This document shows positions 1-64,000 of a stretch of 64,000 nucleotides of DNA, piece after piece. The stretch is taken from contig NZ_KB899989.1 of assembly GCF_000378505.1 (NCBI RefSeq), positions 62,001 through 126,000 on the forward strand, given 5' to 3'. The translations under genes were made by a program, and so were the position numbers. How positions within the stretch are numbered: the first letter of the stretch is position 1; every line of letters begins with the position of its first letter. The notes below the pieces were generated by a model, which saw only the letters and a list, made by a program, of their open reading frames with translations, did not search any database and was not told the origin of the DNA. Source of the stretch: Modicisalibacter luteus DSM 23508 (GTDB taxonomy: Bacteria > Pseudomonadota > Gammaproteobacteria > Pseudomonadales > Halomonadaceae).

Positions 1-515
1 TCGAGCACCGCCGAATCGGAGTGGCGATCGATTTCGATGACGATCACCGATTCGCGGGATTCGGGGGCGTTCTTGGCATTAGCCGCGGAGACCCGCTTCA
101 GGCGGTGCTGCTGGTCGCGCTCGACGGCCATGACGGCATTGTGGATGGCATGGACGGTGATGCCGCGCCGATTGAGTTCAATGCGCACCGAGTCGACCAG
201 AAACGGCATGTCCCGCTGCAGAACGCCGACCACAGTATGCGAGGATTGCCAGCCATGCTTCTCGAAATCGGGGTTATAGACCGCGACCTTGGGTGACTGG
301 GGATCATGCTGCTGCATGAAGTGCCAGACGGCCAGGGTCGCTCCGTAGATGTCATCGATGTGACGCTCGGCGAGATCCTCGAAAGGGGCGCTGGCGTAGA
401 AATCCTCGGCGAAGGCTGCAATCGCCTTCACTTTTTCCTGGGGAAGGCGCTTGGCGAGTTGCTCGCGAAGCTGGGCAAGAAATTCCTGTTTGCCATCGAT
501 TGCGACGTGTTGCAT
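1..515 (-). CDS. gdhB: NAD-specific glutamate dehydrogenase, N-terminal part (partial)
   Basis: First 171 codons of a gene that continues past the left edge. The family oxidatively deaminates glutamate to 2-oxoglutarate with NAD+ and its members run to about 1,600 residues, so only the N-terminal regulatory region is visible. The match rests on the pattern around residues 74-115: VYNPDFEKHGW, then HTVVGVLQRDMPFLVDSVR, then ELNRRG, which is characteristic of the large Pseudomonas-type enzyme. The ATG at 515-513 is preceded by GAGGTG at a good distance. The catalytic domain cannot be checked. The 207 bp between it and trmA should hold its promoter, but no convincing boxes were seen. Confidence 0.85.
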   Translation of the reverse strand, partial: MQHVAIDGKQEFLAQLREQLAKRLPQEKVKAIAAFAEDFYASAPFEDLAERHIDDIYGATLAVWHFMQQHDPQSPKVAVYNPDFEKHGWQSSHTVVGVLQRDMPFLVDSVRIELNRRGITVHAIHNAVMAVERDQQHRLKRVSAANAKNAPESRESVIVIEIDRHSDSAVL

Positions 516-722
516 CAATCACCTCGGCTGCACCCGGTCATCATTGACCGGAGGGATGTTCATCGGCGCGACGAGTGTGTCGCGTTATGCGAGCGTACCC
601 CAGCTCCCCGGACAACCCTATCGTCATGCCCCAACTTTCATGGAGCATATCAGTTGCGCATTGCCTCTTGACTTTTCGTTACAGGGCAATCCCTCGCCTT
701 TCTCGGTATACGCCCTCTCGGG

Positions 723-1829
723 TCAGGCACGCCTTTCGAGCAGCACGCCGCATTCGCAGTGGTTCGTCCAGGGAAACTGATCGAACAGCGCGAAGCGTCG
801 GATGGCGTGGGTATCGTGCAACTGTTGCAGATTGTCGAACAAGGTCGCCGGATTGCAGGAAATATAGACGATGCGCGGATATTCCCTGAGACGCTCACAG
901 CTCTGTGGATCCAGCCCTGCTCGGGGCGGATCGACCAGTACCGTGGAGAAATCGTAGTCGTCCAGCGCCATCTCAGCCACTCTACGGCCGCCTTTCTCGC
1001 CGGCCAGGGCCAAGGAGAACTCCTCGGCGGACATGCGCGCCACCACAGCATTGGCGATGCCGTTGGCCTCGAGATTGACATTGGCAGACGCCACCGACGT
1101 GCGAGAAATCTCTGTGGCCAGGACACGCCGGAAATTTTCGGCCAGCGCGACGGTGAAATTGCCATTGCCACAATATAGCTCGACGAGATCGCCCGCCTGG
1201 CTATGGGCAGTCACGTCTCTCGCCCAGTGCAGCATGGCTTGGCTGATGGACGCATTGGGCTGGGTGAAGCTGTTCTCCACCTGCTGATATTGCAGCACCC
1301 GGCCATCAACCTCGAGCCGCTCCCAGACGTGATCGCGATCCAGGACCAGTCGCTGCTTGCGGGCCCGACCGATGATGGAAACGTCAAGATGCTGCTGCAG
1401 CCAGCGTGCATCCCGCTCCCAAGCTTCGTCCAGCGGCCGGTGGTAGATCATGGTGATCAACGCTTCGCCGGAAAGTGTCGTCAGGAATTCGACCTGGAAA
1501 AGCTTGCGCCGCAGTACGGGATTATCACGGATGGCATCGAGCAGTTGAGGCATCAAGTCATTGATACGCTGACTGGCGACAGGGTATTGATCGATTCGTA
1601 TGACCGACTTTGTCTTGGGATCCTCGGGGTCCACCTCGAACATTGCGTAATACAGGTCGTCACCTTCATGCCAGACGCGAAACTCGCAGCGCTGCCGATA
1701 GTGACTGGGCGGTGAAGCAAACACTTCGAGTGCTGGCGGCTCGAAAGGTGCGAAGCGTTCGACGAGCGACTCGCGCTTGGCGTCCAGCTGTTCCTGGTAA
1801 CGCTCGGGTTCGACGACGGGTATGGCCAC
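723..1829 (-). CDS. trmA: tRNA (uracil-54-C5)-methyltransferase TrmA
   Basis: SAM-dependent methylation of U54 (ribothymidine) in the tRNA T-loop. At 368 residues it is nearly the same length as E. coli TrmA. It shows the SAM-binding LYCGNGNFT near residue 218, DPPRAGLD near 300, the nucleophile Cys325 in YISCNPATL and the general-base Glu359 in HCECGVLL. The start is GTG (1829-1827), with AAGGAG five bases upstream; no ATG fits. It lies 52 bp downstream of murI on the same strand and is probably cotranscribed with it. No terminator was seen between trmA and the following gdhB. Confidence 0.95.
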   Translation of the reverse strand: MAIPVVEPERYQEQLDAKRESLVERFAPFEPPALEVFASPPSHYRQRCEFRVWHEGDDLYYAMFEVDPEDPKTKSVIRIDQYPVASQRINDLMPQLLDAIRDNPVLRRKLFQVEFLTTLSGEALITMIYHRPLDEAWERDARWLQQHLDVSIIGRARKQRLVLDRDHVWERLEVDGRVLQYQQVENSFTQPNASISQAMLHWARDVTAHSQAGDLVELYCGNGNFTVALAENFRRVLATEISRTSVASANVNLEANGIANAVVARMSAEEFSLALAGEKGGRRVAEMALDDYDFSTVLVDPPRAGLDPQSCERLREYPRIVYISCNPATLFDNLQQLHDTHAIRRFALFDQFPWTNHCECGVLLERRA

Positions 1830-1881
1830 GTAGTCTCCTTGCTTGTTGAAAAGAAGATAAATAAAGAACGGAAAGTAAAAA

Positions 1882-2679
1882 TCAACGCAGGGTCAGCGGC
1901 ACGGCTCTCACCTCGAGCCCTTGAGGAGCAGCAAAGCCGTAGCCCGACAGCGCCGTGGCCAACGCCGGCGTAGGCGCCGTGGCCCAAGCCGCACCTGGAC
2001 CGCTGCCCTTCGCCATTGATGTGACGATGGCAACGACACGACGAGCGATGGCCCCGCCCGAGTCGACCCAGCCGATCTGCCTCGGTGCCTGCATATGCAA
2101 CTGATCGATCAACAGGGGGAAATGCGTGCACCCCAAAACAACGGTGTCTAGCTCGGGATGCGCCCAAAGCGGCGCCAGCTCTGCGGACAGAAGCGCATCA
2201 TCCAACCCCAAGCCGGCCAGCTTGCGTTCGGCCAGGGTAACCAAACCATCGGCCGCAACTCGCACCACTTGGCATTGGGCGGCGAAATCACGAATCAAGG
2301 CATCGGTATAGGGGCGATGTACGGTGGCCGATGTCGCCAGCAAGCCGATCGTCCCACTGCGCGTGGTCATGGCCGCTGGCTTGATGGCAGGTACGGTGCC
2401 AATCACGGGGATATCCAGCCGGCTACGCAGCTCGCGCAGGGCCAGCGTACTTGCCGTGTTGCAGGCCACGACCAGGGCACAGGCGTTGCAGGCATCCACG
2501 GCAGCGAGACAGACATCGACGATTCGCCCCACCAGCCAAGCGTCGGGCTTGGTGCCATAGGGCAACATGGCGTTGTCGCAGACATAGGCTAGAGCGGCGT
2601 GCGGCAGGTGATGACGTATTGCTGATGCAACCGACAACCCACCGACACCGGAATCGAAGACGAGGATCGGCCCACTCAT
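1882..2679 (-). CDS. murI: glutamate racemase MurI
   Basis: Interconverts L- and D-glutamate to supply D-Glu for peptidoglycan precursors in the cytoplasm. The 265 residues carry the N-terminal VFDSGVGGLSV motif (residues 7-17) and both catalytic cysteines, Cys73 in VACNTAST and Cys184 in LGCTHFPLL. The ATG at 2679 is chosen over an upstream in-frame start because GGAGAG precedes it and it overlaps the stop of the LysR gene as ATGA, which suggests translational coupling. Coupling to a LysR regulator is unusual for murI. Confidence 0.95.
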   Translation of the reverse strand: MSGPILVFDSGVGGLSVASAIRHHLPHAALAYVCDNAMLPYGTKPDAWLVGRIVDVCLAAVDACNACALVVACNTASTLALRELRSRLDIPVIGTVPAIKPAAMTTRSGTIGLLATSATVHRPYTDALIRDFAAQCQVVRVAADGLVTLAERKLAGLGLDDALLSAELAPLWAHPELDTVVLGCTHFPLLIDQLHMQAPRQIGWVDSGGAIARRVVAIVTSMAKGSGPGAAWATAPTPALATALSGYGFAAPQGLEVRAVPLTLR

Positions 2680-3569
2680 CCGTTCTCTCCGGAAAAGTAG
2701 TCGCAAAGCGTATGGATCAACGCCTGCAGGCGAGCCGGCATAAGGGCGCGCTCGGCGTAGAGCAGGTACACCCCTAATGGAGGGGTCACGAAATCATCCA
2801 GAACATGTACCAGTCGCCCCTTGGCAACTTCCGGCTCGCCCAGAAAGGCCGGTTTATAGACCAGGCCCATGCCACGTGACGCCGCTTCGGCCAGCGCCCC
2901 GCCATTATTGCAGGTCATTATCGGCTGGAAACGGTAGCGCTGCAGCTTGCCATCGACCAGAAAAGTCCAGCTGGGTCCGTCACGTTGCAGACTGTAATGT
3001 AGGCAACGATGTGCACGTAGCTCATCGGGATGATGCGGAACGCCATAGCGCTCCAAGTAGCTGGGAGCTGCATAGACATGCATTGGCATAGTCATCAGAC
3101 GGCGCGCGATCAGGCTCGAGTCCTCGAGTTCACCGATGCGCACGACCAGATCGAAGTCCTCGGCCAGAGGATCGACACGGCGGTCTTCCAGCATTACTTC
3201 CAGGCGCACGGCCGGGTGCTTGTGTTCAAAAGCCTGCAGCGCCGGCACCAATTCGCGAACGCCGAAATCGAGCGGCGCCGAGAGGCGCAGCCTGCCACGG
3301 ATTTCTCCCCGCTGCTCACCCAGCCCTGCTTCCAGTTCGTGCAGTTCGTCGAGCAGACGCGCCGCTCCGCGTAGGTAACGATCCCCTTCGGCCGTCAGGT
3401 GCAGGCGCCGTGTCGTCCGGGCCAACAGCCTTACCCCGAGTTGCTCCTCCAGACGCGCCACTTGCTTGCTGACCATGGCATTGGACAGGCCCAGCCGCCG
3501 GGCACCGCCCGCGAAGCTGCCGGCCTCGACCACGGCCCGAAAGGTCTGCATTGCCTGAAGCCGGTCCAT
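2676..3569 (-). CDS. LysR-family transcriptional regulator
   Basis: 297-residue LysR-type regulator with an N-terminal winged helix-turn-helix (about residues 3-62, including LGLSNAMVSKQVARLEEQLG) and a C-terminal periplasmic-binding-like effector domain (about 90-290). It resembles the large group of one-component regulators that usually control a neighbouring gene. Here the neighbour is murI in the same direction, with an ATGA overlap, rather than a divergent target, so the regulon cannot be guessed. The ATG at 3569 follows a purine-rich GAGGGATAGGG stretch. Confidence 0.9.
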   Translation of the reverse strand: MDRLQAMQTFRAVVEAGSFAGGARRLGLSNAMVSKQVARLEEQLGVRLLARTTRRLHLTAEGDRYLRGAARLLDELHELEAGLGEQRGEIRGRLRLSAPLDFGVRELVPALQAFEHKHPAVRLEVMLEDRRVDPLAEDFDLVVRIGELEDSSLIARRLMTMPMHVYAAPSYLERYGVPHHPDELRAHRCLHYSLQRDGPSWTFLVDGKLQRYRFQPIMTCNNGGALAEAASRGMGLVYKPAFLGEPEVAKGRLVHVLDDFVTPPLGVYLLYAERALMPARLQALIHTLCDYFSGENG

Positions 3570-3882
3570 CCCTATCCCTCACCGTTTCCACTGGTGCGCA
3601 TTCTACCTGACCGACGTCAAACTGGCCCGACCCTCATCGGCCTCCAAGCGCTGGTTATTTTTACATGGTTCGAATCGTGACTCAGGCGATGACCGGATGA
3701 ATGGCAGCCGCCCTTCTTACGTCCGTCAGGTTCTGGGTAACTGTCGACCCTGCCTCGGAAGCAGATCGGTCAGCGCCCTAACAGCGGCGACAGCGTCATG
3801 TCCCACACGACGCGCGAGGGTGAACTGCCTCAGTTGAACGCCAGAGGCCGGCCTAAGAAGACCGGCCTCTACCTAGGCAAGC
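3570..3882. other. intergenic region with a hairpin, no gene seen
   Basis: 313 bp between the LysR gene and the convergently placed end of the hemerythrin-like gene (both minus strand). A perfect 9-bp inverted repeat, AGAGGCCGG (3843-3851) and CCGGCCTCT (3862-3870), lies just downstream of the hemerythrin-like stop. It probably helps end that transcript, although no U-tract follows. The remainder should hold the LysR promoter. No convincing ORF was found on either strand. Confidence 0.5.
3843..3870 (-). terminator. hairpin after the hemerythrin-like gene
   Basis: Nine perfect GC-rich base pairs (AGAGGCCGG/CCGGCCTCT) with a 10-nt loop, 13 bp past the stop codon of the 3883-4434 gene. No U-run follows on the minus strand, so intrinsic termination is plausible but weak. 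Confidence 0.45.
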
Positions 3883-4434
3883 TCAGGCCAGGGGCGAGGG
3901 GGCATTCCGAAATTCGGTATACAGTTCAGGGTAGGCTTCTTGAAGACGCTCCAGTTCGGCCTGAGCTCCCTCCGGTAGCGAATCGGCAAGCACCTGCATT
4001 TCCTCTTCGTCTAGGTATTCACGCATAAGGGGAAACAACTCTTCCCGCTCTGCTCGCAGGTAGGCGCGATGCGCATCGAGATAGGCTTTCAGGTCGTCGG
4101 CGAAACGATCCATGGGGACCACGGCATCCATGAGAATCATGTCGATATCCTGGGAGAGGCGGGCCAGGCGTTCGTTAAGGGCCTGGTAGTCTTCGGCGAG
4201 TCGACACCCCAGCGTGTTGGCCTCGGGAACCTTGGTCAGCAATTGTTCGCTGCAGATTCGCTCCAGCGGCACGGTAAACCCCGTCATGTAATCGAGAATG
4301 TAATCCACGACTTCACGTACAAGGTGGAAATCGGGACGTTCGCCATGGTCCAGCGTTTTGTGCTTGATCGCGAGCACGTGCAACAGCCGCGCCATGTTGG
4401 CATGATCCTGGCGCAGTTGAGTGAGCATGGGCAT
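3883..4434 (-). CDS. hemerythrin-like four-helix protein with altered metal ligands
   Basis: 183 residues, all helical in appearance. The opening LRQDHANMARLL and the late RAEREELFPLMREYL are typical of the HHE cation-binding (hemerythrin) family, which binds a di-iron centre for oxygen, NO or iron sensing. Where the second helix of the family has an HHPxED-like ligand cluster, this protein reads FTVPLER (about residues 54-60), and the fourth-helix His appears to be replaced by Tyr (RAYLRAE). The fold is therefore credible but iron binding is doubtful. The ATG at 4434 has GAGGAG nine bases upstream. It is monocistronic, divergent from rarA and followed by a hairpin. Confidence 0.7.
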   Translation of the reverse strand: MPMLTQLRQDHANMARLLHVLAIKHKTLDHGERPDFHLVREVVDYILDYMTGFTVPLERICSEQLLTKVPEANTLGCRLAEDYQALNERLARLSQDIDMILMDAVVPMDRFADDLKAYLDAHRAYLRAEREELFPLMREYLDEEEMQVLADSLPEGAQAELERLQEAYPELYTEFRNAPSPLA

Positions 4435-4572
4435 GGTAGGAATCTCCTCTGCTTACGTGGACCGACGTTGGGGATATCGCCACGCTGACTACAGTTTAGG
4501 CGATGACCTGTACCTTCTTGCAGCCGTCCATGCCCCGCATTCCGCAAGAGTCACGGGGCACAACGGTGAACC

Positions 4573-4587
4573 TGTAGTCTCTCTACA
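4573..4587. promoter_or_regulatory. inverted repeat TGTAG-N5-CTACA, possible operator
   Basis: TGTAGTCTCTCTACA lies in the 304-bp divergent region between the hemerythrin-like gene and rarA (4435-4738). The two 5-bp arms are perfect. It resembles the longer palindrome upstream of aceA (21707-21721) and could be a second site for the same regulator, or chance. Nothing else recognisable was seen in this intergenic region. Confidence 0.3.
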
Positions 4588-4738
4588 CGAACCTGAATGT
4601 TTACCCTAGTGGCTATATCGAAATTACGCTCGTTGAAAAAGCAAAAGACGATACGCACTCCCTCGGCATGCAGCCAACGCATGGTATCGTTTGAGTAACG
4701 CGCCCTTGGCGACTCCAACCACTGGATCAACGGTTCCC

Positions 4739-6076
4739 ATGGACTTGTTCAGTCACGCCTCACAAGATAGCGCCCCTTTGGCATTCCGCATGCGACCACG
4801 GCGCCTCGACGACTATATCGGCCAACAGGCCCTGGTCGGGCCAGGCAAGCCACTGCGACGCATGGCCGAGAGCGGCACGCTCCGCTCCATGATACTTTGG
4901 GGCCCCCCCGGCGTTGGCAAGACGACACTTGCCGAGATTCTTGCTGATGCTTCGGAGGCCCAGCTCGAGCATCTTTCGGCGGTCATGGCCGGCGTCAAGG
5001 ACATTCGAGCCGCCGTGGAGCGTGCACGGGCCGCCCAAGGTCAGCAGCGCCCCACGGTGCTGTTCCTCGACGAAATCCATCGTCTCAACAAGAGCCAACA
5101 GGACGCTCTGTTGCCTCACGTGGAGTCGGGGCTGCTGACTCTCATTGGCGCCACCACCGAAAATCCTTCTTTCGAGGTCAATTCGGCGCTGCTCTCGCGA
5201 GCCCGCGTCTATGTGCTCAAGAAGCTCGACGAGGCCGACCTGATCGTTGTGATGCGGCGCGCCCTGCAAGATCGGGAGAGAGGCCTGGGCCAGCGCAATA
5301 TCCAGGTGGAGGATGAGGTGCTCGCCATCCTGGCACGAGCGAGCGCCGGTGATGCCAGACGCGCCCTCGGCCTGCTCGAGACGGCCTGCGACTTTACAGT
5401 GGAGGATCGGGGTCAGGAGCGCCTGATCAAGGATGCCTTGGCCGAGGTCATCGGCCACCAGGCCAGCGCCTTCGACAAGCAGGGCGATCATTATTACGAT
5501 CTACTGTCGGCGATCCACAAGTCGGTGCGTTCATCACGGCCCGATGCCGCACTACTGTACATGGCGCAGTTCATGCAGGGCGGCGGCGACCCACTGGATG
5601 TCATCCGTCGCCTGGCGGCCATCGCCTCGGAGGATGTCGGTAATGCCGAACCCCGTGCCCTGCCGCTGGTCATGGCCGCATGGGACGCTTACCTGCGCCT
5701 CGGCGATTACGAGGGTCAACGTGCCATCGCCCATGCCGCGATTCACCTGGCCGTGGCGCCCAAGAGCAACGCCATCGACCAGGCCTGGAAACGCGCCAAG
5801 GGCTTTGTGGCCGAACATCCCGATATCGAGGTACCAACGTATTTGCGCAATGCACCGACCCGACTCATGGCCTCGCTAGGTCATGGCGAGGGTTATCGCT
5901 ATGCGCACAACGAGCCCAACGGTTACCCGGCGGGCAGCGCCCATGACTGCTGGCCGGATCGGTTACCTCACATGAGATTCTTCGAACCCAGCGAGTACGG
6001 GCAGGAAAAACGTTTCAAACAGATGCTCGACTACCGCGCCGAACTGGACAACCAGGCAGACAACCAGGCCGGGTGA
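4739..6076 (+). CDS. rarA: replication-associated recombination protein RarA (AAA+ ATPase)
   Basis: AAA+ ATPase of the RarA/MgsA/WRNIP1 family that acts at stalled replication forks, interacting with SSB. From the ATG at 4739 it has 445 residues, opening with [17 protein letters not shown], then Walker A GPPGVGKT (about 55-62), Walker B LFLDEIHR (near 110), sensor GATTENPSF, and the family C-terminal tetramerisation region ending near LRNAPTRLM. An in-frame TTG at 4691 would add 16 residues but has no ribosome-binding site, and the family normally starts near MDLF. It is convergent with lolA and shares a terminator with it. Confidence 0.95.
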
Positions 6077-6086
6077 TCTACATAAC

Positions 6087-6121
6087 AAAAACCCCGGTGA
6101 GCGGCGCTCACCGGGGTTTTC
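6087..6121. terminator. bidirectional terminator between rarA and lolA
   Basis: An 11-bp perfect stem (CCCCGGTGAGC/GCTCACCGGGG, 6092-6102 and 6106-6116), flanked by an A-run on the left and a T-run on the right, can serve both convergent genes. Confidence 0.9.
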
Positions 6122-6140
6122 TTCGATACTGACGCTATAT

Positions 6141-6773
6141 TCAATGAGCTTCCTGAATCACGTCGGTCCCTTCAGGTACATTAAACTCGAACCGGGATGA
6201 CTCGACTGGGGCGTTAGCCTCGACATCGGCGAAGGCAATCGCCGTGCGCTGACCGGTACTGTCGCTCATCTGCAATCCGCGTAACTGCTCGCCGCGGAAG
6301 GTCAACTTGAGATCCTCAAACAGCGTATCGGGTGACTTGGGCAACAAGGTGAAGGTTTCCGTGGTGCCCTGCTGCTGACGAGACACCTCGTAGTTCTCAG
6401 TCAATGCGTTGGCCTTGCCCGAAAGCAGCAGCGCCGGTGTGTGGGTAACGCGCGTATCTAGTGGCTGGATGGTTACCTGCTCGAGATCGGGATCGTAGAG
6501 ATACACCTCCTGTCCATTGGACACCACGACCTGATGATACGGGGCCTCGACTTCCCAGCGGAATTGCCCGGGACGCGACAGCCAGATATGACCGCTGGCC
6601 TCCTGCAAGCGCTGACCGGAGCCGTCGAGAATCTGCTGGTCGAAATCTGCAGAATAGGTCTTCAACGGCTCGAGCAGGTGAGTCAGACGCTCGGCCGCCT
6701 CTTCGTCGGCGTGGGCCAGCATGGGCACCATCAGGGCAACACCCAGTACAGCCAGGCTCTTGATCAACTTCAT
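6141..6773 (-). CDS. lolA: outer-membrane lipoprotein carrier protein LolA
   Basis: Periplasmic chaperone that takes lipoproteins from the LolCDE complex in the inner membrane to LolB in the outer membrane. At 210 residues it is the usual length. It has a Sec signal peptide (MKLIKSLAVLG through MLAHA, cleavage about residue 22), then the family features FDQQILDGSGQRLQ, the GHIWLSRPGQFRWE strand pair near 55-70 and LYDPDLEQVTIQ. The ATG at 6773 is chosen over an in-frame extension to 6866 because AAGGAG precedes it and the signal peptide begins there. It lies downstream of ftsK but is separated from it by a strong hairpin. Confidence 0.95.
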   Translation of the reverse strand: MKLIKSLAVLGVALMVPMLAHADEEAAERLTHLLEPLKTYSADFDQQILDGSGQRLQEASGHIWLSRPGQFRWEVEAPYHQVVVSNGQEVYLYDPDLEQVTIQPLDTRVTHTPALLLSGKANALTENYEVSRQQQGTTETFTLLPKSPDTLFEDLKLTFRGEQLRGLQMSDSTGQRTAIAFADVEANAPVESSRFEFNVPEGTDVIQEAH

Positions 6774-6892
6774 GCCTTCTCCTTGGTTCACTCCAGTCGG
6801 ACGGTGCGTGTTTCGTTTCCGCCAGACTTTGGACCGCAACGCGTCGACGATGACTGCACGGCGCAACGGATGTCCTCATTGTCTGCATAATG

Positions 6893-6921
6893 CAAAGCGG
6901 TGGCTACGAGCCACCGCTTTG
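6893..6921 (-). terminator. terminator after ftsK
   Basis: Thirteen perfect base pairs (CAAAGCGGTGGCT at 6893-6905 with AGCCACCGCTTTG at 6909-6921) around a 3-nt loop, 15 bp past the ftsK stop. The U-rich part lies inside the stem end on the minus strand. Confidence 0.75.
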
Positions 6922-6936
6922 ATTCAACCCTACGGG

Positions 6937-9900
6937 TCAGTCACCGACGGGGGGCGGCGCCAGCACTTCGCGGCTACCGTTGGTGCCCATCGACGAGACC
7001 ACACCTGCTGCCTCCATGGACTCGACCAAGCGAGCCGCACGGTTGTAGCCGATCTTGAAACGGCGTTGTACGGCGGAAATGGAAGCCCGCCGCGACTCGG
7101 TAACGAACATGACCGCCTCGTCGTACAACGCATCCTGCTCGGCATCGTCGCCATCGCCACTGCCTTCGGCCTCGAGCCCTGTCAGCGCGTCGGCATTGAC
7201 CCCGCCAGTGAGGATTTCGTCGATATACTCGGGTTCGCCACGACGTTTCCAGTCCTCGACGACCCGATGGACTTCGTCGTCATCGACAAAGGCCCCATGA
7301 ACACGAGTCGGCATGCCGGAACCCGCAGGTAGGTAAAGCATGTCGCCATGCCCCAGCAGCGCCTCGGCCCCTCCCTGATCGAGAATGGTGCGGGAATCGA
7401 CCTTGGACGAAACCTGGAAGGCCATGCGCGTAGGAATGTTGGCCTTGATCAGGCCGGTCACCACGTCCACCGACGGACGCTGCGTGGCCAGGATCAGATG
7501 TATCCCCGCGGCACGTGCTTTCTGGGCCAGACGGGCAATCAACTCTTCAACCTTCTTACCGACAATCATGAACATGTCGGCGAATTCGTCGATAACCACC
7601 ACGATATAAGGCAGCTTCTCGAGAACCGGCGGCTGCTCATGCATCTGCCAGGGTTGCGGCTCCCATAGTGGATCGGCCACCTGCGCCCCCGCCCGCTCGG
7701 CTTCATCGAGCTTGGCATTGAAGCCGGCAATGTTGCGCACTCCCATGGCGGCCATCAGTTTATAACGCCGCTCCATCTCGGCCACGCACCAGCGCAGCGC
7801 GTTGGCCGCCTCCTTCATGTCGGTGACCACCGGCGCCAGCAGATGCGGGATGCCATCATAAACCGATAGCTCGAGCATCTTGGGATCGACCATGATCATG
7901 CGCACATCGTCGGGCGTCGCCTTGAGCAGCATCGAGATGAGCATCCCGTTGACACCCACCGATTTGCCCGAGCCGGTTGTACCGGCGACCAGCAGGTGCG
8001 GCATCTTGCCCAGATTGGCCACTACCGGGCCACCACCGATGTCGTGTCCCAGCGCCAGGGTCAGCGCCGAGCCAGCCTGCTGGTACGCATCGGAGTCAAT
8101 CACCTCTCGCAGACGGATCATTGCCCGGTTGGGGTTAGGTATTTCGATACCCACGGTAGGACGACCGGGAATTACCTCGACCACACGCACACTCTTGACC
8201 ATTAACGAGCGTGCCAGATCCTTGGCCAGATTGCTGATCTTGGAGACTTTGACCCCCGCGGCCGGCCTGATCTCGAAACGCGTGATGACCGGCCCCGGCC
8301 AGGTCTCGACAACCTCAGCCTTGACACCGTATTCGCGCAGGCGAACCTCGAGCAGCTCGGCCATGTCGGAGAGCTGTTGTGGCGTATAGTTGGGCTGAGC
8401 GGGATCCGGTGGCGTCAACAGCCGTAAGGAGGGCAGCTTGCCATCAGGCTCAGGCAAGTTGTCCATGACAGGCCGGTTGTTCTGAAGATGCTCGACCGTC
8501 CATAGCGTCGGTCCATCCGGGGCTACGGTCGCTTCACGGGCCTGCTCCGCACTGGCCAGGCGAGGCGATACATCTTGCGTTTCGGCCGCCTCGGCAGAGA
8601 CGGCAGTCTTCCCTGGGTCGGTTTCCTCGCGTTGAACCGTCTCCTCCGCCTTGCTGGCCATGTCACTAGAATCACCGGCAGCAGGCTTCTCTTCAGGGTC
8701 GCTCGCCATGGCATCGTTCCAACTTATGCGTGGCTCACGCATCGGTGGCTGCGGGTTTTCCTCTTCCGTTTCGTCCCAATCATCCCAACCGATGGCTGGC
8801 GCCGCTCGGCGCGGCTCAGAAACATTCTCGTCAGTCGTTGCACTATTTTCCGACATGACGGGCTCTTGCCGGGTATCGGTGTATGCCTCGGCTTCCGGCA
8901 CGCGATTTCCCGAAGTATTCATCTCCGGCTCAGAGGACGTCATCTCCGAATCAGACGGTGTCAGGGACGACGCCTGCCTATCCTGGCGGGACGCTTCCGG
9001 CCTCGCCACAGCCGCAGGTGATGGAGATGCTGCCTGTCGATCCCCAGGCTCAGCGGCGATGGGCCGTGCCAGGCTGGACGGAATTTCCGGTTCGTCATCC
9101 TCGGGGAGGATCGGTTCGGCAGGCGCATGCACGGAGCGCTCTGCTGACTTGTCGCCTATCCCGGGCTCGGCAAAGCGGCGGCGTGTCACGTCCGCCTTGA
9201 AATTGGACCGTGAAGTATCCTCTTCGGGCTTTTGCTGTGGCTGCCGTTCGTCCCCTGCAGCAGAAGCTGACGCGGTATTGGCAGCTGCGTTAACCCGAGC
9301 CTCCTGAGCGGTGTACGCAGCGCTTGGCTGCTTTGCCGAGGGTGTGCGCTCGGGAATATCCCAGGGAATGGACGTATCGCGCTCGGTACGCAGGGATTCG
9401 CGCTGTTCCGCATATGCTCGCCCCTCCTCGACCCCGTTCAACTGAGGCTCGAGACGCTGCCCCCCAGCCAGAGCGGGCTCAGCCTCCCAACGCTCCAGCT
9501 CGGGAGCCCGACCTCGACCCAACCAACGCTTCCACCAAGGAATCGATTCCTCGGTACCTCCGGCCTCGTCCGCATCAGCCTCCTGCGCCCCCTGTTGCAA
9601 GGCTTCTTCTCGGGCCTCGCGACGCGTGGCGAGTTGATCGCGGGCGCCTCCGAATTGGCGCGCGATCCAACCAAGGCCCCGCTGTACCCTCAGCCCGATC
9701 TCGTCCATGACGGTCAGCCATGACATGCCGGTAAACAAGGGAAAGCCGCACAGGAAAGAGGCCAGCGCAAGCAAGGTGGCCCCACGCATGCCTATCAGGG
9801 GGGCTAGCGTATCGTTGAGACCTTGCCCCAGAATTCCCCCGGATGAGTATGGCAGGTCGCTCTGGGGGTTATAGAAATGCATATCCCCCAAACTCGTGGT

Positions 9901-10305
9901 AGCCAGCAACAATAGAACCAGGCCGCCGGCCCGTACCGCCAATGCCGTGGCATCCCATTCCAACCGGATCTCGCGAAGGCGCATCAGACGCCAAGCGGCA
10001 AACCCCAGCATACCGGGCCACCACAACGCACTGACCCCGAACAGGGAATAGAGCACATCGGACAACCAGGCCCCGATGATCCCCATCCAGTTATCTAATT
10101 CCTGTTCAGGACCGCTATAGGTCCACGCCTGATCCTGGGGCGTATAGCTGAACATGGCCAACAGCAGGAACACGCATGCGGCGAGCAGCAAGATCACCGC
10201 ACCCTCGCGAGTGGCTCCTTGCAGGCGAAGGCCGAAACGACGGGCTTTCTCCTTGGCCTGGGTCGCCGTGGCACGGCGACTCACGGGTTTCTTCTTGGCG
10301 CTCAA
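6937..10305 (-). CDS. ftsK: DNA translocase FtsK
   Basis: Cell-division DNA pump that anchors at the septum, resolves chromosome dimers via XerCD and moves on KOPS sequences. 1,122 residues: an N-terminal membrane domain with about four helices (roughly 33-55, 75-110, 120-140, 172-198), a long acidic Ser/Glu/Ala/Pro-rich linker (about 210-640), the RecA-like motor with Walker A GTTGSGKS (about 775), Walker B and the QRPS motif, and a C-terminal winged-helix gamma domain ([24 protein letters not shown], about 1,060 onward). The start is TTG at 10305, preceded by AAGGGGGT; no earlier ATG exists and the next ATG lies inside the first membrane helix. Confidence 0.95.
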
Positions 10306-10521
10306 TTGACTACCCCCTTCAATACCATGCTCACCAAAACCAGGCGCTTATCGCTCGAGCCACAGGCGAACATGGCTTATCTTTTCAAGGGATACATCAT
10401 ACCGAGCCTGAACCGCGTGGCACAGGGGTTAGCATACGATCACTTCACGGCATGGCGGGGGCATTGAGATCGCTCCAAAAGGCCGTCAGACTGAACGGCA
10501 ATCACATCAGCCAATCGACCC

Positions 10522-11250
10522 ATGCCTATGCTGCCCTGGCTACCTTCCCAGCCTGTCGCCTTTCCGCCTCTGGATTACGCACTCGATGAACCGGACGGCC
10601 TATTGGCAGCCGGCGGTGCCTTGACGCCCGACTGGCTACTTGCCGCCTATCGACGCGGGATCTTTCCTTGGTACTCGGAAGGTCAGCCCATTCTTTGGTG
10701 GAGTCCTGATCCGCGCCTGGTGCTGTTTCCGGCAGAGGTCCGTGTGCGACGCAGCTTGGCCAAGCGTATGCGCAACGCAGGATTCAAGGTGACCTGTGAC
10801 CATGACTTCGATGGCGTCATCAATGCCTGCGCCACCAGCCGCGCCGATGCCGAGGGAACCTGGATAACCGCCCCGATGCAACAGGCCTATCGCCAATTGC
10901 ATCGGCTGGGCCACGCCCATTCCATCGAAGTGTGGCGAAACGAGCGGTTAGTAGGTGGCCTTTACGGTATTTCTCTGGGCCGGATGTTCTTCGGAGAGTC
11001 GATGTTCAGCGTCGAAAGCGATGCCTCCAAGGTGGCGCTGGTACACCTGACGAGATACATGCAGGCCAACGGGGGCGGACTCATCGACTGTCAAATGCAT
11101 ACGCCGCATCTCGTCAGCCTGGGCGCAAGGGATATCGCCCGCAACGATTTCATCGTCTATCTTGAGGAATATGTCGACCAACCGGCCTTGAGCTGGGACA
11201 TGTACGCCACTTCGCCAGTGATGCAGGAGATCACCCAACGTGAGCAGTAG
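10522..11250 (+). CDS. aat: leucyl/phenylalanyl-tRNA--protein transferase Aat
   Basis: Adds Leu or Phe from charged tRNA to N-terminal Arg/Lys of proteins, creating a primary N-degron for ClpAPS. 242 residues with the diagnostic YRRGIFPWYSEGQPILWWSPDPR region (about residues 44-66) and FGESMFS plus GGGLIDCQMHTPHL later in the GNAT-like domain. It starts at ATG 10522 with a weak ribosome-binding site. Its 3' end overlaps bpt by 11 bp. It is divergent from ftsK; the 216-bp gap between them holds no recognisable gene. Confidence 0.95.
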   Translation: MPMLPWLPSQPVAFPPLDYALDEPDGLLAAGGALTPDWLLAAYRRGIFPWYSEGQPILWWSPDPRLVLFPAEVRVRRSLAKRMRNAGFKVTCDHDFDGVINACATSRADAEGTWITAPMQQAYRQLHRLGHAHSIEVWRNERLVGGLYGISLGRMFFGESMFSVESDASKVALVHLTRYMQANGGGLIDCQMHTPHLVSLGARDIARNDFIVYLEEYVDQPALSWDMYATSPVMQEITQREQ

Positions 11251-11977
11251 CGCACCGCAACAGCCGGCGCGGGACCTGCGCTTCTTCCTGACAGTGCCTC
11301 ATGCCTGTAGTTACCTGCCTGAGCGAGAGGCAACCACGCTGTTTCTGGATCCGCAGGAGTCACCGGGACAAAACGTCTATGACGCCTTGGCGCTCCTCGG
11401 CTTCCGTCGCAGCGGTCGCCACCTCTATCGCCCTCATTGCGAAGGCTGCAGCGCATGTATTTCTGTACGTATTCCCGTCAATGAGTTTTCTCCCAATCGC
11501 ACGCAGCGCAAGCTTCTAAGGCGCAACGGCGACCTGACGATGAGGGAATGCCCCGCCGCCTTCGACGCCGAGCACTATGAGCTTTATGCTCGCTACATCC
11601 GGACGCGACATGCTGACGGCGACATGTATCCCCCAAGCCATGAGCAGTACCGCACGTTCCTGACACTCGACCATCCTTATGCGCGGTTACTGGAGTTTCG
11701 TCTCAACGAACAACTGTTGGCGGTTGCGGCCATCGATCACCTCAGCCATGGCCTGTCGGCAATCTATACCTTCTTCGACCCTGCCCCCGAGTTCGAACGC
11801 CGCTCCCTGGGCGTCTATGCCGTACTGCGCCAGGTCGAGATGGCACGCGAACTCGGCTTGCCACACGTTTATCTCGGTTACTGGATACGCGAATCACGCA
11901 AGATGAATTACAAACGGGCCTTTCAGCCGCTGGAATATCTTGATGGGCGACACTGGCGTCTAGCCATCCCCCTCTGA
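11240..11977 (+). CDS. bpt: aspartate/glutamate leucyltransferase Bpt (R-transferase family)
   Basis: Transfers leucine from Leu-tRNA to N-terminal Asp/Glu, making a secondary N-degron. 245 residues with the zinc/regulatory CEGCSAC motif (near residue 68), RRNGDLTM, the catalytic-domain GLSAIYTFFDP and YLGYWIRESRKMNYKRAFQPLEYLDG, all typical of the bacterial ATE/Bpt family. It starts at GTG 11240, inside the end of aat, and is translationally coupled to it. With aat it forms the substrate-marking half of the N-degron pathway, and clpA/clpS lie just beyond infA. Confidence 0.93.
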   Translation: MSSSAPQQPARDLRFFLTVPHACSYLPEREATTLFLDPQESPGQNVYDALALLGFRRSGRHLYRPHCEGCSACISVRIPVNEFSPNRTQRKLLRRNGDLTMRECPAAFDAEHYELYARYIRTRHADGDMYPPSHEQYRTFLTLDHPYARLLEFRLNEQLLAVAAIDHLSHGLSAIYTFFDPAPEFERRSLGVYAVLRQVEMARELGLPHVYLGYWIRESRKMNYKRAFQPLEYLDGRHWRLAIPL

Positions 11978-12104
11978 AGCTGTGCTTTTTGCCTTAATGC
12001 TCGGCATGCGGCACAATATCGGGCTATCTTGATCAGCACGGGCGACGCTCAGGCGTAACGTCTGGCTGTCATGCGTAACGACCAACCACGAGGGTACGCC
12101 TTAT

Positions 12105-12323
12105 ATGGCACGAGAAGATCATATCGAAATGGAAGGTGTTGTCGTCGACACCCTGCCCAACACCATGTTCCGTGTCGAGCTAGAGAATGGCCATGTGGTC
12201 ACGGCTCACATCTCAGGCAAGATGCGCAAGAATTACATCCGTATTCTGACCGGTGACAAGGTCAAGGTCGAACTCACGCCTTATGACCTGTCCAAGGGCC
12301 GTATCGTCTATCGCTCACGCTAA
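12105..12323 (+). CDS. infA: translation initiation factor IF-1
   Basis: 72-residue OB-fold protein that occupies the A site of the 30S subunit during initiation. It is almost identical to E. coli IF-1 across [19 protein letters not shown] and [17 protein letters not shown]. It starts at ATG 12105, 127 bp after bpt. The aat-bpt-infA order facing clpA is a conserved gammaproteobacterial arrangement. Confidence 0.98.
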
Positions 12324-12405
12324 TACGCGGGACACCTCAGGGCAAGACCGGCTGTGCAGCACGTTCTGCACGGCATCGTTGGCTCGCATATTCGGTTGAT
12401 ACCTG

Positions 12406-12440
12406 AAAAAAACAACGCCCCGTCTTGCGACAGGGCGCTT
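12406..12440 (-). terminator. terminator after clpA (between infA and clpA)
   Basis: On the minus strand an imperfect stem (CGCCC and GTC pairings, 12416-12424 with 12429-12437, one mismatch) is followed by GTTG and a run of seven T's. This fits intrinsic termination of clpA, which ends 93 bp upstream at 12533. Confidence 0.7.
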
Positions 12441-12532
12441 CGTTAGTCAATCAGCAAACGTTATTAACCCGATTTCGGTCAGACGTGTCGCCTGCAAGGC
12501 ACTGTCTCGCTACCCTGCAGGCCACAAACAGC

Positions 12533-14800
12533 TTAGGCCACCTGTTCCGCTTCGGTGGCGAGGTGCAACTCATCGCCCTCCACCGTCACGTGGACCAAGC
12601 CACCATTGTCCGCCAGATCACCGAACAGGATCATTTCGGCCAACGGCTTTTTCAGCTTCTCCTGGATCACACGAGCCATTGGACGCGCCCCCATCTCCGG
12701 GTCATAGCCCTTGTCGGCCAACCAGACCCTAGCCTCCTCACTGACATCGAGCTGGACACGCTTCTCGTCGAGCTGTGCCTGAAGTTCGACCAGGAACTTA
12801 TCGACAACGTTGCGCACCACGTCGGGTACCAGACCGTGGAACTGGATAATCCCATCCAGACGATTCCGGAACTCCGGCGTAAACGTCTTGCGGATGACTT
12901 CCATACCGTCGGTGGAATGATCCTGAGTCTGGAAACCGATCGAGCGACGCGAAATCTGCTCAGCCCCGGCGTTCGATGTCATGATCACGATGACGTGACG
13001 GAAGTCCGCTTCACGCCCGTTGTTGTCGGTCAGTCGCCCATGGTCCATGACCTGCAGCAGCAGGTTGAAGACTTCCGGGTGCGCCTTTTCGATCTCATCG
13101 AGCAGCAGCACACAGTGTGGCTGCTTGGTGATCGCCTCGGTCAATAGGCCACCCTGGTCGTAACCGACGTAACCGGGAGGCGCACCGATCAGGCGCGACA
13201 CTGTATGCCTCTCCATGTACTCGGACATGTCGAAGCGCACCAGCTCGATCCCCATCAACTGAGCCAACTGACGCGCCACTTCAGTCTTGCCGACACCGGT
13301 CGGACCGGCGAACAGGAAGCTACCCACCGGCTTGTCGGGCGACTTGAGTCCGGCCCGCGACAGCTTGATCGCCGCAGACAGACTCTGGATTGCCTCGTCC
13401 TGACCAAATACCAGCATTTTCAGGTCACGCTCCAGATTGGAGAGCAACTTGCGATCCGAGCTGGAGACACTCTTCGGCGGGATCCGCGCGATCGATGCCA
13501 CTACCGCTTCGACCTGTTCGACATCGATGGTCGAGACACGTACTTCCGGTGGCAACAGACGCTGATGCGCCCCCGCCTCGTCGATGACGTCGATAGCCTT
13601 GTCCGGCAGGTGCCGGTCGTTGATGTAGCGATCCGCCAGACGCACCGCACTCTCCAACGCCGTATCGGTGTACTTCAGCTGATGGTGCTCCTCGAAGCGA
13701 CCGCGCAGCCCCTTGAGGATACGAATAGTGTCATCGACTGAGGGTTCGAGTACGTCGACTTTCTGGAAGCGACGTGCCAGTGCCCGATCCTTTTCGAAGA
13801 TGCCGCGGAACTCCTGGAACGTCGTGGAACCGATGCACCGAAGCTCGCCGGAAGACAGCAGCGGCTTGAGCAGGTTGGACGCATCCATGACGCCACCGGA
13901 CGCGGCACCCGCCCCAATCACGGTATGGATTTCGTCGATGAACAAGATGGAATTGGGCTGCTTCTTGAGCTCGGCAAGCAGGCTCTTGAGGCGTTTCTCG
14001 AAATCGCCGCGATACTTGGTTCCCGCCAGCAACGCACCCATGTCGAGGGAGTAGACCACAGCGTCACTAATGACATCGGGAACGTCTTCCTCGACGATAC
14101 GCTTGGCGAGGCCCTCGGCGATGGCGGTCTTGCCAACACCCGCCTCACCCACCAGCAGCGGGTTGTTCTTGCGGCGCCGCGCAAGAATCTGCACGGTGCG
14201 CTCAAGCTCGTGATCGCGCCCGATCAACGGGTCGATCTTACCCAGACGGGCCTGCTCGTTGAGATTCGTGGCATAACCGGTCAACGGATGCGCATTGCCT
14301 TCGCTCATGCCTTCCTCGCCCTCCTCGGCGTCCTGCGAGGGCGACGGGTTCTGACCGTGCCCAGCCACTTTGGAAATGCCGTGGGCGATGTAGTTGACGG
14401 CATCCACGCGCGCCACGTTCTGCTGCTTGAGGAAATAAACTGCCTGGCTCTCTTGCTCGGAGAAGATCGCCACCAGCACATTAGCACCGGTCACTTCGCT
14501 CTTGCCTGAAGACTGCACGTGAAACACGGCACGTTGCAGGACACGCTGGAAGCCCAGGGTCGGCTGGGTTTCGCGATCATCCTGCCCTTCAGGTATCAAG
14601 GGAGTCGTTGAGTTGATGAAGTCCTGCAGGTCCGAGCGTAGCTTGTCCAGGTTGGCTCCGCAGGCGCGCAGTACATCCGCAGCGGAGGCGTTGTCCAGTA
14701 AGGCCAACAGCAGGTGCTCGACGGTCATGAATTCATGACGCTTGGAGCGCGCCACCGTGAAGGCCGTGTTCAGGGTGAGTTCAAGTTCTTTGCTCAGCAT
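12533..14800 (-). CDS. clpA: ATP-dependent Clp protease ATP-binding subunit ClpA
   Basis: Hexameric AAA+ unfoldase that feeds ClpP, including N-degron substrates delivered by ClpS. 755 residues: a double Clp-N repeat (residues 1-145), a short linker, D1 with Walker A GEAGVGKT (218-225) and D2 with GPTGVGKT (near 497), and the ClpB-type D2-small domain at the C-terminus. The ATG at 14800 ([11 protein letters not shown]) is preceded by AAGGGG; a longer in-frame start at 14854 would add 18 non-conserved residues. It lies 96 bp downstream of clpS in the same direction. Confidence 0.97.
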
Positions 14801-14896
14801 GGCAGTCCCCTTCTCGCCGCCTCGGGCATCGTCGGCACTTTCACAATCGGGCACATCGGGAAATTTAGCAAACCCGGACTGTCACGTTGCCAGGCG

Positions 14897-15259
14897 TCAG
14901 TCGGCCCTATCGATATCGCACAGCAAAGGATGCTGGCATTCTCGCGCGTATTCGTTGACTAGATGACTTTTGGTTTCCGCGATGTCGCGGGTAAAGATGC
15001 CACAGGTGGCCTTGCCCTGGGTGTGCACCGCCAGCATGATCTGAACGGCCTTCTCATTGTCCATATGAAAGAAGGTCTGCAACACCTCGACAACGAACTC
15101 CATCGGCGTGAAGTCGTCGTTGTGCAGGACCACCTTGTAACGCGGCGGTTCTTCCAACTGGGGGTCTGCCGACTTGACGGACAGATCCCCCTCATCTTCT
15201 TCTCCCGGCCGTGGGGGGCGGGTCATTCCTGCCCAGATTGCTTGCACCGCGGCGGTCAT
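14897..15259 (-). CDS. clpS: ATP-dependent Clp protease adaptor ClpS
   Basis: Adaptor that binds N-terminal Leu/Phe/Tyr/Trp and hands the substrate to ClpA. The conserved core [20 protein letters not shown], then [21 protein letters not shown] and [13 protein letters not shown] contains the Asn-Asp-Asp and His residues of the N-degron pocket. The N-terminal extension is long. The ATG at 15259 (with GAGAG upstream) gives 120 residues; starts at 15286 and 15226 are also possible. It probably forms an operon with clpA. Confidence 0.92.
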
Positions 15260-15619
15260 CGAAATTCTCTCGTCTGTATTGAACATAAGAGGCTTAACCC
15301 ATCAACACAAGCCGAAGTGCTACGACGTCACTCACTTAGACGTAGAAAGACACTCGGAGTTCACTAGCAAGATGCGTGCAGCCGCAGCACCTTGCAAGAG
15401 CCAGAATGAAAATAACCCGCTCATATCGCAAACGGATCAACCAGTAGAAAATGCGGGATGCGAGGGCTCGGAACACCACCTATGGTGGATCATGCCCAGC
15501 CTTCAACGTCAGTGTAGCAAGCCTGCAACAGCCTCATGGGACTGTCAGGTGTTGGCAGTTCTTCCAGGCCCGGATAGTCTCGTATCACTTTTTCCGCCGC
15601 GCCTCTGCCACGAGATGAG
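15260..15619. other. divergent promoter region clpS/rluE, no gene seen
   Basis: 360 bp between divergent clpS and rluE. Many gammaproteobacteria have cspD next to clpS, but no cold-shock protein motif is found here on either strand. Long reading frames across it lack ribosome-binding sites and family motifs. It presumably holds both promoters. Confidence 0.5.
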
Positions 15620-16216
15620 ATGAGCAAGATCTATCTGCTGCACAAGCCATACCGGATGCTTTCGCAATTCACCGACGATCAGGGGCGGGATACCCTTGCC
15701 CAGGTGATCGACGTTCCCGGCATCTATGCAGCCGGACGACTCGATTACGATTCCGAGGGCCTATTGCTGCTCACCGACGATGGCGCACTGATCCATCATA
15801 TCAGTGACCCTAGACATAAGCAGCCCAAGACCTACTGGGTACAGGTGGAAGGCGATCCTGACGAGGAAAGGCTTGACGCGCTTCGCCGAGGCGTGACACT
15901 AAAGGATGGCCTTACTCGCCCTGCCAAGGCGAGAAAGTTAATACAGCCCGACGTGGGGCCTCGCCATCCGCCGATTCGTCAGCGCCAAGGTATGGCGACC
16001 TCCTGGCTGGAATTGACGCTCAGCGAAGGCCGGAACCGTCAGGTCCGGCGCATGACTGCCCATATCGGTTGCCCCACGCTTCGCCTGATTCGTGTCGCCA
16101 TCGGGCCTTGGCGCCTGGATGGCCTGTCACCGGGAGAATGGCGGAGTGAAACGCTGCATGCCCCGCAATCGGTACGTCATCGGCAGGCACCATCCCGCCG
16201 AACAAGGAGACGTTGA
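15620..16216 (+). CDS. rluE: 23S rRNA pseudouridine synthase RluE
   Basis: RsuA/RluB/E/F-family pseudouridine synthase. E. coli RluE makes pseudouridine at position 2457 of 23S rRNA. 198 residues with the catalytic Asp42 in AAGRLDYDSEGLLLLTDDG and the late EGRNRQVRRMTAHIG and LRLIRVAIG motifs. It has no N-terminal S4 domain, which fits RluE and RluF-like short members. The assignment to RluE is supported by synteny with nudJ-mnmA-hflD-purB. The C-terminus is unusually Arg-rich. The stop overlaps the nudJ start by one base. Confidence 0.88.
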   Translation: MSKIYLLHKPYRMLSQFTDDQGRDTLAQVIDVPGIYAAGRLDYDSEGLLLLTDDGALIHHISDPRHKQPKTYWVQVEGDPDEERLDALRRGVTLKDGLTRPAKARKLIQPDVGPRHPPIRQRQGMATSWLELTLSEGRNRQVRRMTAHIGCPTLRLIRVAIGPWRLDGLSPGEWRSETLHAPQSVRHRQAPSRRTRRR

Positions 16217-16665
16217 TGAAACGCTGGAGCCCCAGAGTCACTGTAGCCTCGGTAATAGAACGTAGTGGGCGCTACCTGCTCGTCGAGGAAGACCATGGTG
16301 GCCCTTTCAGCCTGTTTAATCAGCCAGCTGGCCACCTGGAGCCCGGCGAACGCCTGACCGATGCTGCCGCCAGAGAGACCCGCGAGGAAGCTGGTTGGCA
16401 GGTTGCCATTACCGATTACCTCGGCCTTTATATTTTTACCGCTGCCGACGGCTTGGTATTTCATAGCCATTCGTTCGTCGGCCTGCCATTGGCCCACCTG
16501 GACAACACGCTCGACAAGGGCGTTGTGGCAGCGCATTGGCTGACCCTCGATGAAATCGACGACCTCAACCGGGCCAAGCGCCTGCGTAGCCCGTTGGTCA
16601 TGCAACGCATTCGCGACCTGCGCCGCGGGCAATGCTTTCCTCTGGACGTAATCCGCGAGCGATGA
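16216..16665 (+). CDS. nudJ: Nudix phosphatase NudJ
   Basis: Nudix hydrolase. E. coli NudJ acts on thiamine pyrophosphate precursors and nucleoside tri/diphosphates. 149 residues with a complete Nudix box at about 39-61 (GHLEPGE, seven residues, then RETREEAGW). The flanking NQPAGH and LRSPLVMQRI with a late YPL-like FPLDVI match NudJ. The ATG at 16216 has AAGGAG six bases upstream and overlaps the rluE stop (TGATG), so the pair is translationally coupled. Confidence 0.88.
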   Translation: MKRWSPRVTVASVIERSGRYLLVEEDHGGPFSLFNQPAGHLEPGERLTDAAARETREEAGWQVAITDYLGLYIFTAADGLVFHSHSFVGLPLAHLDNTLDKGVVAAHWLTLDEIDDLNRAKRLRSPLVMQRIRDLRRGQCFPLDVIRER

Positions 16666-16690
16666 CTCGAAGCTGCACGTTGGTTTCAGG

Positions 16691-16696
16691 TATAAT
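16691..16696 (+). promoter_or_regulatory. possible -10 box (TATAAT) for mnmA
   Basis: A perfect TATAAT, 41 bp upstream of the mnmA ATG in the 72-bp gap after nudJ. No good -35 hexamer lies 16-18 bp upstream, so promoter activity is plausible rather than shown. Confidence 0.4.
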
Positions 16697-16737
16697 TCTG
16701 CACAATCAATTTCACCGTATCCCATCCGAGAGCGACT

Positions 16738-17880
16738 ATGTCTCAAGCCACGGGGTCAAGACCCACGGGGCCCTCTGCCACGGGTAAAGTCATCGTCGGC
16801 ATGTCCGGCGGTGTCGATTCTTCCGTTTCCGCCCTGCTGTTGCTCGAGCAGGGCTACGAGGTGGAAGGCCTGTTCATGAAGAACTGGGACGAAGACGACG
16901 GTACCGAGTACTGCACCGCCAAGGAAGATCTGGCGGACGCCCAAGCCGTATGCGACAAGCTGGGTATCAAACTGCATACCGCAAACTTTGCAGCCGAGTA
17001 CTGGGATAACGTCTTCGAACACTTCCTGGCCGAATATCGCGCCGGCAGAACCCCTAACCCGGACATCCTTTGTAACCGGGAAATCAAGTTCAAGGTCTTC
17101 CTTGACTATGCCGAGATGCTGGGCGCGGAGAATATCGCCACCGGCCATTACGTTCGGCGTGGCGAGCGTGATGGACATGCTCGCCTGCTCAAGGGGCTCG
17201 ACACTGGCAAGGACCAGAGCTATTTCCTGCATGCCGTCCCCGAAGCCGCCATCGCACGTACGCTGTTTCCCGTCGGCGAGCTAGAAAAGCCGGCGGTGCG
17301 CGAACTTGCCGAGCGACACGGTTTGGTGACGGCACGCAAGAAGGACTCTACCGGTATCTGCTTCATCGGCGAGCGCCGTTTCCGAGATTTCCTCCAGCAG
17401 TACCTGCCGGCGCAACCCGGCCGGATCGAAACGCCGGAAGGCGACGTCATCGGTGAGCACATGGGCCTGATGTATTACACCTTGGGCCAGCGCCAGGGAC
17501 TAGGTATCGGCGGTCTTGCTGAATATTCCGACGCCCCCTGGTACGTGGCCGGTAAGGATCTGGAGCGCAACGTGCTAATCGTCGTCCAGGGCAAGCATCA
17601 TGACCTGCTCTATACCGACGCCCTCGCGACCGAGGCCATGGACTGGGTCGCCGGCGAGCCACCGGGACACGATATTCGCCTACGTGCAAAGACACGCTAT
17701 CGTCAGCAAGACGTCGCTTGCCGGATGACTACGCGTCCAGATGGCGGCGTCTGCGTTGTCTTCGACGAACCTCAGCGGGCGGTGACCCCGGGGCAATCGC
17801 TGGTTCTCTACGATGGCGAAATTTGTCTGGGTGGCGGCGTGATTCGCGATGCCTGGCAGCGAGGAGCACACGCTGCATGA
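16738..17880 (+). CDS. mnmA: tRNA-specific 2-thiouridylase MnmA
   Basis: Installs the 2-thio group on the wobble uridine of tRNA Lys, Glu and Gln, using sulfur relayed from IscS/TusABCDE. 380 residues: PP-loop SGGVDSS (23-29), catalytic Cys112 in [12 protein letters not shown] and the second catalytic Cys208 in [11 protein letters not shown], then a C-terminal beta-barrel domain. It ends in an ATGA overlap with hflD. Confidence 0.97.
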
Positions 17881-18515
17881 CTGCAACTCCCATTCAAACC
17901 GCCCCTGACGACCCGATTTTTCGCCAGACCCTTGCCTTGGCCGGTGTCTTCCAGGCCGCCGCCATCGTCGATCAGTTGGCGCGTACCGGCCAATGCGACG
18001 AGCGCGCTTGGAATACTCTGATCCACGCAACGGTCGACACCAACCCGACCACGTTCGAGAGCATTTATGGCGGGCATCACAATAACCTGCGCCAAGGACT
18101 TGAAGTGCTCAATGCCGTAGTCGGCAGGGATCGTTCCGACCCGGCTGTACTGCGCTATGGGTTTTCTCTGCTGATGCTGATGCAGAAGCTTCGCCAGCAA
18201 CCTCAGATGATGGATACGCTGGGTCAGCGCCTGACCCGTATCCAGGGCCAGGTCGAACATTTTGGTGAAACTCATGAAAATGTCGTCGCCAGCCTGGGCG
18301 AGCTCTATCAAGACACCATCTCGACCTTTCGTCAGCGCATCGTCGTCCAGGGCGACCCCAGCCTACTCCAGCAACGCATGATGCCGGAGCGGGTGCGCAC
18401 TGCATTGCTCGGCGGAATTCGCTTTGCATTGCTATGGCATCAGCAAGGCGGCCGTCGCTGGAAATTGCTGTTCCAGCGCGGAGCGGTCAAGAAGGCCCTG
18501 GATCGATTGAACTGA
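17877..18515 (+). CDS. hflD: high-frequency-lysogenization protein HflD homologue
   Basis: 212 residues, matching E. coli HflD in length and in position between mnmA and purB. It is helical and membrane-associated in E. coli, where it binds lambda CII; its native role is unclear. Recognisable stretches are [12 protein letters not shown] near the N-terminus, LRQGLEVL and [27 protein letters not shown] near the C-terminus. The ATG at 17877 overlaps the mnmA stop (ATGA), which implies coupled translation. Confidence 0.93.
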
Positions 18516-18525
18516 CCTTTCGTAA

Positions 18526-19947
<1,422 letters not shown>

Positions 19948-19979
19948 ACGCGTTCAGGCTACTCTTGCTGGCAACGAGC

Positions 19980-20013
19980 ACAGGCACAGGTTTTCTTGTG
20001 CCTGTCTCTTTTC
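19980..20013 (+). terminator. terminator after purB
   Basis: A 9-bp stem (ACAGGCACA at 19980-19988 with TGTGCCTGT at 19997-20005) followed by CTCTTTT. It sits just ahead of the roxA ribosome-binding site, so roxA may be partly read through. Confidence 0.75.
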
Positions 20014-20035
20014 TACTCACTCATGCGAGAATTCC

Positions 20036-21214
20036 ATGTCCGCCAATACCCCACTGTCCCTGCTCGGCGGGCTGACCCCCGCTCAATTTCTGGCCGAGTA
20101 CTGGCAGAAGAAACCGCTGTTGATCCGTGGCGCCTTCACCAATTTCGAATCTCCCCTGTCACCGGATGAACTCGCTGGACTGGCCTGCGAGGAAGGTGTC
20201 GAGGCCCGCCTTGTCGAAGAGCATGGTGCCGAAAAACCCTGGCAGGTCTCGCACGGCCCATTCGACGAAACCACTTTTGCGCGTTTGCCCGAACGCGACT
20301 GGACACTGCTGGTTCAGGCCGTCGATCACTACGTGCCGGATGTGAGCGCCCTGCTCGATGCCTTCGATTTTCTACCGCGCTGGCGACTCGACGACATCAT
20401 GGTCAGTTATGCGCCACCAGGTGGCAGCGTCGGCCCTCATGTCGACCAGTACGATGTGTTTCTGTTGCAGGCCAGCGGCACGCGGGAATGGCAACTGGGT
20501 GGCAAGGTGCGCGAAGACACGCCCATTGTTCAAGGCATCGACCTGCGTATTCTAGAGCGCTTCGAGATAGAACCCGGCCAACATTGGCAGCTAGCGCCCG
20601 GAGACATGCTGTATCTTCCCCCCGGCTGGGCCCATCACGGCATCAGCCGATCAGAGGATTGCATGACCTTCTCGGTAGGCTTTCGTGCGCTTTCCGCCGA
20701 CGAATCGGTAACTTCCTATGCCGATTACCTGGGTGAGTCGCTACCCGACTCACTGCGTTACGCCGACCCTGACCTTACCCCTGCTCTCCATCCCGGTGAG
20801 ATAGATGATGCCTCGCTGGCGCGTATGCGCACAATGATTCTGGATACGCTGGACAACCCAGCACAGCTTGTTCAATGGTTCGGCCGCGCGATGACTCAGC
20901 CCAAGTACCTTGACCAACTGGTCCCTCAGGATAGCCCGACGGATGTCGAGTCCCTTGTCGCGGAACTACAGAACGGTATGACATTGGCGCGGACGCTGGG
21001 CTCACGCTTCGCCTATCGTAGCGGGAAAGATGGAATGGCAACGCTTTTTGTCGATGGCGATGCCGTAGATTGCCCTTTCCCGCTCGCCCGCGATCTGGCC
21101 GGCAACGCTCCTATCAATGCGGATTTGCTGAACCATGATGGCGCCGCCGAGTTGCTTGCGTACCTACTCGACCACGGCAGCTTGAGCTGGCTGGATGACC
21201 AGGAAGACGAATGA
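20036..21214 (+). CDS. roxA: ribosomal protein L16 arginine hydroxylase RoxA (JmjC/cupin oxygenase)
   Basis: Fe(II)/2-oxoglutarate oxygenase of the YcfD/RoxA family, which hydroxylates Arg81 of ribosomal protein L16 in E. coli. 392 residues with the metal triad visible as His135 and Asp137 (GPHVDQYD) and His200 (PPGWAHHG), and the partner-typical VSYAPPGGSVG before them. The C-terminal winged-helix part is less conserved. The ATG at 20036 gives MSANTPLSLLGG; upstream in-frame sequence overlaps purB and its terminator. The stop overlaps the next gene (ATGA). In E. coli roxA lies near purB as well. Confidence 0.92.
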   Translation: MSANTPLSLLGGLTPAQFLAEYWQKKPLLIRGAFTNFESPLSPDELAGLACEEGVEARLVEEHGAEKPWQVSHGPFDETTFARLPERDWTLLVQAVDHYVPDVSALLDAFDFLPRWRLDDIMVSYAPPGGSVGPHVDQYDVFLLQASGTREWQLGGKVREDTPIVQGIDLRILERFEIEPGQHWQLAPGDMLYLPPGWAHHGISRSEDCMTFSVGFRALSADESVTSYADYLGESLPDSLRYADPDLTPALHPGEIDDASLARMRTMILDTLDNPAQLVQWFGRAMTQPKYLDQLVPQDSPTDVESLVAELQNGMTLARTLGSRFAYRSGKDGMATLFVDGDAVDCPFPLARDLAGNAPINADLLNHDGAAELLAYLLDHGSLSWLDDQEDE

Positions 21215-21642
21215 TAGCGGACGTTCACGTTACCCAGGGGGGCTGGCAGACGCTGGGCCAGGCAGCGGCTGAACTCAGGCGTCGCGTCTTCATCGACGAG
21301 CAGCACGTACCCGAAGAAGAGGAATGGGACGGCCAAGATCCCGCATGCCTTCATTTCATTGCCTTCGATGCAGGACAACCGGTAGGCACGGCTCGGTTGC
21401 TGCCGGATGGCCATATCGGTCGTGTTGCCGTGCTGGCCCAGGCTAGAGGACGCGGCATTGGCCTAGCACTCATGCGTAAGGCCATCGAAGCAGCGCAACT
21501 TGAAGGACATGCCGAAGTCCAGCTGGCAGCTCAGATCCATGCCCTGCCTTTCTATGAAAGGCTAGGCTTTCAAGCTTATGGCCAAGAATTCCTCGACGCC
21601 GGCATCCCGCACCGCAACATGCGCCTTCCCCTATCCTGCTGA
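21211..21642 (+). CDS. GNAT-family N-acetyltransferase
   Basis: 143 residues with the acetyl-CoA-binding motif A RVAVLAQARGRGIGLALMRKAIEAA (about 71-95) and a closing FYERLGFQAYG, typical of ElaA/YjcF-like GNAT enzymes. The substrate is unknown. It overlaps the roxA stop by ATGA and is therefore translationally coupled to it, which hints at a ribosome- or protein-linked role but does not prove it. Confidence 0.85.
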   Translation: MIADVHVTQGGWQTLGQAAAELRRRVFIDEQHVPEEEEWDGQDPACLHFIAFDAGQPVGTARLLPDGHIGRVAVLAQARGRGIGLALMRKAIEAAQLEGHAEVQLAAQIHALPFYERLGFQAYGQEFLDAGIPHRNMRLPLSC

Positions 21643-22013
21643 TCCTATTGGCGAAACCGCCTCTCTCCGAAATATGACTACAGGATTATGCAAATAGCCC
21701 GTTTCCTGTAGTCATACTACAACGCTTCCTGCCCCTAAGTGTGGATTGTTGAGCCCAGCAACCATGGGCCATAGTTCATGACAAGGCGGCAATAAAACAG
21801 CCGTTTAACGCCCATGAACTTTGGCGCCTGTAGTCCAGGCATGTACTCACGAGAAGTCATGGCGAAAAGAGGACAAGCCGGACAGATCCCGAGCTTTTTC
21901 CGCAACGCAGCACCAAATTCGTAGCGATGAACCGCTCCGGCTGCGTCAGGAAATATTGCTAAGGCACCGAGCGAAGGTGCCGCCCGGACACTCAACGAAA
22001 CAAGGAAGCCACT
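21643..22013. other. aceA upstream region with palindromes
   Basis: 371 bp without a credible gene. It holds a 13-bp perfect inverted repeat (21673-21685 with 21704-21716) and, overlapping its right arm, a 15-bp operator-like palindrome (21707-21721). About 110 bp further on is a short hairpin, CCTG-TAGTC-CAGG. The last part carries the AAGGA ribosome-binding site of aceA. Confidence 0.6.
21707..21721. promoter_or_regulatory. palindromic operator-like site TGTAGT-N3-ACTACA upstream of aceA
   Basis: TGTAGTCATACTACA is a perfect 6-3-6 palindrome about 290 bp upstream of the aceA start. The shape matches the binding sites described for RpiR-family regulators of central carbon metabolism (HexR/RccR), which control glyoxylate-shunt genes in several gammaproteobacteria. 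Assignment to that family is inference from motif similarity. A half-site, ACTACA, lies at 21677-21682. Confidence 0.5.
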
Positions 22014-23612
22014 ATGTCAGCCTATCGGGAAACCGTTAACAACTTCGCTCAGCTACGTGAAAAGCATGCTGGAAAATGGGACACGATCAACCCCGAACAT
22101 GCTGCGCGCATGACGCTTCAGAACCGCTTTCGCACCGGGTTGGACATTGCCCGCTATACAGCAGGCATCATGCGCCGCGACATGGCCGCCTATGATGAGG
22201 ATCCATCATGCTATACCCAGTCGCTGGGCTGCTGGCACGGTTTCATCGGCCAACAGAAAATGATTTCCATCAAGAAGCACTTCGGGACGACCAAGGGGCG
22301 CTACCTTTACCTTTCCGGCTGGATGGTAGCTGCCATGCGTTCCGAGTTCGGCCCGCTTCCCGATCAATCGATGCATGAAAAGACGTCTGTACCGGCACTG
22401 ATCGAGGAGCTCTATACCTTCCTGCGCCAAGCCGATGCTCGCGAATTGGGCCACATGTTTCGCGAACTCGATGCCGCACGCGCCAAGGGAGACGAAATCG
22501 CGGCCCGCGCCGTGCAGGAAAGGATCGATCATTACGAGACCCATATCGTGCCGATCATTGCCGATATCGATGCCGGCTTCGGCAACGAAGAAGCAACGTA
22601 TTTGTTAGCCAAGCGCATGATCGAGGCCGGAGCCTGCTGTATCCAGCTAGAGAATCAGGTGTCGGATGCCAAGCAGTGCGGCCATCAGGACGGTAAGGTG
22701 ACTGTGCCTCATGAAGACTTTCTGGCCAAGATCAATGCCGTGCGTTATGCGTTTCTAGAGTTGGGTGTCGAGGATGGTGTCATCGTGGCGCGCACCGACT
22801 CGCTGGGAGCCGGCCTGACCCAAAAGATTCCGGTCAGCACTGAGCCGGGAGACCTGGCGGCACAGTACAACAGCTTCCTTCACACGACGCCGATCTGCAA
22901 CGATGACGACCTCGCCGATGGCGAAATGATCATCAAGCTCGATGGGCAGTTGAAGAAACCCTTGCGTATGCCCAACGGCCTCTATCTGTTCCGTCCGGGC
23001 ACAGGAGAGGATCGCGTGGTTCTGGACTGCATTACAGCCCTGCAGAATGGCGCCGATCTGCTGTGGATCGAAACCGAGAAACCCCATGTCGGGCAGATTG
23101 CCAGCATGGTCAACCGGATCCGTGAGGTCGTGCCCGATGCCAAGCTGGTCTACAACAACTCACCTTCCTTCAACTGGACACTCAACTTCCGCCAACAGGT
23201 CTACGACGCCTGGGAGCAGGAAGGCAAGGATGTTTCTGCCTATGATCGTACCCGCTTGATGAGTGCCGAGTACGACGAGACCGAGCTCGCTGCCGTTGCC
23301 GACGAGTGGACACGCAACTTCCAGCGCGACGCCGCACGCGACGCCGGTATATTCCACCATCTGATCACACTGCCGACATATCATACTGCGGCCTTGTCCA
23401 CGGACAATCTGGCCAAGGGTTACTTCGGCGACGAAGGCATGCTGGCCTATGTCAGGAACGTACAACGCCAGGAGATTCGCCAAGGCCTGGCTTGCGTCAA
23501 GCATCAGGACATGGCCGGCTCCAACCTGGGCGACGACCACAAGGAGTATTTCTCCAGCGAGCGCGCCCTGAAGGCCGGCGGCAAGGACAACACCATGAAT
23601 CAGTTCGCCTGA
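22014..23612 (+). CDS. aceA: isocitrate lyase AceA (Pseudomonas-type)
   Basis: First glyoxylate-shunt enzyme, cleaving isocitrate to succinate and glyoxylate during growth on acetate or fatty acids. 532 residues, the long subfamily seen in Pseudomonas. Catalytic Cys222 lies in SDAKQCGHQDGK (the family has KKCGH or KQCGH). VARTDSLGAGLT, WIETEKPHVGQI, NNSPSFNWTLNF and the C-terminal GKDNTMNQF match the subfamily closely. The ATG at 22014 has AAGGA upstream. It is monocistronic with a strong terminator; malate synthase is not in the window. Confidence 0.97.
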   Translation: MSAYRETVNNFAQLREKHAGKWDTINPEHAARMTLQNRFRTGLDIARYTAGIMRRDMAAYDEDPSCYTQSLGCWHGFIGQQKMISIKKHFGTTKGRYLYLSGWMVAAMRSEFGPLPDQSMHEKTSVPALIEELYTFLRQADARELGHMFRELDAARAKGDEIAARAVQERIDHYETHIVPIIADIDAGFGNEEATYLLAKRMIEAGACCIQLENQVSDAKQCGHQDGKVTVPHEDFLAKINAVRYAFLELGVEDGVIVARTDSLGAGLTQKIPVSTEPGDLAAQYNSFLHTTPICNDDDLADGEMIIKLDGQLKKPLRMPNGLYLFRPGTGEDRVVLDCITALQNGADLLWIETEKPHVGQIASMVNRIREVVPDAKLVYNNSPSFNWTLNFRQQVYDAWEQEGKDVSAYDRTRLMSAEYDETELAAVADEWTRNFQRDAARDAGIFHHLITLPTYHTAALSTDNLAKGYFGDEGMLAYVRNVQRQEIRQGLACVKHQDMAGSNLGDDHKEYFSSERALKAGGKDNTMNQFA

Positions 23613-23646
23613 AGCCTGGCTAGCACAAGCTGACTCACGTCACACC

Positions 23647-23669
23647 GGGAGGCTACGGCCTCCCTTTTT
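23647..23669 (+). terminator. terminator after aceA
   Basis: GGGAGGC (23647-23653), four-base loop, GCCTCCC (23658-23664), then TTTTT. Confidence 0.9.
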
Positions 23670-23820
23670 ATTGGCTTTTTTTTCACATAATCTGCACTAT
23701 CTCGGCGGGCACCAACACGACCTGACTCTGGTCTAAGCTGTCGTGACTCGCTACACTGTTTTAGAACAGCGTTTTCAATGATTGATCACTTGGCGCCTCC
23801 GCCAAGTTGAGGAGGGTTTG

Positions 23821-24288
23821 ATGAAGCGTCTTCTTCCCGTTATCGCCATGGGCCTGCTGACCCTAGGTGGATGTGCCAACTCCGACCTCTACTCGGGAGA
23901 CGTCTATCGGGGAAGCCAGGCCAAAACCGGCCAGACCGTGACCTACGGTACCATCACAGCCCTGCGCCCGGTTCGCATCCAGGCCGAAGATCAGAACAGT
24001 GGCGTAATCGGTGGGCTGGGAGGTGCCGTGATCGGTGGCTTGCTGGGTAACCAGATCGGCGGGGGCTCGGGCCGTACCATTGCCACTGCGGCAGGCGCCA
24101 TCGGTGGTAGCGTGGCTGGCAGCAAGATCGAGGACAAGGCCAACCAGACCAACGCCTATGAGATCGAGGTGCGCCGGGACGTGGGCGATACCGTGATCGT
24201 CGTACAAAAGGCGGACCGGCAGTGGCAGGTTGGACAACGTGTTCGCTTGGTCGGTAGTGGAGCTAACATGAGCGTTGCCCCCTACTGA
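23821..24288 (+). CDS. SlyB/Pcp-like outer-membrane lipoprotein with glycine zipper
   Basis: 155 residues. Lipoprotein signal peptide with lipobox LGGC (Cys18). The middle section has a Gly-rich zipper (GGLGGAVIGGLLGNQIGG and GAIGGSVAGSK, about 62-108) typical of the 17-kDa surface antigen/SlyB family, and the C-terminal strand pair YEIEVRRD...QVGQRVRL is family-like. The start ATG 23821 has GAGGAGGG six bases upstream, one of the strongest ribosome-binding sites in the window. E. coli SlyB stabilises outer-membrane proteins under envelope stress, but transferring that role is inference. Confidence 0.88.
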   Translation: MKRLLPVIAMGLLTLGGCANSDLYSGDVYRGSQAKTGQTVTYGTITALRPVRIQAEDQNSGVIGGLGGAVIGGLLGNQIGGGSGRTIATAAGAIGGSVAGSKIEDKANQTNAYEIEVRRDVGDTVIVVQKADRQWQVGQRVRLVGSGANMSVAPY

Positions 24289-24321
24289 TGAGGCGCGTTG
24301 TAGCCATGTCCTGAAGAAACG

Positions 24322-24351
24322 AAAACCCCCGCAGCGTGCTGCGGGGGTTTT
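24322..24351. terminator. bidirectional terminator
   Basis: AAAACCCCCGCAGC (24322-24335) pairs with GCTGCGGGGGTTTT (24338-24351). It lies between the SlyB-like gene and the convergent small membrane protein gene and can serve both. Confidence 0.92.
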
Positions 24352-24377
24352 CCTTGGGGGCGTTGTGGCTATCGGCC

Positions 24378-24662
24378 TTAGTGTGACTTGGCTTTCGACA
24401 GTCCCCAACGAGCCAGTTTCACCACGAGCCAGCTGATCAGGCCAATCAACAGCAGGGTCAGCAACATGGAAACAGGGCTTACAATAAACGTTGCGCCAAT
24501 TACCGCCAGCCCTACGCTCCAGATCCAACGGTCGTCCTCACTGCTCCTTGATGTATAAGGCAACCTACGTTCCAAGGCACTGCCCAGTGCACCGTTCCAG
24601 CTCTTGAGCGAGAGAAACAGGATGACGCCAAAGGCGATCAGCCAGATTAGAGTCACGGTCAT
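24378..24662 (-). CDS. small membrane protein, function unknown
   Basis: 94 residues with three hydrophobic stretches: TLIWLIAFGVILFLSL (about 4-19), IWSVGLAVIGATFIV (about 47-61) and MLLTLLLIGLISWLVVKLARW (about 65-86). The ATG at 24662 has AGGAG nine bases upstream, and the gene ends at a good terminator, so it is probably real. I do not recognise the family. The hydrophilic segment between helices 1 and 2 (residues 20-46) is rich in Arg and Ser. Confidence 0.65.
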   Translation of the reverse strand: MTVTLIWLIAFGVILFLSLKSWNGALGSALERRLPYTSRSSEDDRWIWSVGLAVIGATFIVSPVSMLLTLLLIGLISWLVVKLARWGLSKAKSH

Positions 24663-25049
24663 ATGGCATTTCTCCTAATAAATCATAGACATAATCGCAA
24701 ACTCACCAGACGTGGCAATGCGCTGACGACATCGACATCTAGTGAATGTTTATCCTTGATGTGCCGACGCACATCCCGATCTGTCATCGGGTTATCGGCA
24801 GGGTACCCCCGCCGATAATGCCCGTGCAACTGGGCTACGGAGAAAAAACGTCGCCCAACCAGCCTGCCGATTTTGCCTCCTTATCCTCAACCCAAAAGCG
24901 TGACACGGACGACAATACGTGCCACTACGCGCTTGAACAGCAGTCAAGTCAGTTTACTCGACCATGAAAAATCCTCGGCGCCCCTGACAGGTGCAGATGG
25001 ACGCGTTACCATTGAAATGACATGCACTCACCGAAAGGTCCATCTCAAC
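24663..25049. other. intergenic region with four successive hairpins
   Basis: 387 bp upstream of the SlyD-type gene. From 24758 to 24835 four inverted repeats follow one another: GATGTGC/GCACATC (24758-24775), CCCGAT/ATCGGG (24775-24791), TTATCGGC/GCCGATAA (24792-24818, with an inner GGG/CCC) and GCCC/GGGC (24820-24835). No known riboswitch or leader class was recognised, and no ORF with a ribosome-binding site was seen. Confidence 0.45.
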
Positions 25050-25532
25050 ATGCAGATTGCGCAAAATTCCGTTGTCGCGTTCCATTACACCCTGACCAAC
25101 GATGCAGGTGAGGTGCTGGACAGCTCGGAAGGTCGCGAACCGCTGACCTATCTCCATGGCGCGGGCAATATCATTCCCGGCCTCGAGAAGGAGCTGGAAG
25201 GTCGCCAGAGCGGCGATAAGCTGCAAGTGACCGTCAGCCCTGAAGAAGGCTACGGCGAGACTCAGCCTGCCCTAGTGCAGGAAGTTCCTCGCGATGCTTT
25301 TCAGGGTGTCGAGAACGTCGAGCCAGGCATGCAGTTCCAGGCCCAGACTCAGGGCGGCCCGCTCATGGTCACCGTCACCAATATCGAAGGCGATACCGTA
25401 ACCGTGGATGGTAACCATCCGTTGGCCGGTCAAAAGCTCAACTTCGATGTTGAAATCGCCGAGGTGCGCGAGGCGAGCTCTGAAGAAATAGAGCATGGCC
25501 ACGTTCATGGCGAAGGTGGCCATCAGCACTAA
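25050..25532 (+). CDS. slyD: FKBP-type peptidyl-prolyl isomerase, SlyD family
   Basis: Prolyl isomerase and chaperone with an inserted IF domain. 160 residues: FKBP strands VVAFHYTLTNDAGEVLDSS, the GREPLTYLHGAGNIIPGLE active-site loop (about 30-48), the insert-in-flap domain (about 70-125) and a short His-rich tail (HGHVHGEGGHQH) that could bind nickel or other metals, as in SlyD. The start is ATG 25050; upstream in-frame sequence lacks conservation. A strong terminator follows. The tail is shorter than that of E. coli SlyD, so metal delivery to hydrogenases is uncertain. Confidence 0.9.
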   Translation: MQIAQNSVVAFHYTLTNDAGEVLDSSEGREPLTYLHGAGNIIPGLEKELEGRQSGDKLQVTVSPEEGYGETQPALVQEVPRDAFQGVENVEPGMQFQAQTQGGPLMVTVTNIEGDTVTVDGNHPLAGQKLNFDVEIAEVREASSEEIEHGHVHGEGGHQH

Positions 25533-25569
25533 GCTGATCTACAACAAGCCGATACTACGGCTGTGCCAC

Positions 25570-25603
25570 GAAAGGGCAACCATTCACGGTTGCCCTTTCT
25601 TTT
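25570..25603 (+). terminator. terminator after the SlyD-type gene
   Basis: GAAAGGGCAACC (25570-25581) pairs perfectly with GGTTGCCCTTTC (25588-25599), followed by TTTT. Confidence 0.93.
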
Positions 25604-25680
25604 GCTTGCGATCATGCCCATGGGGCCCAGAATAGCTATCCTGGCTCGAAGCCAGTAAATCCTTTGACGTAGGTGACGTC

Positions 25681-26295
25681 ATGACATCAATCCTGACTCT
25701 CGGCTGGACAATCTTAGCTCTCATCCCCCTACCCGCCCAGGCTCAGGACACAACCGAGACGGCCAACGCGACCTTTGCCGGTGGCTGTTTTTGGTGCGTG
25801 GAGGAAGCCTACGACGAAATCAAAGGCGTTCAGCGCACCGTCTCCGGCTATACCGGGGGAGAGGAGACATCCCCTTCGTATGAGCAGGTTGCTCGAGGAG
25901 CCACCGGCCACGCCGAAGCCGTTCGTGTGGAATACGATCCCTCGCAAGTCGATTACGCTACGTTGCTCGAGGCGTTCTGGCACAACATTGATCCCTTCGC
26001 GGAGGATCGCCAATTTTGCGACGCGGGTCGTCAGTACCGTAGCGCGATCTTCTACCATGATGAACAGCAGAAACACTTGGCGGAAAAGACCAGATCAGAG
26101 CTCGAACAGCGCTTCGGCCGAGACATTGCGACCCGTATCGCCCCGGCGGGCAAGTTCTGGGTTGCCGAGGAGTATCATCAGGATTATTACGAGAAAAATC
26201 CGGTACGCTATCGCTTCTACAAGGCCGGCTGCGGGCGCACCGAGCGCCTCGAGGAAATATGGGGGAATCAGGCCGGGCTACCGGGCAAATCTTGA
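25681..26295 (+). CDS. msrA: peptide-methionine (S)-S-oxide reductase MsrA, exported form
   Basis: Reduces the S-epimer of methionine sulfoxide in proteins. 204 residues with the active-site GGCFWCVEEAYD (catalytic Cys36), SGYTGG, GATGHAEAVRVEYDP and the late EEYHQDYY, all hallmarks of MsrA. Unlike the usual cytoplasmic enzyme, it begins with a hydrophobic segment (residues 4-16) ending in PAQAQD, a probable Sec signal peptide, so it is likely periplasmic. The ATG at 25681 has AGGTGA upstream. No msrB is in the neighbourhood. Confidence 0.92.
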   Translation: MTSILTLGWTILALIPLPAQAQDTTETANATFAGGCFWCVEEAYDEIKGVQRTVSGYTGGEETSPSYEQVARGATGHAEAVRVEYDPSQVDYATLLEAFWHNIDPFAEDRQFCDAGRQYRSAIFYHDEQQKHLAEKTRSELEQRFGRDIATRIAPAGKFWVAEEYHQDYYEKNPVRYRFYKAGCGRTERLEEIWGNQAGLPGKS

Positions 26296-26308
26296 TGTCC
26301 GGTACCGA

Positions 26309-27511
26309 TCACGAATTCGCTTCGACCAGCGTCGAATGTTGCTCTTTTCGCCACAGCCAGAGGGAAAGTGCCAGGGTCACGCTCAGTACCAACCATGAGG
26401 CCAGCACCACGCCCCACCAGTCGGCGGCCTGCCAGAACGGCTCGAGATAGAAGCCGCCAAGGCTGGCTCCTACATAATAAAATACTAAATAAAGTGACGA
26501 TGCACTTCCCCTGGCCATCTGTGCCTGTCGGCTCACCCAGCTCGAAGCCATGGAGTGACAAAAGAAAAAGCCAAAGGCATTAATGACCAGGCCGGCCAGG
26601 ATCACTGGCAACGCCTCGCTCATTGTCACCCACGTACCGACCATGAAGATCCCGATACCTAGCATCATGCATACCGGCTGCGCCAAGCGTTGGGCGACAC
26701 GCCCCGACAATGCCGACCCCAGAGTCCCCCCCAGATACGTGACAAAGATCATGCCCAGCCACTGAGTGGAGAGTGAATACGGGGCCTCATTGAGACGGAA
26801 CGTGATGTAGCTGTACTGATTGATAAAGATGAAGAAGTTCAGCCCACCGATCAGGTAGGCGCCCAATAACAGAGGGTTGCACAGATGGCCGCTTAGAGAG
26901 CTCAGGGCAACTCCAAGACGTAACGGGGCCGGCTTGAACTCACGCGCCTCAGGTAGCAAGCGCCAGAATACCGCCAGGCAAACCAGACTCACCAATCCTA
27001 CGGTCAGAAAGCTGGCATGCCATCCACCGTATTCACCCGCGATCCCGCCCATGACACGCCCACCGATACCGCCTAGCGTATTGGCGCTGATATATAGCCC
27101 CACGGCCAGCATTAGCGCTCGCTTATCGAACTCATCCCCCATCCAGGCGATTGCCACGGCGGGTAGACCACCGAGCACGAAGCCCTGCACCGCCCGGATG
27201 ATGAGAAGCGAGGTGAAGTTGTCGACGAAGGGAATGAGCAACGAACAGAGTGTGGCGATCAGCAGCGTGAAACGCATGATGCCACCGCGACCGATGGCAT
27301 CGGAGAGCGGTCCGAATACCAGCAGCGCTCCCGCCAGGGTAATGGTCGAAACTGCCATGACCATGGCCACGGCCAGAGTGGAAACATCGAAGACCTGCCG
27401 CAACTCCGGCAGTAGCGGTTGCGCCGCATAGAGATTGACGAAAACGGTGAACGAGCCCAGGCACAGTGCCAATGTGGCCCTCCACCAGTCTCGGCTATGT
27501 GCTTGGATCAT
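26309..27511 (-). CDS. MFS transporter, YnfM-like
   Basis: 400 residues with about 12 membrane helices. The motif-A-like GPLSDAIGR between helices 2 and 3 and the AQPLLPELRQVF, NTLGGIGGR and SSLYLVFYYVGASLGG segments follow E. coli YnfM closely. It is predicted to be an inner-membrane exporter of unknown substrate. It is divergent from a LysR gene at 27600, the same arrangement as ynfM-ynfL in E. coli. It converges on msrA with only 13 bp between stops. Confidence 0.85.
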   Translation of the reverse strand: MIQAHSRDWWRATLALCLGSFTVFVNLYAAQPLLPELRQVFDVSTLAVAMVMAVSTITLAGALLVFGPLSDAIGRGGIMRFTLLIATLCSLLIPFVDNFTSLLIIRAVQGFVLGGLPAVAIAWMGDEFDKRALMLAVGLYISANTLGGIGGRVMGGIAGEYGGWHASFLTVGLVSLVCLAVFWRLLPEAREFKPAPLRLGVALSSLSGHLCNPLLLGAYLIGGLNFFIFINQYSYITFRLNEAPYSLSTQWLGMIFVTYLGGTLGSALSGRVAQRLAQPVCMMLGIGIFMVGTWVTMSEALPVILAGLVINAFGFFFCHSMASSWVSRQAQMARGSASSLYLVFYYVGASLGGFYLEPFWQAADWWGVVLASWLVLSVTLALSLWLWRKEQHSTLVEANS

Positions 27512-27599
27512 GAATAACTCCTTGTACTTTCGGGCATGATCCGGTATTCAAAACAATAAGCCAAATAGGGCTTGGAGATAGCAACGATCTTTTTTACTT

Positions 27600-28487
27600 A
27601 TGAAGTTATCATTCGACCTTAGGGCGTTACGTTATTTCTTGGCGGTCGCGGAGCATGGTGGCTTTACACGTGCCGCCCACGAACTGCATGTTGCGCAATC
27701 AGCCGTCAGCCAGACCGTCGCCAGTCTCGAGTCCCGCCTGGAGTTGCGCCTTTTCCATCGTCATGAACGTCGAATCAGCCTAACGCCGGAGGGCGAATTG
27801 CTGCTGGGTCACGCCCGCGAATTGCTCGGTCAGGCCGAGTCGATAGAACTGGCGATGAGAGAAGTCCATGGGCTGGTAAAAGGCGAAGTGCGCATCGGCA
27901 TCCCCTCGATGCTTGGATCCTATTATTTTCCGCCCCTGTTAATGGGCTTCAAGTCTCGCCATCCGGGGATTCGCTTGACCGTTGTCGAAGCAGGGACACG
28001 GCGCTTGCAGCGTATGATTGCAGATGGAGAACTCGATCTCGGCGTGGTCACAGACGATGTATCGACCCAAGGGCTGGAGCGACGCCATTTCCTGCGCGAG
28101 GAAATGGTCGTCTGTGTGCCCCGGGATCACCGCTTTGCGAAAAGAGAGAGTGTAACGGCCCGGGAAGTTCTAGGCGAACCCTTGGTGCTTTTTCAGGACG
28201 GTTACTTTCATCGAGAATTCGTGGACCGCCTAGCCGTCGAAACCGGCCAACAGCCTCAGGTCGCCTTCCAGTCCAACCTGATTCCTCTGACCAAAGCGAT
28301 CGTAAGACAGGGATTCGGCATTACCACCTTCTTGCGCCGAGTCGTCGAGGAACCTGACCTTGCAGCAGTATCGTTCGAGCCGGCCGCCTGGCTGGACCTG
28401 TCATTTGCCTGGAAGCACGGCGCCTATCTATCGAGAGCCGAGCAGACGTTCGTCGATTTCGTACTCGAACATCATGCAAGTCTCTAA
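27600..28487 (+). CDS. LysR-family regulator, YnfL-like
   Basis: 295 residues: N-terminal helix-turn-helix (LRALRYFLAVAEHGGFTRAA, then LHVAQSAVSQTVASLE, residues 7-50) and a LysR substrate-binding domain (about 93-293). It is transcribed away from the ynfM-like transporter with 88 bp between starts, so it most likely controls that gene and itself. The effector is unknown. Confidence 0.9.
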   Translation: MKLSFDLRALRYFLAVAEHGGFTRAAHELHVAQSAVSQTVASLESRLELRLFHRHERRISLTPEGELLLGHARELLGQAESIELAMREVHGLVKGEVRIGIPSMLGSYYFPPLLMGFKSRHPGIRLTVVEAGTRRLQRMIADGELDLGVVTDDVSTQGLERRHFLREEMVVCVPRDHRFAKRESVTAREVLGEPLVLFQDGYFHREFVDRLAVETGQQPQVAFQSNLIPLTKAIVRQGFGITTFLRRVVEEPDLAAVSFEPAAWLDLSFAWKHGAYLSRAEQTFVDFVLEHHASL

Positions 28488-28515
28488 GAGAGGCCAAGTG
28501 TAGCCAGTCTTTTCG

Positions 28516-29100
28516 CTACTCGAAGCGCTGCGCAATTTCCTTCAGCGGCATGGGACGCCGGGCCTGCCAGTAGTGTCGATTCCAGTAGACGTTATCGAGC
28601 CGAGACAGCTTCACGCCCTGCGACGTCGACGCATGCAGAAAGTAGCCGTCATCGACGTAGATGCCGACATGGCGGTACACACCTGGTGGGCGGAAGAACA
28701 CCAGGTCGCCAACCTCCAGGGCATCCCTCGCAACAACTTTGCCTTCATGCATCTGGGCGCTTGTGGTACGCGGCAATTCCAGCGCAAACGCCTCTCTATA
28801 AACCTGTTGAACCAGCGCTGAGCAGTCGATGCCTCGAAGGCCTTCCCCGCCCAGCACATAGGGGGTGCCTTCCCAGCGCTCATGCTCATTCAGCAATGCC
28901 TGGCGCATTGTCCTCAATGAGGAACGCCGAAGTGTTCCCCAGCGTTGCGCCAACTGGGTGGCTGAGCCCATCACATGCGCTTTGCCACTAGCATGGAAGC
29001 CACTGCTTCTCTCCGTCTGGCTTCCGCTATCCTGCGGTGTGCCGGCACAACCGGCCAGTAAGCCAGCCATCGCCCAGGCCAGCAGAAATTGATAATTCAT
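28516..29100 (-). CDS. NlpC/P60-family peptidoglycan hydrolase, lipoprotein
   Basis: 194 residues from ATG 29100. Lipobox LLAGC (Cys18), then a linker, then an NlpC/P60 papain-like domain (about 75-185). The catalytic triad is visible as Cys93 in GIDCSALV, His near 149 in RHVGIYV and a polar/His third residue in FLHASTSQGV. It resembles the Spr/MepS and NlpC endopeptidases that cleave cell-wall crosslinks or D-Glu/mDAP bonds. An in-frame start at 29154 would add 18 residues ahead of the signal peptide and is not favoured. Confidence 0.88.
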   Translation of the reverse strand: MNYQFLLAWAMAGLLAGCAGTPQDSGSQTERSSGFHASGKAHVMGSATQLAQRWGTLRRSSLRTMRQALLNEHERWEGTPYVLGGEGLRGIDCSALVQQVYREAFALELPRTTSAQMHEGKVVARDALEVGDLVFFRPPGVYRHVGIYVDDGYFLHASTSQGVKLSRLDNVYWNRHYWQARRPMPLKEIAQRFE

Positions 29101-29208
29101 TGCCGAGCAAACTCTCGCATCAAAGCAAAAACGTCTCGCTGCGCTTGGCGCCAAGCAGCGTATCCCAAATCGTTGCGGTGTATCCGGTACATGACGACTC
29201 GAACGGCG

Positions 29209-31668
29209 TTAATGCATTGTCCGCGCATCACCCGGTAGCGTATCGATGTGCAAGGGTGCCCAATGGCGCGGCCGTGCGCCGGGAAAATCCAGGCTTGCCC
29301 AGGAACCGGCAAGTGGTGGCGCTCCACTCAACCATGCCGTCAACCCCTCGCGAAAGCGAGCCAGGAAACTTTCTCGCTCTTCGGTTTCCCCCATGAAGAA
29401 GGCAAATCCGGCGTACAGCCCGAGCGCATAGTCACGCCAATTCCCATAATGCCGCTGGGCTTCGGCCAAGGCAGTATCGAGCACATCATCCAATAAGGTG
29501 GTGCTCACCCAATCCAGGCTACGACCGGCGATGGCCAAATCCACTGCCTGAGCCAGATCCCAGGCGGTCATGTCGATATCGTTGCAGCCTGCCTCGTTGT
29601 CCCTTACCCGCCGCAGACGTAGCAAGTGATTACGCTCCTCCTCACCGCACTCGCCCGACTCGAGGATGGCGATTTCCTCCTCCAGGCGCGCACGATTGAG
29701 CGTGTATGGGGCATAATTTATCTGGTACTCCTGCCGGTCTCCCACCTCGAGCAAAAAGCCAAGAAACTCCTGCAGCCCCTCCGGACTGTGCAAACCATAG
29801 TGGCTATCCAGCCACTGCTGAAGTGCCTCACGCTCCGCCCGGCTCTCCCGCTGGGGCTCCCCCCAGATGCCGGGGTTAAGCGGGCCGGCCAGCGACAGAG
29901 CCGTCAGGCGCGTCAGGCTCGGGCGAGGACCGGGCTCCTGCCATTCCGCCTGACGCCAGTCCAGCCAGTGGAACGGGCTTCCCGGATCGTCCCTATGCCA
30001 GCGAATATCGTAAACCAGCGTATCCTCGGGCAGTTCAGGCAGGGCCGCTTCCCAAGCGGCCCAAGCCTCCAGCAGTCGTTTTGGGTTGGGATATAGCCGG
30101 CACAGCACGCCACGTAGCGACTCGGCTACGCGGGCCAATCCGGCAGCATCGAAATCACCGCTGTCTCCTGCCATCAGCAGATAGAAAGCATATTTCTCGG
30201 CCATGTGAATCGTCGCGGCATGTCGAACACACGATTGCAACCGCTCGCGTAGATGAATGGCCTCCTCCGAAGGACGCCCGAAATCGGTGTCCAGCGGCGG
30301 AAGCGCGCCGTGGGCCGCATCGATAGCCAACTGATTGAGATGATGGGACTGGGCGGGCAACCAATAGCGCGCCAGGCCATCGACACCTTCGTCCGGAAAC
30401 AGCCCGAGCGTCTCGGCTAGATATCGTCGAGCATCCTGTCGGCGTGCCTCGTCGAGAGTTACACCGATACCCTGACGATAAAGCAGGTCAGGCTCACGCA
30501 CCGAGGCCAACGCCAACACCCAGTGCCGAGTATCGGAACGCCAACGGCGCAGGGCAAGGCGTGAACGCTCGCGCTGCACTTCCGTCACTAGTCCCTGCAG
30601 CGGGACCCGCCATGGGCTGACCGGCGAGTTCATCAGCAGAGCCAGCTCGGGCACGGCCTGATCGGTGGGATAGCGGTGTCCCTCGAACAGGCTTCGTCCA
30701 CGTTGATAGGCTTGAACCAGCGCCATCCAGTCGCTGTAACGCCGCATCAGCAAGTCAGCGGCATGCGCAGCAAAATCCTCGGCTTCGTCCGCCCTCAACC
30801 AGCCAAGCATCAGACCGGCATAGGCGAGGTCGACCAGACGCAACCAATCCCAGGCGGCCCATTCCAGCGGCTCACCCTGCTCGAGATAGGCAAGCATCAC
30901 CTGACCATAGCGTCGTTGATCGTTGAGCCCGCGCAGCCAGGATTGACGCGTCGTCACATCGGCATCGAGCAGCCGGGCTGCGTCCTGGTCCCAGCCATAG
31001 CGATGTCCCTGCCCACCGAGCCACAGCAGGATACGTATCAGCTCTTCGCGACTGCGTATCTGCCATTCGTTTTCCAGCCAATCGGTGACATCAGGCCAGT
31101 CGCGCTCAGGCTGCGGAGGTAAAGCCAGAACCGGTGCGAAGATTGCCCGTAGCGCCCAGGTCCGCTCATTCTCCTGCTCAGGCCAAAGCGGCAGGTTCCG
31201 GCACTTGTTCAAGTGGACGCCGCTAACCTCCCACGTGATCCCGTCGCCTTGATGTTCAAGCTGTGCCAACGCCTCCCCGGCCAAGGCGAACTCTTCGTCA
31301 CCGTGTGACCAGCCCTCCTCAAGACGCGCCTTTTTCAAAGCGGCCAACCACTCATCCAGAGATGCGTATTGGGCATGGATGCTCTTCGCTACACGCTGAA
31401 CCCAAGCCTCGGTCTGCTCATTCGTCAACCAGCCTGCTGACGCTGCCAATGCGATCAGCTCCAGTGCGGCCAGCTGAAACTGAGGATTCGGTACGCCGGG
31501 AGGAAAGGCCTCCAGCAGTCGCCAGCCCAGCTCACCGCGTTCGACCACCCCCAACTGCGCCAATCGAGCCACAGCAATGGTCGGCTCCATGTCGGTGGGA
31601 TCTGGTTCGAAGGCCCAGCCGCACAGGACCAGTTGCTGTGCCCACCAGGCTTTTAGCGGATCGGCCAA
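29209..31668 (-). CDS. large protein with two DUF1266 modules, function unknown
   Basis: 819 residues, soluble, rich in Trp and Leu. Two DUF1266-like modules can be aligned by eye. One (about 175-360) contains AWDWLRLVDLAYAGLMLGW, then RRYSDWMALVQAYQRGRSLF. The second (about 590-795) contains AWDLAQAVDLAIAGRSLDW, then RHYGNWRDYALGLYAGFAFF. A weaker related stretch lies at about 67-115. DUF1266 proteins have no settled function and are sometimes found near contact-dependent or polymorphic-toxin loci; none is here. The start is TTG 31668 with GAGGTGA immediately upstream. It is divergent from gabD. Confidence 0.75.
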   Translation of the reverse strand: MADPLKAWWAQQLVLCGWAFEPDPTDMEPTIAVARLAQLGVVERGELGWRLLEAFPPGVPNPQFQLAALELIALAASAGWLTNEQTEAWVQRVAKSIHAQYASLDEWLAALKKARLEEGWSHGDEEFALAGEALAQLEHQGDGITWEVSGVHLNKCRNLPLWPEQENERTWALRAIFAPVLALPPQPERDWPDVTDWLENEWQIRSREELIRILLWLGGQGHRYGWDQDAARLLDADVTTRQSWLRGLNDQRRYGQVMLAYLEQGEPLEWAAWDWLRLVDLAYAGLMLGWLRADEAEDFAAHAADLLMRRYSDWMALVQAYQRGRSLFEGHRYPTDQAVPELALLMNSPVSPWRVPLQGLVTEVQRERSRLALRRWRSDTRHWVLALASVREPDLLYRQGIGVTLDEARRQDARRYLAETLGLFPDEGVDGLARYWLPAQSHHLNQLAIDAAHGALPPLDTDFGRPSEEAIHLRERLQSCVRHAATIHMAEKYAFYLLMAGDSGDFDAAGLARVAESLRGVLCRLYPNPKRLLEAWAAWEAALPELPEDTLVYDIRWHRDDPGSPFHWLDWRQAEWQEPGPRPSLTRLTALSLAGPLNPGIWGEPQRESRAEREALQQWLDSHYGLHSPEGLQEFLGFLLEVGDRQEYQINYAPYTLNRARLEEEIAILESGECGEEERNHLLRLRRVRDNEAGCNDIDMTAWDLAQAVDLAIAGRSLDWVSTTLLDDVLDTALAEAQRHYGNWRDYALGLYAGFAFFMGETEERESFLARFREGLTAWLSGAPPLAGSWASLDFPGARPRHWAPLHIDTLPGDARTMH

Positions 31669-31828
31669 GGTCTCACCTCTGAATCTCTCATAACGAATGG
31701 ATTAACGGCCTCATAGTTTAACGGAAAGCGGAGACAACGCCGATGCTGCCACGTCGCTTCGAAGATACCTAGCGAAAAGACCTATTTATGCCGGGTCCCC
31801 TTATAGTGGGGCTTGGCAAAATGTTTTA

Positions 31829-31834
31829 TATAAT
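31829..31834 (+). promoter_or_regulatory. possible -10 box (TATAAT) for gabD
   Basis: A perfect TATAAT, 52 bp upstream of the gabD ATG in the 217-bp gap. The TTGGCA at 31813-31818 is only 10 bp away, too close to act as its -35, so another factor or an activator may be needed. The rest of the gap shows nothing firm. Confidence 0.4.
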
Positions 31835-31885
31835 GCACAGTCCGTCAAACATGATAGCCCCTCTGGACTACTGGAGCATTGCCCT

Positions 31886-33334
31886 ATGTCCCTCGCTCTG
31901 CCCGACCTATTGATTCCGAAAGCCTATATCGGCGGCCAGTGGCACGATGCCGAGCGTCGCTTCGCCGTGACCAACCCCGCCACTGGCCAGACGCTGGCTG
32001 AGATCCCCGATCTGAATGCCGATGATGCCCGCGCTGCCGTGGCGAGTGCCGAGGCTGCCTGGCCAGCTTGGCGCAAGCGCCCGGCCAAGGAGCGGGCAGC
32101 CTTGCTTCGTCGTTGGTACGAACTGATCGTTGCCCACGGAGACGAACTGGCACGGCTGATGACCCTGGAGCAAGGTAAGCCGCTCGCCGAGTCAAAGGGC
32201 GAAGTGGGTTATGGCGCCTCGTTCGTCGAGTACTATGCCGAGGAGGCCAAACGTGTCGCTGGCGAAACGCTGCCCTCGCACGGCGCCGACAAACGTATTC
32301 TGGTCTTCCGCGAACCCATCGGGGTGGTAGCGGCCATCACCCCTTGGAACTTTCCATTGGCCATGATCACGCGTAAATGTGCACCCGCTCTGGCCGCTGG
32401 CTGCCCGGTCGTGATCAAGCCCGCCGAAGCTACGCCCCTGACTGCTCTGGCGTTGGCCAAACTGGCCGAAGACGCCGGTCTCCCGGCCGGTGTACTGAAT
32501 GTCGTAACGGCATCGCAACCCGCCGAAATCGGCGAAGTACTGACCACGGATCCGCGTGTTCGAAAGGTATCCTTCACCGGCTCGACTCCCGTGGGCAAGA
32601 AGCTGCTGGCGCAATGCGCCGGGACGGTCAAGAAGGCCTCCATGGAGCTCGGCGGCAACGCGCCGTTCATCGTCTTTGACGATGCCGATCTGGATGCGGC
32701 CGTGGAAGGCGCCATTGCCTCGAAGTTCCGCAATTCCGGCCAAACTTGTGTTTGTACGAATCGCTTGCTGGTTCAGGCAGGAATATACGACGCTTTCCTA
32801 GAGAAGCTGGCCAAGCGCGTCCGCGAACTAAAGGTGGGCAATGGCCTTGAGGACGGCGTCGTACAGGGGCCACTGATCAATCCTGCTGCCGTCGCCAAGG
32901 TACAGGCGCATATCGGCGATGCCCTCGGTAATGGCGCTCGCCTGGTCTGCGGCGGAGAACCACACGCCTTGGGCGGAACCTTTTTCCAGCCCACCGTGCT
33001 CGCTGACGTCACCGATGCGATGCAGGTCGCCCGGGAAGAAACGTTTGGCCCGCTGGCGCCCGTCTTCCGCTTCGAGAGCGACGAGCAAGCGATCGCCATG
33101 GCCAATGCCACCGAGTTCGGCCTGGCCGCATATTTCTACGCCAGCGATTACCGGCGTATCTGGCATGTCATGGAGGGCCTGGAATATGGCATGGTCGCCG
33201 TCAATGAAGGGATATTGTCCACTGAGCTGGCCCCCTTCGGCGGCATCAAGGAATCGGGGCTGGGCCGTGAAGGGTCACGTCACGGCCTCGATGAGTTTAC
33301 CGAACTAAAATATGTCTGCGTTGGCGGGCTGTGA
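31886..33334 (+). CDS. gabD: succinate-semialdehyde dehydrogenase (NADP+) GabD
   Basis: Oxidises succinate semialdehyde to succinate in the GABA shunt. 482 residues, the same length as E. coli GabD. It has the aldehyde-dehydrogenase catalytic Glu254 (SMELGGNAPF) and Cys288 (NSGQTCVC), the PWNFPLAM cofactor region near 153 and the FGGIKESGLGREGS C-terminal motif. The ATG at 31886 is preceded by GGAG. Thirty-three bases separate it from gabT, so the two form an operon. Confidence 0.95.
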   Translation: MSLALPDLLIPKAYIGGQWHDAERRFAVTNPATGQTLAEIPDLNADDARAAVASAEAAWPAWRKRPAKERAALLRRWYELIVAHGDELARLMTLEQGKPLAESKGEVGYGASFVEYYAEEAKRVAGETLPSHGADKRILVFREPIGVVAAITPWNFPLAMITRKCAPALAAGCPVVIKPAEATPLTALALAKLAEDAGLPAGVLNVVTASQPAEIGEVLTTDPRVRKVSFTGSTPVGKKLLAQCAGTVKKASMELGGNAPFIVFDDADLDAAVEGAIASKFRNSGQTCVCTNRLLVQAGIYDAFLEKLAKRVRELKVGNGLEDGVVQGPLINPAAVAKVQAHIGDALGNGARLVCGGEPHALGGTFFQPTVLADVTDAMQVAREETFGPLAPVFRFESDEQAIAMANATEFGLAAYFYASDYRRIWHVMEGLEYGMVAVNEGILSTELAPFGGIKESGLGREGSRHGLDEFTELKYVCVGGL

Positions 33335-33367
33335 TCATCACCGCCCGGGGATGACAAGGAGGAAGAA

Positions 33368-34666
33368 ATGAATAACGCCCAACTTAACGAACTCAAGCAG
33401 CGCTATGTCGCCAACGGTGCCGCCAGCCCTGCGACACAGTTCGCCGACCGCGCCGAGAATGCCCTGATCTGGGATGCCGACGGCAACCGTATCATCGACT
33501 TTGCCGGCGGCATCGGGGTGCTCAATATCGGCCATCGCCATCCCAAGGTGGTCGAAGCCGTAAAGGCCCAGCTCGACAAGGTAATGCACACCTGCCAGAC
33601 CGTCATGCCCTACGAAGGGTATGTAAAAGTGGCCGAAAAGCTCAGCCAGGTCACGCCGGTACGCGGCCATGCCAAGGTGATGCTCGCCAACTCCGGTGCC
33701 GAGGCCCTGGAGAATGCCGTCAAGATCGCTCGTGCGGCCACCGGGCGTAACAACGTCATCTGCTTCGACGGCGGCTACCACGGTCGTACCTTTATGACCA
33801 TGGCCATGAACGGCAAGGTCGCGCCCTATGCCACCGACTTCGGCACCATGCCAGGCAATGTCTTCCGCGCTCCGTATCCGGTACCGTATCACGGTGTCAG
33901 CGAAGACGAAGCCCTGCGTGGCCTAAGGATGGCCCTCAAGACCGACGCCAACCCCAAGGACACGGCGGCGATCGTACTCGAGCCGGTACTTGGCGAGGGC
34001 GGCTTCTATCCGGCCCCGGCCAGTTTCCTCAAGGCGATCCGCGAGATCTGCGACGAGTACGGCATGCTGATGATCATCGACGAAGTGCAGAGCGGCTTCG
34101 GACGTACCGGCAAGATGTTCGCTATTGAACACAGCGGCGTGGAACCGGACATCATCACCATGGCCAAGAGCATGGCGGACGGCATGCCGATCTCAGCCGT
34201 AGTCGGTACCGACAAGCACATGGATGCCAGCAGCGGCAACTCGCTGGGCGGCACCTATACCGGCAGCCCCGTTTCCTGTGCTGCAACCCTCGCCGTGCTG
34301 GAGGTCTTCGAGGAAGAGCACATCCTCGAGAAAAGCCAAGCCTTGGGTGACAAGCTCGCTGAACGCTTTGCCCAGTGGCAGCAGGAGTTCGACTGTATCG
34401 ACAACCCTCGCAACATGGGCGCCATGGCAGCATTCGATCTGGTGTCCGACAGGAACGGCCACACTCCGGATGCCGACCTGGCCGGTGCACTTTGCAAGCG
34501 CGCCCGAGAGAAGGGCCTGATCCTGCTTTCCTGTGGTCTGTACGGCAACTCCATTCGCTTCTTGATGCCGGTGACCATCGAGGATGACATCCTCGAAGAA
34601 GGACTCGGCATCATCGAGGAAGCCCTAAAGGAACTGGCGAGCAGCCGCAGCGCGACAACGGCCTGA
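33368..34666 (+). CDS. gabT: 4-aminobutyrate aminotransferase GabT
   Basis: PLP-dependent transfer of the GABA amino group to 2-oxoglutarate, giving succinate semialdehyde for GabD. 432 residues with NSGAEALENAVKIAR, YHGRTFMTMAMNGK, the IIDEVQSGFGRTGK segment and the PLP lysine Lys267 in TMAKSMADGMP. The strong ribosome-binding site CAAGGAGG lies just upstream. It closes the gab operon with a terminator. No GABA permease or local regulator is present. Confidence 0.95.
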   Translation: MNNAQLNELKQRYVANGAASPATQFADRAENALIWDADGNRIIDFAGGIGVLNIGHRHPKVVEAVKAQLDKVMHTCQTVMPYEGYVKVAEKLSQVTPVRGHAKVMLANSGAEALENAVKIARAATGRNNVICFDGGYHGRTFMTMAMNGKVAPYATDFGTMPGNVFRAPYPVPYHGVSEDEALRGLRMALKTDANPKDTAAIVLEPVLGEGGFYPAPASFLKAIREICDEYGMLMIIDEVQSGFGRTGKMFAIEHSGVEPDIITMAKSMADGMPISAVVGTDKHMDASSGNSLGGTYTGSPVSCAATLAVLEVFEEEHILEKSQALGDKLAERFAQWQQEFDCIDNPRNMGAMAAFDLVSDRNGHTPDADLAGALCKRAREKGLILLSCGLYGNSIRFLMPVTIEDDILEEGLGIIEEALKELASSRSATTA

Positions 34667-34691
34667 CCGCAACCCGATATAGAAATGAAAT

Positions 34692-34719
34692 AGCCCCGCT
34701 GACCCTAGTCAGCGGGGCT
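34692..34719 (+). terminator. terminator after gabT
   Basis: AGCCCCGCTGAC (34692-34703) pairs with GTCAGCGGGGCT (34708-34719) around a 4-base loop, followed by TATTAG. The T-run is short, but the 12-bp stem is perfect. Confidence 0.85.
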
Positions 34720-34842
34720 TATTAGTCACCGCTTCTTATTTTACCCTTACGCCGTCATGAGCGAAGACAGATCGGGAAGCTGACTGGCCTCGCGCGCGAG
34801 GCGGCGGGTCTCAACGCCGTTTCGTCGAGTGAAGTTAGGCTG

Positions 34843-36993
34843 TCAAGCCGGCATCGTGTTGGCCTTCGAATCGCGCGACCACACCCGATGCTTGCCCATC
34901 GCCTCGGCAAAGGGCGTAAAGATGTCATCTACCGTTGCCCCGAGGAAGATACCATCCTCCTGCATGGGAACACCGGCCTTGGCCAGCAGCCCCCTACCCT
35001 CGCCAATAGCGGCGATGGCCTTGAGGTGCTTGTAGGCTTCCTGAAGGTAATACACGCCGTCGCCGGATTGGGAAAGTGTCGTGACGCTTTCGGCTCCACC
35101 CGCCACGACTACCGCATCCATGGTCACCGAAGGTTCGCTGTTGAGCATGCCATCCGGCGACACGGTCTGGCCACTGGCTGCCTTTACCGGTGCCATGCTC
35201 GGAGCAATGACCATGGCTTGCGCCCCTTCCGCCTCGAGACGCGACTTGGTGCCCTCGACATGGTCGGCGTCGACACCATCGGCAACCAGGATCGCTACTT
35301 TGCGATACTTGATATTGCCCGGAAGACGCGCCATCAGGCTCAGCGCCGGCGAATCCACCAGTGTGCTGGCGCCCAGTTCCTCAGCAGGTGCCGGCTTGCT
35401 GGTTGGTGTCTCGATACCATGGTTTTCGCCTACTCGACGCGCCAGCTCGAGGTCGATGTTAGGCAGGATTTCCTTGATCACCCGCTCGCGAATCCAGGGC
35501 CGTTTCACCTTGGAGAGCTCGAAAGTATAGGCGCCGATGATATGTTCCTTCTCGACATCGGTCTGGCTGTTCCAGAATAGCGTCGCCTGAGAATAGTGAT
35601 CACCGAACGAGGGGCTGCGTGCACGAATCTTGCGCGCATCGACACGTTCCTGGTAGGACTCGAAACCTCCATTTTCGGGCGCTGCCGGTGTCTCGCTTGG
35701 CCAGCCGCCGTCAATAGAGTTGGGCTCGTACGAGGCCTGCCCCTTGTTAATGGTCTGGCGATGCATGGCATCGCGCTGATTATTGTGTGCCGGGCACACA
35801 GGTTGGTTGATGGGAATCTCGTGAAAATTGGGCCCGCCGAGTCTCAGCATCTGGGTGTCCAGGTACGAGAACAGACGGCCCTGTAGCAATGGATCGTTGG
35901 TAAAATCGATGCCCGGCACCACATGGGCAGGGCTGAATGCCACCTGCTCGGTCTCGGCGAAGAAGTTGTCCGGGTTGCGGTTGAGAGTCATCTTACCGAT
36001 GGGAGTGACCGGCACCAACTCTTCGGGAATGAGCTTGGTCGGGTCGAGCAGGTCAAAGTCGAACTTATGCTCGTCCTCCTCCTCGACAATCTGCACGCCA
36101 AGCTCATACTCGAGAAAATTGCCGCTCTCGATATCATCCCACATCTGCCGGCGGTTGAAGTCGGGATCGCGGCCCCAGAGTTTCTGGGCTTCATCCCAGA
36201 TCAACGAACAGGTACCGGCCAGCGGTTTCCAATGAAACTTGGCAAAACGTGCCTTGCCCTGCTTGTCGATCAGGCGGAAAGTATGGACTCCAAACCCTTC
36301 CATGTTGCGATAGTGCCGGGGAAAGGCTCGATCCGACATGGTCCACAGCACCATGTGTGTGGCTTCGGGCATCAATGACACGAAATCCCAGAAAGTGTCA
36401 TGAGCGGACTGGCCCTGGGGAATCTCGTTATGCGGCTCGGGCTTCACCGCATGCACAAAGTCGGGGAACTTGATGGCGTCCTGAATGAAAAACACCGGCA
36501 TGTCGTTGCCGACCAAGTCCCAGTTACCTTCGTCGGTATAGAACTTGGTAGCGAAGCCACGCACGTCGCGCACTGTATCGTTGGAGCCCCGTGGCCCTTG
36601 CACCGTGGAAAAACGCACGAAGACCGGCGTTTTCTTGCCGGGATCCTGAAACACCCCCGCCTTGGAGTACTTCGCCGCCGTCTCGTAGGGTTGAAAATAC
36701 CCATGCGCCGCAGAGCCCCGCGCATGAACGATACGCTCGGGAATACGTTCGTTGTCGAAGTGATTGAGCTTCTCGCGGAAGATGAAGTCTTCCATCAGAG
36801 TGGGACCACGTTCGCCGGCTTTCAGCGAGTTGTGGTTATCCGAGATACGCACACCTTGGTTGGTACGTAAATCATGTCCTTCGGCGTCGCTTCGATACGT
36901 TTCGAGGCTCTCCGACTTACTGTTCTCGCTCGTTTTGAACTTTTCGTCGTGTGGACCATTGCTGTTGGGGTTCGTATGGGGGTTATTCGCCAT
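34843..36993 (-). CDS. katE: large-subunit catalase KatE (HPII type)
   Basis: Hydroperoxidase II decomposing H2O2. 716 residues: N-terminal extension, catalase core with distal His90 ([14 protein letters not shown]), Asn in [12 protein letters not shown], and the proximal-Tyr segment [15 protein letters not shown], then a C-terminal DJ-1/PfpI-like flavodoxin domain (about 565-716, [15 protein letters not shown] onward), the mark of large-subunit catalases. The ATG at 36993 is chosen because GAGGAG lies nine bases upstream; a TTG two codons earlier is too close to it. It is monocistronic. Confidence 0.95.
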
Positions 36994-37196
36994 GCTCAAA
37001 CGCTCCTCGTTGGCTTGTGTGGTCCACCCTCCTCATAAGGCCGCACCGGCATGAACAAGAACATGGCAAATGACCATGTCGGCTCTTTACCGGCAGGCAA
37101 ACATTCTGTCTGGTTTTGGTTATCACTGCCCTTGCAAGGTAGACAGCCCCATTAACGCAGCGCAAGTTCGCGCGGTGCTTTCGTTAAGTGTCTGCT

Positions 37197-37745
37197 TTAG
37201 AACGAAGAGCCCGGCTGCTCGAGAAACGCCAGCTCTTCCGGGGTCGAGGGACGCCCCAGCAGCGCATTACGATGCGGGTAGCGGCCGAAACGTTCGAGGA
37301 TTGCCCGGTGACGATGTTCATAGTCAAGGTTGTCTTCGAGGCCGGGCTGGTCGAATAGCCTTAGAGCCTCTTCATGAATAAGCAACGATTCACTATGCAT
37401 GTAGGGCATGTAGAGAAACGCTCGCTGGTGCACCTCGAGATGCCTATCCGCCCCGGCCATTACGGCTTCCTGAGCCAGCACCAGCGCTTGCGGATCCTGT
37501 GCGAAAGCGTTGATCTGACCACGATGGATATTGCGCGAGAACTGGTCCAGTACAAGAATCTCGGCCAGACGACCTTGCGGCGAGCGTCGCCAAGTCCACA
37601 ACTCCCCCGCAATGGCAGCTTGCAACACGAACGAAAAGCGTTCGGTGATCTCTGCATCGAGCGCATCGTCCTTGACGAACCACTGCCGCGGTTCGAGTGT
37701 CTCGAACCAGAACTGAAGAATGTCCTGGGCCGTCGTCTCGCTCAT
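37197..37745 (-). CDS. DUF924-family protein
   Basis: 182 residues from ATG 37745 (GGGGTAGAGA upstream). The family signature is clear: DILQFWFETLEPRQWFVKDDALD at the N-terminus, LAEILVLDQFSRNIHRG (about 60-76), FLYMPYMHSESL (about 110-121) and HRAILERFGRYPHRN (about 146-160). Members are all-helical, TPR-like proteins with no assigned biochemical role. An in-frame extension to 37817 is not conserved. It starts 108 bp from the divergent small membrane gene. Confidence 0.88.
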   Translation of the reverse strand: MSETTAQDILQFWFETLEPRQWFVKDDALDAEITERFSFVLQAAIAGELWTWRRSPQGRLAEILVLDQFSRNIHRGQINAFAQDPQALVLAQEAVMAGADRHLEVHQRAFLYMPYMHSESLLIHEEALRLFDQPGLEDNLDYEHRHRAILERFGRYPHRNALLGRPSTPEELAFLEQPGSSF

Positions 37746-37853
37746 GTCTCTACCCCTATGCTCGCAAATTGATAACCTGAGCGTAGGTAACGCCAGTCCC
37801 GACGGCGAGCCTTTCATGCGCTCATGATCGCGTTTACGAAACTAGAGTTTCCC

Positions 37854-38075
37854 ATGACATTAGCGCAGATACTGGCCATGGCCGGTTATCTTTTCAATCT
37901 CATCGGCATCATTGTCTGTCTCGTCGGGCTTCACCTGGCCCGCCGCCCTTCCCATCGAGTGCTGGGCCGGCTCCTCGCCGTGCTCGGGTTCCTGATTGCA
38001 GCCAGTCCGCTTCTGCTTCAGCTGTTCGGCTTCGTAGACCCGGCCACACCGGTATCGCCGCCGCCTCCGCGCTGA
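37854..38075 (+). CDS. small two-helix membrane protein, unknown
   Basis: 73 residues from ATG 37854 (or 83 from ATG 37824, with no better ribosome-binding site). Two hydrophobic helices, about MAGYLFNLIGIIVCLVGLHL (9-28) and LGRLLAVLGFLIAASPLLLQLF (37-58), flank a short basic loop (ARRPSHR), and a Pro-rich tail follows. The family is not recognised. It lies immediately upstream of the PhoB-site array, so its stop abuts the phoD promoter. Confidence 0.55.
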   Translation: MTLAQILAMAGYLFNLIGIIVCLVGLHLARRPSHRVLGRLLAVLGFLIAASPLLLQLFGFVDPATPVSPPPPR

Positions 38076-38076
38076 A

Positions 38077-38127
38077 CGGTCATCTCTTTGTCATCACAGG
38101 CTCACGACGTGGTCAGAGCCTTGTCAT
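38077..38127 (+). promoter_or_regulatory. array of five PhoB half-sites (Pho box) upstream of phoD
   Basis: Five 7-mers of the CTGTCAT type recur at exactly 11-bp intervals: CGGTCAT (38077), TTGTCAT (38088), GGCTCAC (38099), TGGTCAG (38110), TTGTCAT (38121). All five share the TCA core in phase. An 11-bp periodic repeat of this 7-mer is the known architecture of PhoB binding sites. It ends 65 bp before the ATG of the PhoD-family phosphatase, whose expression would be expected under phosphate limitation. Confidence 0.75.
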
Positions 38128-38192
38128 ATACGACAGGCAGGCTAACGCCCAAGCTCTCAATGCCGAGAGGCAACTCGTTCTAGGAGGAAACC

Positions 38193-39743
38193 ATGCCCCT
38201 GTCCCGTCGTCGCTTCCTATCGCACAGCCTGCATGCCGGTGCCGCCTTCGGTGCCGTCAGTTTGCTTGGCGCCCCGGCAATCGTGCTTGCGGAGTCACGC
38301 CGGCCAGTTATTACCCACGGCATCATGAGCGGCGACATTCAGCCGGGACGCACCATGGTCTGGAGCCGTAGTGACCGCCCCGCGCAGATGATCCTCGAAC
38401 TCGCCGATAATCCGTCGTTCAAGGGAGCTCGGCGCCTGGTTGGCCCCACCGCCCTGCCGGTTGATGACTACACGACCAAACTCGACGTCACCGGACTTGG
38501 GGATATGGAATCCCTGCACTACCGTGTGCGCTATGCCGCACTGGGAGACGAACGTGCCCTGAGTGAACCAGTGATGGGCCGGCTACGCCTGCCACCATCC
38601 CAGTCACGCAATGTACGTTTCGTGTGGTCAGGGGATACTGTCGGCCAAGGTTGGGGCATCAATCCTGACCTGGGCGGAATGCGTATCTATGAGACGATGC
38701 GGCAGGTTCAGCCCGATTTCTTCATCCACTCAGGCGATACCATTTATGCCGATGGCCCGCTACAGGAGAGCGTCACGCTGGAGGATGGGACGACCTGGCG
38801 CAACATCGTGACTCCAGCCAAGGCCAAGGTCGCCGAGACACTGGAAGAGTATCGCGGGCAATACGCCTATAACCTGCTCGACGACAACTTGCGCCGCTTC
38901 AATGCCGAGGTGCCCATGTTCGCCCAGTGGGACGATCATGAGACGGTGAACAACTGGTACCCCGGCGAAGTGCTCGACGATCCGCGCTATACGGAAAAGA
39001 ACGTTTCTCTGCTCAATGCACGCGCACGGCGTGCCTTCATGGACTATATGCCGGTACGACAAACGGCAGATGCCCCGGATCGCCTGTATCGGCGCTTTAC
39101 CTATGGTCCCGACCTGGAGGTCTTTCGCCTCGACATGCGCAGCTATCGGGGTGCCAACTCCGACAACCGGCAGACTGCACCGGGTGGCAGCGCCGCCTTT
39201 CTCGGTGATGCACAATTGCAATGGTTACTGGACGGGCTACGCCAATCCCAAGCGACGTGGAAGATTATCGCCTCCGACATGCCGCTCGGGCTGGTGGTCA
39301 AGGATGGCGAGCGTTACGAGGCGGTAGCCAACGCTGAATCGGGACGGCCCTTGGGACGTGAACAGGAAATCGCTCGCCTGCTGGAGGGCCTGCACAAGGC
39401 CAACGTGCAAAACATCGTCTGGCTGACCGCCGACGTGCACTACACGGCCGCCCACCACTACTCCCCAGAGAGAGCAAGCTTCCAGAATTTCACGCCGTTC
39501 TGGGAGTTCGTCAGCGGTCCTCTCAACGCAGGTACGTTTGGACCTGGAGAGTTGGACGCGACCTTTGGCCCCGAGGCGGTCTTTTACAAGGCACCGCCAC
39601 CGGGACAGGCCAATTTGCCCCCATCGGCAGGATACCAGTTCTTTGGTCAGGTCGATTTTGATGCTGACTCGCGTGAGCTGACAGTGACACTGAAGGACAC
39701 CGCAGGCGCTTCCCTGTTCGAGAAGCGCCTGGCTCCATCTTAA
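38193..39743 (+). CDS. phoD: PhoD-family alkaline phosphatase/phosphodiesterase, Tat-exported
   Basis: 516 residues. Tat signal SRRRFLSHSL plus a hydrophobic stretch ending near ALA (residues 4-34), then the N-terminal PhoD domain (GIMSGDIQPGRTMVWSRSDR) and the metallophosphatase domain: WSGDTVGQG, FIHSGDTIYADGP, QWDDHETVNNWYPGE and WLTADVHYTAAHHYSP. PhoD enzymes release phosphate from mono- and diesters in the periplasm using Ca/Fe. AGGAGG lies just upstream of the ATG. The PhoB half-site array upstream agrees with this function. Confidence 0.92.
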   Translation: MPLSRRRFLSHSLHAGAAFGAVSLLGAPAIVLAESRRPVITHGIMSGDIQPGRTMVWSRSDRPAQMILELADNPSFKGARRLVGPTALPVDDYTTKLDVTGLGDMESLHYRVRYAALGDERALSEPVMGRLRLPPSQSRNVRFVWSGDTVGQGWGINPDLGGMRIYETMRQVQPDFFIHSGDTIYADGPLQESVTLEDGTTWRNIVTPAKAKVAETLEEYRGQYAYNLLDDNLRRFNAEVPMFAQWDDHETVNNWYPGEVLDDPRYTEKNVSLLNARARRAFMDYMPVRQTADAPDRLYRRFTYGPDLEVFRLDMRSYRGANSDNRQTAPGGSAAFLGDAQLQWLLDGLRQSQATWKIIASDMPLGLVVKDGERYEAVANAESGRPLGREQEIARLLEGLHKANVQNIVWLTADVHYTAAHHYSPERASFQNFTPFWEFVSGPLNAGTFGPGELDATFGPEAVFYKAPPPGQANLPPSAGYQFFGQVDFDADSRELTVTLKDTAGASLFEKRLAPS

Positions 39744-39794
39744 TGGAACACTCTATTTAATCGAGATTAAGCTACTGAAAATCATGGTTTTTTC

Positions 39795-39824
39795 TTGACG
39801 AAGCGAAGCGGCTACGACTAAAGT
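39795..39824 (+). promoter_or_regulatory. sigma70 promoter of the CsrB/RsmZ-like RNA
   Basis: TTGACG (39795-39800) and TAAAGT (39819-39824) are separated by 18 bp. The expected start of transcription is about 39831, just before the first hairpin of the RNA. There is no ORF with a ribosome-binding site directly downstream. Confidence 0.65.
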
Positions 39825-39830
39825 AAAAGC

Positions 39831-40018
39831 CACGGTGAGCAGCGGCCATGGAACGGCTGCCAGTTCAGGATTGTGCGCGATCAGGATGATCGAGACATGG
39901 GAATGTAGGCATCGAAGGGCAGGACGCCATCAACGCCAAGGATCCCCAGCAAGGCTTACCGTAATGCAGCACGTAGTACTGCAGGGCCCGGCCAGCAATG
40001 GCCGGGCCTAATTCGTTT
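39831..40018 (+). ncRNA. probable CsrA/RsmA-sequestering small RNA (CsrB/RsmZ type)
   Basis: About 188 nt from a sigma70-like promoter to a strong terminator. Six GGA motifs occur within 93 nt (39850, 39868, 39884, 39900, 39922, 39940), most preceded by A or CA. Several sit in hairpin loops: CGATC-AGGAT-GATCG (39878-39892), ACAT-GGGA-ATGT (39895-39906), GGC-AGGAC-GCC (39918-39928), and ATGGA inside a GCAGC/GCTGC stem (39839-39860). CAGGATG is the CsrB repeat consensus. This is the known layout of RNAs that titrate CsrA/RsmA. No GacA box was found upstream, so control by GacA is open. There are no coding features. Confidence 0.7.
39985..40017 (+). terminator. terminator of the CsrB/RsmZ-like RNA
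   Basis: GGCCCGGCCA (39985-39994) pairs with TGGCCGGGCC (39999-40008) around GCAA, followed by TAATTCGTTT. Confidence 0.85.
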
Positions 40019-40213
40019 GCCTCTCTACTCCACGATTTCCTGCATGCCGGCTGGGGTTTTCCTCGGTGGCGGCTCTAGTCATGCTGTGCCAGTCAAAAAG
40101 CTGGACTTTCTCATCATTAACGTAGGTTAGATTCCTGTCGTCGATTAGCGAGCGTTATTGCTACTCTATCAATGTCAAACGCCTCGCTTACAACAACACG
40201 CAGTGAGAAAATT

Positions 40214-40510
40214 ATGGCCATTTACGCTATCGCCTATGACCTGACCTTACCTCAAGAATACAACGGCTTTTACGAGTGCCTAGAGTCCTATCCTCACGTG
40301 CATGTCATGGACTCTTTCTGGCTGATCCAAGCAGACACCGAATCCGGAGAATTAAGGGATAGCCTGCTGCCATACATAAAAAGGGGAGATTCACTTTTCA
40401 TCAGCCGGATGAGTCAGGACTGGGCGGGTGCCGGTACGCAATGCGGAGACTGGCTCAAGGCGACCGACCGCCTGTGGCACAAGCCGGCCCAGGCATATGC
40501 CGTCAAATAA
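40214..40510 (+). CDS. SinR-family (Cas2-fold-like) small protein
   Basis: 98 residues from ATG 40214. MAIYAIAYDL at the start (a YxIxYDL strand followed by a charged turn), the DSFWLIQAD strand and a central GDSLFISRMSQDWAGAG resemble the small proteins annotated SinR family, whose ferredoxin-like fold is related to Cas2 and VapD nucleases. No cas1, other cas gene or repeat array is nearby, so this is not a CRISPR component. A longer start at 40172 lacks a ribosome-binding site. Function unknown. Confidence 0.6.
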   Translation: MAIYAIAYDLTLPQEYNGFYECLESYPHVHVMDSFWLIQADTESGELRDSLLPYIKRGDSLFISRMSQDWAGAGTQCGDWLKATDRLWHKPAQAYAVK

Positions 40511-40535
40511 CCGCCTCGCCTGCGCTTCGCCTCCC

Positions 40536-40564
40536 TTGACCTGACGGCCACAAACGTCCATACC
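40536..40564 (+). promoter_or_regulatory. possible promoter of the 50-residue ORF
   Basis: TTGACC (40536-40541), 17-bp spacer, CATACC (40559-40564), about 35 bp upstream of the ATG. The -35 is good and the -10 weak. Confidence 0.35.
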
Positions 40565-40598
40565 AAAGGGACATACTTGATGCAGCAAGGAGGTTTGC

Positions 40599-40751
40599 AT
40601 GAAAGGCTTATTTGCAGCAGGTGCCGCCTGGTGGTTAAGGAAATCCGAAAATCGCCAGAAGGCCAAGCGCAAGGGTGAGCAGGCTTGGAACAGCCTTGAT
40701 GAGAAAAACGAACGCGAGCACGCTGACAGTCAAGAGACTCGTCGCAACTAA
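40599..40751 (+). CDS. 50-residue hydrophilic small protein, unknown
   Basis: ATG 40599 is preceded by a near-perfect AAGGAGG at six bases, the strongest argument that this short frame is translated. The N-terminus is small and hydrophobic (MKGLFAAGAAWWL). The rest is highly charged (Lys/Arg then Glu/Asp/Gln), giving an amphipathic helix-like sequence. It ends at a TAA 30 bp before a strong hairpin. I do not recognise the family. Being a stand-alone leaderless-size gene, it could also be a regulatory peptide. Confidence 0.55.
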   Translation: MKGLFAAGAAWWLRKSENRQKAKRKGEQAWNSLDEKNEREHADSQETRRN

Positions 40752-40780
40752 AGCCACAAGGTTGCTTGACGTATCACATA

Positions 40781-40814
40781 AGCGCCCCAGCCGTCTTATG
40801 GCGGCTGGGGCGCT
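40781..40814. terminator. bidirectional terminator between the small ORF and selC
   Basis: AGCGCCCCAGCCG (40781-40793) pairs with CGGCTGGGGCGCT (40802-40814), 13 bp, loop of eight. It lies 25 bp past the selC 3' end on the minus strand and 30 bp past the small ORF on the plus strand. Confidence 0.8.
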
Positions 40815-40838
40815 TTGCGTACGAAATCCAGGCATCAA

Positions 40839-40934
40839 TGGCGGAAGAGCGTGGGAGTCGAACCCACCAGGGACCGCTGGCAGCCCCTACCAGGTTTGAA
40901 GCCTGGCCGCCCCACCGGGGGTCGATCCTCTTCC
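40839..40934 (-). tRNA. selC: selenocysteine tRNA (anticodon TCA)
   Basis: 96 nt including an encoded CCA. The acceptor begins GGAAGAG and pairs with CTCTTCC. The anticodon stem is CCAGG/CCTGG with loop CTTCAAA (anticodon TCA at 40899-40897). The very long variable arm (GGGGCTGCCAGCGGTCCC) and the T-arm GTGGG-TTCGACT-CCCAC follow the E. coli selC plan. The eighth acceptor pair, normally formed in tRNASec, looks like G-G here, and the D-stem has one A-G. The gene lies 16 bp downstream of the selB stop, so it is probably processed from the same transcript. Confidence 0.95.
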
Positions 40935-40950
40935 ACGAGTGCATGTCGTG

Positions 40951-42879
40951 CTAGTCGAACAGGTCATGTCGGCGAATCACATGATCATCACCGACACGTC
41001 GAGTGAACCCGATTCTATCAAAGAATTCAAGGATTTGAATCGCAAGTTTGCGTCCGGTGCCGATACAGTCACGGAAATCCGCAGCACGTGCGGCGCCATG
41101 ACGGGATTCCAGCTCCTTTACAATGCGAGCCAAGGATTCGACCGCTGGGGCCTCGAAGAAGTGATCCTTGCGGACCTGATAGAGCCGCCCAAGACGCGCA
41201 CAGGCCATCAGTGACTGACGCATCACCTGCTCATCAATCCCTTCAGCGGCGGCCATATCACGGACGCGAGGCGGCTCGAACGGCCTGGAAACAATCAACG
41301 GCTGGACTCGCTGCCATAGACGCTCGTCAGCCTCATCCAATGCCGCCTGGTGCCCAGGTAACGCTAGAAACGGTCCATACCGCTCGATCTCGCCTGCCTC
41401 GATCATGGCATTCAACAAGGGGCGGAAAAATGCCCCAGGCAGGCCAGGCATGACCTGCCGACGCAAGCGCTCACGCTCCGTCCCCAGCATGGAAGGCTCA
41501 CTTTCGTGATTGCGCTGCAGTGTCTCGAACGTTCTTGCTTTCAGGCTATCCAGGGCTTGGCGAGAAAAGGCCCTGGCCTGCCCCTGCACCGTGATGACCT
41601 GCCCTCCCAACGCCTCGACTCGTGCCGCCAGGTACTGCTGGTCGATATTGATGTTACGTGCCAGCATGCCGAGATCCAGCCCATCGGGCCACAGCGTCAA
41701 ACCAGTCTCCAGCGGACGGTCAAGGCGATAAGGCTTTCCTGTCTCTGCACATTCGGCCAAGGATGACAACCAGGTCAGTCGCTTGGGAGCACGCTGGCCG
41801 CGCCGCGGGGGGTCTCCATCAAGCACGATGCCGCCACCCAAGGTCGTTTGGCCGCCATGATCGCGAATCACGAAGCGATCGCCCAGGCAGGCGTGCACGG
41901 GCCGGTCCAGAACCAACTGGCCCAGCATTCTGTTACCGGGTTCCAGTCGTTGGCCTTCCAGCAGAGATACGCGCCCGGTCAGCCGCGCCACCCCCAAGTG
42001 AATGTGCACAGGGGTCCAATGCTTGAGTGCCGCCACACTGCCTAGCAGGGTAAGATCGACATCGACCCGCTGCAGCAGTGGTGTGTCCAGCGACTCTGCA
42101 ACCACCCAGCCGCCACGCACGATTGCATCGCGCTCCACCCCGCTGCCCGTCAGGTTGAGGGCCACCCTATCGCCCTGATGGGCCTGTTCGCTTTCGCGAT
42201 GCTGCCGCCGCAAGCTGCGTACTCGGGCGCGTACACCCGACGGTTCAAGGCGCAGCACATCATCCTGCCGCACGGTTCCGCTCAAGGCCGTTCCGGTCAC
42301 GACCAATCCTGCTCCGGTCTTGGTAAAGACACGATCCACCGCCAGACGAAATGCGCCCCAGGCCAGCGTTTCATGACGTTTGGCAGCCTGGGTCCACAGT
42401 GAATCGCGCAAGGCATCAATCCCTTCACCACTGCGGCTCGAGACGCGATATACAGGAGCCTCTGCCAGCGGAGTGGCCTCCAGCAACTGGCGAATGTCTT
42501 CTTCGACCCGATCAAGCCGAGTCGCATCCACCAGATCGCATTTGGTCAGCGCTACCTGTCCCTGCGACAGCCCCAGCAAGGTCAGGATTTGTACATGCTC
42601 GATGGTCTGCGGCATTACGCCATCATCGGCGGCGACCACCAACAACACGCTATCGATGCCCGCGCTACCGGCCAGCATGTTATGAATGAACTTTTCGTGA
42701 CCGGGCACGTCGACGAAGCCGAGTTCAATGTCCGACTCGACCTCGGGATAGGCAAACCCCGCCTCGATGGTCAGCCCACGCGCCTTTTCCTCCTTGAGAC
42801 GATCCGTGTCGACGCCGGTCAGACAGTGGATCAACGCGGTCTTGCCATGGTCGACATGTCCTGCCGTACCGACAATCAT
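40951..42879 (-). CDS. selB: selenocysteine-specific elongation factor SelB
   Basis: GTPase that carries Sec-tRNA to ribosomes stalled at a UGA with a SECIS hairpin. 642 residues: EF-Tu-like GTPase with GHVDHGKT (7-14), DVPGHEKF (57-64) and TKCD (112-115), beta-barrel domains II and III, and C-terminal winged helices (about 390-642) that bind the SECIS RNA. The ATG at 42879 has GGGAGGAG upstream and overlaps the selA stop as ATGA. It ends 16 bp before selC. Confidence 0.96.
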
Positions 42880-44342
42880 GTCTCCTCCCTAGTCCGGCTT
42901 GCGATGTAGTGCGACTTGAGTAGTTTGAGCTGGTCCACGAATTGCCGCTCCTGGGCTTCCCCCATCAGGCAACGCAAGTCGAGATGCAGTGCCCCGTCGC
43001 GCAGGCGGCCTATGACCGGCTTCGGCAGGCAACGGAAGGCCATTTCGAGACAGCGCAGCGCTCGCTCGCGCGCCTGGCGCTCTTGCGCCTGAGGCCGCCA
43101 GACCAAGGCACGGCTGGGCAGACGATCGACCGGTAGCGAGCCACTGCCGAGTTGGCTCATGCAGTCCTGCAGCGTCACATCGACATCGTCGAGCAACGTA
43201 CGAACAGAGGGAAGCAGCCTCTCGCCCAAGGCGGCAATGTCGACCTCAGGTCGGGTGAGCATGGCTAAGGCAGGGATGTCGCGCGCGGGTGTATCGCTGT
43301 CGCGGTACACACGCAGCGTCGCCTCGAGTGCAGCCAACATCAACTTGTCGAGCCGCAGCGCTCGCTTCAGCGGGTGTCGCTTGATGCGTTCGATCATCTC
43401 GCGCTTGCCGACGATGATGCCAGCTTGTGGTCCGCCCAGCAGTTTGTCACCACTGAAAGTGACCACATCGGCCCCAGCGGCAATGGTATCGCGCGGCAGG
43501 GCTTCGTAAGGCAGTCCTAGCGCCGCCAGGTCGGTCAGCGCCCCACTGCCCAGGTCGACCAAGAAGGGCACGCCATGCCGATGGGCAATCTCGGCGAGTT
43601 CGTGCTCGGGTACGCTCTTGGTGAAACCGGTGATAGCGTAGTTGGAGGTGTGAGCCTTGACGATCAGCCCGGTCTCGTCGTTGAGCGCCCCTTCAAAATC
43701 ACGTGCGTGGGTGCGGTTGGTCGCGCCGACCTCGTGCAAACTACAGCCTGCCGCCTGCATGATGTCGGGCATGCGAAACGCCCCGCCGATCTCGATCAAT
43801 TCGCCGCGAGAGATGACCGCCTCGCGGCCCGCCCCCAGCGCCCCTAGCGCCAGCACCACCGCCCCAGCGTTATTGTTGACCACGGTGGCGGCCTCGGCTC
43901 CGGTAAGCTCGCAGAGCAGGGACTCGACCAGCGTATCGCGATCTCCGCGCCCGCCGCTCTCCAGGTCGTACTCCAGGGCAATCGGATGACGCGCTGCCTC
44001 AGCCATGGCCTCGATGGCCGGCTCGGGCAATGGCGAACGCCCCAGGTTGGTATGAATCACCGTACCGGTCAGGTTGAAGACGGCGCGGCTGTTGGGCTGG
44101 GTCAGGGTGTCGAGGCGGGACACGCAGCGCTGTACGAGATCGCCGAACTCGATAGGCAACGAGTCGGCATCCAGCGCCTGATTCTGCAATCGCCGGCGCG
44201 CATCATCCAGCGTTTCGCGTACGGAACGACGCACCAGTGAACGGCTGTGTCGCTTGAGGGTATCTTGCAGGCTTGGGTCGGCCATCAAGGCGTCAACGGC
44301 AGGCAAGCGGCGTCTAACGTCCATTGTCGTGTTCATGTCCAT
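42876..44342 (-). CDS. selA: L-seryl-tRNA(Sec) selenium transferase SelA
   Basis: PLP-dependent decamer converting Ser-tRNASec to Sec-tRNASec with selenophosphate. 488 residues, slightly longer than E. coli SelA. Signature stretches are [17 protein letters not shown] (90-106), [15 protein letters not shown] (about 122-136), [12 protein letters not shown] and the PLP lysine Lys300 in [13 protein letters not shown]. The ATG at 44342 lacks a clear ribosome-binding site; Met3 or Met7 are alternatives. It lies 88 bp downstream of fdhE and is coupled to selB. Confidence 0.96.
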
Positions 44343-44430
44343 GCCAAAAAAGCGTTATGGGCTATCGCACTTAGCCCGGTTAAGCCCTATGGCATAGCAT
44401 GATCGACAGCCTGCCGTCCACGCCGACGGT

Positions 44431-45357
44431 TCAGTCGCCGACAATGAGCAGCGGGTTGTAACCACTACGCTGGAAGGTGCCGTCTTCGCCAAGCGAGAGG
44501 TCCAGCGCCAGGCTCGCCAGGTCATCGGCCACTGCTTCGAGACGGGCGTCGATCTCCCGCGGCATGATCTTGAGATAGCTGTGGCAGTCGCCACAGGTTT
44601 CCGCCTGAACAGGCAGCCAAGGATTACCCTCCTCGTCCTCCAGGCTCAGGTATTCCAGCTTGCCCGTCTGATCACACACACTGCAGCGTGCACGCTCAAG
44701 GTACCACTGGGTGGCACACAGTCCGCACTGCAGATAGCGAGCCCCGCGATACTCCGGGGCATTCTGAATGACACTTGCCACCGGCGCCGAGCCACAGCAT
44801 GGACAGATCGATCTCGCCTCGGCCGGCGGGCGCTTCGGCACATCCGGCAACACCTCTACCAGGCGCACCCAGGCTACCTGCAACGCCGCAGCCAGCAAGG
44901 GCATGACACCCCGATCCTCTTCGGGGCCGGGCTGTCCGTCCAGCAGTGCCACGACCAGACTATCCCTTTCCTCGCTGGGCATGTTTCGCAAACGCTCGAT
45001 CAGGGGGCGCTGTGCTTCTCCGACATGAAGGTCCAGCGCGTCGAGCAATACGCTCAGCTCGCCTTGCAGGTCGACGTCACGACGCAGGGCATCGACGCTT
45101 AGGGGAGCCATTCCATGCTCCAACGCCAAGGTGAATGCCTCGGGTTCGGGCTTCCAGGCCGGCACCCCCTGCTCCAAGGCGGCCTGCTGAGCCTGGGCAA
45201 CCTGTGCCATGAAGGCGAGAAAGTCGCTCAGCGCCTCTACTCGACCGGCGAGGTCTCGCAGGCGCTGAGCCCGGGCAGCGAAAACATCGCGCCCGGGAAG
45301 CAAAACCGCCGGAGGGTCCATGACCCCCTCCGGCGCACTACCGTATGCATGATTCAC
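44431..45357 (-). CDS. fdhE: formate dehydrogenase accessory protein FdhE
   Basis: 308 residues. Zinc-rubredoxin-like protein required for active respiratory formate dehydrogenase. Four CxxC motifs are visible: CPCCG, CGLC, CSVC and CGDC (about residues 193-270), followed by YLKIMPREIDARLEAVADDLASL, the family C-terminus. The start is given as GTG 45357 with weak GGGTGAT; an ATG at codon 13 (45321) has a strong GGAGGGGG and may be the true start. It is 17 bp downstream of fdoI. Confidence 0.92.
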   Translation of the reverse strand: MNHAYGSAPEGVMDPPAVLLPGRDVFAARAQRLRDLAGRVEALSDFLAFMAQVAQAQQAALEQGVPAWKPEPEAFTLALEHGMAPLSVDALRRDVDLQGELSVLLDALDLHVGEAQRPLIERLRNMPSEERDSLVVALLDGQPGPEEDRGVMPLLAAALQVAWVRLVEVLPDVPKRPPAEARSICPCCGSAPVASVIQNAPEYRGARYLQCGLCATQWYLERARCSVCDQTGKLEYLSLEDEEGNPWLPVQAETCGDCHSYLKIMPREIDARLEAVADDLASLALDLSLGEDGTFQRSGYNPLLIVGD

Positions 45358-45374
45358 ATCATCACCCTAAGAAA

Positions 45375-46055
45375 TTATTGTGGGCGGGCAGAGGAGTCAT
45401 CCTTGGCCGCCGGTTGCTGTTTGCGCTCCTTCATCACCTCGTCGTACCACAGGCTGTGATGATGCTTGGCCCACGCCTTGCTGACCCGCCCCTGGACCAT
45501 GGCCCGGATGGAGCCCTTGACCCAGATCCCCGAGTAGATATGGATGACCAGGGTAATGATGGCCAGGAAGGCAGTGTAGGCATGGACCATCACGGAGAAA
45601 CGCAGCAGCCAGATAGGCATGCCTTCCGCGAAGTAGGGCCGCCAAATGATGATTCCCGTGACCAGCAGGATCGGCACGCACCCCAGCATGATCCAGTAGA
45701 CCAGCTTCTGACCGGCGTTGTTCTTGCCCACCGGCGGGAGTCGCTCGTCACGGTTGCTGAGTACGTCGTTGATCTGTTTGAGCCACTGAATATCATAGCG
45801 CTTGATTAGACTGTCCTTGAACAGTGGAATGGCCAGCAGCACGAAGAAGAGTGTCATGAACACCCCGATGAAGGGGTGCCAGGCACGTGTCATGATCGGC
45901 CCGCCGAACAGGCCGGTCAGGGACCAGAAGAACGGATGGAACAGCGCAAGTCCACTCAACACCAGCAGCACGAAGCTGATGGCCACGGTCCAATGGTTGA
46001 GGCGGGTCCACCAGCGGTAGCGGAGAATGCCCCGTTCACGGTTGGAGTGACTCAT
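45375..46055 (-). CDS. fdoI: formate dehydrogenase cytochrome b556 (gamma) subunit
   Basis: 226 residues with four membrane helices. It anchors the complex and passes electrons from FdoH to quinone through two hemes b. Candidate heme ligands are the His residues in LNHW (near 20), AWHPFIG, MVHAYTAF and VIHIYSG. The ATG at 46055 has GAGGAGG upstream and overlaps the fdoH stop by one base (TGATG); a GTG one codon earlier is less likely. Naming fdoI rather than fdnI is arbitrary. Confidence 0.93.
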   Translation of the reverse strand: MSHSNRERGILRYRWWTRLNHWTVAISFVLLVLSGLALFHPFFWSLTGLFGGPIMTRAWHPFIGVFMTLFFVLLAIPLFKDSLIKRYDIQWLKQINDVLSNRDERLPPVGKNNAGQKLVYWIMLGCVPILLVTGIIIWRPYFAEGMPIWLLRFSVMVHAYTAFLAIITLVIHIYSGIWVKGSIRAMVQGRVSKAWAKHHHSLWYDEVMKERKQQPAAKDDSSARPQ

Positions 46056-46972
46056 CACTTATCCTCCTCTCTGGCCTCGGAGGCCTTCTCTTCGTCAGGA
46101 TCATCCTCCGGCTCTTCCTTGGGCCCCTTGGTGGCGTAATGGAAGAACCCGGACAATGCGGCAAGCCCGATAGCCGCCGACATCAGCGGCTTGGTTACGC
46201 CCTTCCAGGCATCCACCATTGGGCTGATACGCGGATCTTCCGGCAAGCCACCATAGATTTCCGGCTTGTCGGCGTGCTGTAGCACATAGATGACGTGCGT
46301 ACCCCCTACCCCGGCAGGATCATAGATACCGGCCTTTTCGTAGCCGCGCCCTTTGAGGAAGTCGGTGCGTGCCGCGGCCAGCTCGTGCATGTCCTCGCGC
46401 GTTCCGAACATGATCGAGCCGGTCGGGCATGACTTGACGCAGGCCGGCTCCAGGCCATGGAAGACCCGGTCGGAGCACAACGTGCATTTGTAGGCCTTCT
46501 CGTCCTTCTTCGAGATACGCGGAATGTCGAACGGGCACCCTGCCACACAGTAGCCGCAACCGATGCAATGCTCGGAATTGAAGTCGACGATACCGTTGGC
46601 ATACTTGACGATAGCGCCGGGAGCCGGGCAGGCCTCCAGACAGCCCGGCTCCTCGCAGTGCATGCAGTTGTCCTTGCGGATCAGCCACTCCAGATTGCCC
46701 TGCTCGTCCTCGTACTCGTTGAAGCGCATCACTTCCCAGGTTTCGGGAGTGAGGTCCATCGGGTTGTCGTAGACGCCGACACATTCCCCTACATCATCGC
46801 GCAGGTCATTCCATTCCGAGCACGCGACCTGACATGCCTTGCAGCCGATGCAGCGCGACACGTCAATCAGCTTGGTGACTTCCTCGACACCACCATGTCG
46901 CACCTGGGGAGACGGTTCGGTCGTCGCCGAACGCGCCACGATGTTTTGCAGATTGATCTGATCGCCTCGCAT
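46055..46972 (-). CDS. fdoH: formate dehydrogenase iron-sulfur (beta) subunit
   Basis: 305 residues with four ferredoxin-type [4Fe-4S] motifs, beginning [15 protein letters not shown] (near 41), then [26 protein letters not shown] and CTLCSDRV with CVKSCP. A C-terminal single helix (about 262-280, [16 protein letters not shown]) anchors it in the membrane. The last 25 residues are extremely acidic. The ATG at 46972 has GGAGG upstream and follows fdoG by 9 bp. Confidence 0.96.
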
Positions 46973-46981
46973 AGCGCCTCC

Positions 46982-49900
46982 TTAGAGCTTCTCGACCCTG
47001 ACCAGGAACGACTTGAATTCCGGTGTCTGGGTATTGGCGTCACCGACGAAAGGCGTCAGCTCGTTGGTCAATCGCGCTTTCTTGGCCACCCCCTTGAAGC
47101 CCCAATGAATCGGAATTCCCACCTGATGTACCGTCTGACCGGCCACTTGCAGAGGTCGGATGCGCTTGGTGACCACGGCCACGGCATCGATGTAGCCCCG
47201 CTTGGAACTCACCCTGACGCGATCGCCGCGCTCGATACCCAACTCTTCGGCCAGTGTCGAACCGATTTCCACGAACTTCTCAGGCTGCATGATCGAGTTG
47301 AGCAACGCGTGCGTCGTCCAGAAGTGGAAGTGCTCGGTCAGGCGATAGGTCGTGGCTGCATGCGGGAACTCCTCAAAGGTTCCGAAGTTTTCCCGGTCCA
47401 CCTCGAATACCCTGGCGGCCGGATTGTTCTTGGCCAGCGGGTTATCGGGATGCAGCGGGTTCATGCCGATCGGCGACTCAAACGGCTCGTAGTGCTCGGG
47501 GAACGGGCCTTCCGCCATACGATCCCTGGCAAAAAGTTGCCCACGCCCGGTCTGGTTCATGATGAACGGCCCCAGACCGGCAGACGGCGGCGTCTGCTTG
47601 GGGAAGTCCGGCACATCGGCCCCGACCCACCGGCTACCGTTCCACCAGATCAACGCCTTGTCCTGCGACCACGGGGTGCCGTCAGGGCGTGCCGAGGCCC
47701 GGTTGTAGAGAATGCGTCGGTTGACCGGCCAGGACCAGGCCCAGCCCAGTGTCATGCCGATCCCGTAAGGGTCGGAGTTGTCGCGCCGGGCCATCTGGTT
47801 GCCTTCCTCGGTCCAGGCGCCCGAGTAGATCCAGCAACCGCAGGAAGTACTGCCATCTGCCCGCAGCGCCCCGAAGTCCGGCAACTGTTCGCCAGCACGA
47901 CACAGCAGGTTGCCGTTTTCGTCGTGGACATCCTGAAGCGCCCAGCCGTTGTACTCGCGCGCGAGTTCGGAAGGCCCCGGTGAATCAGGCCGCCGGTAGG
48001 GCCAGGTCAGGTTGAGTATCGGATCGGGAAATACGCCTCCTTCCTCGCGGTACATGTACTGCAGGCGGTGGAATAGTCCTCCCAGGATCTCCACGTCCGG
48101 CCGCGCCTCTCCCGGTGGCGGCGCCGCGGCCCAATGCCATTGCAGCCAACGAGCGCTGTTGACGATGGCCCCGTCCTCTTCGGCGAAGCACGTGGTGGGC
48201 AACCGGAATACCTCGGTCTGGATCTCTTCCGGATTCACGGAATGGTACTCTCCGTGATCTTTCCAGAACTCTGCGGTTTCCGTCGCCAGAGGATCCATGA
48301 CCACCAGGTACTTCAGGTTGGACAAGGCAGCGGTGACCTTGGCCTTGTGCGGGAACGACGCCAGTGGATTGAAGCCCTGACAAAAGTAACCGTTTACCTC
48401 GCCGAGGCTCATCCGATGGAATGTATGCAGTACATCGTAGAGATCCGCCTTGAGCTTGGGCAGCCAGTCGTAGCACCAGTTGTTGGCCTCGGTCGCCGCA
48501 TCGCCGAACCAGGACTTCATCAGGCTGACATGGAACCGCTCGTAATGGCGCCAGTAAGACACCTCATCAGGCAGCAAAGGCTGACGCACACGCTCTTCTA
48601 TGTAGGCCCGGTAATCCTGCTCCTCGGCCTTCGCCAGGCTCATGTAACCCGGCAACAGGTTCGAGAGCAGCCCCAGGTCGGTGAGACCCTGAATGTTGGA
48701 GTGACCACGTAGGGCATTGACCCCGCCACCGAGCATGCCCATGTTGCCCAGCAGCAGCTGGACTATGGCCCCGGTACGGATGATCTGCGAACCGATCGAG
48801 TGCTGTGTCCACCCCAGCGCGTACAGGATGGTCATGGTCTGACCGGTCCTGGCCGTCTCGGCGATCATGTCCCAGACACGCTGTATCTTGTGGCGAGGCG
48901 TCCCACAGACAGTTTCCACCATATCCAGCGTGTAGCGGCTGTAATGCTGGCGCATCAGCTGATATACGCAGCGCGGATGCTGTAGAGTATCGTCGCGCCG
49001 GGCGAAGCCCTGTTCGTCGACCTCGTAGTGCCAGGTCTCCTTGTCGTATTGCCCGGCCGTTGCATCAAACCCTGTGAACAGGCCATCTTCGAAACCGAAT
49101 TCCTCACGCACGATCAGCGCAGCATCGGTGTAGTTGCTTACGTACTCATGGTGGATCTGGTCGGTCTCGATCAGATAATTGATCAGCCCACCCAAGAACA
49201 TAATGTCCGTGCCGGTGCGTATTTCGGCATGAAAGTCTGCAACTGCGCCGGTACGCGTAAAGCGCGGATCGACGGAAATCAGACGAGCATTATTGCGATA
49301 TTTGGCCTCCATGACCCAGCGGAAACCCACGGGATGCGCCTCTGCCGAGTTGCCCCCCATAGAGAGAATCAAATCAGCATTGCGGATATCGACCCAGTGA
49401 TTGGTCATGGCACCGCGACCGAATGTTGGGGCAAGACCTGCCACCGTCGGTCCGTGTCAGACGCGCGCCTGGTTGTCGAAGGCCAGCATGCCGAGGCTAC
49501 GTACCACCTTGTGGGTCAGCGTAGCTGTCTCATTGGACGACGCCGAGGCCGCCAGGAAGCCCGTAGTCAACCAATGATTGACCGTGTTGCCATTCTCGTC
49601 CTGAGTCACGAAATTGGCGTCGCGATCGTCCTTCATGTGCCGGGCGATACGGTTCAGCGCCTCGTTCCAGCTGATCCGCTTCCACTCGTTGCTGCCCGGC
49701 TCGCGCACCAGTGGGTGCGACAGGCGTGAGCGACTCTTGATGAAATCGAGCACGCCGGCCCCCTTGGGACACAGCGAACCCCGGCTGACCGGATGGTCCG
49801 GATCGCCCTCGACATGGTAAATGTCGTCGATGTTGTTGATGCTGGCATCGCCACGGCTGTACAGCAGCAAGCCGCACCCGACCGAACAATAGGTACAGGT

Positions 49901-50050
49901 GTTTCGGGTGATCTTGGCGCCACTCAGCTTGAAATGTCGAACCGACGCGACCGCCGGTTCGGGGGCAAACCCCATCATGGCCATGCTAGACGAGGCCATC
50001 CCTGCAGCTCCCAACTTGAAGAACTGCCTCCTTGATACTCGTAGTGTCAT
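46982..50050 (-). CDS. fdoG: formate dehydrogenase catalytic (alpha) subunit, selenocysteine-containing
   Basis: Periplasmic molybdopterin enzyme oxidising formate to CO2. 1,022 residues when the in-frame UGA at 49459-49457 is read as selenocysteine 198, in the context ARV-Sec-HGPTVAGLAPTFGRG, which matches E. coli FdnG/FdoG. The N-terminus has a Tat signal (SRRQFFKLG), then a [4Fe-4S] site, CTYCSVGCG and GSLCPKGAG. The MGD-binding body and C-terminal dinucleotide-binding domain follow. The ATG at 50050 is preceded by GGAGAG. Read without Sec insertion, it would look like two genes, 49457-50050 and 46982-49444. Confidence 0.96.
49420..49459 (-). promoter_or_regulatory. bacterial SECIS element and Sec UGA in fdoG
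   Basis: After the UGA (49459-49457), 18 nt precede the apical GGUCU (49438-49434), flanked by GGUGGCA and UGCCCC, which can form the stem. Both the spacing and the GGUCU loop equal those of E. coli fdhF, the site bound by SelB. Confidence 0.93.
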
Positions 50051-50466
50051 TTTTCTCTCCTCACCTCGGACCATGCCGCCAGGAAGCCTGGAAACAAGGC
50101 ACCCAGCTCGTCCATGTCCTGTTCTCCAAGCGTAGTGATACACAACGCAGCAAGGCAAACTTTAGCTAATTCAAGACCATAATTTCCGTAACGATATGTT
50201 ATGGAGATATTCGCTGCCACTGCATAACCGGACATGCAACCCTGTATGTCCGACAAATGGAGGATGGAAGAATCGATTCACGTTTATATACTGTCCCGCA
50301 TCGTGAGCCGCAGCGAAGCATGTACGCGTACCGTACAACGGCGAACAGCACCAAATATGGGTTGCCCGGAATTGTTTCGAGCAACCCTGTTGGCGTTGTC
50401 GCTGCGCGATGCTTCGCGCTGCTCCGGTAGGACGCAGGCCAGTCAAGCCAAACAAGGATGCCCTTT
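50051..50466. promoter_or_regulatory. divergent control region fdoG / sodium symporter
   Basis: 416 bp without a credible gene. A dyad CGGACAT (50229-50235)/ATGTCCG (50246-50252) encloses GCAACCCTGT, and the same 10-mer recurs at 50381-50390, where its GCAACCC pairs with GGGTTGC at 50359-50365. The repetition suggests a shared regulator-binding site. The regulator is unknown, and no good -35/-10 pair was identified. Confidence 0.4.
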
Positions 50467-52062
50467 ATGCATGCCCTCACCCTATTCTCGTTTCTCTTCT
50501 TTACCGGGTTGGTCGCCCTGATCACCTGGTTCGTCACGCGGCGTGACGATCACAACAGTACCCGCGGCTATTTCCTCGCCGGTCGCAGCCTGACCTTTCC
50601 CTTGATTGCCGGTTCGTTGTTGATGACCAACCTGTCCACGGAACAAATGGTCGGTCTCAACGGTGCTGCCTTCAATGATGGGTTGAGCGTGATGGCCTGG
50701 GAGGTCATTGCCGTCATCGCGCTGGTCGCCCTGGCACTGTTTTTCCTGCCACGCTTTCTGCGCAGCGGGATCGCCACGGTGCCGCAACTACTGCGCATCC
50801 GCTTCGATGAGACCACGCAACTGATCTGCAACATCATTTTCCTGATCGCCTACGCCGTGATCCTGTTGCCGATCATTCTCTACTCCGGCGCGGTGGGACT
50901 GGCCGGCATGCTCGACCTGCAGGGCCTGACCGGTATCCAATCGAATACGGTGCTTTTGTGGTCCACAGTCTGGGTAGTCGGTCTGATCGGCTCGATCTAT
51001 GCGCTGTTCGGTGGTCTGCGTACCGTTGCCGTCTCGGACACTCTCAACGGCATCGGGCTGCTGGTTGGCGGCTTCGTGATCGTTTACTTCGGTTTGCAGG
51101 CGGTCAGTGATGACGGTGGCGTCCTGGCCGGCTGGGATACCCTCAAGCAGAACATTCCCGAGAAACTGAACTCGGTGGGTGGCGAGGATCAGCAGGTGCC
51201 CTTCGCTACACTGTTCACCGGCGTGTTCCTGATCAACCTGTTCTATTGGACCACCAACCAGCAGATCATTCAGCGGACCTTCGCTGCCAAGACCCTGGCC
51301 GAAGGCCAGAAGGGCGTGCTGCTGACCGGCCTGTTCAAGCTACTCGGACCGCTTTATCTGGTGCTACCCGGCATCATTGCCTTTTATTTGTATGCCGATC
51401 AGGACGTGCGTGCCGACGAGGCTTACGGCCACTTGGTATTCAACGTGCTGCCGCCCTATCTCACTGGCTTCTTCGCCGCCGTGATGGTTGGTGCGATCCT
51501 GTCATCGTTCAACTCGGCGCTGAACAGTACGACGACCTTGTTCAGCCTCGGCCTGTACAAGGAGGTGTTCAACAAGAACGCTAACGAGGAGCAAGTGGTC
51601 CGTGCCGGCAAAATCTTCGGCTGGCTCCTGGCCTTTTCCTCGATGATCATCGCCCCATTGCTGGCAGGCCAGGAAAGCCTGTTCGGCTATCTGCAGAAGA
51701 TGAACGCGATGTACTTCATTCCTATCCTTGCCGTCGTGCTGGTGGGGCTGCTGACCAAGCGCGTTCCGGCAATTGGGGCCAAGATCTCGCTGATCGGCGG
51801 ATGCGCCATCATCGGTCTGGTCTACTTCGTGCCGCCGTTCACGGGCATCCTGAACGTGATACACGACTTCCACTTCGTGGCCCTGGTGTTCGTTCTGCTG
51901 GTAGCGATTATGCTGATTCTGGGCAAGGTACGTCCGCGCACTACCGCCTGGGTGCATGAAGATAGCGGTCAGGTCGACCTGACGCCATGGAAAGGCGCCA
52001 TTCCGGCCGGGATCGTACTGGTCATCCTGGTCATCGCCATCTACGTGGCGTTCGCTGGATAA
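50467..52062 (+). CDS. SSS-family sodium:solute symporter, YidK-like
   Basis: 531 residues, about 13-14 membrane helices. The opening [60 protein letters not shown] and [17 protein letters not shown] follow E. coli YidK and the vSGLT sugar-transporter branch, so a sugar or polyol cotransported with sodium is the likely substrate. The ATG at 50467 (AAGG at nine bases) is preferred to ATG 50458, whose AAGG is immediately adjacent. It is monocistronic with its own terminator. Confidence 0.87.
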
Positions 52063-52081
52063 CCATCCCGTCCGCGCCAAA

Positions 52082-52117
52082 ACAACGCCCTGCCCCAGTT
52101 CATAGGCAGGGCGTTGT
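52082..52117 (+). terminator. terminator after the sodium symporter
   Basis: ACAACGCCCTGCC (52082-52094) pairs with GGCAGGGCGTTGT (52105-52117), 13 bp, followed by CGTTTC. Confidence 0.85.
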
Positions 52118-52218
52118 CGTTTCAGACTGGTATATCGCAAACTTGTGTTTCGCGACTTGTCAGCAGCGCTGATCATCCTCAGATTAAGCTACTGAACCCG
52201 ATTGAAAACGGACACTCC

Positions 52219-53625
52219 ATGCGCCAGAGCCTGGCACGCGAATTCAACAACCTCATCGAACGAAGCCGTGACCGGCAGCTGCGGCTGGCCGTCACCGGAC
52301 TGTCGCGGGCCGGCAAGACGGCTTTTTTGACGTCCTTGGTGCATCAGTTGCGCCATGCCGGCATCGAGGCCCGCCTCGACCTGCTATCCGCGGCCCGTCA
52401 AGGTCGCTTGCTGGGTGCCCAGCGAGTCGCCCAGCAGGACCTGGGGGTGCCGCGCTTTCCCTACGATCAAGCCATCGCATCGCTCAATCAACGGCCACCG
52501 CAGTGGCCGGAACCTACACGGGGTATCAGCGAGCTGCGTCTGCATATCCGCTATCGCCCCGAGAACAATGGGCTGTTCGGCACCCTGGGCAGCGACTCGG
52601 CCACGCTGACGCTGGACCTGTTCGACTACCCCGGCGAATGGCTGCTTGATCTGCCGCTGCTGGAACATGATTTCTTCAGTTGGAGCCAGCGCCAGCAGGC
52701 AACGCTATCGCCGCAACGCCGCGAATTGGCAAGTGACTGGCTGGTCTCGGTCGACCGCCTGGACCCGGCCGAAACCGCTGATGAAGCGGAACTGGCCGAT
52801 ATCGCCGGGCGCTATGCGGCATCGCTTCAGGCCGCGCGTAACGCCGGTTTTTCGGACCTGCAGCCAGGCCGCTTCCTATTGCCCGGCGATCTGGACGGGG
52901 CGCCGGTGCTGCAATTCTTTCCGTTGTTGGGGCTCGAGGACACGGACCGGCAACGCCTCGAAGCTCTACCGGAAGACAGCATCTACCGCACCCTGGCCAA
53001 ACGTTTCGCCTACTACCAGCAGCACGTGGTCAAACCGTTCTATCGCGAACACTTCAAGCGCTTCGATCGTCAGATCGTTCTGGTCGATGTGCTGGGTGCG
53101 CTCAATGCCGGCCCCGAACGCTTCGAAGACTTATCGCGCGCCCTGGCGACGCTGATGCGCAGCTTCGATTATGGCCAGCGTAGCCTGCTTTCTCGGCTGT
53201 TCTCGCCGCGTATCGACCGCCTAGCCATCGCGGCGACCAAGGCCGACCATGTGACCTCCGAGCAGCACACGCATCTCGTGACGCTGCTGGAAGCCCTGCT
53301 GACCGAGCCGATCAAGGACTTGCGCTTCGCTGACGTTCCCGTCAAGGCGCTGTCGCTGGCCTCGATTCGCGCCACCCAGGCCCATGAAGTGGAACATCAA
53401 GGCAAGCGCACGCCGGCCCTGCGCGGTGTCACCCTCAATGGAGAGGAAACACTGGTGTTTCCCGGCGAAGTCCCGATGCGTCTGCCTCCCCCCGATTTCT
53501 GGGCACGCCAAGGCTTTGCCTTCACCGCGTTCCGCCCCTTATCCCCGGAGATTCGCGGCGAGGGGCTGCCGCATATCCGTATGGACGCCGCCCTCGACTG
53601 GCTGATCGGAGACAAGCTGAAATGA
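52219..53625 (+). CDS. ycjX: YcjX-family P-loop protein
   Basis: 468 residues, similar in length to E. coli YcjX. Walker A GLSRAGKT (27-34), the DLFDYPGEWLLDLPLL switch-like segment (about 135-150) and IDRLAIAATKADHV (about 332-345) identify the DUF463 GTPase-like family. In E. coli it is a heat-shock gene cotranscribed with ycjF and linked to the Psp region; psp genes are absent here. The ATG at 52219 begins MRQSLAREF; the upstream in-frame extension overlaps the previous terminator. It is coupled to ycjF by ATGA. Confidence 0.92.
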   Translation: MRQSLAREFNNLIERSRDRQLRLAVTGLSRAGKTAFLTSLVHQLRHAGIEARLDLLSAARQGRLLGAQRVAQQDLGVPRFPYDQAIASLNQRPPQWPEPTRGISELRLHIRYRPENNGLFGTLGSDSATLTLDLFDYPGEWLLDLPLLEHDFFSWSQRQQATLSPQRRELASDWLVSVDRLDPAETADEAELADIAGRYAASLQAARNAGFSDLQPGRFLLPGDLDGAPVLQFFPLLGLEDTDRQRLEALPEDSIYRTLAKRFAYYQQHVVKPFYREHFKRFDRQIVLVDVLGALNAGPERFEDLSRALATLMRSFDYGQRSLLSRLFSPRIDRLAIAATKADHVTSEQHTHLVTLLEALLTEPIKDLRFADVPVKALSLASIRATQAHEVEHQGKRTPALRGVTLNGEETLVFPGEVPMRLPPPDFWARQGFAFTAFRPLSPEIRGEGLPHIRMDAALDWLIGDKLK

Positions 53626-54656
53626 GTGATCCGCAACCGGGCCAGCGATTTACGCTGGACACTTCCCCCCAGGACGGCACGATAGACCTGCGCCCAGCCG
53701 AAACCTACGCCATCGACGCCAACTCGCGGGCACTGGACGACACGCTCCCCGCCACTACTGATGCCGCCTTGGGCCACAGCGTGGCAAGGCCGCGCAAGCG
53801 CCGCTGGGGATTGATGGCGTTACTGGGGGGCAGTTTTACGCTGGGTGCCGTGGAAGCCGGTCAGGCGCTGTATGTCTCGTCGTTGAGCGGTGACCTTATC
53901 AGCGGCGCGTGGAGCATGCTCGGCCTGTTGGCATTGGGGCTCGGCGGGTCGGCGCTACTGCGCGAGCTCTTCCGCCTGCGTCGTCTACGCCGACACGCTA
54001 GCCTGCGCGATCGCCTGGCGGGCCTCGAGACGACCTCTGGAAGCGAGGCCTCACGCTGGGCCGAGCGGCTACGCGAGCAAATGAAGCTCGACCGCGACGA
54101 CCCGCATTGGCAGGCTTTCCAGCAAGCCCAACAGGCGCATCATGACGGCACCGAAACCCGTGCTCTGCTATCGCATCATCTCTTGGCGCCACGGGACCGT
54201 GAAGCTCGCCGTCTGATTTCCCGCATGGCCGGAGATACCGCTATCATGGTCGCCGTAAGCCCGTTGACCTTGGTCGACATGATGCTGGTGGCTTGGCGCA
54301 ACCTGGCAATGCTCGACCGTATCGCCGCGCTCTATGGTCTGGAACTGGGCTATGCCAGCCGACTCAAGCTGTTTCGCAGCGTGCTTGCCAATATGGCATT
54401 TGCCGGCACCAGCGAAATGGTCTCCGATGCCAGCATGCAGCTTTTTTCCATGAATCTGGCCGGCAAATTATCGGCCCGCGCCGGGCAGGGCCTCGCTGTC
54501 GGCCTGCTCTCAGCCCGGCTTGGCCTGCGTGCCATGCGGCTGATGCGCCCCTTACCCTTCGATGAGGAAGAAGCTCCGCGTATAGGCGATCTACGCAGCG
54601 AACTCTGGCAGCGCTTGCGCCGCCTGGAGACGGCCTCGACCGAGGGGCAGCAATGA
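53622..54656 (+). CDS. ycjF: YcjF-family (DUF697) membrane protein
   Basis: 344 residues. A disordered N-terminal third and two hydrophobic helices near residues 65-85 and 90-110 (LMALLGGSFTLGAVEAG, then SMLGLLALGLGGSALL) are followed by the DUF697 domain, with SRMAGDTAIMVAVSPLTLVDMMLVAWRNLAMLDRIAALYG (about 200-240) as its signature in two pieces. The start overlaps the ycjX stop (ATGA). It is inner-membrane, and its function is unknown beyond the ycjX partnership. Confidence 0.9.
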   Translation: MSDPQPGQRFTLDTSPQDGTIDLRPAETYAIDANSRALDDTLPATTDAALGHSVARPRKRRWGLMALLGGSFTLGAVEAGQALYVSSLSGDLISGAWSMLGLLALGLGGSALLRELFRLRRLRRHASLRDRLAGLETTSGSEASRWAERLREQMKLDRDDPHWQAFQQAQQAHHDGTETRALLSHHLLAPRDREARRLISRMAGDTAIMVAVSPLTLVDMMLVAWRNLAMLDRIAALYGLELGYASRLKLFRSVLANMAFAGTSEMVSDASMQLFSMNLAGKLSARAGQGLAVGLLSARLGLRAMRLMRPLPFDEEEAPRIGDLRSELWQRLRRLETASTEGQQ

Positions 54657-54708
54657 GGCCATATGTTGGGACTCTCGCCCCAGATAGTCGGCGGTGCGAT
54701 TCCAGAGC

Positions 54709-55773
54709 CTAGGAGTCGGACGTACTTGGCGACGGCTTGCGCTCGACCCACCCCTCCACATACAGCCGCTGTACCAGGGCCATACTGAGCACGATCAGCG
54801 GCTCCGCTACCAAAAGACCAATCAGTCCGGCAAACAGCCCCAGCCAGACCTGCACGGCCAATAGCAGGGCTGGCGGTATGCTGACCGCCTCGCGTTGGAT
54901 AAGCGGCGTGATGAAGTAACTCTCCAGAAACTGGATCGCCAAGTAGAGAATGGCGACATGCAGCATGCTGGTGGGGCTTTGTGAGAACGCCACCAGCAAC
55001 GCCGGGACGGACGACATCACCGGCCCCAGATAGGGAATGAAAGATAGCAGCGCCGCCAACAAGCCAAGCGTGAAGGCCATCGGAATATCCAGCGCCCACA
55101 GGCCGAGCCCGCACAACACGCCAATCACCGTCATTGAAGACAATCGCCCAATCAGCCACCAGGACATGCGATATTTCAAGGTGATCAGCAGCCTGGCGAT
55201 GCGTGGCCGCTGCGATGGGTAGATAAGCCGCATCAGCCCGTTTCGGTAAATGGAGGGCTCGAAGGCGGCAAACAAGCCGATGAACAGGATGACGACGATG
55301 TTTAGCAGCACGCCGAAGGTCGTCGAGAAGAGCGACGAGACACGGGATGACCAGTCCTGCAGGGCACTTTCGAGCGACGGTGCCCTACCGATCATGTCGA
55401 CGAAGTAGGAGCCAAGAGGCCATTTCCTTAGCCAGTCCTTGAGGGCTTCCAGGGAACCTGGCACAACCTGCGTCAGTTGCGCGAATTCCTGGTTGATGCT
55501 CATTGCGAACTTGAAGCTGAACGCGACGATCAGCCCAGTCAGTACCAGCAGCACGACCGCCAATGCCCAGCGTTGCGAGAGGAAAGTGTGACGTTGTAGC
55601 CAGGCGGCCGGCAGCGAGAAGAACAACGCCAGCAACAGACCGGCGAAAATCAGCATCAGAATACGATATCCGAACCAGACTGCTGCCAGGGCCGAGATCG
55701 TTAACGTGGCAACCCCTGCGACGATCCAGACACGCTGGCGGAACTCGCTGAGGTCATGCTGGTTGGAAGACAC
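54709..55773 (-). CDS. AI-2E-family (PerM/YdiK-like) permease
   Basis: About 354 residues with seven to eight membrane helices and the family segments GLLAALLSFIPYLGPVMSSVPALLVAF and QFLESYFITPLIQREAVSIPPALLL in the C-terminal half. Members include TqsA (AI-2 export) and sodium/proton antiporters, so the substrate is open. The start is taken as GTG 55773 because AAGGAG lies seven bases upstream of it; ATG 55791 would place that ribosome-binding site inside the gene. It is convergent with ycjF. Confidence 0.85.
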   Translation of the reverse strand: MSSNQHDLSEFRQRVWIVAGVATLTISALAAVWFGYRILMLIFAGLLLALFFSLPAAWLQRHTFLSQRWALAVVLLVLTGLIVAFSFKFAMSINQEFAQLTQVVPGSLEALKDWLRKWPLGSYFVDMIGRAPSLESALQDWSSRVSSLFSTTFGVLLNIVVILFIGLFAAFEPSIYRNGLMRLIYPSQRPRIARLLITLKYRMSWWLIGRLSSMTVIGVLCGLGLWALDIPMAFTLGLLAALLSFIPYLGPVMSSVPALLVAFSQSPTSMLHVAILYLAIQFLESYFITPLIQREAVSIPPALLLAVQVWLGLFAGLIGLLVAEPLIVLSMALVQRLYVEGWVERKPSPSTSDS

Positions 55774-55949
55774 AATGACACTCCTTGTCATGTGAATGGC
55801 TTACTGTCTCAGCGGGTAGCTACGAATTACTGCGCTGGGACATACCGCGTTGAAATCGCCTTGGAGTATTTACCTTTCGCAAGCTCCTTTCTTTCAACTA
55901 ATGTCGCTTCCCCTATCCAGCGCTCCAGCGCTCGTAACGTTATAAATGC

Positions 55950-56765
55950 TTATCCGTTCTTCGGCAGCGCCAAGCCGAAGAAGTCACGCAAGCGCCGGGC
56001 GACACCGCTGTCGTAATGGTGACCGATACGCTCAGCCTGAGGAACCCGCGCCGGCAAGTCAGGGTGGGCCCGGGCCATGATAAAACCGTAACCGGCCACC
56101 TGCAGCATTTCAGCATCGTTGAGATTATCGCCGAACGCCAAACAACGCGACGCGGGAATGTCGAGGCGAGCAAGCAACCGCTCGAGAGCGACTCCCTTGT
56201 TGACGCCCTCGGCCATGATCTCGAGTGAGTCCGTCATGGAGTAGGTGATATGCAAGCGAGTGCCGAGGCTAGCCTTGATGCTCTCCTCCAGCGCCGCCAA
56301 TGCTTCGGGATCTCCTATGCACAGTACCTTGCCGACACCACTGCCATCGTGAGCTTCGAGGTCGGCAACCTCATAACTGAAGCCGGTATGCGCGTGTAGT
56401 TTCAACAATTCCGGGGCTGGCGCGTCGATCAACCAGCCATCGCCCGTGTACAGGTTGAGCCGAATATCGCTATCCCGAGGCATACGTACCAGCTCCCTGA
56501 CCAGGTCGTGCGGTACCCACTGCTCGGCGATTAGCGTGTCATCCGGTGCATAGAGGTGTGCACCGTTGGTGCTAAGGATATAGACCTCGACGCCCAGGCG
56601 GCGACGAAACGCCGCGATGTCATGAAAGTGCCGTCCGGAGGCCAGGGCCAAGTGGTGCCCTTGGGCAGCCAAAGCCTGGAAGGTCTCGATGGTCAGCGGG
56701 TCGAGCGTGTGCTCGGCATTGAGCAGGGTATTGTCGAGGTCCGTAACGATGAGATGGGGGTGCAT
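55950..56765 (-). CDS. Cof-type HAD-IIB hydrolase
   Basis: 271 residues. HAD motif I DLDNTLL with nucleophile Asp9 and Asp11, motif II SGR near 44, a C2B cap, GVNKG near 188 for motif III Lys, and motif IV GDNLND near 218. Family members (YigL, YbhA, Cof) are sugar-phosphate or pyridoxal-phosphate phosphatases. The closest resemblance is to YigL-like proteins, but the substrate is uncertain. No operon partner. Confidence 0.88.
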   Translation of the reverse strand: MHPHLIVTDLDNTLLNAEHTLDPLTIETFQALAAQGHHLALASGRHFHDIAAFRRRLGVEVYILSTNGAHLYAPDDTLIAEQWVPHDLVRELVRMPRDSDIRLNLYTGDGWLIDAPAPELLKLHAHTGFSYEVADLEAHDGSGVGKVLCIGDPEALAALEESIKASLGTRLHITYSMTDSLEIMAEGVNKGVALERLLARLDIPASRCLAFGDNLNDAEMLQVAGYGFIMARAHPDLPARVPQAERIGHHYDSGVARRLRDFFGLALPKNG

Positions 56766-57177
56766 GCGATTTCCTGGTTGATTCTCGGCATCTCTTAGGA
56801 TGTCTTGACGCCTTCACGACACCTTCTCGATCTTGCAAGGTTATCGCATTGGAGGGCTACCCGCCCCTAGTCATCCTTAATGCCCGCGGCGATACGGATA
56901 CGAGACGGGTGAACTCATGGCTTACACCAACCATGTCGAGCCACACCTGCGCATCAAGCCGGAAGTCTGCTAAAAAGGTTTGAAAGCGATCTTGGCCCGT
57001 ACCTTGCAGGTGCGGGCCAAGTGGTTTTAGTCCCATGCCTATCTCGATGCACCAGACGGCCTCCTTAAATAGTGGCGCCTCGATGAAGCCAGTCACATGA
57101 CGCCGCCTTATCCGTCCCCCCTACTGGAATGGCCAATTCGCCGAGCGCAACCCCGCTCCCGTATGACCGTCGTTCGG
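56766..57177. other. intergenic region with an orphan terminator-like hairpin
   Basis: 412 bp between the HAD and nepI-like genes (both minus strand). No convincing gene was found; a 79-codon frame at 56857-57096 (minus) has no ribosome-binding site or known motif. It contains a strong hairpin at 56991-57021. Confidence 0.5.
56991..57021 (+). terminator. orphan hairpin with U-run
   Basis: CTTGGCCCGTACC (56991-57003) pairs with GGTGCGGGCCAAG (57009-57021) with one G-U wobble and a 5-nt loop, followed by TGGTTTTAG on the plus strand. It has no plus-strand gene upstream, so it may end an unrecognised small RNA. Confidence 0.5.
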
Positions 57178-58380
57178 CTATTGGCCCGCTGAAAGATCAG
57201 CTCCAGACGCCTCGCGTGCCTGGACGCCAGTCACGATCACCAGTGCCGCCAGGAGCAGCATGCCCCCGCTAGCGATGAAAACCCATGTGACACCGCTAAT
57301 ATCGACGATCATGCCTCCTACGGCCGCGCCGGTAGCGATAGCGAGCTGAATGGCCGCCACCAGTAACCCACCTGCGCTCTCTGCCTCGTCCGGCACGGTG
57401 CGCGAGAGCCAGGTGGACCAGGCCACCGGGATGGCGCCGAAGGCCAGCCCCCAGACGGCAACCAGGGCACCATCGAGAATGGCCATGCCGCCCTGGCTGG
57501 CCAAGCTCAGCCCCAGCGTGCCCATCAGTAACGGTGCCACGACCAAAGTCAGGCGCAGGCTGCGCTCGATCAATGCCCCGGCAAGGAAGTTGCCCACGAA
57601 ATTGGCTACCCCAAAGCCGAGCAGAATGGCGGCAACGCCGTTCACCCCGACGCCGGTCACGGTTTCTAAAAAGGGACGAATATAAGTAAAGAAGGCGAAG
57701 TGGCCGGTGAAGACTAGTCCCGCCGCGAGCATGCCGAGTCCGACTCGTGGGCGCATCAGCACATCGAACAGTGTACGCAGGCGCGTCACACCGCTGGGCG
57801 CCATGCGCGGCAAAGTAGCGTATTGCACCACGAGCGCTAACAGGCCCAGCAGCGACGCCGCCAGGAAGACGTTGCGCCAGCCGATGAGGTCACCAAAAAA
57901 GCTGCCCAGCGGTGCTGCGGCAATGGTGGCCACGGAAACGCCGCTGAACATGATCGATAGTGCGCGCGGCACCAATTCTTCGGGTACGAGACGCATGATC
58001 GTCGCGACCGACATGGTCCAGAACCCGCCCAGTGCTACGCCGAGCAGAACGCGCCCTATTAACAGCACCGGCAAGGTGGGAGCCAACGCAACCAATAAAT
58101 TGGAAGCAACCAGAAGAACCGAGAAGGTCAGCAACACGAATCGCCGATCGATTCGCCGCATCGCCGCCGTGATGAGCAGGCTCGTTAGCAGAGCAATCGC
58201 TGCAGTCGCGGTTACCGCTTGGCCCGCCATCCCTTCGGTAATACCCAAGTCTTCCGCCATGGGGGTCAGCAGGCTGGCGGGAAGAAACTCTGCTGTGACC
58301 AGCCCGAAGACGCCCAGCGTTACCGAGATCACTGCCGCCCAAGCGGGCTCGGCCCGTTGTGTCAGTTCGTTCATTGGCAT
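57178..58380 (-). CDS. nepI: MFS exporter, NepI-like (purine ribonucleoside efflux)
   Basis: 400 residues, 12 helices. TAEFLPASLLTPMAEDLGITEGMAGQAV, GRVLLGVALGGFWTMS, APLGSFFGDLIGWRNVFLAA and FAFFTYIRPF closely match E. coli NepI, which exports inosine and other purine ribonucleosides. It starts at ATG 58380 (GGAT upstream) or at Met3. It is divergent from an AraC regulator with 74 bp between starts, suggesting direct control. Symbol by similarity only. Confidence 0.83.
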   Translation of the reverse strand: MPMNELTQRAEPAWAAVISVTLGVFGLVTAEFLPASLLTPMAEDLGITEGMAGQAVTATAAIALLTSLLITAAMRRIDRRFVLLTFSVLLVASNLLVALAPTLPVLLIGRVLLGVALGGFWTMSVATIMRLVPEELVPRALSIMFSGVSVATIAAAPLGSFFGDLIGWRNVFLAASLLGLLALVVQYATLPRMAPSGVTRLRTLFDVLMRPRVGLGMLAAGLVFTGHFAFFTYIRPFLETVTGVGVNGVAAILLGFGVANFVGNFLAGALIERSLRLTLVVAPLLMGTLGLSLASQGGMAILDGALVAVWGLAFGAIPVAWSTWLSRTVPDEAESAGGLLVAAIQLAIATGAAVGGMIVDISGVTWVFIASGGMLLLAALVIVTGVQAREASGADLSAGQ

Positions 58381-58454
58381 GTCCTATATCCAACAGGTTG
58401 TTGCAATGCAGAATAAAATGGACGCGTCGGACGATCCATGCTAAATGCTCTCGA

Positions 58455-59468
58455 ATGATTGACTATTCGTCCGAATCGACTCACACGCCGCCCGCCTCGC
58501 TTCCCAGTGACCGGGTCAGCGAATTGCTGCTGGGCATGCGGTTGCGCGGCATTCGCTATCGCCGCATCCAGGTGACGCCGCCCTATGGCCTACGTTTCGG
58601 CACCATAGAGGGTTGGGCGCAGTTCCACTTCATTGCCCGAGGGTCCGTCTTTCTGCGCAGCCCGGGCGGAGCACTACATACGTTGGAAGCGGGCGATGCC
58701 CTGCTCTTGCCGCGAGGTGGTGAACACGAGTTGCTTTCGGCACCGGATCAGCCCAGCCGCGACATCGCCGACTACGAGAGTGCCCTGCTCTGCGAGTCGG
58801 TCCGCTCGGTCAAAGCATGTCCGGAAGGAAGCTGTCCGACGACCCGTGCCGTCTTCTTCAGCGCCTGCCTGGAATTCGACCTCGGCGGCATGCATCCCCT
58901 CGTGGCCCTGATGCCGGAAGTGATGCGGGTTGGCACGCTGCTTGAGCGACATCCCGAAATCCTGCCCATGCTCGAGGCAATGGAACGCGAGGCTCGCACG
59001 GAGCGCGCAGGATTTGCCGGCATCCTGGCACGGCTTGCCGATGTAATCTCGGCCTATATCGTACGCGGTTGGGTAGAGTGCGGCTGTGGCGATGCGACTG
59101 GCTGGGTTGAGGCCCTACGCGATCCGCGCCTGGGGCGTGTCATCAGCGCTCTGCATCGCGACCCGGGCCGCCACTGGACGGTGGCCGAGCTCGCTGCGGA
59201 GATGGGCAGCTCACGATCGGTCTTCGCCGAGCGCTTCCTGGCGATCACCGGCATGACGCCGCATCGCTATGTGAGTGAACTGCGGATGCGCCTGGCCACC
59301 CAGTGGATAGGGCGTGACCACATGCCGATCGAAACCGTTGCCCTGCGTCTGGGCTATGGCTCGCAGGCCGCCTTTAGCCGGGCTTTCAAGCGCATCACAG
59401 GGCAATCCCCCGGCGCGATTCGTGCCGCGTCGAAGGCGGAACGGATCATGGACCCAGCCATGCGCTGA
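58455..59468 (+). CDS. AraC-family transcriptional regulator with cupin-type sensor
   Basis: 337 residues from ATG 58455. The N-terminal AraC-binding cupin domain (about 10-200) has the metal/ligand-like GGEHELL strand and an odd Cys-containing insert (ACPEGSC, near 120). The C-terminal double helix-turn-helix (about 225-320) includes WTVAELAAEMGSSRSVFAERF and ETVALRLGYGSQAAFSRAFKRITGQSPG. It is divergent from the nepI-like exporter and probably its activator. The upstream in-frame start at 58359 overlaps the exporter and is not used. Confidence 0.88.
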   Translation: MIDYSSESTHTPPASLPSDRVSELLLGMRLRGIRYRRIQVTPPYGLRFGTIEGWAQFHFIARGSVFLRSPGGALHTLEAGDALLLPRGGEHELLSAPDQPSRDIADYESALLCESVRSVKACPEGSCPTTRAVFFSACLEFDLGGMHPLVALMPEVMRVGTLLERHPEILPMLEAMEREARTERAGFAGILARLADVISAYIVRGWVECGCGDATGWVEALRDPRLGRVISALHRDPGRHWTVAELAAEMGSSRSVFAERFLAITGMTPHRYVSELRMRLATQWIGRDHMPIETVALRLGYGSQAAFSRAFKRITGQSPGAIRAASKAERIMDPAMR

Positions 59469-59601
59469 CCAAACTTGATAACGCCAATAAAGCAATGCGT
59501 CCCCAAGAACACGTGCCCAGCCCGAAGTACAACGTTAATGAAGGCACGGTGTCTCAGTGTTGTTATCGACATAAGGGTAGCCCGATTTTTCCCATCCATG
59601 C

Positions 59602-60624
59602 TCAGCGAGTCCGGGTCACCTTCTTGAGATGCCGCGGTCGATCGGGGTCGTTGCCGCGCGCCGCGGCCAGCCTCGCAGTCATGATGTAGAAGCTCTGGAT
59701 CACCGACAGCGGCTGCAGCGCCCCATGCCTGGCATCTACTAGTGTCAGCTCACGCTGGGCGATGCCTTCGTCTGCAGCCAGCAGGACTCGCGCGCCGACG
59801 CTTCTCAGCCATTCAACGAGTTCGAGCAGACCGGCCTGCTCGGCCCCCGGCGGAGCGAGCACCAGCACCGGATAGCCGAGGCCAATCAGTGCCATGGGGC
59901 CATGCTTGACCTCGGCGGCGCTGAACGGCTCGGCCTGGATAGCGCAGGTTTCCTTGAACTTGAGAGCCGCCTCTTGAGCGACAGCTAGCCCGGCGCCGCG
60001 GCCCACCACCATCAACCGGTCGGCGTCGCGCAGCACTTCGATGGCCGGCGACCAATCCTGCTCGGTCGCCGTGCGCAGCCGTTCGGGCAACGTTTCGAGG
60101 GCAGCGAGCAACTCACGATCCTGATTCCAGTGCCCAAGCATCTGTGCACAGGCCGACAGCGTGGCCAGATAGCTTTTGGTCGCGGCGACGCTGTGCTCCT
60201 CGCCAGCGTACAGTGAAATTTCACGGTCGCTAGCCTCGCCCAGCGGCGACTGCGGTGTATTGACCAGCGCCAGCGTCTGCGCTCCGCCATCAGCCAGCGC
60301 CCGCTGAGTCTCTATCAGGTCGGGACTCTGGCCGGACTGAGAGATAGCCAGTGACAGCTGACCGTCGAGCCGCCACGGTGCCCGCGCCAAGGTGGTCAAC
60401 GATGGCGGTATCGAAGCCACAGGGATACCGCGGCTCTGCATGCACAAATAGGCAAAATAGCTGGCGGCATGATCGGAGCTGCCACGCGCCACGGTGACCA
60501 CACCGCGCGGGTCGCGTTGACGCAGCCAATCGCCGAGTTCGGCGAATGGCTCGGCGTTACGGGCCAGTTGGCCAGCGATGCACTCGGGAGCATCACACGC
60601 TTCACTGAGCATCACCGAATTCAT
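59602..60624 (-). CDS. SIS-domain sugar isomerase/deaminase (GlmS C-terminal-like, possibly NagB-II)
   Basis: 340 residues with two SIS domains (about 30-165 and 190-335), as in the isomerase half of GlmS but without the glutaminase domain. Motifs: TVARGSSDHAASY, AISQSGQSPD, EHSVAATKSY, LKFKETCAIQAEPFSAAEVKHGP and the closing NDPDRPRHLKKVTRT. Stand-alone proteins of this type include NagB-II (glucosamine-6-phosphate deaminase), AgaS and FrlB. The glucosamine-6-phosphate role is inference. No nagA or transporter is adjacent. Confidence 0.8.
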   Translation of the reverse strand: MNSVMLSEACDAPECIAGQLARNAEPFAELGDWLRQRDPRGVVTVARGSSDHAASYFAYLCMQSRGIPVASIPPSLTTLARAPWRLDGQLSLAISQSGQSPDLIETQRALADGGAQTLALVNTPQSPLGEASDREISLYAGEEHSVAATKSYLATLSACAQMLGHWNQDRELLAALETLPERLRTATEQDWSPAIEVLRDADRLMVVGRGAGLAVAQEAALKFKETCAIQAEPFSAAEVKHGPMALIGLGYPVLVLAPPGAEQAGLLELVEWLRSVGARVLLAADEGIAQRELTLVDARHGALQPLSVIQSFYIMTARLAAARGNDPDRPRHLKKVTRTR

Positions 60625-60896
60625 GAGTCGTCTCCCGGGAGGCCTGACTAGGGACCTGTATGGTAAGCGTCATCGCCACCACCATAGATCCTGATGAAGA
60701 CAAAACAATTACCCCTTGATCTTATATGGGTGTCAGAAAGATGGCGCAGTTGGGAAGAAACAATGCCTTCAGATACTTGCCCGGCCCTTGAAAGCAGCCT
60801 CCCTGGCTTGATTTTCGATGTATCAATCCGCATGAAATGTCTACGCAACAACATGCCGCGAGCCAATCATCCGCAAGCAATGGCAGGGAGAACGTT

Positions 60897-61526
60897 ATGA
60901 AAACGCTGGTCATCGGCGCGAATGGCCAAATCGGGCGCCAGTTTTGTGAGTTGGCCAATATGGCGGGCCTGCCCATCCGTGCAATGATCCGTGACAGCGG
61001 ACAGCAAGGCTGGTTTCGCGAGCGCGGTATCGACTCGGTGATCGCCAACCTGGAGGATGACTTCCGGCATGCCTTCTATGGTTGCGACCAGGTGATCTTT
61101 ACCGCCGGCTCCGGGCCGCATACCGGCCCCGACAAGACATTGCTGATCGACCTGCACGCGGCGATTCGCGCCACCGAGCTGTCCAGCGAGCTGGGGCTTT
61201 CACGCGTTATCATGGTCAGTGCCTTGCGTGCCGAGAACCCGCTCGACGCACCTGAAAAACTGCGCCCCTACATGGCCGCCAAGCACGCTGCCGATGCCGT
61301 ACTACGCGCAGCACGCGTACCGCATGTCATCCTCAAGCCCGGCCGGCTGACGGATGAACCGGCAACCCAGCGCGTGGCCACCTCACTGGAAGAGGCAGGC
61401 AGTAACCTGGTGTCTCGAGCCAACGTGGCACATGCCCTGCTCCACCTGGCACGAGCGCGTACACTGTCCAACCGTGAATTCGTGCTTCTCGATGGGCAGC
61501 ACACCATTGAGGATGCCCTACAGTAA
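60897..61526 (+). CDS. NAD(P)-binding atypical SDR (YwnB/HSCARG-like)
   Basis: 209 residues from ATG 60897 (AGGGAG upstream). Rossmann motif VIGANGQIG (5-13) and a conserved VSALRAENPLDAPEKLRPYMAAKHAADAVLR segment split across about 104-135, where the Tyr/Lys dyad of classical SDRs is reduced to a YxxxK pattern (YMAAK). The C-terminal KPGRLTDEP and RANVAHALLHLA complete the atypical SDR5 pattern. Likely a flavin/NADPH-linked reductase or NAD(P) sensor; substrate unknown. 87 bp upstream of rnb, possibly cotranscribed. Confidence 0.85.
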   Translation: MKTLVIGANGQIGRQFCELANMAGLPIRAMIRDSGQQGWFRERGIDSVIANLEDDFRHAFYGCDQVIFTAGSGPHTGPDKTLLIDLHAAIRATELSSELGLSRVIMVSALRAENPLDAPEKLRPYMAAKHAADAVLRAARVPHVILKPGRLTDEPATQRVATSLEEAGSNLVSRANVAHALLHLARARTLSNREFVLLDGQHTIEDALQ

Positions 61527-61613
61527 CGGCACTGTCATGGCCACGGGAATTGGCGATAGCGCGCTAAATCCGTATAGTGGCTTTTCGTCCCCGCCAATCG
61601 TACCGACTCCTTC

Positions 61614-63554
61614 ATGCTGCAAAACAATTCGCTGCTTGCTCAGCTCAAGCAACAGATCCGTGAAAGCACACCCCGCGTCGAGGGTGTAATCAAGGCGACC
61701 GACCGCGGTTTCGGTTTCTTGGAAACCGACAACGGCGAGTCCTACTTCGTGCCGCCGCCCGCCATGAAGCAGGTACTCCATGGCGATCGCGTCGAAGCCG
61801 TCCTCAAGGAGGAAGGCGACAAGAAATCCGTCGAGCCGGAAACTCTAATCGAAGCAGGCCTTGATCGCTTCATTGCCCGTGTTCAGAAGCGTGAAGGCCG
61901 TCTGGCCGTGATTCCCGATCACCCCTCGATCAAGACTGCACTCAAGGCCCGAATCAAGAACAACCTCGACGAGCAGAGCTTCAGCGATGGCGACTGGGTG
62001 GTTGCACGCCTGGTACGCCATCCGCTCAAGCCCGACGATCGCGCCTTCTTCACGCAAATCGACGAGCTGATCGCCAAGACCGATAACCCGGCGGTGCCAT
62101 GGCGGGTCACCCTGGCGCGCCATGCGCTGGAGCAGGCCTCACCTCAAGCCGGCGACGACTGGCCGCTGCTCGAGGAAGGCTTGGTGCGGGAGGATCTCAG
62201 CGCGCTACCCTTCTTTACCATCGACGGCGAGAAAACGCGCGACATGGACGATGCTCTGCATGTCGAGACGCGCGAGAACGGCGGATGGCGCCTGACCGTG
62301 GCCATTGCCGACCCGACCGCTTACGTCGCCGAGGGTCATGCCGCCGATCTGGAAGCCCAAACCCGCGCCTTCACGGTGTATCTGCCCGGCCAGAACGTCA
62401 CCATGCTGCCAGAGACGCTGTCTGACGACCTGTGTTCGCTGAAGGAAGGCGAAGACCGCCCGGCGCTGGCTTGCACGCTGGACGTGAATGCCGACGGCAG
62501 TCTTGGCGACTACCGCTTCTTTGCGGCGAACGTGCGCTCGCACGCCCGTCTGGTCTACGACAACGTTTCCGATTGGCTCGAGGGCCAGGGTGAGTGGACG
62601 CCAGCCGCCGGTATCGACGACCAGCTCAGCGCCTTGGCCAGGCTGACCGAGGCGCGTAGTGCCTGGCGCAGCGAACATGCGCTGGTGTTCAAGGACCGGC
62701 CGGATTACGTATTCGATCTCGACGACGCAGGCAATGTCCTTGAGGTACGGGTAGAAGATCGCCGTATCGCCAATCGCATGATCGAAGAATCGATGATCGC
62801 AGCCAATGCCTGCTGCGCCGATCTGCTCGCCGCTCAGATCGGGCATGGTATCTTCAATGTGCACAATGCCTTCGAGCCCGAAAAGGCCGATGCGGCACTG
62901 GAATTCCTGGCCACGCAGCAGATCGAGGTCGAGCGTGAGGCACTGCTTGAATTGTCCCGCTACCGCGAGCTCAAGCGTGCCCTGGAGAGCCGTGAGGATG
63001 CATGGCTGGATGCACGCTTGCGCAAGTTCCAGGGCTTCACCAGCATGTCGGCCCAACCCGGTCCGCACTTCGGCTTGGGGCTGCCCGCCTACGCAACCTG
63101 GACCTCGCCGATCCGCAAATATGGCGACATGGTCAACCATCGCCTGATCAAGCGCGTTCTCAAGGGCGAGCAGGCCCCGGCCGAAGCCAGCGCAACGCTG
63201 ACCGAGCAGCTCACAGAACGGCGCAAGCTCAACCGCATGGCCGAGCGAGACGTCAAGGATTGGCTGTATGTGCGCTACCTGACTCCCGCCGCCGAAGCAC
63301 AGCAAACCTTCGAGGCCGAAATCGTCAGCATCAACCGTGGCGGTATGCGTGTACGCCTGACCGCCAATGGCGCTACCGCCTTTGTACCCGCTCCGCTGAT
63401 CCACAGCGATCGTGACAAGGTAGCGATTGACGACAAGGAAGGCCGTGTCCAGGTCGAGGGAGTCGAACGCTTCAAGCTCGGCGACGTCACCCAGGTTGTA
63501 TTGACCGAAGCGCGTGAGGATACACGCTCCCTGGTCGCCCGTCCGGCGGCCTGA
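61614..63554 (+). CDS. rnb: exoribonuclease II (RNase II)
   Basis: Processive 3'-5' exoribonuclease for mRNA decay. 646 residues, colinear with E. coli RNase II: opening LLAQLKQQIRESTPRVEG, cold-shock domains (about 20-180), RNB catalytic domain with Asp204, Asp210, Asp212 and Asp213 (TIDGEKTRDMDDALH), PGPHFGLGLPAYATWTSPIRKYGDM (split, about 483-507) and NRMAERDVKDWLY, and an S1 domain ending SLVARPAA. The start is ATG 61614 with no strong ribosome-binding site. It is followed by a terminator. Confidence 0.96.
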   Translation: MLQNNSLLAQLKQQIRESTPRVEGVIKATDRGFGFLETDNGESYFVPPPAMKQVLHGDRVEAVLKEEGDKKSVEPETLIEAGLDRFIARVQKREGRLAVIPDHPSIKTALKARIKNNLDEQSFSDGDWVVARLVRHPLKPDDRAFFTQIDELIAKTDNPAVPWRVTLARHALEQASPQAGDDWPLLEEGLVREDLSALPFFTIDGEKTRDMDDALHVETRENGGWRLTVAIADPTAYVAEGHAADLEAQTRAFTVYLPGQNVTMLPETLSDDLCSLKEGEDRPALACTLDVNADGSLGDYRFFAANVRSHARLVYDNVSDWLEGQGEWTPAAGIDDQLSALARLTEARSAWRSEHALVFKDRPDYVFDLDDAGNVLEVRVEDRRIANRMIEESMIAANACCADLLAAQIGHGIFNVHNAFEPEKADAALEFLATQQIEVEREALLELSRYRELKRALESREDAWLDARLRKFQGFTSMSAQPGPHFGLGLPAYATWTSPIRKYGDMVNHRLIKRVLKGEQAPAEASATLTEQLTERRKLNRMAERDVKDWLYVRYLTPAAEAQQTFEAEIVSINRGGMRVRLTANGATAFVPAPLIHSDRDKVAIDDKEGRVQVEGVERFKLGDVTQVVLTEAREDTRSLVARPAA

Positions 63555-63567
63555 CGTTCGTTACATT

Positions 63568-63603
63568 CACGGCGGTGCCTGATGATGGCCCGCCGTGTCT
63601 TTC
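63568..63603 (+). terminator. terminator after rnb
   Basis: CACGGCGG (63568-63575) pairs with CCGCCGTG (63590-63597), continued by GCC/GGC past one bulged T, then TCTTTC. The gap to the convergent TolC-like stop is only a few bases, so it may serve both genes. Confidence 0.7.
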
Positions 63604-63607
63604 AGTA

Positions 63608-64000
63608 TCAATTCGCGTCCAAACCGGCCAGTAGCGCCATGGCCTGACTCAAGTCGCGCGTTTCCAGATCCCCCACGGCGGCTTCCAGCGCCAGCTTGTC
63701 TGCCAACCACTGCCCGATGACTTCCACAAATTCGATACGCAGGTCGTAAAGGTCGGCACGTGCATCCAGCACATCGACCAGATCTCGCAGCCCGAGTTGT
63801 TCCCCCTTGTCGGCGGCTTCCAGAAACAACGTGGCCGATTCCAACGACCGCTTGAGCGCCTCGAGACGGCGCGCCTTGCTTTCCAATCCGCGAAGGCGTT
63901 GCCGAACCTCCTGACGCGCCAGTTCACGCGCCTCGGTCATCTCGGCCTCACCGGACTGAGCATACATCTCGCCCTGGCGTACGTTGGCCTGGGTGTAACC
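63608..64000 (-). CDS. TolC-family outer-membrane efflux protein, C-terminal part (partial)
   Basis: The frame is open to the right edge, so only the last 130 residues are seen. GYTQANVRQGEMYAQSGEAE near the edge, a long coiled-coil helix (ARELARQEVRQRLRGLESKA in pieces, then LKRSLESATLFLEAADKGEQLG) and the RDLVDVLDARADLYDLRIEFVE segment are the second half of a TolC-like trimeric channel repeat. It could belong to a type I secretion or efflux system whose other parts lie beyond the window. Confidence 0.8.
   Translation of the reverse strand, partial: GYTQANVRQGEMYAQSGEAEMTEARELARQEVRQRLRGLESKARRLEALKRSLESATLFLEAADKGEQLGLRDLVDVLDARADLYDLRIEFVEVIGQWLADKLALEAAVGDLETRDLSQAMALLAGLDAN

Follow-up and report, generated by a model that had tools for sequence, protein, structure and literature searches.

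Type I and type II GGA-rich RNAs of Modicisalibacter luteus: a predicted family of CsrA-sequestering RNAs with two promoter classes

A GGA-rich stretch between phoD and a small Cas2/VapD-like gene

The window analysed here is a 64,000-nt stretch of the Modicisalibacter luteus DSM 23508 genome (G000 in our set). Between phoD (38193-39743), whose assignment in the sequence-only reading is borne out by a Pfam PhoD match of 332 bits, and a small gene at 40214-40510 lies the stretch 39831-40018, for which the same reading had proposed a CsrB/RsmZ-type RNA between a sigma-70-like promoter and a strong terminator. A promoter-like pair is there: a consensus scan of the + strand finds TTGACG-18-TAAAGT at 39795-39824, with 9 of 12 matches, one such pair where shuffles give 0.4. 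The terminator stood only in part; an 11-pair intrinsic-terminator-like hairpin occupies 39984-40009 (+) and recurs in homologues as helix 8 of the alignment, with 94.1% of cells paired, but the T tract behind it is weak (AATTCGTTTG). The stretch had also been said to code for nothing, and we rejected a protein-coding origin on either strand because there is no ORF of 60 amino acids with a start codon and because copies differ by non-triplet indels; stop-free frames of ~70 codons do run across the stretch.

All six GGA motifs that had been counted lie within 39831-40018, at 39850, 39868, 39884, 39900, 39922 and 39940. Six ANGGA/AGGA exceed the mean of 2.1 in dinucleotide shuffles, but the density is only modestly unusual (p = 0.017). 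Other parts of the window reach a similar raw GGA density (7 at 18742, for instance), so density alone is insufficient for the claim, and conservation has to carry it. The 188 nt of the + strand fold with a z of -3.4, none of 200 shuffles being equally stable, and the minus strand folds more stably still (z = -6.1).

Model R1 (17 sequences, 175 positions) places a type I GGA-rich RNA, a predicted CsrA decoy, at 39831-40007 on the + strand with 163 bits, the next match in the window having 10 bits; the window copy belongs to the R1 training set. With R3, which was built without the window copy, the RNA is the top match in the window at 17.8 bits (E = 0.006), followed by one of 12.4 bits. R2 gives the RNA 29.1 bits and also scored the reverse of the terminator, at 19.1 bits; since it scores reversed or bare terminators, R2 rewards terminators as such.

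The small gene downstream had been called SinR-like, a label that misleads. Its 98-residue product matches no Pfam family at E 0.001, has weak similarity to CRISPR_Cas2 (E = 0.013, under the cut-off), and has a predicted fold that is Cas2/VapD-like (pLDDT 79 with 12 sequences; best PDB match Cas2 4es3, E = 7.8e-4; VapD at rank 31). Seven copies of this gene are present in M. luteus, among them those at 40214-40510 (+) of the window, L114:3952-4278 and L117:6182-6442, and three copies have a type I RNA no more than 3 kb away (on contigs C1, C20 and C5). The link between gene and RNA is a candidate one, and their proximity may reflect function or shared duplication. Beside the RNA are also the selenocysteine genes tRNA-Sec, selB and selA (40843-40934 and 40951-44342, both on the - strand), with a SECIS_3 element farther along at 49404-49462 (-).

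Conserved structure and GGA motifs in the genus

A DNA search of 97 genomes, that of M. luteus included, gave matches in nine, all of the same genus; at most six candidates per genome were scored, and six matches came from M. luteus itself. The resulting alignment holds 17 copies, including the window copy, from nine genomes of the genus, again with M. luteus among them, and 95.3% of its 731 cells at paired positions are paired. In the consensus, a closing helix surrounds four hairpins and an inner stem, and is followed by one hairpin and then the terminator. The closing helix pairs 39834-39839 with 39955-39960 (+), has changes on both sides in three of its six pairs, and is paired in 97.1% of cells; its sequence is roughly ACGGTRAGC/GCTTACC in one group of copies and GCGAAGAGC/CTCTTCG in another.

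Display of GGA in hairpin loops, as proposed earlier, holds for four of the six motifs in this consensus, all on the + strand. The hairpin at 39842-39860 has the GGA of 39850 in its loop and is paired in 100% of cells. That at 39863-39876, with the GGA of 39868 in its loop, is paired in 95.6% of cells and is weak in the window copy, where a U-U mismatch interrupts it and the copy's own minimum-energy fold lacks it. The clearest hairpin of the sequence-only reading, CGATC-AGGAT-GATCG, was located at 39878-39892 around the GGA of 39884; it is paired in 100% of cells, with two of its five pairs doubly changed. A further hairpin, GGC-AGGAC-GCC at 39918-39928, is paired in 98% of cells and holds the GGA of 39922. 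The remaining two motifs are single-stranded in the consensus, as TGGGA at 39898-39902 (GGA at 39900) and AAGGA at 39938-39942 (GGA at 39940). Between multiloop and terminator, the hairpin at 39966-39982 (+) is paired in 91.2% of cells and has two pairs doubly changed.

The stems covary, as had been asked of a structured RNA: 55 cells carry double changes against 20.3 in shuffles, a value reached by none of 500 shuffles, and slid controls give 3-12. Because one alignment served both to derive the structure and to test it, this test leans towards itself. Where pairs vary, 55 cells are G-U and 11 are A-C, a bias that speaks for the + strand, and on this ground we rejected a minus-strand RNA despite the better z of that strand.

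Loss of the GGA motifs among relatives was the result by which the decoy proposal was to fall, and the motifs are kept: from the first to the sixth, in 12, 16, 17, 17, 15 and 17 of the 17 copies. The five copies in which the first GGA loop is lost are from G004, G005, G007, G012 and G013, and in two of the 17 copies the GGA-density test gives p > 0.05. Loops and linkers around the GGA vary, and few features are as well conserved as the GGA loops. The counterparts of the window copy in G001 and G009 adjoin the same small gene, and their upstream flank reads like the end of phoD.

Two RNA classes, their upstream sites and csrA paralogues

Seven clear type I copies are present in the M. luteus genome (R1 90-179 bits), five of the other six having 77-82% identity to the window copy where aligned. 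Across a sample of the family, 17 of 151 genomes (M. luteus included) have an R1 match at E 0.01 or better. Several weak R1 matches represent another but related class, here called type II, whose GGA hairpins are like GAGCAGGACGCTC and whose linkers are like CCAAGGATGC. Model R2, built from 10 type II sequences, seven of them from M. luteus, has 22 matches in that genome at E 0.01 or better. When R1 and R2 matches of at least 30 bits are taken together and overlaps merged, there are 25 distinct loci, comprising seven type I and 18 others (22 loci at 45 bits). Read singly, the 18 type II loci have 5-15 ANGGA each, 60 nt upstream included, and 15 of them have a T-rich tail after the last hairpin; C17:9407 has a weak tail and C1:193029 none, and at C1:416371, where the matched part ends within a longer stretch, no tail was seen. 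The type II alignment has 19 cells with double changes against 5.5 in shuffles, with none of 500 shuffles reaching this, and five type II RNAs folded singly have z values of -1.2 to -2.8.

R1 and R2 come mostly from M. luteus and near relatives, so the counts they give elsewhere are lower bounds. As a control for this bias, R3 was built solely on ten sequences drawn from five other genomes with one csrA each (G002, G003, G006, G008 and G011). It has 19 matches in M. luteus, 17 distinct after merging, and recovers 17 of the 18 type II loci there. The genus is represented by 14 genomes in all, and the R3 counts in the others, which favour its own five training genomes and carry no correction for phylogeny, are 14 in G009 (13 distinct), 13 in G001, 8 in G011, 7 each in G003 and G008, 4 in G002, 3 in G006 and 1 each in G004, G007 and G012, with no matches in G005, G010 and G013. 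Four of the eight in G011 fall within one short stretch. R2 has no match at E 0.01 in 13 genomes of other families in the order.

Type II RNAs occur in clusters in M. luteus (on C32, C7, C24 and C4), and G009 has four of them in ~3 kb (C30:5246-8334). A longer, divergent GGA-rich RNA-like stretch with 12 ANGGA (L117:577-763; C5:254076-254262, - strand) has a type I copy ~2.8 kb away; R2 gives the stretch 31.8 bits and R3 has no match there at E 0.01. An uncounted candidate at C4:47250-47396 (+; L141) has 4 ANGGA and three GGA hairpins, preceded by TCTTACA and by a TTAACCTAGG site. Four other candidates were rejected as family RNAs: C17:55308 and C11:89462 are terminators with few or no ANGGA, C4:49579(-) is antisense to a counted RNA, and a locus of G041 (L044) has a weak R1/R2 match and 3 ANGGA. 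Pattern scans of wider genome contigs and of viral contigs were too permissive, the former supplying at least 119 matched loci; among 10 of these R1 scored nothing above 10.3 bits, and on one such locus R2 had no match. Plasmid sequences had no match to the RNA region, and when they were compared with the cassette of csrA and RNA described below, none of 38 records covered 80% of it, the best 10 of the 38 covering csrA-like parts only.

A genome with CsrA decoys should contain CsrA, and csrA is present in all 58 genomes searched; M. luteus also has, on C4, a regulator of the UvrY/SirA/GacA family (NF007018, 290 bits, cut-off 280). Its csrA product is identical at 53 of 60 residues to the H. 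hydrothermalis counterpart. Three csrA genes are found in M. luteus, three in G001 and two in G009, and one in each of the other eleven genomes of the genus. Two of the three in M. luteus stand in tandem on C12 beside a type II RNA that would be transcribed away from them (L073 3927-5069), with a perfect TGTAAG-N6-CTTACA between genes and RNA. This arrangement recurs in G001, again with a csrA pair (C23; L074 ~4867-5977), and in G009 the divergent RNA lies beside one csrA (C28; L075 ~5579-6033). Flanking frames on the csrA side look alike in the three genomes, and those on the RNA side differ in G009; one csrA pair may travel with its own decoy RNA. The three genomes with extra csrA have the highest numbers of predicted decoy loci within the genus, together 57 by R1/R2, a total equalled by one of 364 possible triples. 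The number of csrA genes correlates with that of RNA loci across the genus (Spearman 0.73, n = 14), a value that is uncorrected for kinship and for which R1/R2 lean towards the multi-csrA genomes. Decoys and CsrA paralogues may thus have expanded together.

TGTAAG-N6-CTTACA is the GacA box, which is common but not universal upstream of CsrA-sequestering small RNAs. Distances given here are counted from the model start, that of C24:15869 having been moved by 37 nt to the R3 start. Nine of the 18 type II copies have a GacA-box-like site (up to 3 mismatches) at -71+-1, where the best bin reached at most 2 in 300 shuffles, and three more have perfect boxes at -89 to -94, giving 12 of 18 in total. 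Most type II copies thus look GacA-controlled, as far as their upstream regions predict. In the 160-250 nt upstream of the window copy there is no GacA box at up to 3 mismatches, and the sole match among the seven type I copies, with 3 mismatches, is at -44 of the copy on C2. Genome-wide, the pattern with at most 1 mismatch is found 23 times forward and 19 times reverse; its reversal, as a control, gives 17 and 12. Four of eight exact places are before counted type II RNAs and one is before the second csrA of the pair; no RNA was found at the exact places C1:11958, C1:196348 and C14:17418. The region C1:187000-199000 (L110) has perfect palindromic boxes at C1:193247 and C1:196348, the first of which precedes a type II RNA.

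A second element, the dyad TTAAC-N4-GTTAA, is found upstream of both classes. With up to 2 mismatches it lies at -46+-1 in eight of the 18 type II copies (best bin at most 2 in 300 shuffles), and between -74 and -79 in five of the seven type I copies of M. luteus, a zone chosen after an earlier look. The type I peak is at -79+-1, with four of seven copies (300 shuffles: mean 0.53, maximum 2), and the window copy, in which the dyad TTAATCGAGATTAA is at 39757-39770 (-74) with 2 mismatches and is a candidate activator site, falls outside this peak. Another dyad, TTAACGTAGGTTAG, is located at 40117-40130, between the RNA and the Cas2-like ORF; no other place in the window matches the pattern with 1 mismatch or fewer, 0.27 such matches are expected, and 23 of 100 shuffles also have one. 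Control counts for the dyad are 9 and 5 against 4 and 2. The exact dyad YTAACNNNRGTTAR occurs at 10 places in the genome, three of them in front of these RNAs; seven are elsewhere, so a regulator that bound it, if there is one, would probably have other targets. A -10-like hexamer stands near -10 in about half of the type II regions, and counted from such hexamers the dyad would be centred at about -41 in type II and about -72 in type I, some three helical turns apart. By the usual spacing rules, such positions would be compatible with a CRP/FNR-type activator. The type I dyad may be a candidate site for an activator other than GacA, although it is weak in the window copy.

Alternative explanations and proposed titration of CsrA

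Two alternatives give the RNA another function. It could be a trans-acting small RNA that works by base-pairing (Hfq- or ProQ-type), with incidental GGA motifs; the promoter-like and terminator-like signals of its own would fit this, and there is a weak match, on the opposite strand, to isrJ, an Hfq RNA (18.6 bits, cut-off 37). A base-pairing RNA would not lead one to expect that GGA loops rank among the most conserved features while the loops and linkers around them vary, or that a type II RNA adjoins csrA paralogues, and we give this explanation a slim chance. A slightly slimmer one goes to a cis-acting leader or untranslated region, belonging to the Cas2-like gene or extending from phoD, that is bound by CsrA in place rather than being a free decoy. 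Two other type I copies also have a paralogue of the downstream gene no farther than 3 kb away, which speaks for a leader, as does the dyad between RNA and gene; against it, a terminator-like hairpin that is kept in homologues stands ahead of the gene, and of the seven Cas2-like genes only three are that close to a type I RNA.

The least probable of the three alternatives, and a very improbable one, is that these loci are a dispersed repeat or mobile element of the REP/MITE kind and not a gene family. Such an element could account for the seven type I copies scattered over one genome and for the several type II clusters. Five of the six other type I copies, however, are only 77-82% identical to the window copy, so the copies are not recent, and paired structure has been kept through compensatory changes; moreover, several copies have promoter motifs at a shared position, and the G001 and G009 counterparts are beside the same small gene, with an upstream flank that resembles the end of phoD.

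CsrB/RsmZ RNAs titrate CsrA dimers away from mRNAs. We consider it very probable that 39831-40007 is likewise a CsrA-sequestering decoy RNA, as predicted from its covarying structure, the conserved GGA loops, the paralogues, the GacA-box-like sites of type II, the csrA paralogues beside one RNA, and the joint presence of CsrA and a GacA/UvrY-family regulator. We propose that a + strand small RNA of ~180 nt would be transcribed independently from its own promoter and would fold as a multiloop closed by the long-range helix, with GGA presented in four loops and two single-stranded stretches. The exposed GGA motifs would bind CsrA dimers, the level of free CsrA would fall, and mRNAs bound by CsrA would be released. 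Most of the type II set would act when GacA is active, and the dyad-bearing type I copies would act when the putative dyad regulator is active, such that different signals feed one CsrA pool through two promoter classes. Whether the whole amounts to a hyper-expanded titration system, in which ~25 decoys of two types, three CsrA proteins and two promoter classes sum many environmental inputs into a single analogue quantity, the level of free CsrA, we regard as an evenly balanced question. If experimentally confirmed, ~25 decoys in one genome would be unusually many and would offer a test bed for why redundant decoys multiply, be it for dosage, for separate inputs or for specificity towards CsrA paralogues; the idea of separate inputs can be tested directly by setting GacA-box promoters against dyad-only ones.

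By sequence, these RNAs are a family new to Rfam, and their functional kind is already known; what is unusual is the number of loci and the two promoter classes. At its cut-offs, Rfam finds nothing on the RNA stretch, where two weak matches appear up to E 10. The CsrB/RsmZ-type membership suggested from sequence was not recovered as a Csr/Rsm match at the gathering cut-off, PrrB_RsmZ giving 11 bits against a cut-off of 44 (E = 4.1). None of the 25 loci in M. luteus reaches the Rfam Csr/Rsm cut-offs (RF00166, RF00018, RF00195), and we therefore rejected a known Rfam family for the window RNA and for these loci. The best RF00166 match in that genome (15.8 bits) is elsewhere than the window RNA; among 58 genomes the RF00166 cut-off is passed in one, G080, of another family. 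Type I copies of G004, G007 and G012 have weak RF00166 matches of 15-20 bits, and such matches also occur in five of 14 control genomes and so are little evidence. One type II RNA of G003 matches CsrB at 21.3 bits (cut-off 71, E = 0.054). The best explanation is an RNA outside the Rfam families with a predicted function like that of CsrB/RsmZ.

Among the closest known systems are RsmZ/PrrB, RsmY and RsmX of Pseudomonas and Azotobacter, which are also short RNAs with GGA hairpin loops, sequester RsmA/CsrA (here a predicted function) and have GacA-box-like sites, as do 12 of the 18 type II copies. The RNAs described here differ in their long-range closing helix, in their ~25 loci, in the window copy being under the Rfam cut-off, and in the type I promoters, where the GacA box is missing from the place it takes in type II and five of seven copies have another dyad. 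In the parts of the sources available to us, the rsm genes cloned from P. syringae are 112-132 bp (PMC6715622), and A. vinelandii has RsmZ1-7 with RsmY1-2 (PMC7366521) or RsmZ1-7 and RsmY (PMC4824345); its nine are the highest count for one species in the examined parts of a 2020 review table (PMC7366521). The same table gives GacS-GacA and CsrA for Halomonas anticariensis and enters its decoy RNA as "Unknown" (PMC7366521), and the accessible literature on Csr/Rsm RNAs of Halomonas or Halomonadaceae, in which subscription journals are mostly outside coverage, yielded no report of such RNAs. CsrB/CsrC of Enterobacteria and Pf1-3 of Pseudoalteromonas are likewise GGA-rich decoy RNAs, and differ in that M. 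luteus has many more loci and the window RNA has no Rfam CsrB match. For Pf2 and Pf3, a prediction based on promoters, terminators and GGA motifs was borne out by gel shift (PMC11882849). Pf1-3 have 9-25 GGA per RNA, against six in the window copy. P. syringae DC3000 similarly combines several CsrA paralogues with several decoys, namely five paralogues and seven decoys (RsmX1-5, RsmY and RsmZ; PMC6715622), a set second only to the nine of A. vinelandii in the literature covered here; M. luteus differs in that its predicted decoys exceed that number more than threefold, with three csrA genes.
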